Below are positions 1-55,288 of a DNA stretch of 55,288 bases, piece after piece (positions within the stretch are counted from its first letter, which is position 1; each line of letters opens with the position of its first letter). The notes below the pieces were generated by a model that saw only the letters and a program-made list of their open reading frames with translations, was not told the origin of the DNA and ran no database searches. Source of the DNA: Lachnospiraceae bacterium (GTDB lineage Bacteria > Bacillota > Clostridia > Lachnospirales > Lachnospiraceae); assembly GCA_017397645.1 (NCBI GenBank), contig JAFQIE010000035.1, positions 1-55,288 on the forward strand, in the 5' to 3' direction. Both the position numbers and the translations under genes were made by a program.

Positions 1-188
1 ACCAGGGGCCATAAGTATGCGGTCAGATCCGTATCATCACTCATAGGAGAAAGTTCTGTATTACCGCTACGAATCAGACCCATTTTTAGATGGTCTATTG
101 AAAGATATGGATATTTATATTTTTCAAGCAGTTTTTGAGCAAGTGCAGTTTTGCCCGTATGCGTTGCTCCGGTAATTAAAATAATCAT
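1..188 (-). CDS. P-loop kinase / ATP-binding protein (partial, 3' end outside window)
   Basis: Only the first 62 residues lie in the window; the gene runs off the left edge. The start MIILITGATHTGKT contains a Walker A loop (G7 to T14, GxxxxGKT), followed by a strand ending in SIDHLKMG, the arrangement seen in small AAA_33/adenylate-kinase-like NMP kinases and 2-phosphoglycerate-kinase-like proteins. The ATG is preceded by AGGTGAGAT. It is the most downstream visible member of a one-directional run of small accessory genes and shares its leader with the HD gene next to it. The substrate cannot be inferred. Confidence 0.7.
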   Translation of the reverse strand, partial: MIILITGATHTGKTALAQKLLEKYKYPYLSIDHLKMGLIRSGNTELSPMSDDTDLTAYLWPL

Positions 189-190
189 TA

Positions 191-240
191 TCTCACCTAC
201 AAATTCTTATTTTCCTAACTGTTCGACCTATTGGAATTTG
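191..240 (-). repeat. Shared gene-leader repeat, copy 1
   Basis: The DNA between the HD gene stop and the kinase start. Plus-strand 210-240 matches 915-945, in front of the HD gene, at 25 of 31 positions, and both are followed by AAATTC plus the ribosome binding site complement TCACCT. A 7-bp hairpin TTTGACG-AAG-CGTCAAA lies beside it (plus 237-253). Shorter versions (GAATTT then AGGTGAG or GGAGG) precede the GrpB and split-barrel genes. Confidence 0.55.
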
Positions 241-291
241 ACGCTTCGTCAAACTGAAATTTTCCGTTCTTCTTGCCCAACAACTTGGAAT

Positions 292-888
292 TTAGCAGTA
301 TATACATTTTTCGATATCAGGCAGTAATGAATATAAAGATTTCCCTATTATCTTTTCAAAATATTCTTTGTATTCATAAGTTTTATTCCATCTATCAATT
401 GAGAACGGATAAATTCCATATCTCCGCGTGGTATCAATAAATCTTTTTTCTAAAATACAAAAGCCATTAGCATCTGCAAGAGCATCGCAGAGGATTATCA
501 ATTTGTCATAATCATCATATTCCAATCTGTCTAAATACTCTTTTATAAAGGTATATTGTTCTTGGCTTATGTCTTTTTTACCAATATCAGCTTCAATATC
601 CTTTACTGGAAAAGAATGTGTCAAGCACACTCTTGCAACTTCATTCCAACCTTTTGAAACTGCATAATCATATCCGTCAATAATATGCCTAACTGCAGCA
701 ATCCCTGTTCTTCTACCAATATCATGAAGTAATCCACATACAAAGGCTTTTTCACTATCCATATTACAATTTTCTGCAATGATTTTTGCTGCCTGTGCAA
801 CATTATACGAATGACTCGTCCAAGGCCCTGGATTTAACTGTCCTGCAAGTTCCAATTCCATGATTGCATTTTCTATATTAGGAAACAT
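292..888 (-). CDS. HD-domain hydrolase
   Basis: A 198-residue soluble protein of the HD phosphohydrolase superfamily. The metal-binding signature is visible: H26 in the first helix region, H55-D56 in LLHDIGRR, and a later Asp in LCDALAD. Such proteins hydrolyse phosphomonoesters or nucleotides, but the substrate of this small stand-alone type is not known. The ATG at 888 has AGGTGAG close upstream. It belongs to the accessory gene run and is separated from its neighbours by the shared leader repeat. Confidence 0.8.
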   Translation of the reverse strand: MFPNIENAIMELELAGQLNPGPWTSHSYNVAQAAKIIAENCNMDSEKAFVCGLLHDIGRRTGIAAVRHIIDGYDYAVSKGWNEVARVCLTHSFPVKDIEADIGKKDISQEQYTFIKEYLDRLEYDDYDKLIILCDALADANGFCILEKRFIDTTRRYGIYPFSIDRWNKTYEYKEYFEKIIGKSLYSLLPDIEKCIYC

Positions 889-890
889 AA

Positions 891-945
891 TCTCACCTCT
901 CCACTAAATTCAAGTTTTTCTAATTGTTTTACATATTGGAAATTG
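891..945 (-). repeat. Shared gene-leader repeat, copy 2
   Basis: The DNA between the GrpB stop and the HD start. Plus-strand 915-945 aligns with 210-240 (25 of 31 identical), including the block CTAAYTGTT and ATTGGAA. Recurrence of the same leader in front of unrelated genes suggests that the genes arrived or were rearranged with their 5' flanks. Confidence 0.55.
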
Positions 946-1509
946 TCAGTATCTATTCCAATACAGTATTTTTGCTTTTTCGGTATATCCTTTTACAAAT
1001 TCAGTTTTCGCATTTGTATAGGCATCTCTGTTGTGCTCATATTTCTTCCATAACCTTAACTTTAATTCTTCATATTCCTTTGCTACCTCTGGATACTCAA
1101 TAAGATAATCTCTAAAATATAATTCGTCGTTATCTCCTACATATCTCAAATGTAAATGGAACACTGGCTCAGCAAACCCATTTTCAGTATACCCTTTATT
1201 AAAAGATAGTCTATTCTCGCTTTGCGACATACAAATATAACCACTATTTATTATTAAAGCTTTGTAGTCAAGCAAATTTCTTCCCTCTGGAATTTCCACG
1301 AGAATATCTATAATTGGTTTTGCCCAAATAGAAGAAATGGCAGTACTTCCAATATGGCTTATTCTTTCTGTTGAAGAAAAGGTGTTTTTCAATAGATATT
1401 CTTCCTCTGAATACCATTCTTGCCAACAAAGTTGATGCTCTGTTAAATATATAGGAAATAACTGCCACAGTTCTTCCAAAGTCATTTCTGATAATTTCTT
1501 GCCCATCAT
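946..1509 (-). CDS. GrpB family protein (UPF0157)
   Basis: About 187 residues. The central block HIGSTAISSIWAKPIIDI is the hallmark of the GrpB/UPF0157 family, a nucleotidyltransferase-fold group (conserved GS and D-x-L residues) sometimes fused to CoaE. The enzymatic function is unproven. The longest open frame begins 14 codons earlier, but AGGTGAG ends directly before paired ATG codons at 1509 and 1506, so one of these is the likely start. It lies in the accessory gene run. Confidence 0.8.
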   Translation of the reverse strand: MMGKKLSEMTLEELWQLFPIYLTEHQLCWQEWYSEEEYLLKNTFSSTERISHIGSTAISSIWAKPIIDILVEIPEGRNLLDYKALIINSGYICMSQSENRLSFNKGYTENGFAEPVFHLHLRYVGDNDELYFRDYLIEYPEVAKEYEELKLRLWKKYEHNRDAYTNAKTEFVKGYTEKAKILYWNRY

Positions 1510-1567
1510 TCTCACCTGCAAATTCAAATAAACACGTGCTTTCAGACTCACCAGAAGACTGAAATTT

Positions 1568-1936
1568 TTACTTTATTTCTACATTCTCTACTTTTACTTT
1601 GAACATAATAAAATGTTCCATTCCTACTGCACCAAATCTCTGTTGTAAAATAGGACATTCTTCAAGCATTCTTTGCTTTAACTCTTGATTGTCACATTCT
1701 GTTGCTATGCCAGTAATTCTAATCCATTCCCTTGATTCTACTTTCTTTGCGACAATCTGAATATGCTCATTTTCTCGCATCTGCTTGTGAGCATCGTTCA
1801 TGTCATTTGTAGATAAATATAAATCATCTCCAACTTCCATTACTGCACCGAAAGGTCTACCTGCTGGATAGTCACCATTTATAGACAATACAAAAAATGC
1901 ACCACATTCTTTCAAAAATTCATATGCTTTACTCAT
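1568..1936 (-). CDS. Pyridoxamine 5'-phosphate oxidase-like flavin-binding protein
   Basis: A 122-residue split beta-barrel protein (PNPOx-like). The start MSKAYEFLKECGAFFVLS, then GRPFGAVMEVGDDLYLSTN and a later EWIRITGIATE, are typical of small clostridial flavin- or heme-binding PNPOx-like proteins of unknown substrate. The open frame extends further upstream into the next gene, but a strong GGAGG lies 9 bases before the ATG at 1936, so that start is preferred. A second member of the same fold lies at 2574-2936. Confidence 0.75.
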   Translation of the reverse strand: MSKAYEFLKECGAFFVLSINGDYPAGRPFGAVMEVGDDLYLSTNDMNDAHKQMRENEHIQIVAKKVESREWIRITGIATECDNQELKQRMLEECPILQQRFGAVGMEHFIMFKVKVENVEIK

Positions 1937-1970
1937 TTTATTTTCCTCCGTTAAATTCAAATTTGTCACA

Positions 1971-2333
1971 CTACAGCGGACTTCCAACTTCAATCAAATT
2001 CCCATCTAAATCATAGAACCGTACTACCCTTTGCCCCCAACTGTGTGTCATAAGTCGGTTAACATATTCCACCGAAGGATACAGTCTTTCCAGTTTTTCA
2101 ACAAAGGCTTCAATGTCCTGTTCCTCAAAATACAATTCACAGGAATTATTTTTCGGAATAATGTCTTTCTCTAAAAAAGTGCTCCATATTTTTGCATCTT
2201 GCAACACAAGACCTTCCGTCAAAATCATATTGCCATCATTGTCAAGCACCACATCCATGCCGAATAAGTCATGGTAAAACTTTTTCGATTTCTCAATATC
2301 CTTCACAACGATTAGAACATTCTTTAATTTCAT
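1971..2333 (-). CDS. VOC (glyoxalase/bleomycin-resistance fold) protein
   Basis: A 120-residue single-module vicinal-oxygen-chelate protein. It opens with KNVLIVVKDIEKSKKFYHDL and ends with RFYDLDGNLIEVG, the two beta-alpha-beta halves that form the metal site as a dimer. The substrate is not predictable; members include glyoxalase I, dioxygenases and antibiotic-binding proteins. AAGGAG is placed well before the ATG. It follows the LUD remnant with an 18-base gap. Confidence 0.8.
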   Translation of the reverse strand: MKLKNVLIVVKDIEKSKKFYHDLFGMDVVLDNDGNMILTEGLVLQDAKIWSTFLEKDIIPKNNSCELYFEEQDIEAFVEKLERLYPSVEYVNRLMTHSWGQRVVRFYDLDGNLIEVGSPL

Positions 2334-2352
2334 AGCTGACGCTCCTTATTCG

Positions 2353-2573
2353 TCAATAACCCATCTCTTCATTTATCAGAATTACTTCATACTCTGCACC
2401 GGCGGGCTTACTCCACAGTACCGAGAGATTTCTGCATATCCGCTCCGGGCTGTTGCAGTCATAGCATTTGTCCTCTAAATTATTCTTTAATTTTGTGAAA
2501 TCATATATCATTGCTCTTGTCCCCGTATTCCTTTTTTGTAAGCCTGATAACCGATTAGTATGCTTTTTTACGA
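2353..2573 (-). pseudogene. Remnant of a LUD-domain (lactate-utilisation-type) protein
   Basis: The last ~45 codons, ending CYDCNSPERICRNL ... VILINEEMGY, match the conserved C-terminal end of LUD-domain proteins (LutC/YkgG-like, usually about 200 residues). The rest of the domain is missing: the frame runs straight into the neighbouring gene at 2574 with no credible start. The upstream 25 codons do not resemble a LUD protein. I read it as the stump of a deleted gene; a short expressed peptide is possible but unlikely. Confidence 0.55.
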
Positions 2574-2936
2574 CTACTCCACTAATTTCCCACAAATGTG
2601 CTCCGGAGTCAGCGCCAACAGTAATGTTCTGTTTGCATACTGTTTAATCTCTTCTTTGATATTAAGTGCCCATTCACCTAATTTGCTGTATCCTTCATCG
2701 TAAACACAAAAAGAGACTTTGTCGTCTTTTTGTAACGCATCTAACCTGTGACCCATTTTTCCACAGTGGAAATATATCTTTCCATCTTCCTCGTTGTACC
2801 AATGATTCATGGGCATCCCATATGGATAACCATCGTCACCGTTGACCGACAGGACACCTCTTTTCTCACTTTTTAGAATACGGACACACTCTTTCAAGGG
2901 CAGTGCTTTGTTCTTTCTTGTCAGTTCTCTGAACAT
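2574..2936 (-). CDS. NimA-like split-barrel flavoprotein with internal deletion
   Basis: 120 residues. The N-terminal ~90 residues (RGVLSVNGDDGYPYGMPMNH, IYFHCGKMGHRLDAL, VSFCVYDEG) are typical of NimA-like PNPOx proteins, and the end LALTPEHICGKLVE is the family's usual C terminus. Between GEWALNIK and EEIKQYANRT, roughly 35-45 residues normally present (the second half of the barrel, with a Phe-Gly-x-I strand) are absent, with the frame kept. Typical members are about 155-160 residues, so this copy is probably non-functional or altered. It overlaps the upstream GNAT gene by 16 bases, indicating coupling. Confidence 0.65.
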   Translation of the reverse strand: MFRELTRKNKALPLKECVRILKSEKRGVLSVNGDDGYPYGMPMNHWYNEEDGKIYFHCGKMGHRLDALQKDDKVSFCVYDEGYSKLGEWALNIKEEIKQYANRTLLLALTPEHICGKLVE

Positions 2937-3448
2937 TTCGCGTTCTCCTCCTTTAAGTTCATGTACATATAGTCGGAAGAAATATTATCTCCTGCAATCT
3001 GCAGAAATGCGGGATGAGAACCTATTCTACGAAATCCATATTTCTCGTACAGTTTTATTGCGCGCAAATTATCACTGCGAACCTCTAAATCGATGATTTC
3101 ATATCGATTCTCCTTGGCAAAAAGTATGACTTCTTCTGTCAGCCTACTTCCTATCCCGCGCCCCCAGTAATCTTTCGCCACAGAAAGACCAAAATCACCC
3201 CTGTGACTCATACGGCGTGGCATACGGTTTAAACTGGCAATTCCTATAATTCTATCACCATCCTTGGCCACAAGCATAAGGTCATCCGACTTTTCTATCT
3301 CTGCAATATAAGATTCCTCTGCCTCAGCAGAAAATGGCATGCCCTCAGAACCAAAAGTCAGATAATCTGTCTCCCCACCTACTAGCTTTAAGTACTCTAA
3401 AATATTAGACGCATCACCGGGCGATGCTTTTTCTATTATAATATTCAT
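2921..3448 (-). CDS. GNAT family N-acetyltransferase
   Basis: 175 residues with the GNAT fold: DFGLSVAKDYWGRGIGSRL is motif A (the acetyl-CoA pyrophosphate loop, GRGIGS), and NLRAIKLYEKYGFRRIG is motif B. This type (RimI/Rim-like, cytosolic) acetylates an amine on a protein N terminus or small molecule; the acceptor is unknown. GGAGGTGATT lies ahead of the ATG. Its 3' end overlaps the start of the NimA-like gene. Confidence 0.85.
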   Translation of the reverse strand: MNIIIEKASPGDASNILEYLKLVGGETDYLTFGSEGMPFSAEAEESYIAEIEKSDDLMLVAKDGDRIIGIASLNRMPRRMSHRGDFGLSVAKDYWGRGIGSRLTEEVILFAKENRYEIIDLEVRSDNLRAIKLYEKYGFRRIGSHPAFLQIAGDNISSDYMYMNLKEENAKCSEN

Positions 3449-3643
3449 ACATAATCACCTCCGAGAAAACAATCTTCTCTGATTCTCCCTCATTGTACAA
3501 AGATAGCGGGGTAAATCCCCGCCAGCCGGTGGACCAGGACCTTTCGGTCAGCCCAATCACAATGTACTTCGTCCAACAGATTCTTGTCTGTAGTTTTATT
3601 ATATATTTTTTTGTTGGAATAGCAACTACTTTTATTATTTTTA
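3449..3643. other. Intergenic region with a GC-rich hairpin
   Basis: 195 bases between the GNAT start and the stop of the acetyltransferase gene. It contains a perfect GCGGGG-TAAAT-CCCCGC hairpin (about 3507-3523) without a following T-run, then AT-rich DNA. The open frames here resemble nothing I recognise; a decayed gene is possible. Confidence 0.4.
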
Positions 3644-4276
3644 TTAATACACAAATCCACGCCCTACGATATCCGCCCAAGCTTCATCGTCAATTTCTTC
3701 ATCTTTGAAAAGTTTGCGTTTGTCTGCTTCGGTGATTGGTCTTATCACTCGGCAGGGATTTCCCGCAGCTACACACCAGTCAGGAATGTCCTTTGTCACC
3801 ACGCTACCCGCACCAATTACCACATTATCTCCGATATGTACACCGGGACATATGACTGTGTTGCCACCAATCCAAACATTGTCTCCGATGGTAATTTCTT
3901 TTCCATATTCATATAACGAATTACGGGTAGAAGGGTAAATGGGATGCCCTGCCGCATAGATTGCCACATTGGGCGCCATCTGGCAGTTGTCACCAATTTT
4001 CACTTTTGCCACATCTATAATGGTGCAGTTATAGTTTGCAAAGAAATTTTTACCCACCTCAATATGGGAACCATAGTCGCAATAAAACGGCGGATTGATA
4101 AATGCTCCTTCAGACTTGCCCAAAAGTTCCTTTACCACCTCAGCGATGCCGGCAAAATCACTTCTATCCATAAAATTCAGCCTTTGCAAAATCTTTCTGC
4201 ACTCTGCCTGCTGGGCCATAACTGCACCATCAGAAATATATGCCATTTCTTTATCTCTGCGTTCAATGTTATCCAT
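3644..4276 (-). CDS. Sugar O-acetyltransferase (LacA/Maa type, hexapeptide repeat)
   Basis: About 210 residues. A left-handed beta-helix is evident from hexapeptide repeats (ITIGDNVWIGGNTVICPG, VHIGDNVVIGAGSVVTKD), with the family block NYNCTIIDVAKVKIGDN and the catalytic-His segment AAGHPIYP. Galactoside and maltose O-acetyltransferases transfer acetyl from acetyl-CoA to sugar hydroxyls as trimers. The ATG at 4276 is preferred (GGAG nine bases upstream); it overlaps the stop of the XRE gene by 8 bases, so the two are probably translationally coupled. Confidence 0.85.
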   Translation of the reverse strand: MDNIERRDKEMAYISDGAVMAQQAECRKILQRLNFMDRSDFAGIAEVVKELLGKSEGAFINPPFYCDYGSHIEVGKNFFANYNCTIIDVAKVKIGDNCQMAPNVAIYAAGHPIYPSTRNSLYEYGKEITIGDNVWIGGNTVICPGVHIGDNVVIGAGSVVTKDIPDWCVAAGNPCRVIRPITEADKRKLFKDEEIDDEAWADIVGRGFVY

Positions 4277-5288
4277 TGTCTTTATCTCCATATTCCTTTT
4301 TCGTAACTCTAATCACACCTATCTCAATGAAGAACAAGCCTATCACAGCTATTGAAGTCAAACAAATAAAATGTACATTGCCGGTGGTGCACTGCGCCCA
4401 GTTATAGAAATCCACTTCATAGTAATTCTCTCTTATTCCAAACAATAGGTTTATAAGATGACCGGTAAAATAGTATCCAACGATACTGAACAAGGCGCAG
4501 ATGCCTGCCTTGAGAAATCCATCCAACCGAAAGGTACAAATAAACGCGCATAGAATAGCAAGAAGATAACCATAACATGTGAGCAGTATGGAGGCGCCCA
4601 ACATAAACGGATACCAAATGTGGATGCTCATCAACAACAAAATGGTCAAGGCCATTGCACTCGTAAATGAAATAAGAAATTTGTATCGGGATAGTTTTGT
4701 CCTGGACAAAAGAATCGGTACAAACAACAAATCATAACCTAATAATGTACCTACACAGGCAATCCCCAGCCATGACATACCACCTGTATAGATTGCACAC
4801 GTCAATAACACCCCGCAAATAGAAAGATAGGTACTAGCAAAAAAAGCAAGCACCTTATTCTTCTCAAAAAAGGACGTGATTGTGGGTAAAAATGTATATG
4901 CACACACCAACGAGGACAAAACAATGTAGAACCATGACAGTTTATGGTTTACCGCAAGGTTGCAGATAAAACAAGTCAATAGCGCGACAGCGTAGAATAT
5001 GGTTGGGATCCAGAACCAGAGCCGACTAATTTTTTGAAATTTTCGCGCGTCACGCTCTATCCCTCTCGTCCTAGTATCTGTGGTGGCAGTAACAAACTCA
5101 TGCTCGCTAATATCAAGAGTACGGCAAATATCGGAGATCAAAGTAATGTCTGGGTAAGATACTCCCCGTTCCCATTTACTGATGGCCCCCTCCGTCACAA
5201 ACAGCAAATCCGCCAACTCTCTTTGCGAATAATTCTTTTCTATGCGCTTGGCTTTGATGAATTCCCCAAATGTCTTTTTATCAGTCAT
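4269..5288 (-). CDS. XRE-family regulator with C-terminal membrane domain
   Basis: 339 residues. Positions ~7-60 form a Cro/CI helix-turn-helix (KRIEKNYSQRELADLLFVTE then GAISKWERGVSYPD). After a ~30-residue linker, residues ~90-330 contain seven or eight hydrophobic segments, so the DNA-binding domain is tethered to the membrane. Such fusions are common in Clostridia and are presumed to sense envelope or small-molecule cues; no target is evident. A GGAGGTGATTT site precedes the ATG. It is co-directional and coupled with the acetyltransferase. Confidence 0.85.
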   Translation of the reverse strand: MTDKKTFGEFIKAKRIEKNYSQRELADLLFVTEGAISKWERGVSYPDITLISDICRTLDISEHEFVTATTDTRTRGIERDARKFQKISRLWFWIPTIFYAVALLTCFICNLAVNHKLSWFYIVLSSLVCAYTFLPTITSFFEKNKVLAFFASTYLSICGVLLTCAIYTGGMSWLGIACVGTLLGYDLLFVPILLSRTKLSRYKFLISFTSAMALTILLLMSIHIWYPFMLGASILLTCYGYLLAILCAFICTFRLDGFLKAGICALFSIVGYYFTGHLINLLFGIRENYYEVDFYNWAQCTTGNVHFICLTSIAVIGLFFIEIGVIRVTKKEYGDKDNG

Positions 5289-5392
5289 TTTAAATCACCT
5301 CCGCTTAACATTCTATGGCACCTCATGTTTGCTGCCAATGGATTGTTAGGCTACCCTCGATTTATGATGCAAATTCTGCTTAAAGTCTTCCT

Positions 5393-5806
5393 TTATAAAA
5401 CCATCACCAAGGTACCAACACCAATCAGCACACATCCTATCAAGGATTTGATGGTAAACTGCTCGTGCAGGAATACAAATGCTAAAATCAGGGTAATCAC
5501 CACACTTAGTTTGTCAATGGGTACCACCTTAGATGCTTCTCCCACCTGTAATGCTTTGTAATAGCATAGCCAGGATCCACCCGTTGCCAAACCGGAGAGT
5601 ATCAGGAATAACCAACTTCTTTTGCTGATCTCTGTAATTCCACTCTGCGTATTCGTAAGAAACACCATTCCCCAGGCCATTACAACAACCACCATCGTTC
5701 TAATCGCCGTTGCCAGATTGGAGTTTACGCCTTCAATACCAATTTTTGCCAATATAGATGTCAGTGCCGCAAATACTGCGGATGACAAAGCCAGTATAAA
5801 CCACAT
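5393..5806 (-). CDS. EamA/DMT family small permease
   Basis: 137 residues with a single EamA module (half the size of the usual two-module DMT transporters): hydrophobic segments at ~3-25, 35-52, 67-88, 98-115 and 120-137, ending KSLIGCVLIGVGTLVMVL. Such four-to-five-helix members dimerise and export or import small metabolites; the substrate is unknown. GAGGACAAACAT leads into the ATG. This is the upstream end of the minus-strand accessory run. Confidence 0.75.
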   Translation of the reverse strand: MWFILALSSAVFAALTSILAKIGIEGVNSNLATAIRTMVVVVMAWGMVFLTNTQSGITEISKRSWLFLILSGLATGGSWLCYYKALQVGEASKVVPIDKLSVVITLILAFVFLHEQFTIKSLIGCVLIGVGTLVMVL

Positions 5807-6041
5807 ATGTTTGTCCTCATTCTTATATATATTGTATCTTTTTTCCCGTAACTTTCTCTATAAACTCCCGGAACTCTTCTAAAGTTCCTCCCTCGATGCT
5901 TTCCTTTTCTTTATTTTACCACACACGGCTCTCTTACTCAACGCAAAATGCACTTTGCCCACATTGACGGGCTTGCTTTGATTATGCTATGATTGAAACA
6001 GAAATCGGCATAGAAGAACCCGAAAAACGAGGCAGATACTT
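5807..6041. other. Divergent intergenic region
   Basis: 235 bases separating the minus-strand EamA gene from the plus-strand SGNH hydrolase. It holds the hydrolase promoter (5964-5993), a perfect GGAACT...AGTTCC hairpin near 5868-5886, and, on the minus strand, a ~45-codon open stretch without a start (IEGGTLEEFREFIEKVTGKK) that looks more like coding sequence than spacer and may be a gene remnant. Confidence 0.4.
5964..5993 (+). promoter_or_regulatory. Sigma-A-type promoter for the SGNH hydrolase
   Basis: TTGACG (5964-5969) and TATGAT (5988-5993) separated by 18 bases, about 50 bases before the ATG at 6042. Confidence 0.6.
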
Positions 6042-7490
6042 ATGAATAAAAGAAAGATTTTTTTAGTTACAATAATTATCATTTTATTAGCGACTGTGGG
6101 AGGTATTTTTTACTTTATTTGGCTCCCCCAATATCAGGATAAAAAAGCAAGGGAAAACGATGTTGCAGTCGTATCCGGTGAGTCATTCCAACAGTTACTT
6201 GCATCAAATTTCGACACAGATCTTTTGGATGCTTATCCATTGGAATATTTTAGAGGTTACGCCACCTACAAAGCAGAGTATCGTTTTAAAGACAACTTCG
6301 ATTTGGCAGACTATCTGAACACCGTATTGGCGGTAAATCAAGATGTTTTAGAGGTATATACTTTTGTGGCAGTAGAAACCGAAGAAGACAAAGCAACCGA
6401 GGATTCCACCGAAAAAATCACTCTGCAGGATGTTGTGCAAACTTATCCCTATGTCACTTTCCGATTTATGCTTCCGGGATATTCTCTTGATTATCTGAAG
6501 GCGCAGGAAATCGCTGTGGCTGATGCCTATTATGAGCAGCTTCTCGGCTTTTACGAAAACCTTGCCCCTTATTCTAATGTCGTATTCTATTATTTCGGCG
6601 ATGTGGATTGGCTGATTTCTAATCCGGCGAACTACGTGGATGGTATGATTTGCAATAGAGATGTGAATACCCATTTGATGACCCAGACGCTGGCAAGTGA
6701 TGATTATATGGTGGACGAGGATGGTCTGGAGCCACTGCTTGAAAAGGTGCAGAAACGCGTGACCAGAGAAAAAATAACTCCTCCCGACAGCTACCCTATG
6801 CCGGATACCGCCATCGTGTTTATGGGCGACAGTATTATAGGTAATTTCAAAGGTTCTCTTTCCATACCGGGATTTGTAGGCGGATTATCCGGCGCAAACA
6901 CGTATAACTTTGCCGTAGGCGGAACAACTGCCTCCTCAGAGACCGCAGATACAGAAGAAGGTTTTCACCAGATGCTTTCTTACTTTCTGAACGGGGAGGG
7001 TATGATCGAACATGAAAATGCCAATGCGGAAATTGAAAGATTTAAGAAGGAATACAGAAAAAATCAGAAACTTTGCTTCGTGATAGGATTTGGATTAAAT
7101 GATTATTTCACCGGGCGCGTTGTCGCAACAACGCCGGACGCAGATATCACCACTTTCTACGGAGCACTCAAGTCCGGTATCTTAAGGATAAAAGAAGTTT
7201 ATCCCAATGCAGAGTTTGTCCTGCTGACGCCACCCTATGTGCTATCCTTTGAGTATGGCTCCTTGATACAAAGCGATGTGGGAGGCAATCTATTGGCTTA
7301 TGTAGAAACTGTGGCCGCAGTTGCAGAAGATTTGGATGTTACTTGGATTGACCAATTTTACGGCTTGGATATTTACAAAGACAATGTTCTTGATTATCTT
7401 CTGGACGATTGTCACTACAACGAAAAAGGCCGCATATTGATGGCGAGAAATATGTTGCCGTATTTGTATGATTTATTGGCAGAAAAATAA
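6042..7490 (+). CDS. Membrane-anchored SGNH/GDSL-type hydrolase
   Basis: 482 residues. An N-terminal signal anchor (~5-28) is followed by a ~220-residue extracellular region I do not recognise, then an SGNH hydrolase domain from ~residue 250. Block I is IVFMGDSIIGNF (nucleophile Ser), block II has GANTYNFAVGG, block III is GFGLNDYF (GxND), and block V is DDCHYNEKG with the Asp-x-x-His pair. This family includes acyl esterases acting on cell-surface glycans. The gene is monocistronic: its own promoter lies upstream and a 16-bp terminator hairpin begins at the stop codon. AGGCAG is a modest ribosome binding site. Confidence 0.75.
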   Translation: MNKRKIFLVTIIIILLATVGGIFYFIWLPQYQDKKARENDVAVVSGESFQQLLASNFDTDLLDAYPLEYFRGYATYKAEYRFKDNFDLADYLNTVLAVNQDVLEVYTFVAVETEEDKATEDSTEKITLQDVVQTYPYVTFRFMLPGYSLDYLKAQEIAVADAYYEQLLGFYENLAPYSNVVFYYFGDVDWLISNPANYVDGMICNRDVNTHLMTQTLASDDYMVDEDGLEPLLEKVQKRVTREKITPPDSYPMPDTAIVFMGDSIIGNFKGSLSIPGFVGGLSGANTYNFAVGGTTASSETADTEEGFHQMLSYFLNGEGMIEHENANAEIERFKKEYRKNQKLCFVIGFGLNDYFTGRVVATTPDADITTFYGALKSGILRIKEVYPNAEFVLLTPPYVLSFEYGSLIQSDVGGNLLAYVETVAAVAEDLDVTWIDQFYGLDIYKDNVLDYLLDDCHYNEKGRILMARNMLPYLYDLLAEK

Positions 7491-7526
7491 AAAATCGGTA
7501 TGCTTCTGCTGAAGTATACCGATTTT
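7491..7526. terminator. Bidirectional intrinsic terminator
   Basis: A 16-bp stem (7491-7506 with 7511-7526, one G-T pair) and 4-base loop lies between the SGNH gene and the convergent tRNA-Ser. Read on the minus strand it is followed by TTTTTTATTTTT, so it should terminate the tRNA transcript strongly; on the plus strand the T-run is only four. Confidence 0.8.
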
Positions 7527-7529
7527 GAG

Positions 7530-7617
7530 CGGAGAAAGAGGGATTTGAACCCTCGCGCCGGTTGCCCGACCTACACCCTTAGCAGGGGCGCCTCTTCGGC
7601 CTCTTGAGTATTTCTCC
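7530..7617 (-). tRNA. tRNA-Ser (GCT)
   Basis: 88 bases with acceptor GGAGAAA pairing TTTCTCC, discriminator G, a long variable arm typical of serine tRNAs (around 7558-7572), and anticodon loop CTGCTAA giving anticodon GCT. The T-loop is GGTTCAAATCC. No CCA is encoded. It is transcribed from its own promoter at 7679-7707. Confidence 0.93.
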
Positions 7618-7678
7618 ACAATCCGAACTGCGTCTCTACCAATATTTGGTTTTAGTCACTTCGTGTGACGCAAAATTC

Positions 7679-7707
7679 ATTATACATAAGCCACCCTGCT
7701 TTGTCAA
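7679..7707 (-). promoter_or_regulatory. Consensus promoter for tRNA-Ser
   Basis: On the minus strand TTGACA (7707-7702), 17 bases, TATAAT (7684-7679): a perfect sigma-A promoter. The ~55-base leader before the tRNA contains a small GTCAC/GTGAC hairpin (about 7655-7669). Confidence 0.85.
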
Positions 7708-7754
7708 TGGATTTTTTCAAGCATTTTCCCGCAGGGTTGGCTTTAGTATCTGTT

Positions 7755-10178
7755 TTATTTTACAACAATATTTACAATTTTACCTTTGACGTAAATTTCT
7801 TTCACAACAGTCTTGCCTTCCATTGCAGCCTGCACAGAAGGTACCGCTTTTGCTTTGGCGAGCGCAGAGTCGCTCTCCTCATCCACCGCCAAGGTTACAG
7901 TGCCTTTTACCTTACCATTTACCTGTATACCGATTTCTACCACATCCTCTTTCAATGCAGTTTCATCGTAGGTAGGCCATGCTTCGTAGGCAATGGTATC
8001 GTCATGACCAAGAATCTGCCAAATCTCTTCACCAACATGAGGACAGATACAAGAAAGCATCTTCACAATGCCCTCTGCGTAATCCTTAGGACATTTTCCG
8101 GCCTTATATGCAGCATTCATAAAGATCATCATCTGACTGATTGCCGTGTTGAAGCCAAGCTGCTCAAAATCTTCTGTGACTTTCTTTACAGTCTGGTGAT
8201 ATACCTTGGTTAGAGTATCATCCTGTTCCGTTGTGATATTTTCCTCGTTGGTAAAGAATGCCCATACACGATTGATGAATCTTCTGGCACCCTCTACACC
8301 CTGATTGCTCCAAGGCTTGGAAACCTCCAAAGGTCCCATGAACATCTCATACAATCTAAGCGTATCTGCACCAAAATCTCTCACAACATCACTGGGATTT
8401 ACTACAAATTCAGGGAAGCGTTTGCCCATCTTGATACCATTGGAGCCAAGAATCATACCCTGATGAACCAGCTTCTTGAAGGGTTCTTTGACAGGAGACA
8501 ATCCCTTATCATATAAATACCTGTTCCAAATTCTGGAGTAAATCAAATGCCCAACTGCATGCTCCGGACCACCGATATAAAGGTCTACCGGCATCCAATG
8601 CTTCAGCAGTTCCTGATTAGCGAACTCATCTTCGTTATTTGGATCAATATATCTCAGGAAATACCAACTGGATCCAGCACTTCCGGGCATGGTAGATGTC
8701 TCGCGTACACCCTTCACACCGTTTTGATCATACTGCTTCCACTCGGTTGCGTTCTCAAGCGGTGCCTTACCATTCTTACCCTTATAATCCTCCAATTCAG
8801 GAAGTACCAGAGGAAGTTCCGCATCGTCCAGCACATGAATACTACCATCTTCTGTATGAACCACGGGAACGGGCTCACCCCAATAACGCTGTCTTGCAAA
8901 AATCCACTCACGGAAATGATAATTTACGGTTCTCTTCGCCACACCTGCTTTTTCCAATTTCGCAGTGATAGCCTCTTTGGCATCTTCCACTACCATACCT
9001 GTGAATTCCTCGGAATTCATCAGTTTGCAGCCCTTGCCAAGATACTCACCTTTTTCAAATGCTTTTTCACTCACATCGCCGCCGTCAATAACCTGCAACA
9101 TAGGGATGTTGTGAGCAATCGCATACTCAAAGTCTCTCTGATCGTGGGAAGGAACTGCCATAACCGCACCGGTACCATAGCTTGCCAATACGAAATCGCC
9201 GATAAACAAAGGTACTTCTTTACCGTTAACAGGGTTGATAGCATACAGACCCTTCAAGACACATCCGGACTTCGTCTTATTGAGCTCCGTACGGTCCATA
9301 TCATTCTTCTTTAAAGTTTCATCAATATATGCCTGAACTTCTTCGGGGTTCTGGACTCTGGGCATCAAATCCTTCACGATTTGTCCGTCAGGGGCCAAAA
9401 CCATGAAGGTAATACCATAAATAGTTTCAATACATGTGGTATAAATGGAGAACTTGCCTCCACCTACAATCTCAAACTCAACTTCCACACCTTCAGATTT
9501 ACCAATCCAATGTCTCTGAATATCTTTGGTGGATTCCGGCCAGTCAATTTCCTCAAGGCCCTCCAACAGTTTTTCTGCAAAAGCAGGCTGGTTGATGACC
9601 CATTGTTTCATATTCTTACGGATAACAGGATAACCGCCTCTCTCGGACTTGCCATCAATAACTTCGTCGTTAGACAATACTGTACCCAATTCCTCACACC
9701 AGTTTACCGGCATATCCACATATTTTGCGTAACCGTCCAAATATAACTGCTTGAAGATCCACTGGGTCCACTTATAGAAAGAAGGATCGCTGGTAGCAAT
9801 CATCTTGCTCCAGTCATAGTCAAAACCAAGCTCCGTCAATTGCTTGGAAAAGGTTTCAATATTCGTCTGGGTAAAACCATTGGGGTGATTGCCTGTACTT
9901 ACAGCATACTGCTCTGCGGGCAATCCAAAGGAATCATATCCCATGGGATGCAATACATTATATCCCTGCATACGCTTCATTCTGGATACAATATCCGTTG
10001 CCGTATAACCTTCCGGATGTCCTGCATGCAGACCTACACCTGAAGGATAAGGAAACATATCCAATGCATAAAATTTCGGTTTGCTGAAATCCCACACATC
10101 TGTCTTAAAGGTCTCATTTTCTGACCAATATTTTTGCCATTTTTTCTCAATCTCCGCGGGATTGTAAACTCTTTCCAT
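7755..10178 (-). CDS. leuS: Leucyl-tRNA synthetase
   Basis: 807 residues, the normal length for a Bacillus-type LeuRS. It charges tRNA-Leu in the cytosol. The class I signature HIGH appears as GLHAGHPEGYTATD near residue 50, the CP1 editing domain occupies ~225-420 (YGTGAVMAVPSHDQRDFEYA), and the tRNA-binding C terminus ends GKIVNIVVK. The second class I motif reads KMGKR (in NGIKMGKRFPEFV) rather than KMSKS. It is the last gene of the HIT-fumAB-plsC-leuS run; the 80-base gap upstream is too short for a T-box leader, and I see no terminator directly after it. Confidence 0.97.
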   Translation of the reverse strand: MERVYNPAEIEKKWQKYWSENETFKTDVWDFSKPKFYALDMFPYPSGVGLHAGHPEGYTATDIVSRMKRMQGYNVLHPMGYDSFGLPAEQYAVSTGNHPNGFTQTNIETFSKQLTELGFDYDWSKMIATSDPSFYKWTQWIFKQLYLDGYAKYVDMPVNWCEELGTVLSNDEVIDGKSERGGYPVIRKNMKQWVINQPAFAEKLLEGLEEIDWPESTKDIQRHWIGKSEGVEVEFEIVGGGKFSIYTTCIETIYGITFMVLAPDGQIVKDLMPRVQNPEEVQAYIDETLKKNDMDRTELNKTKSGCVLKGLYAINPVNGKEVPLFIGDFVLASYGTGAVMAVPSHDQRDFEYAIAHNIPMLQVIDGGDVSEKAFEKGEYLGKGCKLMNSEEFTGMVVEDAKEAITAKLEKAGVAKRTVNYHFREWIFARQRYWGEPVPVVHTEDGSIHVLDDAELPLVLPELEDYKGKNGKAPLENATEWKQYDQNGVKGVRETSTMPGSAGSSWYFLRYIDPNNEDEFANQELLKHWMPVDLYIGGPEHAVGHLIYSRIWNRYLYDKGLSPVKEPFKKLVHQGMILGSNGIKMGKRFPEFVVNPSDVVRDFGADTLRLYEMFMGPLEVSKPWSNQGVEGARRFINRVWAFFTNEENITTEQDDTLTKVYHQTVKKVTEDFEQLGFNTAISQMMIFMNAAYKAGKCPKDYAEGIVKMLSCICPHVGEEIWQILGHDDTIAYEAWPTYDETALKEDVVEIGIQVNGKVKGTVTLAVDEESDSALAKAKAVPSVQAAMEGKTVVKEIYVKGKIVNIVVK

Positions 10179-10258
10179 CTAAATAACCTCTTCCTGCGTA
10201 AACACGCTGATTTCTCTCTTATATACTAAAAACACACTACTCTTTTTTATCCAAAAAG

Positions 10259-10966
10259 TCAATTGTATTCTGCGATTGCCGCCTCAATTCGCGCTTTCAC
10301 CATGTCCGCAATTTCCACTGTTTTCATATCTGCATATTCTTCATAACGGATAGGGGGCAAATAAACCAGCTTCACTGTCACCGGTTTCGTAGACTTCTCA
10401 TCAAACGGCTTATAGGAATCTATCAACGCACAGGGCACAATCGGGCACTTCGCCTTCATCGCACTTTTGAAGGTGCCTCCCTTAAATGGCAAGAGCTGGT
10501 TGCCCAGTTTGCTTCTGGTACCCTCTGCGAAAATCAAGAAGTTCCGTCCTTTCTTAACTTCTTCCGTCACCTGCGTAATTACCTTCATGGACTGACGGAT
10601 ATCTTCCCGATCAATGGCAATGGCCTTTAACGCGCACATCGCCTGTTTTACCACAGGGATGTCTTTAGCCTCCTTCTTGATAACAAAAGAAAAAGGTCTG
10701 GGACAGGAATGGATAAATACAAACACATCAAACATTCCTTGATGATTCGGGAAAAAGATAAACCCATCTTCATTGGGAATATTTTCCACACCCACCGTCT
10801 CGATAGTGACCCTTCCGGCCTTTACTAATCTTTTCACTCCTCCTTTGATAAACTCATAGGAGGCATTTATGTCATAGTCCTTTCTTTTTCCTAACCTGTT
10901 CATTCCTATGAGATAATGAGGAATCAAGAAAAGCATTTTACACACAATCATTATAATTCGTTTCAT
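10259..10966 (-). CDS. plsC: 1-acyl-sn-glycerol-3-phosphate acyltransferase
   Basis: 235 residues. PlsC family acyltransferase that makes phosphatidic acid at the membrane. The catalytic NHxxxxD box is NHQGMFD (H75, D80), the glycerophosphate-binding block is FAEGTRSK (~residue 148), and PFKGGTFKSA and IVPCALI follow. A hydrophobic N terminus (~4-22) suggests membrane association. It lies between fumB and leuS with 21- and 80-base gaps, all in one direction, so probably one transcript. Confidence 0.9.
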   Translation of the reverse strand: MKRIIMIVCKMLFLIPHYLIGMNRLGKRKDYDINASYEFIKGGVKRLVKAGRVTIETVGVENIPNEDGFIFFPNHQGMFDVFVFIHSCPRPFSFVIKKEAKDIPVVKQAMCALKAIAIDREDIRQSMKVITQVTEEVKKGRNFLIFAEGTRSKLGNQLLPFKGGTFKSAMKAKCPIVPCALIDSYKPFDEKSTKPVTVKLVYLPPIRYEEYADMKTVEIADMVKARIEAAIAEYN

Positions 10967-10987
10967 GCGAGTACCCTTCCAACAATC

Positions 10988-11539
10988 CTAATTATTAGAT
11001 GCTACACTCTCGTACAAGTCGTTTCCCTGACTATCTATCACAACCACTACGGGAAAATCCTTTACCTGCAATTTTCTGATGGCTTCCGTCCCCAAATCAT
11101 CATAGGCAACTACCTCTGATGACACAATGGCTTTGGACAAAAGCGCTCCCGCCCCTCCGACAGCAGCAAAATAAACTGCCTTATTGCGAACTATCGCTTC
11201 GTGTACAGATGCACTACGTTTACCTTTGCCTATCATGCCCTTCAACCCCAGGTCTAACAGAGCAGGCGTATACTTGTCCATTCTGCTGGCAGTAGTGGGT
11301 CCGGCGGACCCTATCGGTCTTCCTTCGCGTGCAGGAGACGGCCCCATATAATAGAGGACATTTCCCTCCAAAGAAATAGGCAAGGCTTGCTCTGCGTCCA
11401 ATGCCTCTTGCATTCTTTTATGCGCAGCGTCTCTTGCTGTATAGAGAATTCCTGTCAAGTAGACGTAATCTCCAGCCTTCAGCGTATCCACTATGTTTTC
11501 TTGTAAAGGCAATTCTATGCGCTTGATATCTCTGTTCAT
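10988..11539 (-). CDS. fumB: Class I fumarate hydratase, beta (C-terminal) subunit
   Basis: About 183 residues. It matches the beta subunit of two-subunit, Fe-S class I hydro-lyases (fumarate hydratase/L-tartrate dehydratase): GDYVYLTGILYTARDAAH, then GPSPAREGRPIGSAGPTTA, RMDKYTP and GMIGKGKRS. Together with the alpha subunit it would interconvert fumarate and malate in the cytosol. Tartrate dehydratase cannot be excluded from sequence alone. The start is uncertain between ATG 11539 and ATG 11551; neither has an ideal ribosome binding site. Confidence 0.88.
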   Translation of the reverse strand: MNRDIKRIELPLQENIVDTLKAGDYVYLTGILYTARDAAHKRMQEALDAEQALPISLEGNVLYYMGPSPAREGRPIGSAGPTTASRMDKYTPALLDLGLKGMIGKGKRSASVHEAIVRNKAVYFAAVGGAGALLSKAIVSSEVVAYDDLGTEAIRKLQVKDFPVVVVIDSQGNDLYESVASNN

Positions 11540-11587
11540 GCCTTTTACCATTCCTATCTTTATTATCTGACGAATCCTGTAATTCTA

Positions 11588-12430
11588 TCACAGCACACGA
11601 GTTGCGTGACGGTTTACATGGCAACAAATATTCACCGCCACCGGCAATCCTGCAATATGAGTCGGGTATGTATTGATGTTAATGGCCAATGCCGTAACTC
11701 TGCCACCCAATCCTCCGGGGCCGATGCCCAGCTGATTGATTTTGTCCAACAACTCCTGTTCCAATTCTCTCACATAGGGTATGGGTGATCCCTCATTTAC
11801 AGGACGCGCTAACGCTTCCTTGGACATAAGAGCACATTTCTCAAAGGTGCCTCCGATACCCACACCAATAACCATAGGTGGACATGCGTTGGGTCCCGCC
11901 TCTTTTACCGCATTAAGTATCGCTTCCTTTACGCCTTCTATTCCGTCAGCCGGCTTTAACATGTACACCTTACTCATATTTTCACTGCCAAATCCTTTGG
12001 GCATAAAGGTGAGTCTTACCTGCTCTCCGGAAACGATTTTATAGTGTATCACCGCAGGCGTATTGTCTTTGGTGTTCTCCCGGAAAATCGGATCTCCAAC
12101 CACGGATTTGCGCAAATATCCCTCTATGTAGCCCTGCCGTACACCTTCGTGAATCGCCTCCTCCAGCAAGCCACCGGTCAGATGTACATCCTGACCTACC
12201 TCTGCAAACACAACCGCCATTCCCGTGTCCTGACAGATGGGGATCATATCCTCTCCTGCAATCGACAAGTTCTCCTGCAACTGTTCTAAAATCTGTCGTC
12301 CGAGAGTAGACGATTCCTCCTGCGAAGCCTTATCCAGCACACACCTCATATCTTCTGCGAGAAAATGATTGGCCTCTATGCACATTTCTTTTATCGCTTG
12401 TGTCACCAAGCTTACATCTAATATTCTCAC
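11588..12430 (-). CDS. fumA: Class I fumarate hydratase, alpha (N-terminal) subunit
   Basis: 280 residues, normal for the alpha subunit. Three cysteines suited to hold the 4Fe-4S cluster are visible: CQDTGMAVVF, NACPPMVIGVGIGG and KCALMSKEAL. The start is GTG (residues MRILDVS) with AGAGGA nine bases upstream. It begins 10 bases after the HIT gene and precedes the beta subunit by 36 bases, so the pair is co-transcribed. As with the beta subunit, tartrate dehydratase is the alternative assignment. Confidence 0.9.
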   Translation of the reverse strand: MRILDVSLVTQAIKEMCIEANHFLAEDMRCVLDKASQEESSTLGRQILEQLQENLSIAGEDMIPICQDTGMAVVFAEVGQDVHLTGGLLEEAIHEGVRQGYIEGYLRKSVVGDPIFRENTKDNTPAVIHYKIVSGEQVRLTFMPKGFGSENMSKVYMLKPADGIEGVKEAILNAVKEAGPNACPPMVIGVGIGGTFEKCALMSKEALARPVNEGSPIPYVRELEQELLDKINQLGIGPGGLGGRVTALAININTYPTHIAGLPVAVNICCHVNRHATRVL

Positions 12431-12440
12431 AAGAATTCCT

Positions 12441-12851
12441 CTATTCTGTAATCTGCTTTCTCACTTCTTCCAATTCATCCGCAGTGGATTCACCGGGTAC
12501 CCATCCGATTTTTTGCCCATCTTCTGCGTACCTGGGGATGATATGCATATGAAAATGAGGCACTGTCTGTCCTGCTGCCTCTCCATTATTCTGTACCAGA
12601 TTCAATCCGATACAGCCCAAATTTCTTTGCATCTTCTCAGCTACACTCTTTGCTACAGGTAGCACCTTTGCAGCGATATCCCCAGGCAATTCATACAGAT
12701 TTGCCGCATGTTCCTTGGGCAGAACCAGAGCATGCCCTTTGGTAGCAGGACCTAAATCCAAAATCACCCGGAAATCCGCATCCTCATACAATGTCTTGGA
12801 GGGAATCTCTCCATTCGCTATTTTACAAAAAATACAATCGTCTTTTCTCAT
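12441..12851 (-). CDS. HIT family (histidine triad) nucleotide-binding protein
   Basis: 136 residues. The triad HFHMHIIPR (H99, H101, H103) and N-terminal zinc ligands in DDCIFCKIANGEIPS (C6, C9) identify a Hint-type HIT protein, a nucleoside phosphoramidate/AMP-lysine hydrolase. The length is typical. It is the first gene of the run leading through fumarase to leuS, with only 10 bases before fumA. Confidence 0.93.
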   Translation of the reverse strand: MRKDDCIFCKIANGEIPSKTLYEDADFRVILDLGPATKGHALVLPKEHAANLYELPGDIAAKVLPVAKSVAEKMQRNLGCIGLNLVQNNGEAAGQTVPHFHMHIIPRYAEDGQKIGWVPGESTADELEEVRKQITE

Positions 12852-12877
12852 TTTCTTCTCCGTTTCCGTAGGACTTT

Positions 12878-12923
12878 ACTGAAAAAGTGCAAAGCCCTGT
12901 TTTTTTAAGGAACCTTACACTTT
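12878..12923 (-). terminator. Probable intrinsic terminator of the Tad/FHA region
   Basis: On the minus strand AAAGTGTAAGG pairs imperfectly with CTTTGCACTTT and is followed by TTTTT, just after the small gene at 12940. The loop is long and A-rich, so confidence is moderate. Confidence 0.45.
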
Positions 12924-12939
12924 ATTTCAAGATTGCCTA

Positions 12940-13122
12940 TTATTCATCAAATTCCAAACTATGTAAACTCACACCCATGGTCTCAAGTTTTACACGGGTA
13001 ACCTTGATTTCATAATCCAAAACTTTGTTTTCCGTATCGCCGTTTGCTCTTTTGATAGATAGTAGATTTTTGTAATATTCAATTGTAGTATTAATAAGTT
13101 CCACAGTATTCATATCTAGCAT
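12940..13122 (-). CDS. Small conserved-looking hypothetical protein
   Basis: About 60 residues, soluble and rich in charged residues (MLDMNTVELINTTIEYYKNL then VLDYEIKVTRVKLETMGVS), predicted largely helical. No family recognised. GAAGG lies directly upstream of the ATG chosen here (13122); an ATG four codons upstream is the alternative. It sits between the FHA gene and a terminator and could be the last gene of the Tad transcript or separate. Confidence 0.5.
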   Translation of the reverse strand: MLDMNTVELINTTIEYYKNLLSIKRANGDTENKVLDYEIKVTRVKLETMGVSLHSLEFDE

Positions 13123-13195
13123 TCCTTCTACCACCTTTCTGCATTTATGCTTCTATTATAAGGTGGATTTTTTGTTGTGTAAAGACTTTCTTTGC

Positions 13196-14317
13196 CTACT
13201 TAAAGACCATGCTACACCGTCCGCATTTGATTTCATCCCCCTCATCCAGACGCCTTCTTTCATAGGGATTCAGACGCAATCCGTTTTTGTATGTACCATT
13301 GGTAGAATTCAAATCTTCCAAAAAGATATTTATCCCTTCTACGACGATACGGGCGTGCATTCTGCTTACCGAAACATCTTCCAAAACCAAATCCACCTCT
13401 TGTTTTGCTTTTCCAATGGTTAATGTTTTATTTTCTACTACTGCCAAAAAGGTTCCGTCGGACGAATATAAACGATGTATGCTTTTAATCTCCGGCGGCT
13501 TGGTTTCCATGTATACCGTGGCCCCATATCCTTCTGCCGGTTCCTGCGTGACCGCTTCATATATAGCTTCCTCCGCAACCATACGTCCGACCAACCCGTC
13601 CAAACAAGGCGGTGAAGGTTCCTGACGCTGCTTTTTTCCTCTAGGACGCTTTGCATCAAAAATACTCAGCAAACTCTTCCTGATTTCCTCATCTTCTACC
13701 GATTCATCCTGCAACAGGTCTTCAGGGAGTTCCTGTTCCACAGACTCCTCCAATTCTGACGCGACTGGTGCCACATCCAACGCCTCCATATCTTCAAACA
13801 GCTTTTTGACAAGGTATTCCGGGCCAATGCTTTCGTACTGTTCATAGATTTTATATGTCGTATCTACTAGGACAGGGTCGTCATAATCAATTTTTTCCAC
13901 CACAAAATCCATAAATTCTTTCCATCCTGTGGACTCCTCACAATAGGGCAAAAACAAGAAATGGTATACTCCTGTTTCTAAATCTTGAAAAATCTGGTTT
14001 GGATACCACATCACATTTTGCACATCCAGCAAAAAACGTTCCAATTCTTGTCTTAATTTCTTTATGCTCCAAAGACACTCCCTCAGTATCTCTCTCGTTA
14101 TGTGTTTGCCCTCATAAAGATGCCAAAGATCTTGTTTAGAGGTAATGTCATAATACAAAAACGCTTCTCCGTTGATGTATCTTAAATCACAAGGTAACAA
14201 CCCTTTGATGCCTCCCCTACTTATCATACAATACTGATACCGCTTTTCCTGAGGCTTTTCCTTTAATTTGACTCTCTCATAATTACAACTTAAACTTCTG
14301 ACATACTCAAGTTCCAT
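13196..14317 (-). CDS. DUF6382 / FHA-domain protein of the Tad locus
   Basis: About 373 residues. The N-terminal ~200 residues (RYQYCMISRGGIKGLLPCDL, YDITSKQDLWHLYE) match what I know as DUF6382. A low-complexity linker follows, and the C terminus (~299-373) is a forkhead-associated domain: LTIGKAKQEVDLVL, VSVSRMHARI and LNSTNGTYKNG, the phosphothreonine-binding loops. It probably recruits a phosphorylated partner to the pilus machinery or couples it to Ser/Thr kinase signalling. GGAGGGGAG lies before the ATG at 14317, which overlaps the upstream TadE-like gene by 11 bases; a longer open frame upstream is not favoured. Confidence 0.75.
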   Translation of the reverse strand: MELEYVRSLSCNYERVKLKEKPQEKRYQYCMISRGGIKGLLPCDLRYINGEAFLYYDITSKQDLWHLYEGKHITREILRECLWSIKKLRQELERFLLDVQNVMWYPNQIFQDLETGVYHFLFLPYCEESTGWKEFMDFVVEKIDYDDPVLVDTTYKIYEQYESIGPEYLVKKLFEDMEALDVAPVASELEESVEQELPEDLLQDESVEDEEIRKSLLSIFDAKRPRGKKQRQEPSPPCLDGLVGRMVAEEAIYEAVTQEPAEGYGATVYMETKPPEIKSIHRLYSSDGTFLAVVENKTLTIGKAKQEVDLVLEDVSVSRMHARIVVEGINIFLEDLNSTNGTYKNGLRLNPYERRRLDEGDEIKCGRCSMVFK

Positions 14318-14741
14318 TCTCCCCTCCATTTCCTTGACCTGTAAACTTATCCACTCCTCGGATAAACCCGACCGGGTCAAAAATTTCAATATTATATTTT
14401 GATTCAATCTCAAACTTTTGCCGGATCCCCGTAACACCTGCCCCTTCCACGAAAACATTGTGGTGTTTTATCCCTGCCTCCAATTTATTCCACTTACACA
14501 ACACATACTTTTCACGATAAATATCGGATAACCTCTCTTCTATATACATATCCCGGCCTTCCGATTTGTTACAAAGTTCCGACGCACTCCGAACAGCCAC
14601 CATAGCCAGGTCCTGCTCCAACAAGCAACTGTCATACCAATACACCAATATTTGGAACAAAAACAGAAACACCCCTATTACTAATGGCAATACCAATCCT
14701 GCTTCTATGGTCATGTACGCATTTAATCTATGACGATTCAT
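14307..14741 (-). CDS. TadE-like minor pseudopilin
   Basis: About 144 residues. A short basic leader is followed by AYMTIEAGLVLPLVIGV and a single hydrophobic helix (~12-35). This fits a class III (Flp-type) prepilin, with cleavage after Ala and Glu at +5, though Gly is the usual -1 residue. The remainder is extracytoplasmic with no recognised domain. The ATG at 14741 is favoured over a GTG at 14756; the latter overlaps the preceding peptidase gene. Confidence 0.7.
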   Translation of the reverse strand: MNRHRLNAYMTIEAGLVLPLVIGVFLFLFQILVYWYDSCLLEQDLAMVAVRSASELCNKSEGRDMYIEERLSDIYREKYVLCKWNKLEAGIKHHNVFVEGAGVTGIRQKFEIESKYNIEIFDPVGFIRGVDKFTGQGNGGENGT

Positions 14742-14745
14742 TCTC

Positions 14746-15201
14746 CTACCCCTCACTAATCAGGCACACCAACCATGCCAATGTTAAAAAGGGAATGTAT
14801 GGTAGTCTCCTTTTGCTGCATCCACGCTTCCACACAAGGTAAAGCATTGCCCATATCCCAATAAGGAATAAACTTAACAGCCAAATCCATAAACACCTTT
14901 TCCATCCCATATAAAAACCAACCAGCATAAGAACCATACCGTCAGCACTGCCAACGCAACGAGTAACGTAACCCAGCACTAGAAAAGCCACTCCCGGAAG
15001 CAATCCTAATATCATTTGCCAAACACTATGCCCTCCCAGGCATTGATACACACTATGTTGCAGCGCAATCCCTCCCCCAATCAACATCATTTTCCCGGAA
15101 ATGCTTCGATACTTTACATCCTGTACACTCGCAGTTACCAACCACAGCGTATAAAGACTAACACCCACCAATTCTTTCATATCTATCCCTCTCCCGCACA
15201 T
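14746..15201 (-). CDS. A24-type prepilin peptidase, variant active site
   Basis: About 150 residues with five or six hydrophobic segments. The first catalytic Asp is in ASVQDVKYRSISGKM, the usual place after helix 1. The second motif reads VGSADGMVLM where the family has GxGD (typically GAGDVK), so Gly is replaced by Ala before the Asp while the Asp is kept. It is a second A24 protein in the same operon; the canonical one is at 21889-22323. It may process a subset of pseudopilins. The frame may start a few codons later at MKELVG. Confidence 0.7.
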   Translation of the reverse strand: MCGRGIDMKELVGVSLYTLWLVTASVQDVKYRSISGKMMLIGGGIALQHSVYQCLGGHSVWQMILGLLPGVAFLVLGYVTRCVGSADGMVLMLVGFYMGWKRCLWIWLLSLFLIGIWAMLYLVWKRGCSKRRLPYIPFLTLAWLVCLISEG

Positions 15202-15992
15202 TTAGAACAGGGTTTTACTCCCCGTACCTCTTCCAAGGACATAGAAAAGACCAAGCGCTCTATGGACGGACAATCCGCTCGCCAATGATAACAATCCCCT
15301 GCATTCGTTATGTAATAAAAATCCTTTAATTTGGCCTCTTCACATTTTTTACAGGCTCTATAGGGATTCCCTTCCACATTCGTTTTTTGTGCAAGTTGTG
15401 CCGTATCCACCCGAATCGCATTTATATCAATATAATTACAATCCCGCTTTGTATGGTATACATTTCCATATTCCGTCATATATACCACAACCAAATCCGG
15501 CGTTTCATCTAAAATGTCATATCCTGTCCACATATGTCCGAAGAACCTGTTTTGCATCCAAAAACGCGGAATGCTGACAGCGCCACCAAAAGGTCCCACG
15601 GGATAAACCAACTCTAGGACTATCAAATCGTCCTTGCCCAAAGAAGATATAACGAACTCCACCTCTTCGGTGAACCTACTGCTCAATTCTTCACTCAAAT
15701 ACCCATAGACGCACATTCTCGTACCAATATTCCACAAATCCGTTTGCACTTTCCCATGTATCCGGATTGCCTCTATCATTCCACCCATAATCAGCACCAC
15801 TGAAATGAGAATCGGCAGTAGCGCTGCTGCCTCTATTGTCATACTTCCATCTAATACAGTTCCTTGCGTGGTGAACAGTGATGGCAACTTCGTGAAACGA
15901 CATGGGGTAAAATCGCGTAAAATCGTCGGAGAAGGGTTTTTGTGACTTGTTAACGTGTTCTTTATATATAAATCATTCCACAAAAGTGCCAT
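15183..15992 (-). CDS. TadE-like pseudopilin with two tandem Cys/His (Ada-like) motifs
   Basis: 269 residues. A ~49-residue leader ends LDGSMTIEAAALLP: Gly49 at -1 and Glu54 at +5 fit cleavage by a prepilin peptidase, followed by one hydrophobic helix. The C-terminal 100 residues carry two copies of a metal-site-like pattern, Y-H-x4-C then C-x2-C: H180/C185/C214/C217 and H236/C241/C262/C265, resembling the zinc module of Ada and of some secreted nucleases (YHxxxC ... pCxxC). The extracytoplasmic position suggests metal or structural disulfide roles. AAGGTGG precedes the ATG. Confidence 0.72.
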   Translation of the reverse strand: MALLWNDLYIKNTLTSHKNPSPTILRDFTPCRFTKLPSLFTTQGTVLDGSMTIEAAALLPILISVVLIMGGMIEAIRIHGKVQTDLWNIGTRMCVYGYLSEELSSRFTEEVEFVISSLGKDDLIVLELVYPVGPFGGAVSIPRFWMQNRFFGHMWTGYDILDETPDLVVVYMTEYGNVYHTKRDCNYIDINAIRVDTAQLAQKTNVEGNPYRACKKCEEAKLKDFYYITNAGDCYHWRADCPSIERLVFSMSLEEVRGVKPCSKCAGEG

Positions 15993-16008
15993 CACTGTTC
16001 ACCACCTT

Positions 16009-17421
16009 TTAATACCTTCTATATCTTTGATACTCATACTGTTGACCATTGGCACCATGTAATCGAATATCCACTACCAGCGCCACATAACAGGCATCCA
16101 GGCGAAATGCCCCGTTGCCCCTTGTCTTCCGTATATTCGCCTCCACGAGATCCATCGCTCTCATAGATAAAACATCTTCCTTTTCCAATAACATAAAAAC
16201 AGCCAGGTAATCTTCGTAGGACAAGCCCCGTTCCTGCACATTTACCGAATCTTCCGAATTGTTTAAGGCCGCATTGATATCGGTTTTCCAGTCAGAATCC
16301 TCCTTTAATAAGGGGACTTTACCTCCTTTAAGCAAGGCCTTCACGTCGCTGACGCTTTCAGCATATGCCCATCCTAATAAAATGGACATTTCTATAACAG
16401 GAATCAGCTCCGGCATAAGAATTGCCGCGCTTATCGTCTCAGCCAGAATTAGAACCTCGTTTCTCTTCTCCGGGCAGTTCCACAAATACAGCATGTTAGA
16501 AGCCTCCCGTAAACAGAGTAATCTATGCACTACAGACTTTAGGTTTTCCACGTCGGAAGCTTTTCCTGCCACCAGATACTCCTGCTCATAATCCAACGCC
16601 CTTTTGTCCCCAACGCTCACATAGGATCCCATTCTGTCCGATAGATATCTCTGGAAAAGAAATCTCTCCATGCCCGAAATTGTCGTCGCTTCAGCCAGTG
16701 ACATATTCCCCTCACTCACTCGACCTTCCTGTATTCTCCGGCTAACACAATTCTCCATAATAAGGCTCTTATCCGACAAAGTTTCTATTTCCGTAACAAA
16801 ATTTAGGATGCCTTTCCTCCGGGTGTTGTTTACTTGCTCTGATGGGTCTCGAATTTCCACCTCCGGATATTGATTCCTATATTCCGAAAACTCTCTGTCC
16901 ACCTGCTTGCGGGCGGTCTCTTCCCTTCCCTGCTCCATGCCATTTACTTCCACAGTCTCCACCCAGTTCTTCAGCTGATTCAATATCTGCAAATCACTGT
17001 CTTCCCAAAAGGATTCTATTGCCAGCGTGCGAAATACCCCTCCGCATTCATCGGACAGTAATGTTACACGCCCGACAGACTCCAGCCCCGTAGATAAGCT
17101 GACAAATCTTCTAAGAAAATAGCTCGCATCTTGGTTTGTCTCTATGTTACCCTTTACATAATAGTGCAATCTGGCTTCCACCTTTTCCCTACCACTTTGC
17201 GGGCTCCCATAAGAGGTATCTATAGCAAAAATATCGTACTGCTCTCTTAACACCTGATGATATTCAGACATCACGCTTTGTAGAGAAGTTTCACATATGC
17301 ACATTGACTCTAACCTTTCTGCATTTCGTCGTGCACCTTCAATTAAAGCAATACACAGGGACAAAATCACAGGCAAACAGACACAGATACATACCGTCAG
17401 ATATCCATTCTCTTTTCTCAT
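16009..17421 (-). CDS. DUF5702 / TadG-like pilus-associated protein
   Basis: 470 residues. The N terminus RKENGYLTVCICVCLPVILS is a Flp/TadG-type membrane segment followed by EGARRNAERLESM, characteristic of DUF5702 proteins of clostridial Tad loci. The large remainder is extracytoplasmic. A Gly at -1 is present, but the +5 residue is Cys in place of Glu, so processing by the peptidase is doubtful. Its ATG overlaps the stop of the Flp pilin gene (ATGA), showing tight coupling. Confidence 0.75.
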   Translation of the reverse strand: MRKENGYLTVCICVCLPVILSLCIALIEGARRNAERLESMCICETSLQSVMSEYHQVLREQYDIFAIDTSYGSPQSGREKVEARLHYYVKGNIETNQDASYFLRRFVSLSTGLESVGRVTLLSDECGGVFRTLAIESFWEDSDLQILNQLKNWVETVEVNGMEQGREETARKQVDREFSEYRNQYPEVEIRDPSEQVNNTRRKGILNFVTEIETLSDKSLIMENCVSRRIQEGRVSEGNMSLAEATTISGMERFLFQRYLSDRMGSYVSVGDKRALDYEQEYLVAGKASDVENLKSVVHRLLCLREASNMLYLWNCPEKRNEVLILAETISAAILMPELIPVIEMSILLGWAYAESVSDVKALLKGGKVPLLKEDSDWKTDINAALNNSEDSVNVQERGLSYEDYLAVFMLLEKEDVLSMRAMDLVEANIRKTRGNGAFRLDACYVALVVDIRLHGANGQQYEYQRYRRY

Positions 17422-17606
17422 ATTCTGTTGGTTTGATTCGTAATTTTACGAAACAGATTTTCCACGATGTCCGTGAGCTGCTCCTTAAAAATCAATACCA
17501 GTCCCACCAAAACCACAATAATCAGTATGACTTCCACGGTTCCCATACCGTCTTCCTCTTTCATAAAATCAACGAATTGTTTTCGTACACCTTTTTTCTC
17601 TCTCAT
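17418..17606 (-). CDS. flp: Flp-type major pilin precursor
   Basis: 62 residues. EEDGMGTVEVILIIVVLVG is a class III prepilin signature: cleavage after Gly with Met+1 and Glu+5, then a single hydrophobic helix and a short basic tail. This matches Flp1-like pilins of Firmicutes. After processing the subunit would be about 42 residues and polymerise into the Flp/Tad fibre. AAGGAGGGAGACG gives a very strong ribosome binding site, fitting a major structural subunit. Confidence 0.85.
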   Translation of the reverse strand: MREKKGVRKQFVDFMKEEDGMGTVEVILIIVVLVGLVLIFKEQLTDIVENLFRKITNQTNRI

Positions 17607-17622
17607 TTCGTCTCCCTCCTTT

Positions 17623-18927
17623 TCACATTCCCCAAAACGCAGGCAGAAGAATCAAAACCATAACAATTGCCAACAATAACACCTGAGGTACAATAAGTTT
17701 GGTTTCCGCCTCTCCACCTCTCTTCCTTACGTTTGATAATTTCTCCTCCATAGCCAAGTCTCCCTCCTCCCGCAGTCTATCCAACAGGTACCGGTTCCCG
17801 TATTTCATATTCTGCGATAACAAGGCACCTAACTTAACGTACTCCCGGACGCCTAATCTTCGTCCTAATGATTCATAAACAGAGCATTCCGACATGCCGG
17901 CTCGTAAGTCACTTAGCATATGGCGAATCTCCTCCAAGATAACCGGGGGTTCCTTTTTCGATTTACTTCCATTTGTCACAATTCTTTCAAATGCGCCCCG
18001 CACAGTCGTTCCGGCCCCCATATACAAAACCAGTTGATGTAATAGAATCGGATATTCGTCCCGAACCTTTCTTTGTTTCATTTCAATATTTTTTGACAAA
18101 TCCTTATCCTTTGCATACCCGATAATTATTGCCAGCACTATAAAACAAACGAAAATTTTCCATCCCACATACGTTTTCGACATTTTCCAGATGATAGGAT
18201 TGCCATTCCATTCAGAAGGTAATTGCCATTCCGCTTCTTTAGCATTTTCTTCCTGACTTTCTTCTAACAGGCGCCGCAACTCCTTCTGCTGCCATTTCTC
18301 CTTGTGAGCTACATCCGGACACACCTTAACAGACTGGGTACACACCATTTCTGCCCCTTCATAATACAAGGTGGCTGTCAATGTCACTTCCTTCGGTTCG
18401 TCCACATACATATATTCACCACTCGGAGAAATCGTCTCCGGATCGTCACTGGTCCATTCTACATAGAAAGGAAATCCTGCATATTCATCCATCAAACACA
18501 AAGATTTCGTGACATACTCCGGTGATTCATTACCGGAAGATATCAATTCCCATAACCGGTTTTGAAACTGTTCACACAGAACCTCTATTTCTTCTGTGGA
18601 GTATGTCTTCGTAGGCACAGCAATTGGAATTTTATATGTCCTATTATCGAAATATGCAATCAAATTCAGATTCTTTTTTTCCTGCAAATCACGGTAAACA
18701 ATACCATCTTGTACACTTAACGTTTGTTGACGCTCCTTGCTGCCAGCGACAAAACCTAGCACCGCTCCGACTACCAGAACGGCTAATACAAGAAACAACC
18801 TTTTACGATAGTACTCTTTTGCGGTAGCATCCGTAGATTTATTTGGATAGAGCATTTTTAAATTACGTTCCACCTCCACAGAGTGCATAAGTTTTAAAGA
18901 AAGGATTTTATCGAATAATACCTTCAC
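17623..18927 (-). CDS. tadC: TadC-like inner-membrane platform protein with large extracellular insert
   Basis: About 434 residues. The C-terminal ~150 residues are a GspF/TadC module (QLVLYMGAGTTVRGAFERI, SDLRAGMSECSVYESLGRRL, a final hydrophobic segment). Ahead of it two transmembrane segments (~43-60 and ~255-272) enclose a ~190-residue extracytoplasmic domain containing TSDDPETISPSGEY, an Ig/cadherin-like beta pattern. Canonical TadC lacks such a domain. The start is uncertain: a GTG at 18927, two bases after the TadB stop, is the earliest non-overlapping choice; internal ATGs are alternatives. Confidence 0.75.
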   Translation of the reverse strand: MKVLFDKILSLKLMHSVEVERNLKMLYPNKSTDATAKEYYRKRLFLVLAVLVVGAVLGFVAGSKERQQTLSVQDGIVYRDLQEKKNLNLIAYFDNRTYKIPIAVPTKTYSTEEIEVLCEQFQNRLWELISSGNESPEYVTKSLCLMDEYAGFPFYVEWTSDDPETISPSGEYMYVDEPKEVTLTATLYYEGAEMVCTQSVKVCPDVAHKEKWQQKELRRLLEESQEENAKEAEWQLPSEWNGNPIIWKMSKTYVGWKIFVCFIVLAIIIGYAKDKDLSKNIEMKQRKVRDEYPILLHQLVLYMGAGTTVRGAFERIVTNGSKSKKEPPVILEEIRHMLSDLRAGMSECSVYESLGRRLGVREYVKLGALLSQNMKYGNRYLLDRLREEGDLAMEEKLSNVRKRGGEAETKLIVPQVLLLAIVMVLILLPAFWGM

Positions 18928-18929
18928 CT

Positions 18930-19706
18930 TTATGATAGCACCGTCCCCTCTCCCAGCTGTTTTAAAATCCGTTCTCCCATTTCCGTAGAAAACAGAAATA
19001 CGATAAGGCATATTGTCATCAGTACAATACCGGAAATGTTGTGGTATAGAACATCGAAGTATCCGGGATTGCTAATATTTACATAGGCAAGTATCACGAA
19101 GGGCATTGCCCTCATAATATGAAATTCCATTTTTCGTGCACTCAGGGCTGTTTGCATTTCTTTATGCAACTCAATTTTTCTGCCTATTCTCTGCGCCGTG
19201 CTTTGCATAATCTGAGCCATATCACCGCCACTCCGCTTGGTAATCATCACAACTTGGGCAAATTGTACAATATCCTCTATTCCACTTCTTTCAGCAAAGT
19301 CTTCCAGTAAATCTTCAATGCTGATATTGATGTGTAATCCTCTCCGTATATAAGCCAGTTCCGCATATATATCAGATTCCTTCCCGTATATATTTTCCAT
19401 TTCTTCTTTCTCTTGAAGGAATGCATTTTCTAAGGAATAGCCGGCTTGCAACAACGCTGCCACGTTCATAATACATTCCCGAAACTGATCCAATAACTTC
19501 TCCTGACGCAGATATATCTTTTTTTCCTTCAATCTCTTGAAATAGAAGACGCCTAGCAGAAGCAGCGGTCCCATTGCCCATACACTGCGATAGAAGAAAT
19601 AACTAAAAAGCACTAACACTGCCAATATTTGCCCCAAAGTCCGAATTCTCTCCCAAGTGGTCCATACGTATTCATGATAATCCGGTGGCTTTACACTTGA
19701 TTTCAT
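18930..19706 (-). CDS. tadB: TadB-like inner-membrane platform protein
   Basis: 258 residues. Type II secretion F domain: a double N-terminal hydrophobic hairpin (~27-57), then MNVAALLQAGYSLENAFLQE, SIEDLLEDFAERSGIED, FAQVVMITKRSGGDMAQIM and two C-terminal transmembrane helices. With TadC it forms the membrane platform that the TadA ATPase drives. Its start overlaps tadA by 35 bases, consistent with coupling. Confidence 0.85.
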   Translation of the reverse strand: MKSSVKPPDYHEYVWTTWERIRTLGQILAVLVLFSYFFYRSVWAMGPLLLLGVFYFKRLKEKKIYLRQEKLLDQFRECIMNVAALLQAGYSLENAFLQEKEEMENIYGKESDIYAELAYIRRGLHINISIEDLLEDFAERSGIEDIVQFAQVVMITKRSGGDMAQIMQSTAQRIGRKIELHKEMQTALSARKMEFHIMRAMPFVILAYVNISNPGYFDVLYHNISGIVLMTICLIVFLFSTEMGERILKQLGEGTVLS

Positions 19707-20886
19707 TTTTCAATTCTCCCCTTTTTATCAGCATTCCCTGTATGACATCTCCTCTAAAATGTTCTTCATATGTAAAGAGTGGATTCAGCCTAATCTCCCC
19801 ATCTTCACAGTCCATCACCTCTGCTATTTCCATAACCTTTCGTGTCCTATCCGGAAGCCTCCCTAAATGTACAATGATGTCTACGCCCGAAACAATCTGC
19901 TTGCGGATGGCAGTTGGAGGCATGTCCACCCCGCAAAGTACCATGTTTTCGAGTCTGCTTAACATATCTTTTGCGCTATTGGCGTGGGCTGTGGACATAC
20001 TTCCGTCATGACCTGTGTTTAGACACTGCAGCATGTCTAACGCCTCCTCGCCCCTCACTTCCCCTACGATGATTCTTTCCGGGCGCATTCGCAGCGAAGT
20101 ACGTATCAAATCACGGATGGTTATTTCCCTACAGCCCGCTACATTACTGTTCCTCGTCTCCAATCGGACCAAGTTAGGTAAATCCATCAATTGCAATTCC
20201 GCGCTGTCTTCTATAGTGATAACTCTTTCTGAACGGGAAATAAACTGAGATAATACGTTCAGGAAGGTGGTTTTTCCGCTTCCGGTACCCCCGCTGACCA
20301 GGATATTGTATTTCGCCCGGACAAGTCCTTCTAAAAACTCTGCCGCCTCTTTGGTTAATGTGCCATCGGTGATTAATCTCTCCATAGTAATAGGTTTCTC
20401 CGGAAATCTGCGAATCGTCACAATGGGTCCATTCAATGCAACAGGCTTCATCACGACACTCACTCTAGAACCATTAGGCAACCTGGCATCAACGATGGGA
20501 GATGCTTCATTTACGACACGGTTACACCCGGCAACAATTCTTTGAATGACATCCATTAACTTTTCTTCTGTTTCAAATTGTTCCTCCGCCTGCCACACTT
20601 CCCCTTGTGTTTCTAAAAAGATCCGGTCCTTTCCGTTGACCATAATCTCTGTAATTGTCGGGTCATCAATGTACTTTTGCAGTAAATCCAGTCTTCGCAA
20701 AGAATTAAAGATTTCATCCTTCCATTTTCTTCTTTCTTCTATTGGATACTGTGTAATAGTCTCAAATTCCAGAATTGTCTGGTCCACCAAATCCTCTACT
20801 TCTTCATCCGTGATTTCCCCTGAGTATGACATTTTTTCCTGTACCCGCTTACACAACTCCTGTTTTACACAACTACTGTTCTTCAC
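19672..20886 (-). CDS. tadA: TadA/CpaF-type assembly ATPase
   Basis: 404 residues, normal length. Secretion ATPase of the TadA/VirB11 group that powers Flp pilus assembly at the membrane. Visible motifs: PIVDARLPNGSRVSVV, Walker A SGGTGSGKTT (G199-T206), the Asp box TIEDSAELQL, Walker B MRPERIIVGEVRG, and the His box NTGHDGSMSTAHANS. The start overlaps tadZ by 14 bases. It is the best-conserved gene of the locus and defines it. Confidence 0.95.
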   Translation of the reverse strand: MKNSSCVKQELCKRVQEKMSYSGEITDEEVEDLVDQTILEFETITQYPIEERRKWKDEIFNSLRRLDLLQKYIDDPTITEIMVNGKDRIFLETQGEVWQAEEQFETEEKLMDVIQRIVAGCNRVVNEASPIVDARLPNGSRVSVVMKPVALNGPIVTIRRFPEKPITMERLITDGTLTKEAAEFLEGLVRAKYNILVSGGTGSGKTTFLNVLSQFISRSERVITIEDSAELQLMDLPNLVRLETRNSNVAGCREITIRDLIRTSLRMRPERIIVGEVRGEEALDMLQCLNTGHDGSMSTAHANSAKDMLSRLENMVLCGVDMPPTAIRKQIVSGVDIIVHLGRLPDRTRKVMEIAEVMDCEDGEIRLNPLFTYEEHFRGDVIQGMLIKRGELKNEIKCKATGLS

Positions 20887-21892
20887 CTTTCCCCTCCTTT
20901 AGGTCACGAACCAATGACCTTACCAATTCTGCCAGTTCCCCTTTCGTCAATTGCTCTAAATCTCCCGGAATTCTGCCGATTCTTTCGGCTTTCGTATGTA
21001 CCGTTTTTTCCATAACATCCTGATACTTTTGTGTCTCAAGCAAATGTTCGTATTGCATGATTTTGCATTTGCCTGCTTTGTCTTTCGTAGTGATGGTGTA
21101 TACCCTTGTACAGGTACGGAGAATATCAAAAAGCCCTTGTATGCTCTCGCTTAAATCCAAAATGATGTATTCATACTCTCCCATAGCAGTTAATTTTTTT
21201 AGCAACTTCAGCCATTCTTCCCCGGTAACCGCCAATAGGTTTTCGCCCACCTTCATGGGCGGCACATAATCCAGTAATCCAATATGTTTTATCATGGTCT
21301 GTAAACGCAAGCGGAATCTGTCCTCCCCTGCATTGAGAAAGTATAATAGGTCTGCCAGATCCATTGCGCCCGCCGGGCACATCAATTCCTCCACGCCGGC
21401 ATAGTGCTCAAAATTCAAATAAAGTGTCCTGTGTTCCTTCGCCAAAATTTGACTCATCGTCAATGCAAAAGAGGTTTGATAATCATGTCTTGCCGGTGAA
21501 TAGTTCCCGATAAAGACCGCATCCCGCTGCCCCTTTCGCGGTATCAACGGAACATCCGAAGTATCCATATAAATCCCTAAGAGAACTTTGAATACCTCCT
21601 CCGCCTCTTGATATTTATCCACATAATAAACATCCTTCCATTTCGCTATTCCACTTTCACTCAGCACGACTTTTCTGGCTGTAAAATGGTTATCCACTTC
21701 GTCAAAATAATCCGACTCCGCTATAACCAGTACTTCTGCCTCCTCCGCCGGCGCCAATAACAATTCTTCTCTTTTTGTAAAAGTCCGTATATCCCACGGA
21801 ACATTCATATGTTTCCTTAGGTAATCGGACATTAGCTCAGCGTATTCCTCCTCTGAATCGTAAAAAAACACTTTCCCCTTTTGATTTTTCAA
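20873..21892 (-). CDS. tadZ: TadZ/CpaE-like ATPase homologue with degenerate P-loop
   Basis: About 339 residues. An N-terminal receiver-like half (KVFFYDSEEEYAELMSDYL) is followed by a MinD/ParA-like half (EHRTLYLNFEHYAGVEEL, EYEYIILDLSESIQGLFDIL). TadZ proteins place the pilus machine at a site in the cell. The deviant Walker A (KGGxGKT) is replaced by GNYSPARHDYQTSFA, so ATP hydrolysis is doubtful. The open frame extends into the peptidase gene, but a TTG at 21892 after GGGGGG overlaps that stop codon (TTGA) and is the likely start. Confidence 0.75.
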   Translation of the reverse strand: MKNQKGKVFFYDSEEEYAELMSDYLRKHMNVPWDIRTFTKREELLLAPAEEAEVLVIAESDYFDEVDNHFTARKVVLSESGIAKWKDVYYVDKYQEAEEVFKVLLGIYMDTSDVPLIPRKGQRDAVFIGNYSPARHDYQTSFALTMSQILAKEHRTLYLNFEHYAGVEELMCPAGAMDLADLLYFLNAGEDRFRLRLQTMIKHIGLLDYVPPMKVGENLLAVTGEEWLKLLKKLTAMGEYEYIILDLSESIQGLFDILRTCTRVYTITTKDKAGKCKIMQYEHLLETQKYQDVMEKTVHTKAERIGRIPGDLEQLTKGELAELVRSLVRDLKEGKGEEQ

Positions 21893-22323
21893 TAGAATCC
21901 CCCCATATAAAGCAACCAGCTTATCAGAATCGGTCCTGACAAACAAATTTTTATCTTTTCTGTCCGGTTGCGCTTCCTTAACATTTGAATCAACGAAACA
22001 ATAGCTGCGATTAGCATAGAATAAAAGATGAAACAAAAGACCTTTTCGATTGGCAGACAGCCCACTATAACGGCTAGTAATTTAACATCGCCGGCGCCCA
22101 GCCCGCCCAAACAATACAGCAGATAACCGACGACGAGAATTATAACTCCAAATGCTAAATATTGAATTATTGCCCTCTCTCCATACCCAAAATACAAAAC
22201 CAGCATTTCATATATGGCAATGAGAGCAGGTACAAGGTTTGGTATCCTGCGTTCCCTGTAGTCGTAAACACAGGCAACTGACAAAAAAAGACACAGTACC
22301 CCCAAAATAATCGTCCCCTTCAC
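21889..22323 (-). CDS. tadV: A24-type prepilin peptidase of the Tad locus (TadV-like)
   Basis: 144 residues with about five hydrophobic segments. Catalytic aspartates are in ACVYDYRERRIPN and GLGAGDVKLLA (canonical GxGD). It should cleave the Flp pilin and pseudopilins after Gly. The start is a GTG at 22323 with AAGG directly against it, so translation initiation may be weak or the true start a little further in. It is the first gene of the operon, about 80 bases downstream of a consensus promoter. Confidence 0.85.
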   Translation of the reverse strand: MKGTIILGVLCLFLSVACVYDYRERRIPNLVPALIAIYEMLVLYFGYGERAIIQYLAFGVIILVVGYLLYCLGGLGAGDVKLLAVIVGCLPIEKVFCFIFYSMLIAAIVSLIQMLRKRNRTEKIKICLSGPILISWLLYMGGFY

Positions 22324-22634
22324 CTTAGAGAATCGTGAGGCGAATTGCCTCGGAAATAGAATTTGAACTGTTTAGAATACAGCCGAATGACTGTGTAACC
22401 GAATTATAGCCTTTACATTTTTAAATTGCAAGACTCTATTTTTAGTTTTTTTCTTTTTGTGAAAACCGCACAAACAACAGAGAACAGGAATCATAAAAAA
22501 TCCCGTTTCCCCTTGAAATATAAGGGTTTTTGCTTGTCAAAAAAGCTTCGTTTCCCATAAAACATCTATACGCGGGTATAAACATCTTGTCCCATGTCTA
22601 TACTTTTACTATCCTAGTGAAAGGAGTTTCTCTT
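22324..22634. other. Divergent intergenic region between the Tad operon and the DUF2508 gene
   Basis: 311 bases. It holds the Tad promoter (22403-22431), a small GAGGC/GCCTC hairpin in the Tad 5' leader (about 22337-22352), AT-rich DNA, a TATAC-GCGG-GTATA hairpin (about 22567-22580), and the GAAAGGAG ribosome binding site of the DUF2508 gene. I see no riboswitch or further gene in it. Confidence 0.5.
22403..22431 (-). promoter_or_regulatory. Sigma-A promoter of the Tad operon
   Basis: On the minus strand TTGCAA (22431-22426), 17 bases, TATAAT (22408-22403). The start of transcription would fall near 22396, some 75 bases before the first gene. Confidence 0.75.
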
Positions 22635-22958
22635 ATGAAATCTTATTTTAACCAAAAGTTAAACACTACAGAAGCTTCCGAAGAACTCACTGCTCATATT
22701 TCCATAAATGACAGCATAGAAAAAACCCGACAGGCGTTGGAGGTTGCCTATTCGGGTTTTGATAATGTCACAGACTTTGATTTGATTGACAGCTATATCT
22801 ACGAAATCAATTCCTTGCATATGCGCTATAAATACTTGCTGTCTCTGGTGCCCGCAGAAGCCGAGCCGGTTAAAACAGAAAAACGGCTGCGCCGTAAGGG
22901 GGCAGGTCGATGGATATGGAATAATCACGGTAATGACACGCCTCAGCTTCAGCCATAA
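22635..22958 (+). CDS. DUF2508 (YaaL-like) small protein
   Basis: 107 residues. SIEKTRQALEVAYSGFDNVT followed by DFDLIDSYIYEINSLHMRYK is the DUF2508 pattern found in YaaL-like proteins of Firmicutes; its role is unknown. The ATG at 22635 is set by AAAGGAG nine bases upstream. The last ~30 codons (a basic tail after KTEKRLRRK) lie antisense to the end of glgB, an 89-base convergent overlap, so the tail is unlikely to be conserved. Confidence 0.8.
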   Translation: MKSYFNQKLNTTEASEELTAHISINDSIEKTRQALEVAYSGFDNVTDFDLIDSYIYEINSLHMRYKYLLSLVPAEAEPVKTEKRLRRKGAGRWIWNNHGNDTPQLQP

Positions 22959-24774
22959 TTTCCGCAGGGATTTGATGACCCCAGCCGCCAAACCTTTCTT
23001 CATCGCTGTTTAGCAACAATTTGAATTTCTTGTTTGCAGGAACACCTACCCTATAACCTTCCCTTTTTACCGGAGTCATATTCAGTACAAAGAGCAGGTT
23101 ATTTCTTCCTGTGGGCGATTTCCTCACAAAGGAATACACACTACTGTCCGCATCATCCGCATTCATCCATTCGAAGCCTATCCAGGAATCATCGTTCACA
23201 TAGAAAGCAGGATATTTGCGATAGATACGAAGAAGTTCCTTCATATACTCCTGCATGCCCTGATTGGATTTTTCTGCAAGCAGGAACCAATCCAATTCTC
23301 TGGCTTCGCTCCACTCCCGCTCCTGTCCAAACTCCTGACCCATGAAGAGAAGTTTCTTTCCGCAATGGCCGAACATATAAGCATAGCCGGCACGCAAGTT
23401 TGCATATTTATCCATCGGATATCCCGGCATTTTGTTGACCATGGAGCATTTCAAATGAACCACTTCGTCATGGGACAAGGGCAGGATATATTTCTCGCTT
23501 TCGTTATAGGTCATTGCAAAAGTCAGGTCATAATGATGGCTCTTGCGATAAATAGGGTCTAACTTCATAAATTCGCAGAAATCATGCATCCATCCCATGT
23601 TCCACTTGAAAGAGAATCCCAAATGGTCATCCTCCACAGGTCCCGTTACACCGGCCCATGCAGTAGACTCCTCCGCAATGGTGAGGAATCCCGGGCACTC
23701 TGCCTTCACCACGGAATTCATGTGTTTCATAAATTCTATGGCATCCAGATTTTCATTGCCGCCGTATTTGTTGGGCACCCATTGACCATCTCCCTTGCCA
23801 TAGTCCAAGTAGAGCATGGAAGCCACGGCATCTACGCGGACACCATCGATATGAAACTCTCTCATCCAATAAAATACATTGGCAATCAGGAAATTCTTTA
23901 CCTGGGGTTTGCCATAATTGAAAATCTTAGTCCCCCATTCCGGATGTTCTCCCAGTCTGGGATCCGGATGCTCGTACAGGCAGCTTCCATCAAACACGCC
24001 TAATCCATGTGCGTCTCTGGTGAAGTGCGCCGGCACCCAGTCTAAAATCACGCCCACGCCTGCTCTGTGCAGTTTGTCCACCAAGTACATAAAATCCTTT
24101 GGACTTCCGTATCGGGAAGTGGGTGCATAATACCCTGTCACCTGATATCCCCAGGAACCATCAAAGGGATGCTCCGCAATCCCCATCAATTCCACATGGG
24201 TGAATTTCATTTCTTTCAGGTACTTCACTAAAACATCCGCAAATTCACGATAATTATAGAAACCGTCCGACCCATTCGGATGTTTCATAAAGGAGCCGAT
24301 ATGGCATTCGTATATTGCCATAGGCTCCCTGTTCCAATCTTTTGTTTTTCTGGCCTCCATCCATTTGTCGTCTTTCCAAGGAAATCCGCTCAGATCCGTC
24401 ACGATGGACGCAGTCTGAGGGCGTACTTCTGCATAATTTGCAAAAGGATCTGCCTTGTAAAGCTTGCATCCGTCCTGTGTAGTCACCAGAAACTTATACA
24501 CTTGTCCTTCTAATAGTCCCGGCACAAACAACTCCCAAATACCGGCGTCTCCCACCCTGGTAAGTATGTGAGACTGCTCATCCCAACCGTTAAAATCTCC
24601 TACCAGATGGACTTCCTTGGCATTGGGTGCCCAGACGCTAAAATAAACTCCTTCTTTGCCGTCCTGCAGGGACAAATGCGCCCCTAATTTTTTGTAAATG
24701 TCATAATGAGTTCCTTGAGAAAACAGATATTGGTCGACTTCCGATATAAAAACCTGCTCCCGATTTTCACTCAT
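22870..24774 (-). CDS. glgB: 1,4-alpha-glucan branching enzyme
   Basis: 634 residues. GH13 glycogen branching enzyme: it moves alpha-1,4 chains to alpha-1,6 positions during cytosolic glycogen synthesis. The CBM48 N-terminal domain (YFSVWAPNAKEVHLVGDFNG) is followed by the catalytic barrel with IDGVRVDAVASML (nucleophile Asp), TIAEESTAW (acid/base Glu) and LSHDEVVH. The ATG at 24774 has GGCGGG upstream and lies 14 bases after the TPR gene, so the two may be co-transcribed. The 3' end overlaps the DUF2508 gene on the opposite strand. Confidence 0.95.
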   Translation of the reverse strand: MSENREQVFISEVDQYLFSQGTHYDIYKKLGAHLSLQDGKEGVYFSVWAPNAKEVHLVGDFNGWDEQSHILTRVGDAGIWELFVPGLLEGQVYKFLVTTQDGCKLYKADPFANYAEVRPQTASIVTDLSGFPWKDDKWMEARKTKDWNREPMAIYECHIGSFMKHPNGSDGFYNYREFADVLVKYLKEMKFTHVELMGIAEHPFDGSWGYQVTGYYAPTSRYGSPKDFMYLVDKLHRAGVGVILDWVPAHFTRDAHGLGVFDGSCLYEHPDPRLGEHPEWGTKIFNYGKPQVKNFLIANVFYWMREFHIDGVRVDAVASMLYLDYGKGDGQWVPNKYGGNENLDAIEFMKHMNSVVKAECPGFLTIAEESTAWAGVTGPVEDDHLGFSFKWNMGWMHDFCEFMKLDPIYRKSHHYDLTFAMTYNESEKYILPLSHDEVVHLKCSMVNKMPGYPMDKYANLRAGYAYMFGHCGKKLLFMGQEFGQEREWSEARELDWFLLAEKSNQGMQEYMKELLRIYRKYPAFYVNDDSWIGFEWMNADDADSSVYSFVRKSPTGRNNLLFVLNMTPVKREGYRVGVPANKKFKLLLNSDEERFGGWGHQIPAEIMAEAEACHYRDYSISIDLPPYGAAVFLF

Positions 24775-24788
24775 AGCTTTCCCGCCTT

Positions 24789-27176
24789 TCACGCAAAATC
24801 TTTTTCTGTAATGATAATCATATCATCTTCATCATATCGTTTTGCAAAAAGAACGTCCATGAAGTGGCGAATGGATTTCTTGCTCGCACTTGCAATGGCC
24901 TCGTCTACAATCTCTTGTACTTCTTCCACCGTGGGCATATGGTCAACAGTCTGCAACGCATCTATTCTGGAATGAAGTGCGAGCACTCCCAATTGGTCGA
25001 TAGAGTATTCCTTATCCTTCGCATACTGAATACCGAAGGCAATCAGCGCTTCCTTGTCCATGATTGCAATGTCCACCCTTGCAGTGAAGCTCTCTGCCAA
25101 ATCAGGACATACAGACAGCAACCAATCCATACCCTGCACACCATCTTCCAAAATTACAAAGATGCTTGCTTCTTCCTGACGAAGTGCATCGCATAACTGC
25201 GTAGCCACTTCCTCTTCCATACCGGACGCGCTCTGAATAATCAATGCACCCTTATTAAATACGGACACCGTTTCCGGTATATCTCTTCCATTCATTCCCT
25301 GACCGGTAATCTTCGCTACTTTACCTACAAAATCAGGTTCTGCCATTTGAAGTTGATGAATGAGATTCTTAACGAGTCTCATTGTATCTTTGCTATTATC
25401 GCCTGTTAAAATCAGGTTGCCGGTGCCGGGTGCTACACTGACAGAGTCGATAGCACAGGCAAGATTCTCTCTTGCCGCCTTGCCACGGATGATATCACCG
25501 TACATCTTCTTCTCTTCCGCAGTTAGACCACGAACTGCAGGCATTTCCGGAATGTATTCTTCTACCGCGGGCTCTTCGTATACAGGTTCCTCTTCGGGAT
25601 ATTCCTCTGCTGCAGGTTCCTCATATGCAGGTTCTTCTTCGGGATACTCCTCCGCTGCAGGCTCTTCGTATACGGGTTCCTCTTCAGGATATTCCTCCGC
25701 TGCAGGCTCTTCGTATACGGGTTCTTCCTCAGGATATTCCTCTGCTACAGGCTCTTCATAAATGGGTTCCTCTTCAGGATATTGCTCTGCCACGGGATCT
25801 TCGTATGCAATTTCTTCTTCGGGATACTCCTCTGCTGCAGGCATAATTACCTGCGCAACCTGTTCTGTCTGTACAGGCTCAGCCACATCGTCCCAATGAG
25901 GATCCATGGCCGGTGCAGACTTTTCTTCCTCCAATGGTGCTTTTTCCAATCGTTCCAAAAGTCCATCTCTGATAGACGCTTCAAAGTCAGAGAACATCGC
26001 ACCGGTTTGTTTCATCACATGCTGGCGCACTTCTTCTCTCTGTCTCTTTGCGTTCTGTAATTTCATAAGTTCCCATTCAGCCAAGATATCATCCAAATTC
26101 ATCTGACCGGTAATCTGCTTTTCTACAGCTTCTTCCTCCGGTACCACGAGACGAATCTGTCCATCAGATTCTTGCGAAAGCACCTGTGCCAAATCCAAAG
26201 GAAGCTCTTCTTGCTGGGGATAAACCACTCTGCCTTCCAATTCTTCCTTGGTAGGTGCCTTGAATACTTTGGTCACCTGCAAATCTTCTTTTTCTTCTTC
26301 AAAAAGTACTTCCTGCATTCCATCGGACTCTGCCGGCGTATTCTCTGCGGGTTCCTCTATTTTAATTTCCTCGTTATTTTCAGGCTCTGCCATAACTTCC
26401 TGAAGGTCCGCTGCCAATTCCTGCTCCAACTTCAAGGCGTTATATCCGTCCCCGTCTATGGATTCTACCCGGATTTCTTCCTCCAATCCCTCAGGACGCT
26501 CCGGTCCGTGCTTTTCAGGGACGGGCTCCACAAGCGCAACTTCTTCTTTTTGTTCCTCAGTTTCACCTTTATATGCATCGTATCTTGCCTGCTGGTCGGC
26601 CGTCAATGTAGTGTGTTGCATCTTCAGTTCCAATGCCTTCCACACATACTTGCCCTCTCCGAACCACAGGAAAATCTCATCGCATTCCTGGATACAGCGG
26701 GTAATCTCACCAACTCTATGATACAGGTAAGCTAACTCGTAGAGCCACTTTTCCCTGTGCTCCACGGTTTTTAATTCTTCCAGTACTTCTATTCTTTCTT
26801 CGAGAGCAACATCTTGGGCCTCTAAAATCTTGTAGTGAAGGATGTATCTGCCGGAATCGTTGGGCGCGAGCTGGATATATTCCTTGTAATAGTCAATAGC
26901 TTCCACAAAATCCCCTGTTTTTAGACACAATTCACAAAGGGAATAACAAATGGTTCTTCCACCGGAACGCTTTTCATACGCCATCAGCAAAAGATTCTTT
27001 GCATCCTCATACCTCTGATTCATCTTGTATAAGTCACTAATCATGCAGAGCATCATCACGCTTTTGATGCGTCTCCAGTCAATGGTATCCGCAATCTCTG
27101 CCGCCTCTGCATAATTACCTTCTGTGATTAATTCTTTGATTTCATCCGCTCTTACTTTGTACTCAAACTTATCCAT
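24789..27176 (-). CDS. TPR protein with acidic tandem repeat and C-terminal AAA-like domain
   Basis: 795 residues, cytosolic (no signal peptide or membrane segment). Residues ~1-190 form TPR-like helices (AEAAEIADTIDW, CSLCELCLKTGDFVEAIDYY-type pairs). A long acidic, Pro/Glu-rich middle region contains about seven copies of a 15-residue unit of the type EEYPEEEPVYEEPAA. The last ~270 residues (LTAEEKKMYGDIIRGKAARE, GNLILTGDNSKDTMRLVK, ASIFVILEDGV) have an alternating beta-alpha pattern like an AAA-type module but no intact Walker A that I can see. AAGGATTCCT precedes the ATG at 27176; the longer frame is disfavoured. Function unknown; adjacency to glgB is the only context. Confidence 0.7.
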   Translation of the reverse strand: MDKFEYKVRADEIKELITEGNYAEAAEIADTIDWRRIKSVMMLCMISDLYKMNQRYEDAKNLLLMAYEKRSGGRTICYSLCELCLKTGDFVEAIDYYKEYIQLAPNDSGRYILHYKILEAQDVALEERIEVLEELKTVEHREKWLYELAYLYHRVGEITRCIQECDEIFLWFGEGKYVWKALELKMQHTTLTADQQARYDAYKGETEEQKEEVALVEPVPEKHGPERPEGLEEEIRVESIDGDGYNALKLEQELAADLQEVMAEPENNEEIKIEEPAENTPAESDGMQEVLFEEEKEDLQVTKVFKAPTKEELEGRVVYPQQEELPLDLAQVLSQESDGQIRLVVPEEEAVEKQITGQMNLDDILAEWELMKLQNAKRQREEVRQHVMKQTGAMFSDFEASIRDGLLERLEKAPLEEEKSAPAMDPHWDDVAEPVQTEQVAQVIMPAAEEYPEEEIAYEDPVAEQYPEEEPIYEEPVAEEYPEEEPVYEEPAAEEYPEEEPVYEEPAAEEYPEEEPAYEEPAAEEYPEEEPVYEEPAVEEYIPEMPAVRGLTAEEKKMYGDIIRGKAARENLACAIDSVSVAPGTGNLILTGDNSKDTMRLVKNLIHQLQMAEPDFVGKVAKITGQGMNGRDIPETVSVFNKGALIIQSASGMEEEVATQLCDALRQEEASIFVILEDGVQGMDWLLSVCPDLAESFTARVDIAIMDKEALIAFGIQYAKDKEYSIDQLGVLALHSRIDALQTVDHMPTVEEVQEIVDEAIASASKKSIRHFMDVLFAKRYDEDDMIIITEKDFA
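25555..25840 (-). repeat. 45-bp tandem coding repeat
   Basis: Within the TPR gene, about six to seven 45-base units encode E-E-Y-P-E-E-E-P-x-Y-E-E-P-x-A. Units differ mostly at synonymous or single positions (V/A/I before Tyr), so the array is evolving by expansion and drift. Such arrays vary in copy number between strains. Confidence 0.8.
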
Positions 27177-27276
27177 AGGAATCCTTCTCTCTACCTGTAA
27201 CGACAAGTACCCACTCTCTTGCCATTGTACCACACACCATATATGTATGTCAAAAATAAAAGCCCCCATTTTAGGC

Positions 27277-27309
27277 AAAAAAATACAAGATGTAGGTCTA
27301 CATCCTGTA
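27277..27309 (-). terminator. Intrinsic terminator of the DUF4143 ATPase gene
   Basis: On the minus strand a 12-bp stem beginning TACAGGATG and ending CATCTTGTA, followed by seven T. Nearly the same hairpin ends rsmA at 28646-28681. Confidence 0.85.
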
Positions 27310-27326
27310 CCTTTTTACATGATATG

Positions 27327-28553
27327 CTATAGAAGATTGCTGGGTATGAAACAATTCTGCCCGTCAATCGGAATCGGCTCTTCACACATACAAACAATAC
27401 CGCCATTACCCCGCTCGAGGGTAGTCTTATCCAAAAATGTAAATTTTTTAATTTCACGCCTGTCCGGACTTGCCGATTTCTTGATTTCCAAGGGATGAAT
27501 TACCTGATTTTCCTCTATCAACAAATCAATCTCTTTTGCATTTGAATCACGATAATAAGTGATATTCACCTTCGTAGAACTGTAGGCATAATTCTTTACA
27601 AGTTCCATGACTACATAATTTTCATAATAATGGCCACTGGCAGCTCCATTCATCAGCGTTTGGGGCGAGAGCCACATGGAAAGAAATGCGCAAAGTCCGG
27701 TATCGCAAAAGTATAACTTTGACGTCTTTGAAAGACGCTTTAACTCATTGTTCGCATAAGGCTCTAAAAGATAAACAATTCCCAATCCTTGCAAAAGACG
27801 CAACCACTCTTTCGCCGTTGGCTCAGATATATCTGTACTCTCCGCCAGCGTGGCATAATTTACCTGCTCTGCAACCAGCGCAGCACATGCCTTTAAAAAC
27901 TTGGTAAATTTAACCGTATCCGTTATTCCGCCCTCTTCAGCAACATCACGCATCAGATAAGTGTCCACATAAGAATTATAGTATTCCATGCGAAGTTCTT
28001 CCTCGACACCAAGCACCTGTGGCATACCACCTTCCCAGATATGATAAAACACTTTCTCTATATCATTTTTGAAAACCATTTTCTGCCTTGCTTGCAAGGT
28101 TTCCAAAGAATAATCGAGGGGCATGTCAAAAATCATACGGTTCTTTTCTCGTTGGGACATGCTGTAGAGATTCAAAATGCCAATTCTACCGGCAAGGGTA
28201 TCCCTTATTTTCGTCATCATCTTATATTGCTGCGAACCGGTTAACCAAAACAGACCTTTTTCGTTTGTTTCATCACACATGATTTTGATTTGTTCAAAAA
28301 GCTCAGGCGCCTTTTGTACTTCATCTATAAGAATAGGGGGCTTATATGTCTGAAAGAATAACACCGGATCGTTTTTGGCCAATTCTCTTGCCATCATATT
28401 ATCAAGTGTAACATATGTTCTGTCCGTCCCCTCGCATAAATGCTTCAGCATTGTCGTTTTTCCGACCTGTCTTGCGCCGGTTACAAGAATGGCCTTAAAG
28501 AATCCATTCATTTTCATAAATTTCCGTTCCAACTCTCTTGTGATATACTCCAT
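27327..28553 (-). CDS. AAA ATPase with DUF4143 domain
   Basis: 408 residues. The N-terminal AAA_14 ATPase has Walker A VTGARQVGKTTML, Walker B PPILIDEVQKAPELF and sensor region FWLTGSQQYKMM. The C-terminal DUF4143 (IHPLEIKKSASPDRREIKKF) resembles the PD-(D/E)xK nuclease-like fold, with D-E-I-K type residues in KEIDLLIEEN and EIKKS. Members are common, often mobile, and of unproven function; defence or toxin-related roles have been proposed. It is flanked by two look-alike terminators, is a single-gene unit, and may be an insertion. Confidence 0.88.
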   Translation of the reverse strand: MEYITRELERKFMKMNGFFKAILVTGARQVGKTTMLKHLCEGTDRTYVTLDNMMARELAKNDPVLFFQTYKPPILIDEVQKAPELFEQIKIMCDETNEKGLFWLTGSQQYKMMTKIRDTLAGRIGILNLYSMSQREKNRMIFDMPLDYSLETLQARQKMVFKNDIEKVFYHIWEGGMPQVLGVEEELRMEYYNSYVDTYLMRDVAEEGGITDTVKFTKFLKACAALVAEQVNYATLAESTDISEPTAKEWLRLLQGLGIVYLLEPYANNELKRLSKTSKLYFCDTGLCAFLSMWLSPQTLMNGAASGHYYENYVVMELVKNYAYSSTKVNITYYRDSNAKEIDLLIEENQVIHPLEIKKSASPDRREIKKFTFLDKTTLERGNGGIVCMCEEPIPIDGQNCFIPSNLL

Positions 28554-28645
28554 TATCCCGCACCTCGTTTTTAGGATATTCTAAACTTGACTTTATATTA
28601 TCATAAATTCTGTGCCTTGTCTACATATATAGTGTTCAATTTGAG

Positions 28646-28681
28646 AAAAAAAAATACAAGATGCAACGCGTGCATCCTGTA
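28646..28681 (-). terminator. Intrinsic terminator of the rsmA-ended operon
   Basis: On the minus strand an 11-bp stem TACAGGATGCA / TGCATCTTGTA with a 5-base loop and nine T, 15 bases after the rsmA stop codon. Confidence 0.9.
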
Positions 28682-28696
28682 CTCTCTCGTTTATTT

Positions 28697-29551
28697 TTAT
28701 AAAAGATTGCTCAATTTAGCAAACTGCTCTAAAGACAATGCCTCGCCTCTAATTGTAGGCGAAAGTTGCATTTCTTCCAGCACTTCCGTCACCCTCTCTT
28801 TGGTGATGCCATAAATGCCTGCATTGCCCAATCCGTTTACCAAAGTTTTTCTGCGCTGATTGAAGGATGCACGGATGATGGCAAACATCTTTTTTTCATC
28901 CTTCACCTTGACCGGCGGTTCTTCGTACTTGGTCAAACGAATCACCGCGCTTCCCACATTAGGTCTGGGGATGAAACAATTGGGCGGCACATTTGCCACG
29001 ATTTTAGGCTGTGCATAGTATTGTACCGCCAAAGACAATGCCCCGTAATCCTTTGTGCCCGGTCCCACCTGCATGCGGTCCGCCACTTCCTTCTGCACCA
29101 TAATGGTAATGCTCTTTAAGGGCACATGATTCTCAAAAAGTCCCATAATAATGGGAGTGGTGATATAATAAGGCAAATTTGCCACTACCTTGATGGGGCG
29201 GCCGCCATTTTTCTCCTGCACGATTTTATTGACATCTACCTTCAAAATATCATCGTTAATGACGGTCACATTATCATATGCAGACAGTGTATCCTCCAAA
29301 ATAGGAATGAGCTTGTTGTCAATTTCCACCGCTACCACTTCGCCGGCACGCTCCGCCAAATACTGGGTCATGGTACCGATACCGGGTCCGATTTCCAGCA
29401 CGCAGTCATCCTTGGTAATCTCTGCCGCCGCAATGATGCGATCCAGGACAGAAGTATCAATCAAAAAATTCTGGCCGAACTTTTTCTGGAAATTGAAGTT
29501 GTATTTTTGTAATATTTCTATGGTATTCTGGGGGATTCCTAAGTTTGCCAT
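28697..29551 (-). CDS. rsmA: 16S rRNA (adenine1518/1519-N6) dimethyltransferase
   Basis: 284 residues, standard length. RsmA/KsgA dimethylates two adenines in helix 45 of 16S rRNA during 30S assembly. Seen: the N-terminal FQKKFGQNFLID block, SAM motif I LEIGPGIGTMTQYL, acidic VAVEID, the catalytic NLPYYITTPI motif, and the C-terminal FNQRRKTLVNGL. It is the last gene of an eleven-gene minus-strand run and is followed by a strong terminator. Confidence 0.96.
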   Translation of the reverse strand: MANLGIPQNTIEILQKYNFNFQKKFGQNFLIDTSVLDRIIAAAEITKDDCVLEIGPGIGTMTQYLAERAGEVVAVEIDNKLIPILEDTLSAYDNVTVINDDILKVDVNKIVQEKNGGRPIKVVANLPYYITTPIIMGLFENHVPLKSITIMVQKEVADRMQVGPGTKDYGALSLAVQYYAQPKIVANVPPNCFIPRPNVGSAVIRLTKYEEPPVKVKDEKKMFAIIRASFNQRRKTLVNGLGNAGIYGITKERVTEVLEEMQLSPTIRGEALSLEQFAKLSNLL

Positions 29552-29572
29552 ACTTTAGCTCCTTTACAGAAA

Positions 29573-31129
29573 TCAAATAATCTTAGTGGTCCATTTTGTA
29601 CAATCCCATACGTCGGTTGCCAAGCCTTCATAGAACTCCGGCTCATGACAAACCATCAAAAGGCTCCCTTTATACTCCTGAAGCGCCCGTTTCAACTCTT
29701 CCTTGGCATCCACATCCAAATGGTTGGTAGGCTCGTCTAAAAGCAGAACATTAGTGTTACGGTTAATCAACTTGCAAAGTCTTACCTTTGCCTGTTCGCC
29801 ACCGCTGAGCACCTTGACGCGGCTTTCGATATGCTTCGTGGTGAGACCGCATTTTGCCAAAGCAGAACGGACCTCGTACTGGGTGTAAGAAGGAAACTCC
29901 TGCCAAATCTCATCAAGACAACTGTTGTCTCCACTTCCGCTCATTTCTTGCTCAAAGTAGCCGATTTCCAGATAATCTCCCTGCTCCACCGCCCCGGATA
30001 GAGGCTGGATTAGTCCCAAGATGCTTTTCAAAAGAGTGGTTTTACCGATACCATTGGCACCGGTGAGCACGATTTTTTGTCCCCGCTCCATGGAAAGGGT
30101 CAAGGGCTTGGACAGGGGTTCCTCATAACCAATCACCAAATCCTTGGTTTCAAAAATAATGCGGGACGGCGTACGGGCTTCCTTGAAACGGAATTCCGGC
30201 TTGGGTTTTTCTGCCGCCAGTTCAATCACATCCATTTTATCCAGTTTCTTCTGACGGGACATGGCCATATTTCTAGTGGCAACGCGGGCTTTGTTTCGCG
30301 CCACAAAATCTTTCAAATCCGCAATCTCTTTCTGCTGGCGATTATATGCCGCCTCCAGCTGGGACTTTTTCATGGCATAGACTTCCTGGAATTTGTCATA
30401 GTCGCCCACGTAACGGTTCAACTCCTGGTTGTCCATATGATAAATCAGGTTAATCACGCTGTTCAAAAAAGGAATGTCGTGGCTAATCAGGATGAATGCA
30501 TTTTCATATTCGTTCAAGTAGCGCTTCAGCCATTCGATATGTTCCACATCCAAATAGTTGGTAGGCTCGTCCAACAACAGAATGTCCGGCTTTTCCAACA
30601 AAAGCTTACCTAACAGCACCTTGGTTCTTTGGCCTCCGGACAATTCCGTCACATCTCTGTCTAATCCCAAATCCAAGAGCCCCAAGGCTCTAGCCACTTC
30701 TTCTACTTTGGATTCGATCATGTAGAAGTCGTGAGAAGAAAGCAAATCCTGTATGGTTCCGGATTCCTCCATCAGCTGCTCTAATTCCTCTTCTGTGGCT
30801 TCGCCCATTTTGTCATAAATTCCATTCAGTTGAGCCTCCATCTCAAAGAGAAAATCAAAGGCAGAGGATAACACCTCCCGAATGGTCTTTCCCGCCGTCA
30901 ATACCGTATGCTGGTCCAAATATCCCACACGGGCATTTTTCGCCCACTCAATCTTGCCTTCATCAGGCATAAGTTTGCCTGTTATGATGTTCATAAATGT
31001 GCTTTTTCCTTCGCCGTTGGCTCCCACCAATCCTACATGTTCCCCCTTCAGCAAACGGAAAGATACATCATTAAAAATCGCTCTGTCCCCGAAACCATGG
31101 GTTAAGTGTTCTACATTTAAAATACTCAT
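29573..31129 (-). CDS. ABC-F family ATPase (YkpA/YbiT-like)
   Basis: 518 residues without membrane segments: two ABC cassettes joined by a ~80-residue helical linker, so a ribosome-associated ABC-F protein and not a transporter. Walker A loops GANGEGKST and GANGIGKTT, signatures ELSGGQRTK and LSGGEQAK, Walker B boxes ILLLDEPTNYLD and VLLLDEPTNHLD. The opening SILNVEHLTHGFGDRAIF resembles Bacillus YkpA/E. coli YbiT. Such proteins relieve ribosome stalling; an antibiotic-resistance role is not indicated. It lies 21 bases upstream of rsmA. Confidence 0.9.
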   Translation of the reverse strand: MSILNVEHLTHGFGDRAIFNDVSFRLLKGEHVGLVGANGEGKSTFMNIITGKLMPDEGKIEWAKNARVGYLDQHTVLTAGKTIREVLSSAFDFLFEMEAQLNGIYDKMGEATEEELEQLMEESGTIQDLLSSHDFYMIESKVEEVARALGLLDLGLDRDVTELSGGQRTKVLLGKLLLEKPDILLLDEPTNYLDVEHIEWLKRYLNEYENAFILISHDIPFLNSVINLIYHMDNQELNRYVGDYDKFQEVYAMKKSQLEAAYNRQQKEIADLKDFVARNKARVATRNMAMSRQKKLDKMDVIELAAEKPKPEFRFKEARTPSRIIFETKDLVIGYEEPLSKPLTLSMERGQKIVLTGANGIGKTTLLKSILGLIQPLSGAVEQGDYLEIGYFEQEMSGSGDNSCLDEIWQEFPSYTQYEVRSALAKCGLTTKHIESRVKVLSGGEQAKVRLCKLINRNTNVLLLDEPTNHLDVDAKEELKRALQEYKGSLLMVCHEPEFYEGLATDVWDCTKWTTKII

Positions 31130-31142
31130 ATATTCCTCGCTT

Positions 31143-32822
31143 CTATTCTCTTACGTATCGGAATCCATCCTTCAAACTGTCGCCCCGAAGTTCCACTTCA
31201 CCCCGAGGGTCCTGTGCTGCACTGGGGAACGGATCGTATCCCACATAACCACCGTACTTCGCATAATAAAAAGTAATACCATCTAATTCGCAGGTCTCCA
31301 CTTCGCAATCACCGTAACTGTGTTGCCAGACGTAGGCATCCAGCAGACAGCAACCGGCGATATAATCCACGCCCACATACAGTTTGTAGCAACCATACAA
31401 AATCAATGCAAAGTAGGGAATTACCTTCAAATAACGGTTTCTCACAAGCTCCCAGAGACTTCCAAACCCAAGGGTCGCCAAAAGTAACACATGGGTGTAG
31501 CCGTATCGCATCATCGGCGCACTGAACTGCCAAAACAGGAAACAGGCGCACACAGTTACCAATACCAGCAATTCATCCAGCTGCTCCCATTTTTTCTTGC
31601 ATAACACAATTGTGGTCTTAACTGCAATCCAGCCAATCAAAACCCAGTCAGCAAGGACAAATAGTTTTTCCAACATCGATAACTGGGTGTCAAACCACAA
31701 CGGGAACCACTCCCGAACCGTAGCATTGATTCCCAAATCTCTCGCTCCTCTGGCATATACCTTGATCATGGTAGCATCCGTGTAAATGATGGACATATCC
31801 GTCATCTTCCAATCAAAATCAAACAAATCAATCGCCGGGAAGGGATACAGAAGCCATCCGGTGATAATTACATTTCTGACAAACCAGGGAACTGCCGTTA
31901 TCAATCCCATCGCCAGATAAATTAGAATTTCCCGCCACTTCTTTTCCCGAATCAACTGATATGCCGGTTTAACCAGCAGAATCAAAATCAATCCTGCCGT
32001 CACCTTCAAAGTCAGTGCGTACACACCCATCACGCACAAAAGTGCGTAGGGCGCGATACTTCCGGTATCATTCTCCTTGTCGCCTTCCAACACGCACAAC
32101 CACTTGATGACGATGAAAAACAAAGTCAACATTACCACATAATCGGATGAGGGTGCATTTACTTCATCCCAAATGGTGGTCAGATAGTATATCGCTCCCA
32201 CTCTGGCATAGTCCGACAAAACCATACGCTTACGGACAAAGGCTTTGCGCAGATTCAGTACTTCCACACTAAGTAACAGTGCCAAGAAGCCATTGACCGT
32301 ATGTAGGGATCGCCCCAACAAAAACTTCATACTGTACAAAGCCGATGTGGCAAAAAACGCACTGTTATATCCAAAGCGGTTGTTTAAGGTTCCCAACCCC
32401 TTCACTACACCGTATTCCTCAATCCAGCGGATGCTTTGCCCGTGGTACATATCCATATCCGGCACCCGATATCCTCTGGAAGTAAAAAATGCCCATACAA
32501 TGACCAGTACCACAATTATTATCTTGCCAATCAGAGACCGGTCTGCCAGACTTAATCGCAGGAATTCCTGCATCTGCTTGCGCCATAGAAAACACGCAGC
32601 CACACAAAACAAAAGCAAAATGATATTTGCCTCTATATTCACCCGATGAAACAAGCTAAAAATCTGCGCATAAACGGTGGAAACCACAATACCTGCCATC
32701 AACACCGTGTTTACGCTTTTTAGGCGATAACCAAGCACCTTTTCAGAGAATTTAGAAAAGGCAAAGCCCAGACCAAACGCACAGAAACCGATATAAATCC
32801 AATTTAAAAAAATCACCGCCAT
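31143..32822 (-). CDS. Polytopic membrane protein, LIC_10190-like (GT-C-type)
   Basis: 559 residues with about a dozen hydrophobic segments and a soluble C-terminal tail (~490-559). The motif block VPDMDMYHGQSIRWIEEYG followed by GTLNNRFGYNS is the family pattern I associate with LIC_10190-type membrane proteins, related to GT-C glycosyltransferases that use polyprenyl-linked sugars; the DMD in the first extracellular loop would fit the acidic catalytic motif. It lies directly downstream of another GT-C-like gene, suggesting joint envelope glycan work. Confidence 0.65.
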   Translation of the reverse strand: MAVIFLNWIYIGFCAFGLGFAFSKFSEKVLGYRLKSVNTVLMAGIVVSTVYAQIFSLFHRVNIEANIILLLFCVAACFLWRKQMQEFLRLSLADRSLIGKIIIVVLVIVWAFFTSRGYRVPDMDMYHGQSIRWIEEYGVVKGLGTLNNRFGYNSAFFATSALYSMKFLLGRSLHTVNGFLALLLSVEVLNLRKAFVRKRMVLSDYARVGAIYYLTTIWDEVNAPSSDYVVMLTLFFIVIKWLCVLEGDKENDTGSIAPYALLCVMGVYALTLKVTAGLILILLVKPAYQLIREKKWREILIYLAMGLITAVPWFVRNVIITGWLLYPFPAIDLFDFDWKMTDMSIIYTDATMIKVYARGARDLGINATVREWFPLWFDTQLSMLEKLFVLADWVLIGWIAVKTTIVLCKKKWEQLDELLVLVTVCACFLFWQFSAPMMRYGYTHVLLLATLGFGSLWELVRNRYLKVIPYFALILYGCYKLYVGVDYIAGCCLLDAYVWQHSYGDCEVETCELDGITFYYAKYGGYVGYDPFPSAAQDPRGEVELRGDSLKDGFRYVRE

Positions 32823-32851
32823 GGCTTTCCCTCTCCTTTCTTCTTGTTTTC

Positions 32852-34495
32852 TTACTTCACCAGGTATACATTCATATTCACGCTGTTACAGAGATACTCC
32901 GCTTGTAGGGTGCGTCCCATATAATCTTCCATAATCGCAACTGCATCTGCAAGCAAGGCGTCCTGCACATACAAAATCACTTCGCCTTCCCCTTCCAAGA
33001 CAGAGAGCGCTTGCAATTCCTCTGCCTCTTGTCCGGATATAAAACAAATCTTCTCCGGTATCGTAAAATCATAATAGGAATAAGCACCACCCTGAGGACC
33101 ATATACAACCCAGGGAACATCCTGCTTCTCCTCTAATTGCTTCATATCTTTGCCGGAATGGAACAGGTAAATGATACCATCTCCATCGTCGATAATCTTC
33201 ACCTGCCACAACAAAAAGGTGAACACAAGGCAAATGCTCACTGCAATCTTTGCCCATCTGCGGTATACGCCCGCCGGCAATTGTTCTACGGCACATTTTA
33301 CCAATAGAACGCCTCCCCAAAGGGCTACCATTAAGGTAATCGTGTAGCTTCCCCAAAGGTACCTCTCCACATTTTCGCCGGGCATGGAAAAACACACCGT
33401 CAATTGATACAACTGGGTCACCACCACGGGAAGCAGTAATTTTTCCATATGGGAAAACTCCCTGCGCTTGTACAGAACAAAGACGCCACTCAAGATAAAA
33501 CCAAATATCAGCACCCAGCCTATCCAGCCGGGAAAACCTTCGCCGAAAATACAGATGGTCAAGTGGTCATAGCCCCAACGAATCTGCGCCAATTTATCCT
33601 TAGAAAAATCAAACAAGGTATCCATGGCCATGGCACCCTTGTCACGGAACAAATTCCATCTGCTGTACTTAAACGCCAAAAGCTCCGTACCCAAAGCCGC
33701 CGCAAAATTTATCATCCAAAATACTACCGAACGGAATTCCTCTGCACGCCAAAATCTCGTCTTTTCTTTTTTCAACGCACAAATAACCAGTCGCAAACAG
33801 AATACTGTTGCTACCACAGCATAAAAAATCCAGAAATCATAGTGGGTTAATAAACCAAATACACTGACGGCATATAGCATCAAATGCGCCAACAACCTTT
33901 GCTTCCACCCGGGGTGGTTTTTCATCACCCAAATTCCTGCTGCCAGGAGCAGTATCTCCGCCCAAAGTAACATCATATACATTCTTAAAGTCATCGCCTG
34001 CTGTAAAACCAAGCGATTGGCAACGCAGGACAAAAAGACAATCACCCCCGCTGCCAAAGGCTTCCTTGTGAGGTGTTCAAAGACCTTATATGCCACTATT
34101 ATCAAAGTCAGGAAAAAGAACAGATTGATGCTAAAGCCTATCCACAGGCTGGCACTTCCATGAAATCCAAAATAGGATACCGCACGGAAGATCCAAAAAT
34201 ATAGGGGCACATGGTCACTATAAAGTGTGGTGCCGATATAATCTAGCGCCGGCTTATCCCAATCTGCAGAAAAATATGCGGATACTTCCTCTCCCGACAT
34301 CCATCGGCCATATTCCTCCCCGGGCCAACCCTGCTCAAAACCATTGGCGGACTGATAAGAATATACCTCATCACAAAACCAGATTTCCTTTTTGGCACTC
34401 CAATAAAGGAACACTGCGGTTCCTATCAGCAAAAGAAGAATTAACACTATGATGGATTCCCATTTTTTTCTGAGTATTCCCTGTTCACAGGACAT
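32852..34495 (-). CDS. GT39-like (GT-C) membrane glycosyltransferase
   Basis: 547 residues with ~10-12 hydrophobic segments. After the first helix the extracellular loop contains EIWFCDEVYSYQSANG, an acidic Asp-Glu motif placed as in protein mannosyltransferase-type GT-C enzymes, and a later DHVPLYFWIFR segment fits the second conserved loop. The C-terminal ~90 residues are soluble and extracellular. The acceptor is unknown (surface protein or wall polymer). It forms a pair with the downstream LIC_10190-like gene. Confidence 0.7.
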   Translation of the reverse strand: MSCEQGILRKKWESIIVLILLLLIGTAVFLYWSAKKEIWFCDEVYSYQSANGFEQGWPGEEYGRWMSGEEVSAYFSADWDKPALDYIGTTLYSDHVPLYFWIFRAVSYFGFHGSASLWIGFSINLFFFLTLIIVAYKVFEHLTRKPLAAGVIVFLSCVANRLVLQQAMTLRMYMMLLWAEILLLAAGIWVMKNHPGWKQRLLAHLMLYAVSVFGLLTHYDFWIFYAVVATVFCLRLVICALKKEKTRFWRAEEFRSVVFWMINFAAALGTELLAFKYSRWNLFRDKGAMAMDTLFDFSKDKLAQIRWGYDHLTICIFGEGFPGWIGWVLIFGFILSGVFVLYKRREFSHMEKLLLPVVVTQLYQLTVCFSMPGENVERYLWGSYTITLMVALWGGVLLVKCAVEQLPAGVYRRWAKIAVSICLVFTFLLWQVKIIDDGDGIIYLFHSGKDMKQLEEKQDVPWVVYGPQGGAYSYYDFTIPEKICFISGQEAEELQALSVLEGEGEVILYVQDALLADAVAIMEDYMGRTLQAEYLCNSVNMNVYLVK

Positions 34496-34542
34496 CTGCT
34501 TGCGTTCTACCTCTTGTTTTCTCCGGATTGTTTCAACATCTT

Positions 34543-35397
34543 CTATTTCTTGTTTTGGCGTTTCGCTGCCTCCACCACATGACTTACCAACACAGATGTG
34601 GTCACTGCTCCTACGCCGCCCGGCACGGGAGTGATAGCCTCCACAACACCTTCTGTTTCGTCATAATTGACATCACCGCACAGTTTACCCTCAGCATTCA
34701 CATGAATGCCCACATCTAAAACGGTCTGACCGGAAGTAAAATAGGTTGCCCCAACTACACCGGGCTTACCTGCTGCCACCACTACGATATCTGCCTCCCG
34801 CACGATCTTCTCCATATCCGTTGTTCTGGTATGGCAAATGGTAACCGTAGCGTTCTTGTGCATCAGCATCATTGCGGCGGGTCGGCCCACCACCAGACTT
34901 CTGCCAATGACAACGGCTTTTTTCCCGGTACAATCCATTCCGTAATGGTCTAATATTTCCATACAGGCTTGCGCTGTACAGGGTGCAAAGCCCAATTCCT
35001 TACCGGCAAAAACCCCGGCCAAAGAACCGTCCGTGATACCATCCACATCCTTTTGGGGGTCCAGTGCATTGATGATTCTATCCTCGTTCAAATGTTTCGG
35101 AAGGGGCCTAAACAACAACACCCCGTGTACCGAGACATCTTCGTTTAAAGCATCTATGACCTTCAACAGTTCTTCTTCTGCTACATCCTCAGGAAGCACA
35201 TATTTTTCACAGACAACCCCCAAAGTCTCACAACGCTTGGTGGCACCTTTCTCATAAGAAATATCGCTTTCCTTCTCGCCCACCCGCACAATTGCAAGTT
35301 TGGGGAATATCCCCTTCTCCTGCAACGCGGTTACTTCTTGCTTGATTTTTTCATTCAAGGAAGCATTTACTTCCTTACCCAGCAATTGTCTTGCCAT
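34543..35397 (-). CDS. folD: Bifunctional methylene-THF dehydrogenase / methenyl-THF cyclohydrolase
   Basis: 284 residues. FolD interconverts 5,10-methylene-, 5,10-methenyl- and 10-formyl-tetrahydrofolate in the cytosol. Seen: the substrate loop VGEKESDISYEKGATKRCE (catalytic Lys region), VLLFRPLPKH (Q of the usual VQLPLP is replaced), DVDGITDGSLA, the NAD(P) site VVIGRSLVVGRPAAMML, and the end TPVPGGVGAVTTSVLV. AAGGAG precedes the ATG at 35397; the six-codon longer frame is disfavoured. It lies 28 bases after the fchA-like gene, giving two cyclohydrolase-capable proteins in tandem. Confidence 0.95.
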   Translation of the reverse strand: MARQLLGKEVNASLNEKIKQEVTALQEKGIFPKLAIVRVGEKESDISYEKGATKRCETLGVVCEKYVLPEDVAEEELLKVIDALNEDVSVHGVLLFRPLPKHLNEDRIINALDPQKDVDGITDGSLAGVFAGKELGFAPCTAQACMEILDHYGMDCTGKKAVVIGRSLVVGRPAAMMLMHKNATVTICHTRTTDMEKIVREADIVVVAAGKPGVVGATYFTSGQTVLDVGIHVNAEGKLCGDVNYDETEGVVEAITPVPGGVGAVTTSVLVSHVVEAAKRQNKK

Positions 35398-35425
35398 AAT
35401 TTCTCCTTTGTCCACAGACCCTGCT

Positions 35426-36055
35426 CTATTTCAGTCCTTTTTCCACTTTGGCGAATACTTCATCCGCCAAAACGCCATACTTGGCAATCATATCTTCTGC
35501 TTCCTTGGAAAATTCCTCTGCCAAAGTCTTGTTTTGCATAGATTTCGTATTGATAAATACATTGAGGGATGCACCCAAAAGTGCCGCCTTGCAGGTAGTC
35601 GCACCCACACCAACATCACTGATTGCAAGAACACTTACCTTGGAAGAATAGTCCGCAATTATCTCTATGGCCTCGCAACATTTTCGCATAATTTGAAGAG
35701 GCACCAGACAGGCTTCCTTTAAGGCCGCTTCCATCACTCGCGCCTTTTCCTCCTGCTGTTCCGGAGTTTCTTTAGGCATCCCATAGGCTTTGGAAAGAGG
35801 CTCAAACACTTTGGCATCTTCTTCCACCAGTGCCAAAAGCTCCTGCTGCAACTTCTGTGCCCTTTCATTGAGGTCAATCACTTCCGCCTCTACATCGGCA
35901 TATTTCTTTTTACCTACAGTCAGATTGCCCGCCATATTACCCAGCGCAATGCCAACCGCTCCGATGAGTCCCGAAGCGCCTCCGCCACCGGGCACCGGTG
36001 CTTTGCTGGCAAGCACCTCGACAAATTCTTTGCAACTATATTCTACAAACTTCAT
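35426..36055 (-). CDS. fchA: Cyclodeaminase/methenyl-THF cyclohydrolase family protein
   Basis: 209 residues of the all-helical FTCD_C family: ASKAPVPGGGGASGLIGAVG at the N terminus, GNMAGNLTVGKKKYADVE, and DVGVGATTCKAALLGA. In clostridia, stand-alone members hydrolyse methenyl-THF (FchA) or, in histidine breakdown, deaminate formimino-THF. Here it precedes folD, so one-carbon folate metabolism is the natural role. Start at the ATG beginning MKFVEYSC with GGAG upstream. Confidence 0.85.
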   Translation of the reverse strand: MKFVEYSCKEFVEVLASKAPVPGGGGASGLIGAVGIALGNMAGNLTVGKKKYADVEAEVIDLNERAQKLQQELLALVEEDAKVFEPLSKAYGMPKETPEQQEEKARVMEAALKEACLVPLQIMRKCCEAIEIIADYSSKVSVLAISDVGVGATTCKAALLGASLNVFINTKSMQNKTLAEEFSKEAEDMIAKYGVLADEVFAKVEKGLK

Positions 36056-36068
36056 ATTCTACTCCTTG

Positions 36069-37841
36069 TTATGCCGTGGCATCCTTGTGCACCTGCAACT
36101 CGTACAACTTTTTATAGATACCTCCACGGGACAACAATTCCTGATGGGTGCCCCGTTCTCTGATTTCTCCCTTGTGCATTACCATGATACAGTCCGCATG
36201 TTGAATGGTAGAAAGGCGATGGGCAACCATGATAGTGGTTCTGCCCTCCATCAATTTCTCCAAAGCCTCCTGAATCAACAGTTCTGTTTCCGTATCAATA
36301 TTGGCTGTAGCTTCATCCATTACTAAAATCTTAGGGTCATGCGCCAAAGTTCTGGCAAAGGATAACAGCTGTCGTTCTCCTGCGGAGAAGGTAGCGCCTC
36401 GTTCTGTCACCAATTCCTTATATTTATCCGGCAGTTTCTCAATAAAATGAGACGCATTCACATACTCTGCTGCCGCTTTCACTTCTGCCTCTTCTATTTC
36501 ATCATAAAGACAGATATTTTTCTCGATGTCACCCTCAAAGATAAACACATCCTGTTGCATTTGACCAATGGCACTTCGCAAGCTCTTTTTGCTGATGTTA
36601 CGGATATCTACACCATCGATGTAAATATTTCCTTTTTGGATATCATAATATCTTCCAATCAGATTCAGGATAGAAGACTTTCCTGCTCCCGTAGCTCCTA
36701 CAAAAGCAATGCTTTGTCCGGGATCTATCACAAAGGACACATCCCGCAGCACATAGTTTTCATTGTCATAAGCGAACCACACATGGGAAAACTCGATTTT
36801 CCCCTTGATATCCGTCAGTTCTACGGGATTTTCAGTCTCCGGCACCAAAGGCACCTCATTCATCACAGTAAAAATCTTCTCCGCTGAGGCAATGGAAGAC
36901 TGTAAAGTCGAAAAATGCTCCGCCAATTCCTGAATGGGCTCAAAGAAGGAATTGATGTACTGTGAAAAAATATACAGTGTACCCACGGAAATCACTTCAT
37001 GAAGCACATCCCTGCTACCCACACCTAACACTATCATCAAGGATAAAGTACTCAAAAGCACACTCAAGGGACGGAAAATGGCGAATACCATCAGCTCACG
37101 GAAATACGCCCGATATAATTCGTGGTTTTTCCCGTCAAACTCCTCCATCTTGCGCTTTTCACGACCGAAAATCTGGATGACCCGCATACCGGAAATGTTT
37201 TCCGAAAGAAATGTGTTGATATCCGTAAGCTTGGTTCTGGCCAAACGGTATGCCTGTCGGGCCAACTTTCTAAAAATGATAGCCAACACCCCTACCACGG
37301 GCAGCAACACAAAGGACCACAGTGCCAGACGCCAGTCCAAAATCAGCATCACCACTGCAAGCCCTATAATCTTGATAACATTACGGAACAGGCGCACCAA
37401 GATGCCGGAATACATTTCATTCAATGCTTCCACATCATTGGTCACTCTGGTCACCAGTTTGCCCACTGGCGTGATGTCAAAATATCTGCTGCTTAAGGAT
37501 TGGATATGCGCGTATAACTCCCCTCGCACGGTATGAATGATCTTCTGCCCTGTTTTTTGCAAAATCCATGTCTGCGCCAGGTTAAATACCATACTCAACA
37601 CCAGTACAATGCCGTATTTGATGGCGGTATCCACAATGACGGAATAATCGCCCTGCTCCGAGAACAAATCCACCGCGTCGCCAATCAACATAGGACGATA
37701 CAGGTCGATTCCGGCCAATATCAGCACCAAAACCAAACTCAATGCCATCCAACCGGCATAGGGCTTCATGTAAGCGAGCAAACGAAGCATGGCATTGCCG
37801 GAATAATTCGATTCAATTTTATCATCTGTGTATTTACTCAT
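36069..37841 (-). CDS. ABC exporter half-transporter, catalytically intact subunit
   Basis: 590 residues: six transmembrane helices (to ~310) then an ABC domain. Walker A VGATGAGKSS, Walker B ILVMDEATANID with the catalytic Glu, H-loop VAHRLST. Its signature is FSAGERQ instead of LSGGQ. Paired with the upstream gene (13-base gap), which has the opposite asymmetry, it fits a heterodimeric multidrug/lipid exporter of the TM287/288 or BmrCD type. The substrate is unknown. Confidence 0.9.
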   Translation of the reverse strand: MSKYTDDKIESNYSGNAMLRLLAYMKPYAGWMALSLVLVLILAGIDLYRPMLIGDAVDLFSEQGDYSVIVDTAIKYGIVLVLSMVFNLAQTWILQKTGQKIIHTVRGELYAHIQSLSSRYFDITPVGKLVTRVTNDVEALNEMYSGILVRLFRNVIKIIGLAVVMLILDWRLALWSFVLLPVVGVLAIIFRKLARQAYRLARTKLTDINTFLSENISGMRVIQIFGREKRKMEEFDGKNHELYRAYFRELMVFAIFRPLSVLLSTLSLMIVLGVGSRDVLHEVISVGTLYIFSQYINSFFEPIQELAEHFSTLQSSIASAEKIFTVMNEVPLVPETENPVELTDIKGKIEFSHVWFAYDNENYVLRDVSFVIDPGQSIAFVGATGAGKSSILNLIGRYYDIQKGNIYIDGVDIRNISKKSLRSAIGQMQQDVFIFEGDIEKNICLYDEIEEAEVKAAAEYVNASHFIEKLPDKYKELVTERGATFSAGERQLLSFARTLAHDPKILVMDEATANIDTETELLIQEALEKLMEGRTTIMVAHRLSTIQHADCIMVMHKGEIRERGTHQELLSRGGIYKKLYELQVHKDATA

Positions 37842-37854
37842 ACCACATTACCTC

Positions 37855-39627
37855 TTAAAGCTTCGTCAATTCCTGCTCCAACTGTTGTTTCTCGTAAATA
37901 TGTGCATAGAAACCACCCAATGCCATCAACTCCTCATGGGTGCCATACTCGGTTAACTCACCTTCTGTCAGCACAGCCACGTGGTCTGCCTTCTGCAAAG
38001 TAGAAATTCGATGTGCAATGACGATGGTGGTCTTACCCTCTCTTATACGAAGCAGATTGTCCAAAATCTGCTCCTCTGTATCCGTATCCACCGCGGACAG
38101 GGAATCATCCAATATCAAAATAGAGGCATCCTTAAGTAGTGCTCTCGCAATGGAGCTTCTCTGCTTCTGCCCTCCGGACAAGGTTACGCCCCGTTCTCCT
38201 ACCAATGTACCATACCCTTCCGGGAACTCCATAATATTATCATGAATACAAGCATCCTTTGCCGCCTGCTCAATGGACTGACGCAAAGCAGGGTTATCCT
38301 CTATTCTTTCCTCTAAACCAAATGCAATATTCTCTTCCAAGGTATCAGAAAACAAGAAATTATCCTGGGGCACATACGCCATATCTTTTCGTAATACAGC
38401 AAGGGGGTAAGATGTAATGGGCTTCCCGTCAATCAAAAGCGTCCCTTCCTCACAGTCATACACGCGGAGCAACAAATCTGCCAATGTAGATTTTCCGCTT
38501 CCGGTTCTGCCCAAGATACCCAGCATTTCTCCTTTTTGCACATGAAGGTTGATATTTTTTAGTACCGGGATATCCGAATCCGGGTACGCAAAAGTAAGAT
38601 TCTTTAATTCGATCTCACCCGCTATCTCCTGATTTTCTTCATCGGGAATCACCCTGTCCAAAATATCCGGCTCTTCCCTAAAAATCGCGGCAATTCTCTG
38701 AAATGCTGCTGCCGCCTGGCTAAAAGTATTTACGCTATCGCCACAGGCAATCATGGGCCACACCAGCATACCGATGTAGGAGTTAAATGCCACATACTGA
38801 CCTACGCCGATTCGTCCGTCCAACACCATTTTGCCGCCCACAATCAGGGTAAGCAACATACTGATACCTGTTATCGTGTCTAAAATAGGATGAAAGATAG
38901 CACGCAATTTTACAACAGCCAAATTTTTATCCATATTGTTAAGGCTGGCTTCCTCAAATGCCTGATAATCCTTCTCCTCCTGCACAAAAGCCTTTAACAC
39001 ACGAACTCCCGCCAGGCTCTCCTGCACCTTGTCCGACAACCCCGAAAAAGCCTTCTGGCGCGCCAACTGTCTTTTCTTAGACTCCTTGGCATAGAAATAA
39101 CAACCCACTGCCACCAAGGTCATGGGAATGAATGCCACCAGCATCAACTTCACATCTACGTACAATGCCATCTTCACTAAGACCATGATGGTCATCACAA
39201 CCGCATCGAAGGCCGCGATAACCGCGTGACCCACGGCCATTCTGACCGCCTGCAGGTCATTGGTAAAATGGGCCATCAAATCGCCCGTTTTGTGATGGTT
39301 AAAATACCTTGCAGACAGGGTCTCCAAATGCCCAAACATGTCGTTTCGCAAATGGTACTCAATTCCTCTTGCCGAACCATTGATAAAAAATCTCCAACCA
39401 ACTCTGCAAAGCACCATGGTAACTCCCACAACCAGAAGCTTCAGCAAAAGCATCTTCACACCGTCCATACCCAAAGTGCCTTCGGATAAGCCATCGATGA
39501 TTTCACCGGTATATTGGGGTACATAGAGACCTGCCAGGTCTACAATTATTAAAATAAGGATTCCCGCCATATAGTGCCATTTATATCTCAACACATAGGG
39601 CCATAGGGAGAATTTCTTCTTTTCCAT
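37855..39627 (-). CDS. ABC exporter half-transporter with degenerate catalytic site
   Basis: 590 residues, the same fold as its partner. Walker A LGRTGSGKSTL and signature LSGGQKQR are canonical, but Walker B reads ILILDDSLSAVD, with Asp at the catalytic Glu position. In heterodimeric exporters this Asp site combines with the partner's altered signature to make one non-hydrolytic site. N-terminal TMD residues ~15-310. It follows the HD-domain gene by 15 bases, in the same direction. Confidence 0.9.
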   Translation of the reverse strand: MEKKKFSLWPYVLRYKWHYMAGILILIIVDLAGLYVPQYTGEIIDGLSEGTLGMDGVKMLLLKLLVVGVTMVLCRVGWRFFINGSARGIEYHLRNDMFGHLETLSARYFNHHKTGDLMAHFTNDLQAVRMAVGHAVIAAFDAVVMTIMVLVKMALYVDVKLMLVAFIPMTLVAVGCYFYAKESKKRQLARQKAFSGLSDKVQESLAGVRVLKAFVQEEKDYQAFEEASLNNMDKNLAVVKLRAIFHPILDTITGISMLLTLIVGGKMVLDGRIGVGQYVAFNSYIGMLVWPMIACGDSVNTFSQAAAAFQRIAAIFREEPDILDRVIPDEENQEIAGEIELKNLTFAYPDSDIPVLKNINLHVQKGEMLGILGRTGSGKSTLADLLLRVYDCEEGTLLIDGKPITSYPLAVLRKDMAYVPQDNFLFSDTLEENIAFGLEERIEDNPALRQSIEQAAKDACIHDNIMEFPEGYGTLVGERGVTLSGGQKQRSSIARALLKDASILILDDSLSAVDTDTEEQILDNLLRIREGKTTIVIAHRISTLQKADHVAVLTEGELTEYGTHEELMALGGFYAHIYEKQQLEQELTKL

Positions 39628-39642
39628 GGTTTTCTCCTGTTG

Positions 39643-40302
39643 TTACATCAGTTCCTGGTCATTGATGACCAACTTAAATCTCAAACCAAGCTTGTCCGCC
39701 GCTTTTCTGCACAGCAACATACGGTTTAGGAATATTTCGAAATACTCCATCACGGAACACATGGTGGTATCAATCTTTAATGTGGATCGAATATAAGCGT
39801 CCCTTACGATTTCTACCTTACTTTCCTTTACTGCAAAATTTACCCGGTCATGAATGTCAAAATCCATTCCTTCTATCTTGCGCACTCTCGTATAGCGCAC
39901 ATCGGTTTTATCCGCCAAAATCAACGCTGCTGCCACCGGATTCACAGGAAAAGCTGTGGACTCATCATGGTTTCCAATGGCCGTGATAATGGTAGCAATG
40001 TCCTCCGGATCCGCTCCCATTCTGTCCAAAATTCGAAACGCCATGACCGCGCCGGACTGTGCATGATCCACCCGGTTCACCACATTGCCGCTATCGTGAA
40101 GATATCCGGCCATCCATGCCAGTTCCGCATCTCTTTCACTATATCCTAATATGGTTAGAATCTCACTTGCTGTTTCCGCCACTTTGGTCACATGGGCGAA
40201 ACTATGCTCTGTATACCCTAACGCGATTAACGATTCATCCGCTTTTTGGATGTAGGTTCTAATCTCCTCATTTTTTCTAATATCATCACGGGTAATTTTC
40301 AT
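39643..40302 (-). CDS. HD-domain phosphohydrolase
   Basis: 219 residues. HD superfamily ligands are visible: HSFAHVTKVAE (first His), GYLHDSGNVVNRVDHA (His-Asp plus a further His), GNHDEST and ILADKTDVRYTRVR. The substrate is probably a phosphate ester or nucleotide; it is not determinable. It sits between the TatD gene (9-base gap) and the ABC exporter (15-base gap). Confidence 0.85.
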   Translation of the reverse strand: MKITRDDIRKNEEIRTYIQKADESLIALGYTEHSFAHVTKVAETASEILTILGYSERDAELAWMAGYLHDSGNVVNRVDHAQSGAVMAFRILDRMGADPEDIATIITAIGNHDESTAFPVNPVAAALILADKTDVRYTRVRKIEGMDFDIHDRVNFAVKESKVEIVRDAYIRSTLKIDTTMCSVMEYFEIFLNRMLLCRKAADKLGLRFKLVINDQELM

Positions 40303-40311
40303 AGAATAATT

Positions 40312-41145
40312 TCAGTCTCCTGTTTTCGTAAATATTTCTATATTTAATATCCTTCCGTTCCCTTGTCCGTAATTCTTCATTCGATACAATTTGACCGCAT
40401 TCTCCCAAGTAATGCTGCGCACCTCTTCCTCTGTGATGCCTTTTATTTTTGCCAATTCTGCAACCACATATTTCAAATTGGTGGAATCATTTCGTTTTCC
40501 TCTGTTAGGCACGGGTGCAAGGTACGGACAATCCGTTTCTAATACGATTTTGTCCATGGGAATGTATTGTGCTGCTTCCTTCAGCTTCTTTGCGTTGCTG
40601 AAAGTCAGCACGCCACCGATTCCGATATAGAAGCCCATGTCCAGAACTTCTCTGGCCGTTTCCTTGGTATAGGAATAGCAATGCACCACACCGCCGATTT
40701 CCTCTGCCTTCACGGCATGCATGATGTCCAGCGTGTCCTTTGCCGCTTCTCTGGAATGAATCACCACAGGCTTGCCTATTTTTCTTGCCAGCTCCATTTG
40801 GCGGACAAACCAATTCTTCTGGATTTCCCTGTCCGGCTCGTCCCAATAATAGTCCAAGCCAATCTCTCCCACGGCAACACATTTTGGGTGCATACAGGCT
40901 TCCTCCAACCACGTAAAAGTTTCTTCCATAAGTTGGTCCGTGTCGCAGGGATGAATTCCCAATGCACCAAATACAAAAGGATACTTGTCCATCAATTCTA
41001 TGGTCTTTTCACAGGACGTAAGGCTGGCCCCGATATTTACAATCCGGCCAATTCCCTGCTCCGGCAGGCTTTGCAATAGTTCTTCTCTGTCTCCGTCAAA
41101 TGCCTCATCGTCATAATGGGCATGGGTTTCAAAAATATCCGACAT
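40312..41145 (-). CDS. TatD family metal-dependent hydrolase
   Basis: 277 residues. The TIM-barrel metal ligands are visible: ETHAHYDDEAFDGDR (H-x-H), VGEIGLDYYWD (Glu), VIHSREAA, VHCYSYTKE and LETDCPYLAPVP (Asp). TatD proteins act as DNases/phosphoesterases in DNA repair and quality control. A short C-terminal tail (~15 residues, NGRILNIEIFTKTGD) exceeds the usual end. It is often placed near rsmA in Firmicutes, as here within the same gene run. Confidence 0.93.
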   Translation of the reverse strand: MSDIFETHAHYDDEAFDGDREELLQSLPEQGIGRIVNIGASLTSCEKTIELMDKYPFVFGALGIHPCDTDQLMEETFTWLEEACMHPKCVAVGEIGLDYYWDEPDREIQKNWFVRQMELARKIGKPVVIHSREAAKDTLDIMHAVKAEEIGGVVHCYSYTKETAREVLDMGFYIGIGGVLTFSNAKKLKEAAQYIPMDKIVLETDCPYLAPVPNRGKRNDSTNLKYVVAELAKIKGITEEEVRSITWENAVKLYRMKNYGQGNGRILNIEIFTKTGD

Positions 41146-41207
41146 TATAAAGTCTTCCTTCTCGCTTCTATTCTCTGCACTAAAACCCGATTTCTCTTGC
41201 TACATCT

Positions 41208-41837
41208 TTACGGGCGTGCATTTGCCGGTGTGTCATAGTAAATCACACTCTCTGTAACCACCTTTAACTCTCCATTTTTCACTTCCAAAATGGACGCAGC
41301 ACAGTTGGGCAAACTAATTTTCCAGTAATTCTCCAAGGGAATATCTAACAAGCGGTTTAACTGTCCCCTGTTAAATGCGCCGTGAGCTACAATTAAGATA
41401 GTCTCACACTTCCCTTCCAAGGGCATAATCACTTCATCAAAAAATTCTTTGCCCCTTTGAATTACCTCTTCAAAAGAATCTCCGCCAGGTAGGGGTACAT
41501 ATTTCTCCGGATGCACTAAAAAATTATGAAAAGGATGATTTTCATCTGCTCTTGCTTCTGCAAAATAGGTACCTTCCAAGGGACCTGCATTGATCTCACG
41601 CAGTCTTTGGTCGATTTCAATATCAATCTGTTTATCTCCAAGAATCAAACGGGCTGTTTCCTGTGCTCTGTCAAGAGGCGAACAAAACACCCTGTCAAAC
41701 ACAACATCCCTCAGTGCTTCTCCGCTAACTCTTGCCAATTCCCTTCCATATTCATTCAAGGGAATATCTGCTGCCCCCTGCATTCTGTGGGCCTTATTGT
41801 AATCCGTCTCTCCGTGTCGGAAAAGATATATTTTCAT
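41208..41837 (-). CDS. Histidine phosphatase family protein (phosphoglycerate-mutase-like)
   Basis: 209 residues. The phosphohistidine motif is at the very N terminus (YLFRHGETDYN), followed by FCSPLDRAQETA, LREINAGPLEGTYF and ILIVAHGAFNR (second catalytic His). Cytosolic phosphatase of the cobC/GpmB branch; the substrate is unknown. AAGGAAACATAC sets the ATG at 41837, nine codons inside the longest frame. First gene of the run ending at rsmA. Confidence 0.88.
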   Translation of the reverse strand: MKIYLFRHGETDYNKAHRMQGAADIPLNEYGRELARVSGEALRDVVFDRVFCSPLDRAQETARLILGDKQIDIEIDQRLREINAGPLEGTYFAEARADENHPFHNFLVHPEKYVPLPGGDSFEEVIQRGKEFFDEVIMPLEGKCETILIVAHGAFNRGQLNRLLDIPLENYWKISLPNCAASILEVKNGELKVVTESVIYYDTPANARP

Positions 41838-41925
41838 GTATGTTTCCTTCTCTCTTTTGGGCATAAAAAATCACTTTGTATTGTACCACACTCCCTTTTT
41901 GATGTAAATGTGGCAACGTGGGTTC

Positions 41926-43881
41926 TCACTTGGTCTCATAAGCTTTGGCGGCTTCATTGTACCTATACATAGACAGAATGACATCCTTCAGTGTTTGCGT
42001 GGCGGCTGCATTGTGATACATACTGTTCAGATAAGTGAAGGGACTGTAATTGATTTCTGTCACCGGCTCACCATCTGCTTTTCTGATAATATAAATTCTG
42101 TAATTGTTGCTCAACTCAGCTGGGTTAATGCCTATAATTTCATAGAAATCCACCCCCTGATAATTTCCGGTTCTGCCCTCTACCGGCAGTAGCGTGTTAT
42201 CATCCGCCACATCATATGCAGCGAAATCAAACGCATCCAGGCTATACTTTTCCTCTTCCGTCTTGCTGCCCATCGTAAACTCTGCTCTCAAAGCCGTTTC
42301 CGTACGAAGCACCAGGCTCATACCTCTCACCGCAATCTGGTCCTTTGCAAGCTGTGTATAAGCTTTCTTAGGATAGCCGGCCTGCAGTATAGTCAGTTCT
42401 TCAGGCGTAAAGGGTGCCGGCGTATGCGTTGTTACCAGACCCTCTGCCGTATTTCCAAAATAGGTTTGTGACATAGCACCATAATCCATCATTGCTTGAA
42501 TCAGATGAACCGTTTTAGGGCTTGCAAGAATAGCCTCATTCTGTAGCTGCGCATCGCAGTAAGTCTTCACGGAATAGATATACGGGTTACCAATCGCCTC
42601 ACCATTTTCGTATAACTGCGCCGTAATCTGCTGGTTCATTTCCGTCGCAAACACTTCGCACATAAAACCGTAACGTGGCTTACCGCCCATATTTTTGACA
42701 ATAATATCTGCAGATGTCTTTTCTATCATTTTTCCATTTGCCAAGGTGAACTCCATAGAAAGCGCAGTCCTGTCTACTTTTCCTGTTAAATCCATATAGA
42801 ACGTCACGCCGATACTGTCATTCAATATCAACTGTCTGCCATACAAGGCGGCTTTCCCGTCTATGATTTCACCGCAATCAGCGCAATACCCCTTGTCGTT
42901 TGGCGTATGCCCATGCTCCGGCTCCTGGGTAGGCACAGGCGTAGGTATAGGACTGGGCGTTGGAACCGGACTGGGTGTAGGCACCGGAGTTTCTTCGGGT
43001 TGGGGCACCGGCGTAGGTAAAAAGTCAGGGAATAACTCCGGCTCTTCACTATACAGGTATAGTTTCACATTATCAATATACAGTGCAGAGTCCACCTCTG
43101 TAGCCTCCGGGATACATCGTATCAAAATAGATCCCACATTAGATATGTCGGAATATAAAGGGTTTTGATTATTTGCCCTTAACTTTCCGTTCCAATAGTA
43201 CTTGTAGGTTCTATTCTGCTTATCAATTACCAACTTCAATGTAGCAAAGGTTCCTTTTTCTGCATTGGCTGCATAATAAGCTGACTCCGAATCTTTATGA
43301 TGTAGCAACTGGGTATCATTTAAAGTGTATCCGGCCATAGAAGTGATGGAGCCATTGTAACGCTCATTGAAGCATATTCTATAACCGCTTTCCTTTGTGT
43401 CCTCACCTTGCATTGCGACATCCATCTCCACTACGATAGCATTGGTGTCAGTTGCCGCATCGCCCAAGCAATATTTATATTCTAAATTCTCAAGAATACT
43501 GAATTGTATATACCTTCCGTCTTCGCCCGTATGTACATACGGAATCTTCAAGCATAAATCAGATGCCTTTGCGGTTTGCAGTACTTCCTGTTTGGAAACA
43601 ACGACTGCCTCCTCGTTATCTCCCGACACCAAATACCCCTGATTCGTAGCCATCTCCGTAAACTTCATGCCCAAATTGTAAGAGTCAAAGGTCTCTTTGA
43701 TAGGCGCATACAGCCAACCGGGATTCGGCGTCGCTGTGGGAGCGGGTGCCGACAAAACCTCTGTTGGCACCTCCGAAACCGCGTTGACCTGTCTCACATT
43801 TTCAGAAAAAGGAATTCCGGACAATACTGTAATCACCGCCAGCAACCATATTAATTTTTCTTTTTTTAATCTTTGCCTCAT
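41926..43881 (-). CDS. Secreted surface protein with Pro/Thr linker and Lachnospiraceae-type C-terminal domain
   Basis: 651 residues. A signal peptide (~1-34, hydrophobic LIWLLAVITVLSGIPF) is followed by a ~220-residue region (IKETFDSYNLG, SALYIDNVKLYLY) like a jelly-roll/ConA-type carbohydrate or lectin fold, then a repeat-rich linker (PVPTPSPVPTPSPIPTP), a small CADCG segment, and a ~300-residue C-terminal domain (ALYGRQLILNDSIGVTFYMD) that recurs in clostridial surface proteins but has no known function. No LPxTG or S-layer motif is visible, so secretion without covalent anchoring is likely. Confidence 0.7.
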   Translation of the reverse strand: MRQRLKKEKLIWLLAVITVLSGIPFSENVRQVNAVSEVPTEVLSAPAPTATPNPGWLYAPIKETFDSYNLGMKFTEMATNQGYLVSGDNEEAVVVSKQEVLQTAKASDLCLKIPYVHTGEDGRYIQFSILENLEYKYCLGDAATDTNAIVVEMDVAMQGEDTKESGYRICFNERYNGSITSMAGYTLNDTQLLHHKDSESAYYAANAEKGTFATLKLVIDKQNRTYKYYWNGKLRANNQNPLYSDISNVGSILIRCIPEATEVDSALYIDNVKLYLYSEEPELFPDFLPTPVPQPEETPVPTPSPVPTPSPIPTPVPTQEPEHGHTPNDKGYCADCGEIIDGKAALYGRQLILNDSIGVTFYMDLTGKVDRTALSMEFTLANGKMIEKTSADIIVKNMGGKPRYGFMCEVFATEMNQQITAQLYENGEAIGNPYIYSVKTYCDAQLQNEAILASPKTVHLIQAMMDYGAMSQTYFGNTAEGLVTTHTPAPFTPEELTILQAGYPKKAYTQLAKDQIAVRGMSLVLRTETALRAEFTMGSKTEEEKYSLDAFDFAAYDVADDNTLLPVEGRTGNYQGVDFYEIIGINPAELSNNYRIYIIRKADGEPVTEINYSPFTYLNSMYHNAAATQTLKDVILSMYRYNEAAKAYETK

Positions 43882-43959
43882 ATTTTCCTCTCGCCAATGA
43901 ATACAAACACATTCAACACTATTTTAAAGAATTTTCCTCTAAAACACAATCCCCCTTCG

Positions 43960-43988
43960 TTGACAAATGATACCCCAAAACCTATAAT
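43960..43988 (+). promoter_or_regulatory. Consensus promoter for the DUF89 gene
   Basis: TTGACA (43960-43965), 17 bases, TATAAT (43983-43988): a perfect sigma-A promoter, 32 bases before the ATG. Confidence 0.85.
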
Positions 43989-44020
43989 CAAAGAATACTA
44001 TCATTAGCAAGAGGTTCCCC

Positions 44021-44908
44021 ATGAAAATACAGAGACTTCGTTCCGAATGTATCAACTGCTTGGCGAAAAGGAATATGAACACCTATCCGGAAAACACCCC
44101 GGAGGAAAAGAAATTAGAATACACCAAGCGGGTTCTGCAGATTCTGCTGGACGCAGCAGATGACGAGGGTGCACCCATCATTGTAGGGCGCATCACTGCA
44201 TTGCGTGCAGAAATGTTTGGCATTACCGATGAATACTCTGAAATAAAGACGTATTACAATGATTTGTTATTGAAAAAAGAGGACGAACTGTTTTCTTCCT
44301 TAGAAAGCTCGCCGGATCCCCTTCGGCAGGCACTTCAGTATGCTCTGGTAGGGAATTACATTGACTTTGGTGCTCTGGACAGCGTAGATGACGAGAAACT
44401 GTGGGCACTCATAAAAACAGCCGGTGACCTACCTCTCTCAGATGCAGAATATACACATCTTCAAAAGGATTTGTCCTCCGGCAAAAAATTGGTCTATTTA
44501 ACGGATAACTGCGGCGAAATTGTTTTGGACAAATTATTGATCCGCCTGTTACGGTCCCTTTATCCGGCTTTGGAAATCACCGTCATCGTAAAGAGCAGTT
44601 ATGTCCTAAACGATGTGACCATGGATGATGCCCTGCAGGTGGCACTGACGGATTATGCCCGTGTCATCGGAAACGGGAACAATACCTCCGGCACATGGCT
44701 AGAGGCGCTCTCCGAGGAAGCATCTGCTGCCATCGATACCGCAGACCTCATCATTGCAAAGGGTCAGGCCAACTATGAAACCTTACGCTATTGCGGAAAA
44801 AATATCTACTATTTATTCCTTTGCAAATGCCAAATGCTGGCAAAAGACTGTAATGTTCCGCTCATGACAGGTATGTTTATCAACGATAGAAGAATCCCCT
44901 CTGCCTAA
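44021..44908 (+). CDS. DUF89 / ARMT1-like metal-dependent phosphatase
   Basis: 295 residues. YLTDNCGEIVLDKLLI (the Asp-Asn motif), VIGNGNNTSGTW and DLIIAKGQANYET are the conserved metal-site blocks of DUF89 damage-control phosphatases, which dephosphorylate off-target sugar or cofactor phosphates. An N-terminal SECINCLAKR holds two Cys as in the bacterial subfamily I. AAGAGG precedes the ATG. It is one of the few plus-strand genes here, convergent with the membrane protein that follows. Confidence 0.88.
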   Translation: MKIQRLRSECINCLAKRNMNTYPENTPEEKKLEYTKRVLQILLDAADDEGAPIIVGRITALRAEMFGITDEYSEIKTYYNDLLLKKEDELFSSLESSPDPLRQALQYALVGNYIDFGALDSVDDEKLWALIKTAGDLPLSDAEYTHLQKDLSSGKKLVYLTDNCGEIVLDKLLIRLLRSLYPALEITVIVKSSYVLNDVTMDDALQVALTDYARVIGNGNNTSGTWLEALSEEASAAIDTADLIIAKGQANYETLRYCGKNIYYLFLCKCQMLAKDCNVPLMTGMFINDRRIPSA

Positions 44909-44925
44909 TGCGCATCGCCGAATCG

Positions 44926-46593
44926 TTATCGCTTGATGTAGTACCTCCAGTAGGCACCATCAATGATTTCATCCGGCTGCCAGGTTTCTTCAATCCATTG
45001 CATGATCCAACTGTCCTTATCCACGCGCAAGTCCCCATACCAGCAATCTACAGCAATTACAGTAGGATACTTGTCCGGATTTTCCTGCCAGTATTCCAAT
45101 AGAGATTCCGAATATGTGGGCGTGCATATGGTAGAGGGCACTGCAGTTTTAGTATCCTCATACAGATAACCCAATGTATGGACGAATTCCCTGCCTACCA
45201 ACAAAAGAGAATCTCCCGGTTCGATATACTGCTGCCATTCCTTCATGCTTGTATTCACCATGTAGGGACCCATATAGGTAGACATCATGCCTATCGCAGG
45301 ACCGGACTTTACGATTCCTCTAATATCCAGAATACTTGTAGGCTCCGGGTTCATGGGCTTGGTAATATAGCCTTCCCGAAAAACAGTTAGAATAAGAAAC
45401 ACAGGAATGAGACATCGAAGCAGATGTCTTTTTTCTTTTTCTACAAATTCACCCAAGCATATTAACGATACCACCACACCCAAAATTCCATATCCCAATA
45501 CAGAATACAGAGAAAGATTGGTGAGACAAAGCGTCGCCAAAACGCCTGACAAACTAATACTTATTCCCATGACAAAGATTCTTTTTGTCGTTTCCTGACA
45601 AGTCCTGTGCACCGCAAATCCCAGCACCCAGATTACCACATAAACGTAAAGATACGGATAATCCTCAGCTAATAGCAAGACACTGACTGCGCCTGCAATA
45701 AATACCAATCCCAAGAAGACTGATACCATTTTTTCCCTTGTCTTTTGACGGCAGAGCAGACATAGGAGAATTGATACACAGGCAAACGCCAAAACCCAAA
45801 GACATAAATGGATCAATTCCACACCATAGCCACCAAGTTTGTCAACCAAAGATAGTCCATGGCTTGCATCTCCCGACAGAATTCGTGCAATGCGCTTAAA
45901 AAACATATGAAGCCCTGAAGGAACCGCGAAAAGACTTATGTATCCACAGCCAAAAATAACGCAGGGTATTGTCATCCACAAAACATCTTTCCACTTCTGT
46001 TTTGAATAGAGAAAGATAACGACGATAACCGCCACATATACAATAATGCAGGAAGGATAAGCAGTCACTTCCAAACAAAGAAAAGCCGCAGATAACACCA
46101 GCCACAGCTTTTTACCCTGATCTCGGAAATATACGAGCAACGCACTAAATAAAAGTACAGAAAACCACAACTGCATATTGGAAAACTCCGGCAGAGAGAT
46201 ATCCTTGGGGTTTACCGCCAGGAAGAACAAACACGCACATTTCAGTGCATTCAAAGACACCCGACTCTTCAAAGTCTTGTATAATACACAAGTCACAGCC
46301 GCCTTGCACAATACACCAACCGTATTCAAGTACACTACGATACCTGTTGTGGTCCGAAACAGCGCCATATAAATACGAATAAAAAACGCACTAAAATAAG
46401 CGGATGTTTGATGCGGTTCCCACATTTGCAAAAACATCCGGTCTCCCTTCGCCATACGATACGCCATGGCAATAGCGTACTCTGCGTCGATCTCAAAATC
46501 CGTGAATATGCGCTTGATATTTACTGCGATCACACCGATAAGGAGTATGACAAAAAATATTTTGTTTTTTCTGCTATTCTGCGTCGATTCCAT
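44926..46593 (-). CDS. Polytopic membrane protein, probable GT-C glycosyltransferase
   Basis: 555 residues with about ten to twelve hydrophobic segments and a ~120-residue soluble C terminus. The first extracellular loop has DFEIDAEYAIAMAYRMAKGD, an acidic motif in the position of the GT-C catalytic Asp, and WEPHQTSAYFSAFFIR follows; I do not recognise a narrower family. Its two relatives at 31143-34495 suggest a shared role in decorating surface proteins or polymers. The terminator and a TATAAT-bearing region lie upstream. Confidence 0.55.
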   Translation of the reverse strand: MESTQNSRKNKIFFVILLIGVIAVNIKRIFTDFEIDAEYAIAMAYRMAKGDRMFLQMWEPHQTSAYFSAFFIRIYMALFRTTTGIVVYLNTVGVLCKAAVTCVLYKTLKSRVSLNALKCACLFFLAVNPKDISLPEFSNMQLWFSVLLFSALLVYFRDQGKKLWLVLSAAFLCLEVTAYPSCIIVYVAVIVVIFLYSKQKWKDVLWMTIPCVIFGCGYISLFAVPSGLHMFFKRIARILSGDASHGLSLVDKLGGYGVELIHLCLWVLAFACVSILLCLLCRQKTREKMVSVFLGLVFIAGAVSVLLLAEDYPYLYVYVVIWVLGFAVHRTCQETTKRIFVMGISISLSGVLATLCLTNLSLYSVLGYGILGVVVSLICLGEFVEKEKRHLLRCLIPVFLILTVFREGYITKPMNPEPTSILDIRGIVKSGPAIGMMSTYMGPYMVNTSMKEWQQYIEPGDSLLLVGREFVHTLGYLYEDTKTAVPSTICTPTYSESLLEYWQENPDKYPTVIAVDCWYGDLRVDKDSWIMQWIEETWQPDEIIDGAYWRYYIKR

Positions 46594-46666
46594 ACGATGA
46601 CTCTCTTGCTTTAACTTAATCCTTAAAGTACATGTTTTGTGACTTCATTATAATACGCGCCATCAT

Positions 46667-46705
46667 AAAAAAAAAGAGGGAAAACACCAAACGATGTTTT
46701 CCCTC
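46667..46705 (-). terminator. Intrinsic terminator of the NCS2 permease
   Basis: On the minus strand an 11-bp stem GAGGGAAAACA / TGTTTTCCCTC with an 8-base loop, followed by nine T. Confidence 0.92.
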
Positions 46706-46728
46706 GACACTTATCTATTGTTGAAAGA

Positions 46729-48129
46729 TTAAATCGCACCAAAGATGAACTTGCAAACGAAAAGAACTGCGATAATGGTTACTGCGATATCCTTCTTGGA
46801 GAACTTACCTGTGAACAGGGCAATCAAAACATAAGCGATGGAGCCGATACCAATACCATTTGCGATGGAGTAGGTAAGAGGCATCATAACCAATGTCAGG
46901 AATGCAGGAACTGCACTTCCCATATCTGCCATGTCAACCTTTGAGAAGTTCTTCAGCATCAAAACGCCTACGAAAATCAATGCAGGTGCAGTAGCTGCTG
47001 CGGGAATAATGCTTGCAACAGGTGACAGGAAGAGACATACGATGAAGCAAAGGGAGGTAACCAAACTGGTCAAACCGGTTCTACCACCTGCAGCCACACC
47101 GGATGCACACTCAACGAAGGTCGTTACGGTAGAGGTACCACAAACAGCACCTGCAACAGTAGCAACAGAGTCACATGTCATAGACTTGTCGATGTCAATA
47201 GGATCACCATTCTCATCCAACATGTCAGCTTCAGAAGCCGCACCATACAGAGTTCCGATGGTATCGAACATGTCTACCAAGCAGAAAGTAACAATCAACA
47301 TAATTACGGAGAAGATACCGCCCAACATCTCACCGGAGAAAGCATTTCTCCAAGAGTCTGCCTGGAAGATTCCGGTTACACCAATCTTAGCGAAATCCTT
47401 GAAAGGCTCTGCGAAGGAGCTGATATCGAAGTTAGGAGCTGTGCCTGTGGACAGATACCAAATAACGGTGGTAATCAACATACCAAGTAATACAGCACCC
47501 TTTACATTCAACTTTGTAAGAATAGCAATGATAACAAATCCCAAAAGTGCAATTACTGCGGGAGCAATGTCTGCCCATGCAGCACCATTGATCTTAACGA
47601 ACTGAACCAATGTATACGGGTTATCCTGAATAATACCAACATTCTGGAAACCGATAAAAGCGATAAACAAACCAATACCTGCAGGGATTGCCTTCTTAAT
47701 ACACTCAGGCATAGCCTTTGCTATGTACTGACGTGCGCCTGTGATGGACAGAAGCAAGAAAATGAGACCGGAAACAAAGATAATAACAAGTCCGGCCTGA
47801 TAGCCTTTAATCACATCGCCGCCTGCAATAATCTGCGGAAGCACAAAGGATGTGAAGAAGAAGGAGTTAAGTCCCATACCACACGCCTGAGCGAAGGGAA
47901 GCTTCGCATACAACGCATACATCATAGTACCGATTACTGCTGCCAAAATAGATGCAATGTAAACTGCATTCCAAATGGCGGGAACGCCGGGAACATCAAA
48001 GCTGAAACCAACTACCTGATTGGGGTTTACAACAATAATGTATGCCATCGCAAAAAATGTTGTAAGACCGGCAATGATTTCGGTTCTGATTGAGGAACCG
48101 CGTTCGGAAATTTTAAAAAACTTGTCCAT
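46729..48129 (-). CDS. NCS2 family purine permease (AzgA/PbuG-like)
   Basis: 466 residues with ~12-14 hydrophobic segments. The opening MDKFFKISERGSSIRTEIIAGLT and TTFFAMAYIIVVNPNQ is diagnostic of the AzgA-like (adenine/guanine/hypoxanthine:H+ symporter) branch of NCS2. GMGLNSFF and TTVTTFVECASGVAAGGRTG are further conserved blocks. No purine riboswitch is visible in the ~110-base leader, although related permeases are often riboswitch-controlled. Single-gene unit with its own promoter and terminator. Confidence 0.92.
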   Translation of the reverse strand: MDKFFKISERGSSIRTEIIAGLTTFFAMAYIIVVNPNQVVGFSFDVPGVPAIWNAVYIASILAAVIGTMMYALYAKLPFAQACGMGLNSFFFTSFVLPQIIAGGDVIKGYQAGLVIIFVSGLIFLLLSITGARQYIAKAMPECIKKAIPAGIGLFIAFIGFQNVGIIQDNPYTLVQFVKINGAAWADIAPAVIALLGFVIIAILTKLNVKGAVLLGMLITTVIWYLSTGTAPNFDISSFAEPFKDFAKIGVTGIFQADSWRNAFSGEMLGGIFSVIMLIVTFCLVDMFDTIGTLYGAASEADMLDENGDPIDIDKSMTCDSVATVAGAVCGTSTVTTFVECASGVAAGGRTGLTSLVTSLCFIVCLFLSPVASIIPAAATAPALIFVGVLMLKNFSKVDMADMGSAVPAFLTLVMMPLTYSIANGIGIGSIAYVLIALFTGKFSKKDIAVTIIAVLFVCKFIFGAI

Positions 48130-48167
48130 TTTTTCTCTCTCCTTTTCGAGGTTGTAATTGTATAGAC

Positions 48168-48196
48168 ATTATATCAAAATACGATAAATTTTTCAA
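48168..48196 (-). promoter_or_regulatory. Sigma-A promoter of the NCS2 permease
   Basis: On the minus strand TTGAAA (48196-48191), 17 bases, TATAAT (48173-48168), 39 bases before the start codon. The AT-rich DNA beyond (48200-48260) may act as an UP element. Confidence 0.8.
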
Positions 48197-48286
48197 CACT
48201 TCTTTCATGAAACTTTCGGACAAATTTTATTTAAATTTAATATTTTGTTGCAACTTATATCTTGAATCAAACCAAAATGGAGACAC

Positions 48287-48411
48287 CTGATTTTTTTATT
48301 TTTCCTCATTTTTTATTGCACAAAAAAAGCCGAAAACCCGCGTATTTGCTAAGTCTCCGACCTATAAGTGGACCGCCAGGGGCTCGAACCCTGGACACCC
48401 TGATTAAGAGT
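48287..48411. repeat. Left attachment repeat (attL) with tRNA-Lys 3' fragment
   Basis: Identical over 125 bases to 51302-51426. Bases 48369-48411 are the 3' half of tRNA-Lys (from discriminator to the anticodon loop, minus strand); the tRNA 5' half is absent, so this copy is not a functional tRNA. Identity stops exactly inside the anticodon sequence (AAGAGT), a normal crossover site for tyrosine recombinases. Confidence 0.93.
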
Positions 48412-48436
48412 TATATGTTTTTTACTCTGCATACAA

Positions 48437-48464
48437 AAAAGGAATGCTTTTACGCATTCCTTTT
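48437..48464. terminator. Second, outer terminator hairpin of the element
   Basis: Stem AAAAGGAATGC/GCATTCCTTTT of 11 bp with a 6-base loop; six A precede it on the plus strand, giving a T-run on the minus strand. Confidence 0.65.
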
Positions 48465-48572
48465 CGTCTACGACTACCTTACTTTCACTCGTTCTTTGGT
48501 CAGAAAGGAAGTTTACACTTGTATTATCTCTTTCTTTCTGCTTTATTTCAAGCACTTTATATTTATTTAAGA

Positions 48573-48599
48573 AAAAAGAACGCTATGTGCGTTCTTTTT
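48573..48599. terminator. Terminator after the RHH gene
   Basis: Stem of 11 bp with loop TATGT; on the minus strand followed by six T and placed about 50 bases past the RHH stop. Symmetric enough to act in both directions. Confidence 0.75.
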
Positions 48600-48651
48600 C
48601 TCGTCACTATTTATTTTTTTGGAGACTATGAACATTTATGCCATAAGCCAT

Positions 48652-48915
48652 TTAATCATTTGGTTTATTAACCTTTTCAAATCCCATTTTGAATGATTTC
48701 TTTATTTTATCTGCACTTGACATATCTTTGTCTGCTGCAATCGTCACCATTGTTTCTATTTCGCCGTGCTCTCTTTCATATTCTTCTATATGTTTCTCTA
48801 TTAACCATTCTAATTCCTTGGCTACACTTCTTTTATTGGCACTTGCTATCACACGCATTTTTGATATATTTTCGTGTGTTGTATTTGCTTTAATTATTGG
48901 TAAATTTGATGGCAT
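48652..48915 (-). CDS. Ribbon-helix-helix (Arc/CopG-type) DNA-binding protein
   Basis: 87 residues. PIIKANTTHENISKMRVIAS followed by NKRSVAKELEWLIEKHIEEY has the beta-strand, helix, Ser-containing turn, helix pattern of Arc-family RHH proteins (~residues 6-50); a charged C-terminal tail of ~35 residues follows. GGGAGGAAAATAAAA sets the ATG. Likely autoregulator or copy-number/excision regulator of the element: palindromic sites lie in the divergent upstream region. pMV158 itself carries the RHH repressor CopG, but there upstream of and co-directional with repB. Confidence 0.75.
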   Translation of the reverse strand: MPSNLPIIKANTTHENISKMRVIASANKRSVAKELEWLIEKHIEEYEREHGEIETMVTIAADKDMSSADKIKKSFKMGFEKVNKPND

Positions 48916-49127
48916 TTTTATTTTCCTCCCTCAAGATTGACAAAGTGGGTTGACAGTTGTACTACCTTATGTTATTTTAAAGGTAGGTCTTAAGTAGTAC
49001 TACTTTAGTTCAACTTGAGATACACTACGCAAATTATACATTATTTTTTGTATATTTGCAAGGTTGAGTTGGGGTTCTGGGAAATTGCCCCAACTTAACC
49101 AAATTATATTTATAAAGGAGATTGTCT
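48916..49127. promoter_or_regulatory. Divergent regulatory region with palindromic operators
   Basis: Between the RHH gene and the plus-strand ORF. A plus-strand promoter TTGACA (48950-48955), 17 bases, TATTTT (48973-48978) is overlapped by inverted repeat CTACCTT/AAGGTAG (48962-48968, 48980-48986) and followed by a perfect 14-bp palindrome AAGTAGTACTACTT (48992-49005); TTGTACTACCT at 48957-48967 resembles half of it. These are good candidates for RHH binding. Confidence 0.6.
49062..49100 (+). promoter_or_regulatory. Leader hairpin before the small ORF
   Basis: GGTTGAGTTGGGG (49062-49074) pairs with CCCCAACTTAACC (49088-49100), 13 bp with one G-T pair and a 13-base loop, in the 5' leader of the ORF at 49128. 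No T-run follows, so a translational or single-strand-DNA role is more likely than termination. Confidence 0.55.
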
Positions 49128-49409
49128 ATGAGTGCTTTATTTTTGTCGTTTCAACATTGGTGCAAGGAGTGTAGTGATTACGAGTTATGTACTGCACTAA
49201 AGAATATCAAAATTATTCGTGCGAGTGTAGAGCCATCAACTCATCAGGAATTATGGAATAGTATTGATGTTCATTTTCTTATGCTACATAACGAAATGGA
49301 ACGTCGGTTTTGTGGTTCTGCTGGGTATCAAGGAGCAAACCCATCTGCAGTGAGCGATGAGCGAGCCAAGATAACTACAAGTCCTTGTTCTTCTCTTGAC
49401 GGCGAGTAG
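49128..49409 (+). CDS. Small hypothetical protein of the element
   Basis: 93 residues, soluble (MSALFLSFQHWCKECSDYEL, HFLMLHNEMERRFCG). Three of its four Cys fall in CxxC-like spacing with few hydrophobics; no family recognised. A strong AAAGGAG lies seven bases before the ATG, so translation is likely. It is the only candidate accessory gene of the element apart from regulation, replication and integration. Confidence 0.5.
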   Translation: MSALFLSFQHWCKECSDYELCTALKNIKIIRASVEPSTHQELWNSIDVHFLMLHNEMERRFCGSAGYQGANPSAVSDERAKITTSPCSSLDGE

Positions 49410-49525
49410 TCGGCGCAGAATACTAATCTGACAAGTAATGATAGTGTTCTTAATTAACCATTTTAATCTTAACTAATCAATTTCTTGAACTATAGCGGAT
49501 ATAGTAAATCTTGAACGGATAGACA

Positions 49526-49565
49526 GTCGCTCCGGGGATCCACTTTAGTGGCCCCCGGGTGCGAC
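49526..49565. other. Large imperfect hairpin, possible single-strand origin
   Basis: GTCGC-t-CCGGGG-at-CCACT-TT-AGTGG-c-CCCCGG-gt-GCGAC: three stacked stems (5, 6 and 5 bp) spanning 40 bases, the most GC-rich stretch of an AT-rich element. It lies in a gene-free stretch upstream of the replication origin. A single-strand origin (lagging strand start) or conversion signal is the best guess; a structured RNA is the alternative. Confidence 0.5.
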
Positions 49566-49635
49566 AATTTCTTTAATACCTTAATCCCTTATATCCAACT
49601 TTTATTTATACTTGGTTGTAAATCTGTTTTTGGGG

Positions 49636-49664
49636 GTGTTGCTACTACTTGACAATAGCAACAC
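49636..49664. repeat. Inverted repeat upstream of the origin
   Basis: GTGTTGCTA (49636-49644) and TAGCAACAC (49656-49664), perfect 9-bp arms, loop CTACTTGACAA. Confidence 0.7.
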
Positions 49665-49688
49665 TTAAGCGACTTTTTATGTATGGCT

Positions 49689-49728
49689 TGACACAAATTG
49701 CCACTACGACTAAGCAATTTGTGTGTCA
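49689..49728 (+). other. Predicted double-strand origin (dso) nick hairpin
   Basis: TGACACAAATTGC (49689-49701) pairs with GCAATTTGTGTGTCA (49714-49728, two extra bases), presenting loop CACTACGACTAA. pMV158-family initiators nick TACTACG/AC in exactly such a loop; CTACG/AC is present. This supports the HUH protein at 49835 being a pMV158-type rolling-circle initiator with its own origin directly upstream of it. Confidence 0.75.
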
Positions 49729-49812
49729 TGTGTCAAATATAGAATATATCCCTTATTTTTAAGGGATAAACGGCTTTTATTTTGTTTCTTTGTACTGTGT
49801 CAACTGTGTCAA
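49722..49812 (+). repeat. Iteron-like TGTGTCA(A) repeats at the origin
   Basis: TGTGTCA at 49722-49728 and TGTGTCAA at 49729-49736, 49796-49803 and 49805-49812; the last two are adjacent (9-base period). An 8-bp inverted repeat TATCCCTT/AAGGGATA (49747-49754, 49761-49768) lies between. In pMV158 the initiator binds short direct repeats next to the nick hairpin, so these are candidate Rep sites. Confidence 0.6.
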
Positions 49813-49834
49813 ATTTCATAATAATGGAGTGCCT

Positions 49835-50401
49835 ATGAAAAATTCAGATAATTATAGAAATAGAACTCATTGTTTACTTTTATATCCCGATGATATAACA
49901 CATGTTAATGCTTTGAATATTATAAAAAAGTCTTATGATTACGCTTTTGCTTTACATGATAAAGATATTCAAGATAATGGTGAACCTAAAAAACCGCACT
50001 GGCATGTAGTTCTTCGATTTGAACAGGCTCACTGGTCATCTGCTATTTGTAATGATTTAGGCATTAGTGAAAATTATATTGAAAAATCTCGAAGCTTTGT
50101 TAACTCCTTGCTTTATCTTATACATTATAATGACCCTGACAAATATCAATATAGCACTGATGTTGTGCAAGGCACTTTGAAAAAAAGACTTTTAGTTGAA
50201 ATGAGTAAGAGTGACAAAACTGAGTGCGAAAAGATATTAGAGATTAATGACTTTATCAAAAGTCATGCTCAACCACTAACTGAAGAAGAATTACTTGAAT
50301 TTTGTTGTCATTCTGGTTGCTGGTCTGAATTTAGACGTTCTGCAACTATCATTTTACGGATACTTGATAAACATAATCTTAAATACAAGGATTTTAGGTG
50401 A
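49835..50401 (+). CDS. repB: Rolling-circle replication initiator (Rep_2/RepB, HUH endonuclease)
   Basis: 188 residues. The metal site is visible as ALHDKD (H41, D44) and KKPHWHVVL (H55, H57, the HUH motif), and the nucleophile Tyr as Y94 in SLLYLIHYNDPDKYQYS. This order and spacing are those of pMV158 RepB. It would nick the origin at 49689-49728 and start rolling-circle replication of the excised circle. The ATG at 49835 is set by GGAG; the longer frame starts at a TTG within the iteron region. The integrase follows after seven bases, so the two are co-transcribed. Confidence 0.88.
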   Translation: MKNSDNYRNRTHCLLLYPDDITHVNALNIIKKSYDYAFALHDKDIQDNGEPKKPHWHVVLRFEQAHWSSAICNDLGISENYIEKSRSFVNSLLYLIHYNDPDKYQYSTDVVQGTLKKRLLVEMSKSDKTECEKILEINDFIKSHAQPLTEEELLEFCCHSGCWSEFRRSATIILRILDKHNLKYKDFR

Positions 50402-50408
50402 TTGACCT

Positions 50409-51305
50409 ATGACAATTAGTAAAGCCTTTGAAAATTTCATATTGTCTCGTAGGCTTGCTGATTTATCACAAAAGACTATACATGATTATTGTATGTTCAT
50501 TGTGCCGTTTATCTCGTATTTGGGGGAAAATAGGCTTGTTTCAACCATTACTCAAGATAACATAAATCAGTATATAGATATTATCCTAAATAAGCCTATT
50601 TCGAAGTCAAGCCGTGCTACATATATTCGACATATAAAGGTTTTCCTTAAGTGGCTCTCAGAAGATTGTAAAGTATCTTATAACTATAAGCGCATTAAAG
50701 TTCCTAAATCTCCTAAAAAGAATGTGAAAATATATGATAGTTGTGAACTACTTAAAATCTTTGATACTGTTCGTGCTGAAAGTGACTGGCTGACCTTTAG
50801 AAATAAATGTATTGTTGCTCTCATGTATGATAGCGGTCTCCGACAATCAGAAGTTTGTAATTTGGAAATTGCTCGTGTGTCATTCAGGGAAAATAGAATG
50901 GTTGTGTATGGAAAAGGTAATAAAGAACGCACGGTACCGCTCGGGCATCTTGCATCTGAATACATGAAAAAATATTTGTCACTTTGTCCGTTCCCGTCTG
51001 AAAAAGTCTTTGTTAATAGATATGGAAAACCATTGACGTGTAATGCGGTCAAATTGTTGATAAGCAAAATATCCAATGAGTTGGATTTCGATTTTTCGTC
51101 TCATAAACTACGGCATAACTTCGCCACCAATTATTGCATTGACCAATATGAAGAATATGGTCAAGTAGATATATACCGCCTTATGATACTTATGGGTCAT
51201 GAAGATGTAGAAACCACGAAACGATATCTGCACCATGCAAATGAAATAATAGGTACAAAAAACTGCATATCACATCTTGATAAAGTAATAAATGGGGAAA
51301 ACTGA
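50409..51305 (+). CDS. Tyrosine recombinase (integrase) of the element
   Basis: 298 residues. N-terminal SAM-like core-binding domain (~5-85: KTIHDYCMFIVPFISYLGE), catalytic domain with SGLRQSEVCNLE (Arg), HKLRHNFATN (His-x-x-Arg), GHEDVETTKRYLHH (His and nucleophile Tyr). XerC/D-like in length, without an extra arm-binding domain. It should integrate and excise at the anticodon region of tRNA-Lys. The stop codon TGA (51303-51305) is already inside the right attachment repeat. Confidence 0.93.
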   Translation: MTISKAFENFILSRRLADLSQKTIHDYCMFIVPFISYLGENRLVSTITQDNINQYIDIILNKPISKSSRATYIRHIKVFLKWLSEDCKVSYNYKRIKVPKSPKKNVKIYDSCELLKIFDTVRAESDWLTFRNKCIVALMYDSGLRQSEVCNLEIARVSFRENRMVVYGKGNKERTVPLGHLASEYMKKYLSLCPFPSEKVFVNRYGKPLTCNAVKLLISKISNELDFDFSSHKLRHNFATNYCIDQYEEYGQVDIYRLMILMGHEDVETTKRYLHHANEIIGTKNCISHLDKVINGEN

Positions 51306-51426
51306 TTTTTTTATTTTTCCTCATTTTTTATTGCACAAAAAAAGCCGAAAACCCGCGTATTTGCTAAGTCTCCGACCTATAAGTGGACCGCCAGGGGCTC
51401 GAACCCTGGACACCCTGATTAAGAGT
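51302..51426. repeat. Right attachment repeat (attR) overlapping tRNA-Lys and the integrase stop
   Basis: Identical to 48287-48411 for 125 bases. It comprises 82 bases downstream of the tRNA (with T-rich DNA) and the tRNA 3' half, so the tRNA here is restored to full length by the joined 5' half. Confidence 0.93.
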
Positions 51427-51456
51427 CAGGTGCTCTACCAACTGAGCTAGCGGTCC
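51384..51456 (-). tRNA. tRNA-Lys (CTT)
   Basis: 73 bases: acceptor GGACCGC/GCGGTCC, discriminator A, D-arm GCTCAGTTGGTAGAGC, anticodon loop CTCTTAA with anticodon CTT, T-arm GGGTTCGAGCCC. CCA is not encoded. Its 3' half is duplicated at 48369-48411 by the integrated element. Confidence 0.95.
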
Positions 51457-51497
51457 AATCACTATGAAATTAGCTCGTCCCTTGCGGAACAAAAGTT

Positions 51498-51526
51498 AAT
51501 ATATCACACCATAATCCCAAATGCAA
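51498..51526 (-). promoter_or_regulatory. Promoter of tRNA-Lys
   Basis: On the minus strand TTGCAT (51526-51521), 17 bases, TATATT (51503-51498), about 40 bases before the tRNA. Confidence 0.7.
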
Positions 51527-51545
51527 GTATTTTTTTTATTTTTTC

Positions 51546-52388
51546 TTATTTCATAATGAAATTTATAATAATACCGGCCAAAACACTGACTACATACAGC
51601 AAACCAAGTACTTTGAAATTCTCATTTCGATGATGATTAACCCGGAATAAAACCAACAAGCCCACGCCGGAGCCCGCTAACAAACCGGCCATGGCTGCGC
51701 CAAAACTCATGGCGCCCTCCAAATACAAACTGGTTATCACCACGCTGCCTGCACAGTTAGGTATCAACCCCACCAGAGCGGACAAAACAGGACCCCAAAC
51801 CGGACGATTCAAAATCAAATTTTGCAAAGAGTCCTCTCCTATGTAGTAAAGAAGAAGATTCATAACAAACGTTGCTATCAAAACAAACAAATAAATACGC
51901 AGGGTGTGACGAACTGCGGAGCGAAAAACTCCCTGCTCACAATGACAGTGCTCATGCTCGCAGATTTCATGGATGTGCACTTCTTCCTGCACACCCCTTT
52001 TGCGCAAAATCAGATCCACCACGATTCCCACGGTCACGCCGAAAATCACCTTAAAAATCAAAACGCCTCCTATAATATCCCAGGAGACTTTCCGGGATAT
52101 CATAATCGGTAACATTTCATCAGAAGTTGATAAAAAAACAGCAAGCAACGTTCCCAGTGTAATCACCCGGCCTGCATATAGATTCGCAGCAGCGGCAGAA
52201 AAACCGCATTGGGGAACCGCACCCAACACACCACCAAAAGCAGGGCCGGCAAGCCCTGCTTTTTGAATCAATTTTTGCGTTTTTTCTCCGGCGCTGTGTT
52301 CCAGATATTCCATCAGCAAATAGGTCAGGAATAACACAGGTAACAAAAGTGCCGTATCTTGTATGGTATGTTCCACCAAATGCAACAT
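51546..52388 (-). CDS. ArsP_2-type (putative heavy-metal/manganese) permease
   Basis: 280 residues with eight to ten hydrophobic segments. The repeats GAVPQCGFSAAAANLYAGR and ALVGLIPNCAGSVVITSLYL (each with P-x-C) mark the ArsP_2 permease family, annotated as putative manganese or arsenic/heavy-metal exporter. The loop between halves is His/Cys-rich (VHIHEICEHEHCHCEQG), suited to bind a metal. The paired P-C motifs may line the path. GGAG precedes the ATG; no regulator is adjacent. Confidence 0.72.
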   Translation of the reverse strand: MLHLVEHTIQDTALLLPVLFLTYLLMEYLEHSAGEKTQKLIQKAGLAGPAFGGVLGAVPQCGFSAAAANLYAGRVITLGTLLAVFLSTSDEMLPIMISRKVSWDIIGGVLIFKVIFGVTVGIVVDLILRKRGVQEEVHIHEICEHEHCHCEQGVFRSAVRHTLRIYLFVLIATFVMNLLLYYIGEDSLQNLILNRPVWGPVLSALVGLIPNCAGSVVITSLYLEGAMSFGAAMAGLLAGSGVGLLVLFRVNHHRNENFKVLGLLYVVSVLAGIIINFIMK

Positions 52389-52432
52389 ATCTCTTCACTC
52401 CAACGAATTACGGATTTGAATGTATTTCTTCC

Positions 52433-53341
52433 TTATTTAGAAGACAAACCCGTAATAAAGTCCTTCACCTTCAGGATAGCATCCAAAACAGCAGTATCGG
52501 ATTTCTCAGGAAAGGCAATGGCACTGCCCTGTCCGGTATATACATCAATAGATATCTCATCCACGGCTTCCAAACCCTCTGCAGGAATTTGAATCTTAAA
52601 TGTTTTCAACTTATCCTCTATGGCATGAATGGTATCTGCCGGCTGGTGAACAGATAACTTCTCTACTACAATCGGATTCTCCACATGAGGAATATCAATT
52701 TCTGCCTCTATATGCTCAGACTCCCATTTATAGGTACTGATTGCATCCTCTTCGTCTCTTTCCATAAAGAGCAATTCTACAAAGAGTTCAAACCGATTCA
52801 GTGTAAGCGGGCTCATATTATAACTGAAATGATCCAAGACGCTCAAATCCACGCCAAAAATTCCCTCCACTTGCTCAGTGGTCAAAAACAATTCCTCCGG
52901 AACTTCAGGCAACATATTCCCAAGTAGCGGCGTCGCACTTAATACTTCTGCAATCTTATCTCTATATGCCTTGACAAACGGACTGGCATTGATAATCCGT
53001 TCCTCCTCAGACAGATAAAAAGAAACCGCAGGCTCCTTTTCCTCTCCCGGATAAATCTCTGCAAAGATTCTGTTCTCATAAACATTACCTTTTACATGCA
53101 ACTCACACAGATCTTTTTCTTCTTTTCCAAGCAACAGGGCAATCGTATCAATGGTTTCCTTCACCTGTCCATCCAGATTTTCCTGTTTGAAATCAATCTC
53201 CGCATCAAAGGTAAAATGCACCATATCTGCATTGTTTAAGAGCACTTCTGAAGATTTCCATCTGGGCAAACAATAAAGAACCGCCGATGCAATAAGTGCC
53301 AAAATAATAATCACTACAATTAGCCCGATTTTCTTTTTCAT
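52433..53341 (-). CDS. Hypothetical membrane-anchored protein
   Basis: 302 residues. One N-terminal hydrophobic anchor (MKKKIGLIVVIIILALIASA, ~5-27), no lipobox, then ~275 extracytoplasmic residues rich in Glu with alternating beta-like stretches (HFTFDAEIDFKQENLDGQ). No family recognised; the shape resembles DUF-type lipoproteins that bind polymers. Adjacent to the ArsP_2-type gene with a 44-base gap, same direction. Confidence 0.6.
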   Translation of the reverse strand: MKKKIGLIVVIIILALIASAVLYCLPRWKSSEVLLNNADMVHFTFDAEIDFKQENLDGQVKETIDTIALLLGKEEKDLCELHVKGNVYENRIFAEIYPGEEKEPAVSFYLSEEERIINASPFVKAYRDKIAEVLSATPLLGNMLPEVPEELFLTTEQVEGIFGVDLSVLDHFSYNMSPLTLNRFELFVELLFMERDEEDAISTYKWESEHIEAEIDIPHVENPIVVEKLSVHQPADTIHAIEDKLKTFKIQIPAEGLEAVDEISIDVYTGQGSAIAFPEKSDTAVLDAILKVKDFITGLSSK

Positions 53342-53369
53342 AAACGCTCTCTTTCCGTCTTGATTTCTC

Positions 53370-53398
53370 TTGACTTTTTGAAAAATTTTATTTATTAT
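53370..53398 (+). promoter_or_regulatory. Promoter of tRNA-Pro
   Basis: TTGACT (53370-53375), 17 bases, TATTAT (53393-53398), sixteen bases before the tRNA 5' end. Confidence 0.7.
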
Positions 53399-53413
53399 CT
53401 TTATATTGATTGC

Positions 53414-53487
53414 CGATGCGTGGCTCAGCTTGGTAGAGCGCTGCGTTCGGGACGCAGAGGTCGCAGGTTCAAATCCTGTCGCATCGA
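53414..53487 (+). tRNA. tRNA-Pro (CGG)
   Basis: 74 bases: acceptor CGATGCG/CGCATCG, discriminator A, D-arm GCTCAGCTTGGTAGAGC, anticodon loop TTCGGGA with anticodon CGG, T-arm AGGTTCAAATCCT. CCA is not encoded. Confidence 0.95.
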
Positions 53488-53490
53488 CGA

Positions 53491-53523
53491 AAGGATGGTG
53501 TCGTATGACTCCATCCTTTTTTA
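53491..53523 (+). terminator. Terminator of tRNA-Pro
   Basis: AAGGATGG/CCATCCTT stem of 8 bp with a 12-base loop and a six-base T-run, three bases after the tRNA. Confidence 0.88.
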
Positions 53524-53530
53524 TAATAGT

Positions 53531-54610
53531 CTATATGCTCCTATTCGTCAAATCCTTTTCCAAAATCTTCTTTTCTTCCTTTTTATAAAGACTTGCCCAA
53601 GTTTGCTGGATGATGATATATCCCAGCGGACCCGCCAGAATACCCCACACATCAAATAACCTTATGCCTGCATACAAAGAGAGCAGAATCATAATAGGCG
53701 GAACCCCTACCTTCTTGCCAATCAGCTTTGGCTCCAATCCCTGTCTGAATATTACACATACAATATATGCTACTAAGCAAATAGCTGCCTGAACATAAGC
53801 CTTTTGAAACAAAAGCTGCACTCCCAGGGGAATTAGAACAATCCCTGCTCCGACAAAAGGCAACGCATCTAAAAATCCGGCCAACAGGCCCCACAGAAAT
53901 CCATGATGAACCCTTGCAACAGACAATACTCCGGCAAGAAAAATGCCGATTGCAGCCATTATAACTATTTGCGCTTTGACGTAAGTAGCCAAGTAACGGA
54001 TGATTCCACATATCACCTCCAAAATCACATGGTATTCCTCATGATCCAGCATTTTGTTCATAAAATTATCATAATCCTTTGCCAACAGAATAGTGGCAAT
54101 TACAAAACTTAGAAAAAATAAACCACCCGAAACCAAAATCTTCAAATAGGTCAAAGATTGGGAAAGTACACCTGTAAGAAAATCCTGCTGAAAGTAATCT
54201 ACACCCTTCTCAATATTGGAAAATACCATTTCTTCCAGATACAATGTATCCACACCCGGAATTCTACCCACAAACCCGCAGACATCATGTACTACAACTA
54301 CCATCTTTTCTTCTACCGTATCCAATCCTTCCAACCAAACAGGCATAGAACTGATAATCCATGAGAATAAAACCCATAAAAGCAGACCGAAAACACTACA
54401 TGCCAGCACCAACAAAAGTATGGCACCTATTTGTCTGTGGATGCGCCACCTTCCCTGCATTTTTTGGAGCAACGGCCCAAAAATAGTGACAAAAAGAAGC
54501 GCCACTAAAAAAGGAGCCGTGAGCGGCACCAAGTATTTCAGAAAAAAATATACTGCTCCTACTATCAGGAACAGTATACTGTATTTGTTATTCTTCATTT
54601 TTGACAGCAT
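53531..54610 (-). CDS. AI-2E family (YtvI-like) membrane protein
   Basis: 359 residues with about eight hydrophobic segments. GFLDALPFVGAGIVLIPLGV and GLEPKLIGKKVGVPPIMIL are the conserved C-terminal blocks of AI-2E/PerM/YtvI proteins. In sporulating Firmicutes YtvI is sporulation-associated; some relatives are ion or signal exporters. GAGGTGG lies before the ATG at 54610. It is transcribed towards the tRNA-Pro terminator. Confidence 0.88.
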   Translation of the reverse strand: MLSKMKNNKYSILFLIVGAVYFFLKYLVPLTAPFLVALLFVTIFGPLLQKMQGRWRIHRQIGAILLLVLACSVFGLLLWVLFSWIISSMPVWLEGLDTVEEKMVVVVHDVCGFVGRIPGVDTLYLEEMVFSNIEKGVDYFQQDFLTGVLSQSLTYLKILVSGGLFFLSFVIATILLAKDYDNFMNKMLDHEEYHVILEVICGIIRYLATYVKAQIVIMAAIGIFLAGVLSVARVHHGFLWGLLAGFLDALPFVGAGIVLIPLGVQLLFQKAYVQAAICLVAYIVCVIFRQGLEPKLIGKKVGVPPIMILLSLYAGIRLFDVWGILAGPLGYIIIQQTWASLYKKEEKKILEKDLTNRSI

Positions 54611-54655
54611 GCTAATACCACCTCAACCATAAATGTGATATTAGTATGATGCTTT

Positions 54656-55288
54656 TTAAAGATTTAATGCAAATATTTGACCTTTCGGTTCAATTTCAAA
54701 ATCCATCCTTTTGCCGGTCCTTGGGTGTTGAAATTCCAAGCGATACGCACAGAGCGCAACATTGCGGACCCCCATTTCTGCTGACATCCGCAGCGATGCA
54801 GACGTGCCGTACTTTTGATCCCCCAAAAGAGGATTTCCTGCCTGCGCCATCTGTGCTCTGATTTGATGGAAACGGCCGGTATGAAGAAGCACTTCAACCA
54901 TGCTTACAGCATTCACCGTCTTCCTCAAACGGTACTCCAATTTCGCCTTCTTTACATTTTGGGAATCGACGAGATTCGACAGATTAGCGTCCTCCACTAT
55001 CACCGCTTTATTATCCTTATCTTTATATAGGAAGTTTTCCAACACAGCTTTTTCTTGTGTCGGCACTCCACAAACAACAGCGTAGTAATGCTTGTTGAAC
55101 CCCTCGCCGTCCCCTCTTCTTTGCAACTGCGCCGTTAGATTCGCTGCCGCCTGCTTCGTTTTAGCAAACACCAAAAGGCCCTCTACCGGCTGGTCCAAAC
55201 GGTGAATGACACCTACGAATGGTGGACTCTTTTTCAAACCATTTCCTTTAGGGTCTGAGGCAGACAAATAATTCTTCAACTCACTTAC
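54656..55288 (-). CDS. RluA-family pseudouridine synthase (5' end outside window)
   Basis: At least 210 residues in the window. The catalytic block is VIHRLDQPVEGLLVFAKT: the Asp of HRLD is present, but the usual T-S-G-L of RluA members reads P-V-E-G-L. LHTGRFHQIRAQMAQAGNPL and LLGDQKYG are typical RluA motifs. It converts uridine to pseudouridine in rRNA or tRNA; the target cannot be assigned. The frame continues upstream past the window edge; the first in-window start (TTG) is not the real one. Confidence 0.85.
   Translation of the reverse strand, partial: VSELKNYLSASDPKGNGLKKSPPFVGVIHRLDQPVEGLLVFAKTKQAAANLTAQLQRRGDGEGFNKHYYAVVCGVPTQEKAVLENFLYKDKDNKAVIVEDANLSNLVDSQNVKKAKLEYRLRKTVNAVSMVEVLLHTGRFHQIRAQMAQAGNPLLGDQKYGTSASLRMSAEMGVRNVALCAYRLEFQHPRTGKRMDFEIEPKGQIFALNL

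What the first reader, a model, noticed from the sequence alone, without database searches (positions are those of the whole stretch)
48287..51426. Very small integrative rolling-circle replicon at tRNA-Lys
Seen: perfect 125-bp direct repeats around a 3.0-kb block that holds a pMV158-type HUH initiator, an origin-like hairpin, a tyrosine recombinase, an RHH protein and one unknown ORF. Known: actinomycete AICEs and some archaeal plasmids combine integrase and Rep, but they are much larger. Inference: this is a minimal integrative replicon that excises as a ~3015-bp circle and replicates by rolling circle, so the two genes could support life as plasmid and as island.
Basis: partly seen in the sequence, partly recalled or inferred. 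Interest (0 to 1): 0.85.

Follow-up and report, generated by a model that had tools for sequence, protein, structure and literature searches.

The report
Tiny filamentous-phage-like integrated replicon
A 3-kilobase piece of DNA parked in a gut bacterium's lysine-tRNA gene carries copying and integration genes like those of filamentous phages but none of their particle genes, and looks like one of a family of stripped-down relatives, or hitchhikers, of such phages.

Summary
An exact 125-bp repeat (48287-48411, 51302-51426; period 3015) flanks an RHH-like gene, a small unknown ORF, a pMV158-type (Rep_OBD) initiator and a tyrosine integrase, at an intact tRNA-Lys(ctt). It has kin: of 53 integrase-clade loci (mainly Lachnospiraceae by title), 38 sit at a complete tRNA-Lys. 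Of these 53, 26 are compact Rep+Int elements between tRNA-derived repeats, 22 of them 2.6-3.9 kb. The initiator is swapped among four kinds while the integrase stays.

The new point is kinship. The same integrase clade carries inovirus (filamentous phage) prophages of 6-8 kb into tRNA-Lys. The window Rep matches 39 phage records; all seven that I opened are Inoviridae with Zot. The window also carries an exact copy of an origin-like box that lies just upstream of the Rep gene in eight Zot-bearing viral contigs.

So this looks like an inovirus replication-integration module without virion genes. Most likely it excises, replicates by rolling circle and is spread by helper inoviruses, as the Vibrio satellite RS1 is. 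Excision, circle and packaging were not shown, and no helper was found in its own incomplete genome. New variant of a known kind.

The parts
48287..48411 (.). left direct repeat (att): displaced tRNA-Lys 3' part (44 bp) plus 81 bp
   Evidence: exact 125-nt repeat
51302..51426 (.). right direct repeat (att), reaches the anticodon loop of the intact tRNA; the Int stop codon lies inside it
51383..51456 (-). intact tRNA-Lys(ctt), integration target
   Evidence: ARAGORN; Rfam tRNA 68.9 bits
48652..48915 (-). RHH-like regulator, family shared with related elements and with inovirus prophages L067 and L073
   Evidence: A3 alignment; profile hits; fold not predicted (tool off)
49128..49409 (+). 93-aa small ORF of unknown function; possible member of a weak family of small acidic proteins in the mini-elements
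   Evidence: no family match; leave-one-out test inconclusive for it (E=0.74)
49526..49565 (+). strong GC-rich hairpin (-28 kcal/mol as RNA); single-strand origin, packaging signal or terminator not decided
49636..49664 (+). hairpin overlapping the second, inovirus-type box TACTTGACNNTAGCAACACTT (49646-49666)
   Evidence: shorter form of the box 3-88 nt upstream of a G2P-like Rep in 8 viral contigs
49691..49724 (+). probable own double-strand origin: 11-bp stem, loop with ACTACGAC (49703-49710), 8 of 9 bases of the pMV158-family nick 9-mer
   Evidence: similar hairpins in 3 of 7 inoviruses with such a Rep; 9-mer from PMC3387028
49720..49738 (+). direct repeat with TGTGTCA units (bind-like), first copy
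   Evidence: family D7
49796..49814 (+). direct repeat with TGTGTCA units (bind-like), second copy, just upstream of Rep
   Evidence: family D7
49835..50401 (+). Rep, initiator of the Rep_OBD type, 188 aa, no helicase domain; H55xH57 and Y94 invariant in A2 (their catalytic role recalled)
   Evidence: PF01719 E=1.9e-16; A2; inovirus Rep relatives
50409..51305 (+). tyrosine integrase of a tRNA-Lys clade, 298 aa; R145, K169, H232, R235, H264, Y273 invariant in A1 (their catalytic role recalled)
   Evidence: PF00589 E=1.4e-33; A1; tree

Best explanation
The element is an inovirus-lineage integrative mini-replicon: a regulator, a rolling-circle initiator with origin, and a tRNA-Lys integrase as in filamentous phages, without morphogenesis genes. 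Steps shown by sequence: it is bounded by att repeats at tRNA-Lys; Rep and Int are intact with conserved residues in place; a pMV158-type nick hairpin lies upstream of Rep; Rep, integrase and regulator have relatives in inoviruses. Steps inferred: Int recombines the repeats to release a 3015-bp circle and restore the site; Rep nicks the hairpin loop at 49703-49710 and drives rolling-circle replication; the RHH protein represses this; the single-stranded circles reach new cells inside virions of a helper inovirus, whose Rep may also fire the second box at 49646. In this reading it works like the Vibrio satellite RS1. I put about 0.85 on the inovirus-lineage replicon and about 0.4 on helper packaging.
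For: Int clade: in 299 family genomes 10 places outside the window score E<=1.6e-58, then a gap to 8e-27. Of 53 clade loci, 38 have a complete tRNA-Lys at the Int 3' end, against 2 of 20 generic integrases within 1.5 kb. Inovirus prophages with Zot/pI, the same Int clade and tRNA-Lys repeats: L188, L189, L190 (the Zot of L189/L067 is weak, PHROG E=0.002). Window Rep against 50,697 phage records: 39 matches (23 bajarodino, 12 Inovirus sp., 4 Dulem viruses); seven opened, all seven Inoviridae with annotated Zot; best E=1e-43, 42.7% over 94%, against 3e-11 as the best E among the 40 of 68 plasmid matches listed. Bajarodino virus 66 has repressor(-) then Rep(+), and upstream of Rep a TACTACGAC hairpin with TGTGCCA repeats, like the window. 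An inovirus, L280, has this Rep type plus an RHH relative (E=2e-6, search of its own ORFs); another, L276, carries Zot, Rep_trans, a related recombinase (33%, E=3e-32) and an RHH relative (E=9e-8, own ORFs). Second box: exact in the window, 0.02 expected at up to 3 mismatches; of 18 viral stretches with its 16 fixed bases, 9 have a G2P-like Rep, with the box 3-88 nt upstream in 8. Int tree: the best tree needs 11 initiator-type changes and 3 inovirus/mini changes; the window's supported clade of six holds three initiator types. The window shares RHH, Int and att with L061, whose Rep is CRESS-like.
Against: No circle, empty site or virion was seen. No Zot match in the window's own genome (74% complete). 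Helpers are not enriched where mini-elements live: PF05707 over cut-off in 3 of 29 such genomes against 24 of 299 family genomes (4 strongly); profile A4 found none in 12 and none in 29 genomes with clade loci (overlapping sets), though it finds its own 3 source genomes. The nick-like ACTACGAC alone is expected 0.43 times in the window, and 4 of 7 opened inoviruses with this Rep type lack CTACGAC altogether. The RHH protein has no tblastn match in the phage records at E<=0.01. The second box could be a relic of a replaced initiator; 9 of the 18 viral stretches with it have neither Rep nor Zot. No Int-clade member among IMG/VR contigs by these scans (7 loci, 22-46% identity over the matched segment). 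The long repeats suggest residence within one host lineage rather than recent transfer.
Confidence: 0.6

Rival explanations
1. An autonomous integrative rolling-circle plasmid: it excises, replicates and reintegrates, and moves by transformation, accidental packaging or not at all; likeness to inoviruses reflects shared modules only.
For: Needs nothing beyond the genes present; integrated rolling-circle plasmids without virion genes are described for CRESS-like Reps (PMC6668415, section 7 and passages); inovirus markers are not enriched in genomes with mini-elements.
Against: No close relative of Int in 72,556 plasmid records (top-ranked match 30.3% identity); the closest Reps found are in inoviruses, not plasmids; the second, inovirus-type box is unexplained.
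Confidence: 0.3
2. An integrative and mobilizable element (IME): the Rep is a non-canonical relaxase that nicks an oriT, and an ICE or conjugative plasmid transfers it.
For: Streptococcal IMEs pair tyrosine integrases, mainly at 3' ends of tRNA or ribosomal-protein genes, with relaxases of PF02486, PF01719, PHA00330 or PF01719+PF00910 type (PMC5357655, sections 13, 16, 19); the four initiator kinds here look alike (that PHA00330 equals the G2P-like type is my inference).
Against: No coupling protein or excisionase gene in the element (Rep and Int are 7 bp apart); it is smaller than the 5-18 kb given there (one of 53 kb apart); the nearest relatives found are inoviruses.
Confidence: 0.15
3. A decayed inovirus prophage that lost its virion genes and persists as a remnant.
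For: Shared Int clade, regulator family and site with inovirus prophages; 19 of 53 clade loci show no Rep by my profiles, among them short fragments.
Against: 26 loci keep Rep, Int and both repeats, 22 of them at 2.6-3.9 kb, with 11 changes of initiator type needed on the best tree; random decay would not be expected to keep just these.
Confidence: 0.1

Closest known systems
Inovirus prophages at tRNA-Lys (L188/L073, L189/L067, L190/L087) and circular gut inoviruses (bajarodino viruses 66 and 68, Dulem virus 51)
   Same: Integrase clade and tRNA-Lys repeats (prophages); RHH relatives (L067, L073, Dulem virus 51, bajarodino virus 68); Rep family (bajarodino viruses) and nick hairpin with repeats (bajarodino virus 66)
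   Different: They carry Zot/pI and further genes and are 4.5-8.1 kb; the window element has no virion gene
RS1, satellite of the Vibrio filamentous phage CTXphi
   Same: Very small; regulator, rolling-circle initiator and integration function without virion genes (layout and packaging recalled; passages on RS1 seen in PMC4439123 and PMC11389934)
   Different: Exploits host Xer recombinases rather than its own integrase; Gram-negative host; encodes an antirepressor (PMC4439123), none recognised here
Streptococcal IMEs with RCR-type relaxases (PMC5357655)
   Same: Tyrosine integrase with an initiator of PF01719, PF02486, PHA00330 or PF01719+PF00910 type, often at tRNA 3' ends; modular exchange
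   Different: 5-18 kb (one 53 kb), with excisionase and in 83 of 118 a TcpA coupling protein
pCRESS integrated plasmids (PMC6668415)
   Same: Site-specifically integrated rolling-circle plasmids without virion genes; L061, L062 and L090 carry CRESS-like Reps
   Different: The window Rep lacks a helicase domain, and this family is defined by the integrase, not by the Rep
pMV158-family plasmids
   Same: Rep_OBD initiator; nick 9-mer in a hairpin with downstream repeats
   Different: Integrated at a tRNA gene with its own integrase; the closest Reps found are in inoviruses

Membership tests
Inovirus (filamentous phage genome) | Zot/pI morphogenesis ATPase and coat proteins | tested here: not met
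   Four genes in 3 kb; family matches show none
Inovirus (filamentous phage genome) | Rolling-circle initiator of a type found in inoviruses | tested here: met
   39 phage records match; 12 are named Inovirus sp., and all seven opened are Inoviridae with annotated Zot
Inovirus satellite (RS1-like) | Shares replication, regulation and integration functions with inoviruses but lacks virion genes | tested here: met
Inovirus satellite (RS1-like) | Helper inovirus in the same genome | tested here: not met
   No Zot match in the window's genome, which is 74% complete; not strictly required of a satellite
Inovirus satellite (RS1-like) | Packaged in helper virions | not testable with these tools
   Needs culture or particle DNA
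IME with RCR-type relaxase | Tyrosine integrase plus RCR-type protein at a tRNA 3' end | tested here: met
IME with RCR-type relaxase | Excisionase between relaxase and integrase | tested here: not met
   Rep and Int 7 bp apart
IME with RCR-type relaxase | TcpA coupling protein (83 of 118 in PMC5357655) | tested here: not met
   No such ORF; absence does not exclude
IME with RCR-type relaxase | oriT and transfer by a conjugative helper | not testable with these tools
   -
pMV158-family replicon | Rep_OBD initiator with HUH motif and catalytic Tyr | tested here: met
pMV158-family replicon | Nick 9-mer TACTACGAC in a hairpin loop with direct repeats downstream | tested here: met
   8 of 9 bases, in the loop of an 11-bp stem; the 8-mer alone is expected 0.43 times in the window
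Integrative element excising as a circle | Circle junction and exact empty site | tested here: inconclusive
   Left flank not next to tRNA-Lys in relatives looked at; L059 contig ambiguous

The most novel reading that the evidence does not exclude
A large family of filamentous-phage satellites lives in Gram-positive gut bacteria. They keep one tRNA-Lys integrase lineage, swap their rolling-circle initiator among four kinds, carry no virion genes and spread in the particles of inoviruses that use the same integrase site. The window element in addition carries a second, foreign inovirus origin so that a helper's initiator can copy it.
Probability: 0.33. Interest if true: 0.82.

Novelty: new variant of a known kind. 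Interest (0 to 1): 0.66.

Why it matters
If right, some of the smallest integrative elements of Lachnospiraceae are tied to inoviruses rather than to conjugation, and initiators of four kinds are shown to be interchangeable parts around one integrase lineage. It makes a question testable that is left open for the streptococcal IMEs too (PMC5357655, section 26): whether RCR-type proteins in compact integrated elements act as relaxases, as replication initiators or as both. Two named genomes (L079, Lachnoclostridium sp. An14; L102, Fusibacillus kribbianus) carry both a mini-element and a likely inovirus segment, so helper packaging could be tested directly.

Tried and rejected
AICE or archaeal integrative plasmid: nothing in the matches that I saw points there. 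Chance repeat: excluded by 125 exact bases with the tRNA part. Exact empty site: not found; the permease on the tRNA 5' side is kept in the genus (8 of 10 fetched loci show both tRNA-Lys and permease) but the left-flank permease was not seen beside tRNA-Lys. L059 as a circular form: its 3211-bp contig starts with what look like the last 55 bases of the repeat and shares 18 bases with its own end, as an assembly-graph node of k=55 would (my inference); this fits an integrated copy as well as a circle, so it is not used as evidence. Contig ends near Int as a sign of excision: looked at, too mixed to use. Remnant of an earlier Int in the window's left flank: a short likeness by eye, no significant match (which tested the window and 25 of the 26 mini-elements; L079's flank was too short); L061 and L062 have clear Int remnants there, L081 and L088 weaker ones. 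ORF93 family: inconclusive. RHH and ORF93 in phage records by tblastn: no match. Rep in solved structures: no match. Viral-contig scans with the single Rep and Int: nothing. Box variant TACTTGACATAGTATCAT in viral contigs: 3 stretches, none with Rep or Zot by my models. The recombinase of the inovirus L277 (Dulem virus 71) is not a match of the window Int at E<=1e-3.

Literature: I found no report of this family; the searches were made, in an open-licence library only. Papers: PMC5357655 (abstract, sections 13, 16, 19, 26, passages); PMC6668415 (passages, section 7); PMC5714925, PMC11389934, PMC6813254, PMC8530359, PMC3387028, PMC5704250, PMC4439123 (abstract lines and passages only). RS1 size, gene layout and packaging are recalled.
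Full report
What is there. The window holds an exact 125-bp direct repeat at 48287-48411 and 51302-51426 with a period of 3015 bp. The right copy contains the 3' part of an intact tRNA-Lys(ctt) gene, 51383-51456 on the minus strand, and ends in the anticodon loop. Between the copies are four genes: an RHH-like protein (48652-48915, minus), a 93-aa ORF (49128-49409), a Rep (49835-50401, PF01719, E=1.9e-16) and a tyrosine integrase (50409-51305, PF00589, E=1.4e-33). The insert is 34% G+C against 43% for the window and was found once in the genome, an unnamed 1.81-Mb assembly, 74% complete. Two histidines and a tyrosine of the Rep (H55, H57, Y94) are invariant in an alignment of 8, and R145, K169, H232, R235, H264 and Y273 of the integrase in an alignment of 11; that these are the catalytic residues is recalled.

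Origin. Single-strand folding of 49500-49834 gives a z-score of -4.6, 0 of 100 shuffles as good. Of its hairpins, the one at 49691-49724 carries ACTACGAC in its loop. The 8-mer alone proves nothing: one match in the window, 0.43 expected. But the pMV158-family nick sequence is the 9-mer TACTACGAC in a hairpin (PMC3387028, passage); the same 8-mer lies between inverted repeats (by eye) in two small Rep_OBD contigs of the same bacterial family and in plasmid pLA106, directly upstream of Rep in one of the three; and TGTGTCA repeats follow the window's hairpin and recur just upstream of Rep. This is the likely double-strand origin.

A family. In 299 genomes of the bacterial family the integrase search shows a clear gap: 10 places outside the window at E<=1.6e-58, then generic integrases from 8e-27 (a fragment, G111:C78, scored lower). 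A pattern scan of public genomes with the alignment returned 65 loci; such a scan finds only part of what exists. I treat the 53 loci L058-L110 as the clade and set aside L111-L122, which are distant or short matches. The 53 are not all independent (L061 and L062 are near-copies, L090 and L091 have identical Ints, L092 and L094 share a genome); by title most are Lachnospiraceae or genera that I place there, the rest other or unnamed Clostridia and Bacillota. Of these 53, 38 have a complete tRNA-Lys at the Int 3' end, 8 more show its 3' part only, 3 lie at tRNA-Arg, 1 at tRNA-Phe, 1 at tRNA-Phe followed by tRNA-Lys, and 2 contigs end too early; among 20 generic integrases, 2 have a tRNA-Lys within 1.5 kb. 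Twenty-seven of 53 have a Rep gene, a repeat of at least 40 nt and no Zot by my model; I drop L095, whose repeat lies inside Int, leaving 26. Their periods run from 2607 to 6192 bp and 22 of 26 lie between 2.6 and 3.9 kb. By my own profiles, checked against Pfam on representatives, the initiators are 12 G2P-like (PF23343), 11 Rep_trans (PF02486) and 3 CRESS-like with helicase traits; the window's Rep_OBD is a fourth kind. Nineteen of 53 have no Rep recognised by these profiles.

Swapping. On the integrase tree of 44 rows the best tree needs 11 changes of initiator type (many forks are weak); the window groups with L058 (95/85) inside a supported clade of six (99/93) that holds three initiator types. 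Between the window and L061, tblastx shows the regulator, the integrase and the att region but not the initiator among the matches printed.

The inovirus link. Three clade members are apparently complete inovirus prophages between tRNA-Lys repeats: L190/L087 (6.2 kb), L188/L073 (7.2 kb) and L189/L067 (8.1 kb). L087 and L073 match Zot at E=5e-19 and 2e-24; L067 is divergent (no Pfam match, PHROG Zot-like 0.002), and the coat-like ORF of L087 matches a major coat family only at 0.01. L069 looks like a cut one. L067 and L073 carry members of the window's RHH family (40% and 28% identity). The tree needs 3 changes between inovirus and mini-element. The sequence TACGGGGG of a hairpin CCCCCG..AGTAATACGGGGG recurs upstream of Rep in 9 of 11 Rep_trans mini-elements (one of them 865 nt away; one lies 35 nt inside the frame as called) and in the inoviruses L067 and L069; L073 could not be checked. 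In viral contigs a loose form of the hairpin is found in 74 stretches, 62 with Rep_trans and 18 with Zot by my models, mostly far from the Rep start in the linear record.

The window's own Rep. Of 50,697 phage records 39 match it: 23 bajarodino viruses, 12 named Inovirus sp. and 4 Dulem viruses; the best is bajarodino virus 66, E=1e-43, 42.7% over 94%. I opened seven of the 39: all seven are Inoviridae with an annotated Zot. In 72,556 plasmid records 68 match, the best E among the 40 listed being 3e-11. Bajarodino virus 66 has a repressor on the minus strand and then Rep on the plus strand, as in the window, and upstream of Rep a hairpin with TACTACGAC and TGTGCCA repeats, including one directly before Rep; its repressor is not a match of the window's RHH protein. 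Of the seven, three have CTACGAC between inverted repeats (L273 upstream of Rep, L275 1.1 kb upstream, L280 just downstream) and four have no such site. L280 also has an RHH relative (E=2e-6 among its own ORFs). Dulem virus 51 (L276), found through the integrase, has Zot, a Rep_trans initiator, a related recombinase (33%, E=3e-32) and an RHH relative. Against this, tblastn of the RHH protein over all phage records gives nothing at E<=0.01.

A second origin box. At 49646 the window carries TACTTGACAATAGCAACACTT. The pattern was first noticed as shared with L066 and L082, which have other initiator kinds; among my loci it is exact only in the window, L066, L068, L082 (and copies of these) and the inovirus locus L154. 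In the window 0.02 matches are expected at up to 3 mismatches. In IMG/VR 18 stretches hold the 16 fixed bases; 9 of the 18 encode a G2P-like Rep, with the box 3-88 nt upstream of the frame in 8 and 455 nt in one, and 8 of these 9 encode Zot; the other 9 have neither and may be chance. So the window, with a different initiator, carries what looks like the origin of another inovirus type. It may serve a helper's initiator or be a relic of an earlier swap; the window's nearest sisters L058 and L059 carry another variant of the box.

How it most likely works. Shown by sequence: att repeats, intact genes, a plausible origin, kinship. Inferred: excision to a 3015-bp circle, rolling-circle replication, repression by the RHH protein, and spread in helper inovirus particles. 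Results against the last step: no Zot match in the window's genome; PF05707 over its cut-off in 24 of 299 family genomes, 4 strongly, and in 3 of 29 genomes with Rep+Int clade loci, so no enrichment; two of those 3 (L269, L270; genomes of L079 and L102) look like inovirus segments, as do L157 and L158 among the family genomes; profile A4 in 0 of 12 and 0 of 29 genomes with clade loci (overlapping sets), with the profile found again in its 3 source genomes. A satellite need not live with its helper, so this lowers but does not remove the reading. No exact empty site and no circle were found.

Comparison. Streptococcal IMEs pair initiators of seemingly the same four kinds with tyrosine integrases, but are 5-18 kb (one 53 kb) and have an excisionase and in 83 of 118 TcpA (PMC5357655). 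Integrated pCRESS plasmids lack virion genes too (PMC6668415). RS1 of Vibrio is the nearest working model, without an integrase of its own. The finding is a new variant of a known kind: the small, inovirus-related end of this spectrum.

Noticed in passing
L188, L189, L190, L269, L270: Inovirus prophages or likely segments in Lachnospiraceae and kin, three of them apparently complete between tRNA-Lys repeats with a dedicated tyrosine integrase.
   Followed up: partly
L192-L265: A hairpin CCCCCGNNNAGTAATACGGGGG recurs in 74 viral stretches, 62 with Rep_trans by my model; perhaps a widely shared origin or attachment hairpin of Rep_trans inoviruses.
   Followed up: partly
window 48287-48411 / 51302-51426 and the other elements' repeats: Many of the repeats run well past the tRNA (81 bp in the window, up to about 110 bp in L099, only 5 bp in L083) into sequence that differs between hosts but is near-identical within each genome; the attP seems to match its own host, which hints at long residence or concerted evolution.
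   Followed up: no
L061 1015-1091, 3692-3787, 7075-7170; left flank of L062: Three copies of the tRNA-Lys repeat in L061 and a remnant integrase N-terminus beside the element in L061 and L062: tandem accretion and decay at the same site.
   Followed up: partly
L143-L152: The permease gene next to tRNA-Lys on its 5' side is kept (8 of 10 fetched loci show both), while in L143 and L147 a second tRNA-Lys 3' part lies 0.5 and 1.4 kb away on the other side: an integration hotspot.
   Followed up: partly
L096 815-7054: A 6.2-kb clade member at tRNA-Arg with G2P-like Rep, Int and apparent cargo genes instead of virion genes.
   Followed up: no
L179 10696-12927: A 13-kb viral contig with a G2P-like Rep, an adjacent distant integrase (E=6e-21) and the TACTTGAC..TAGCAACA box but no Zot by my model.
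   Followed up: no
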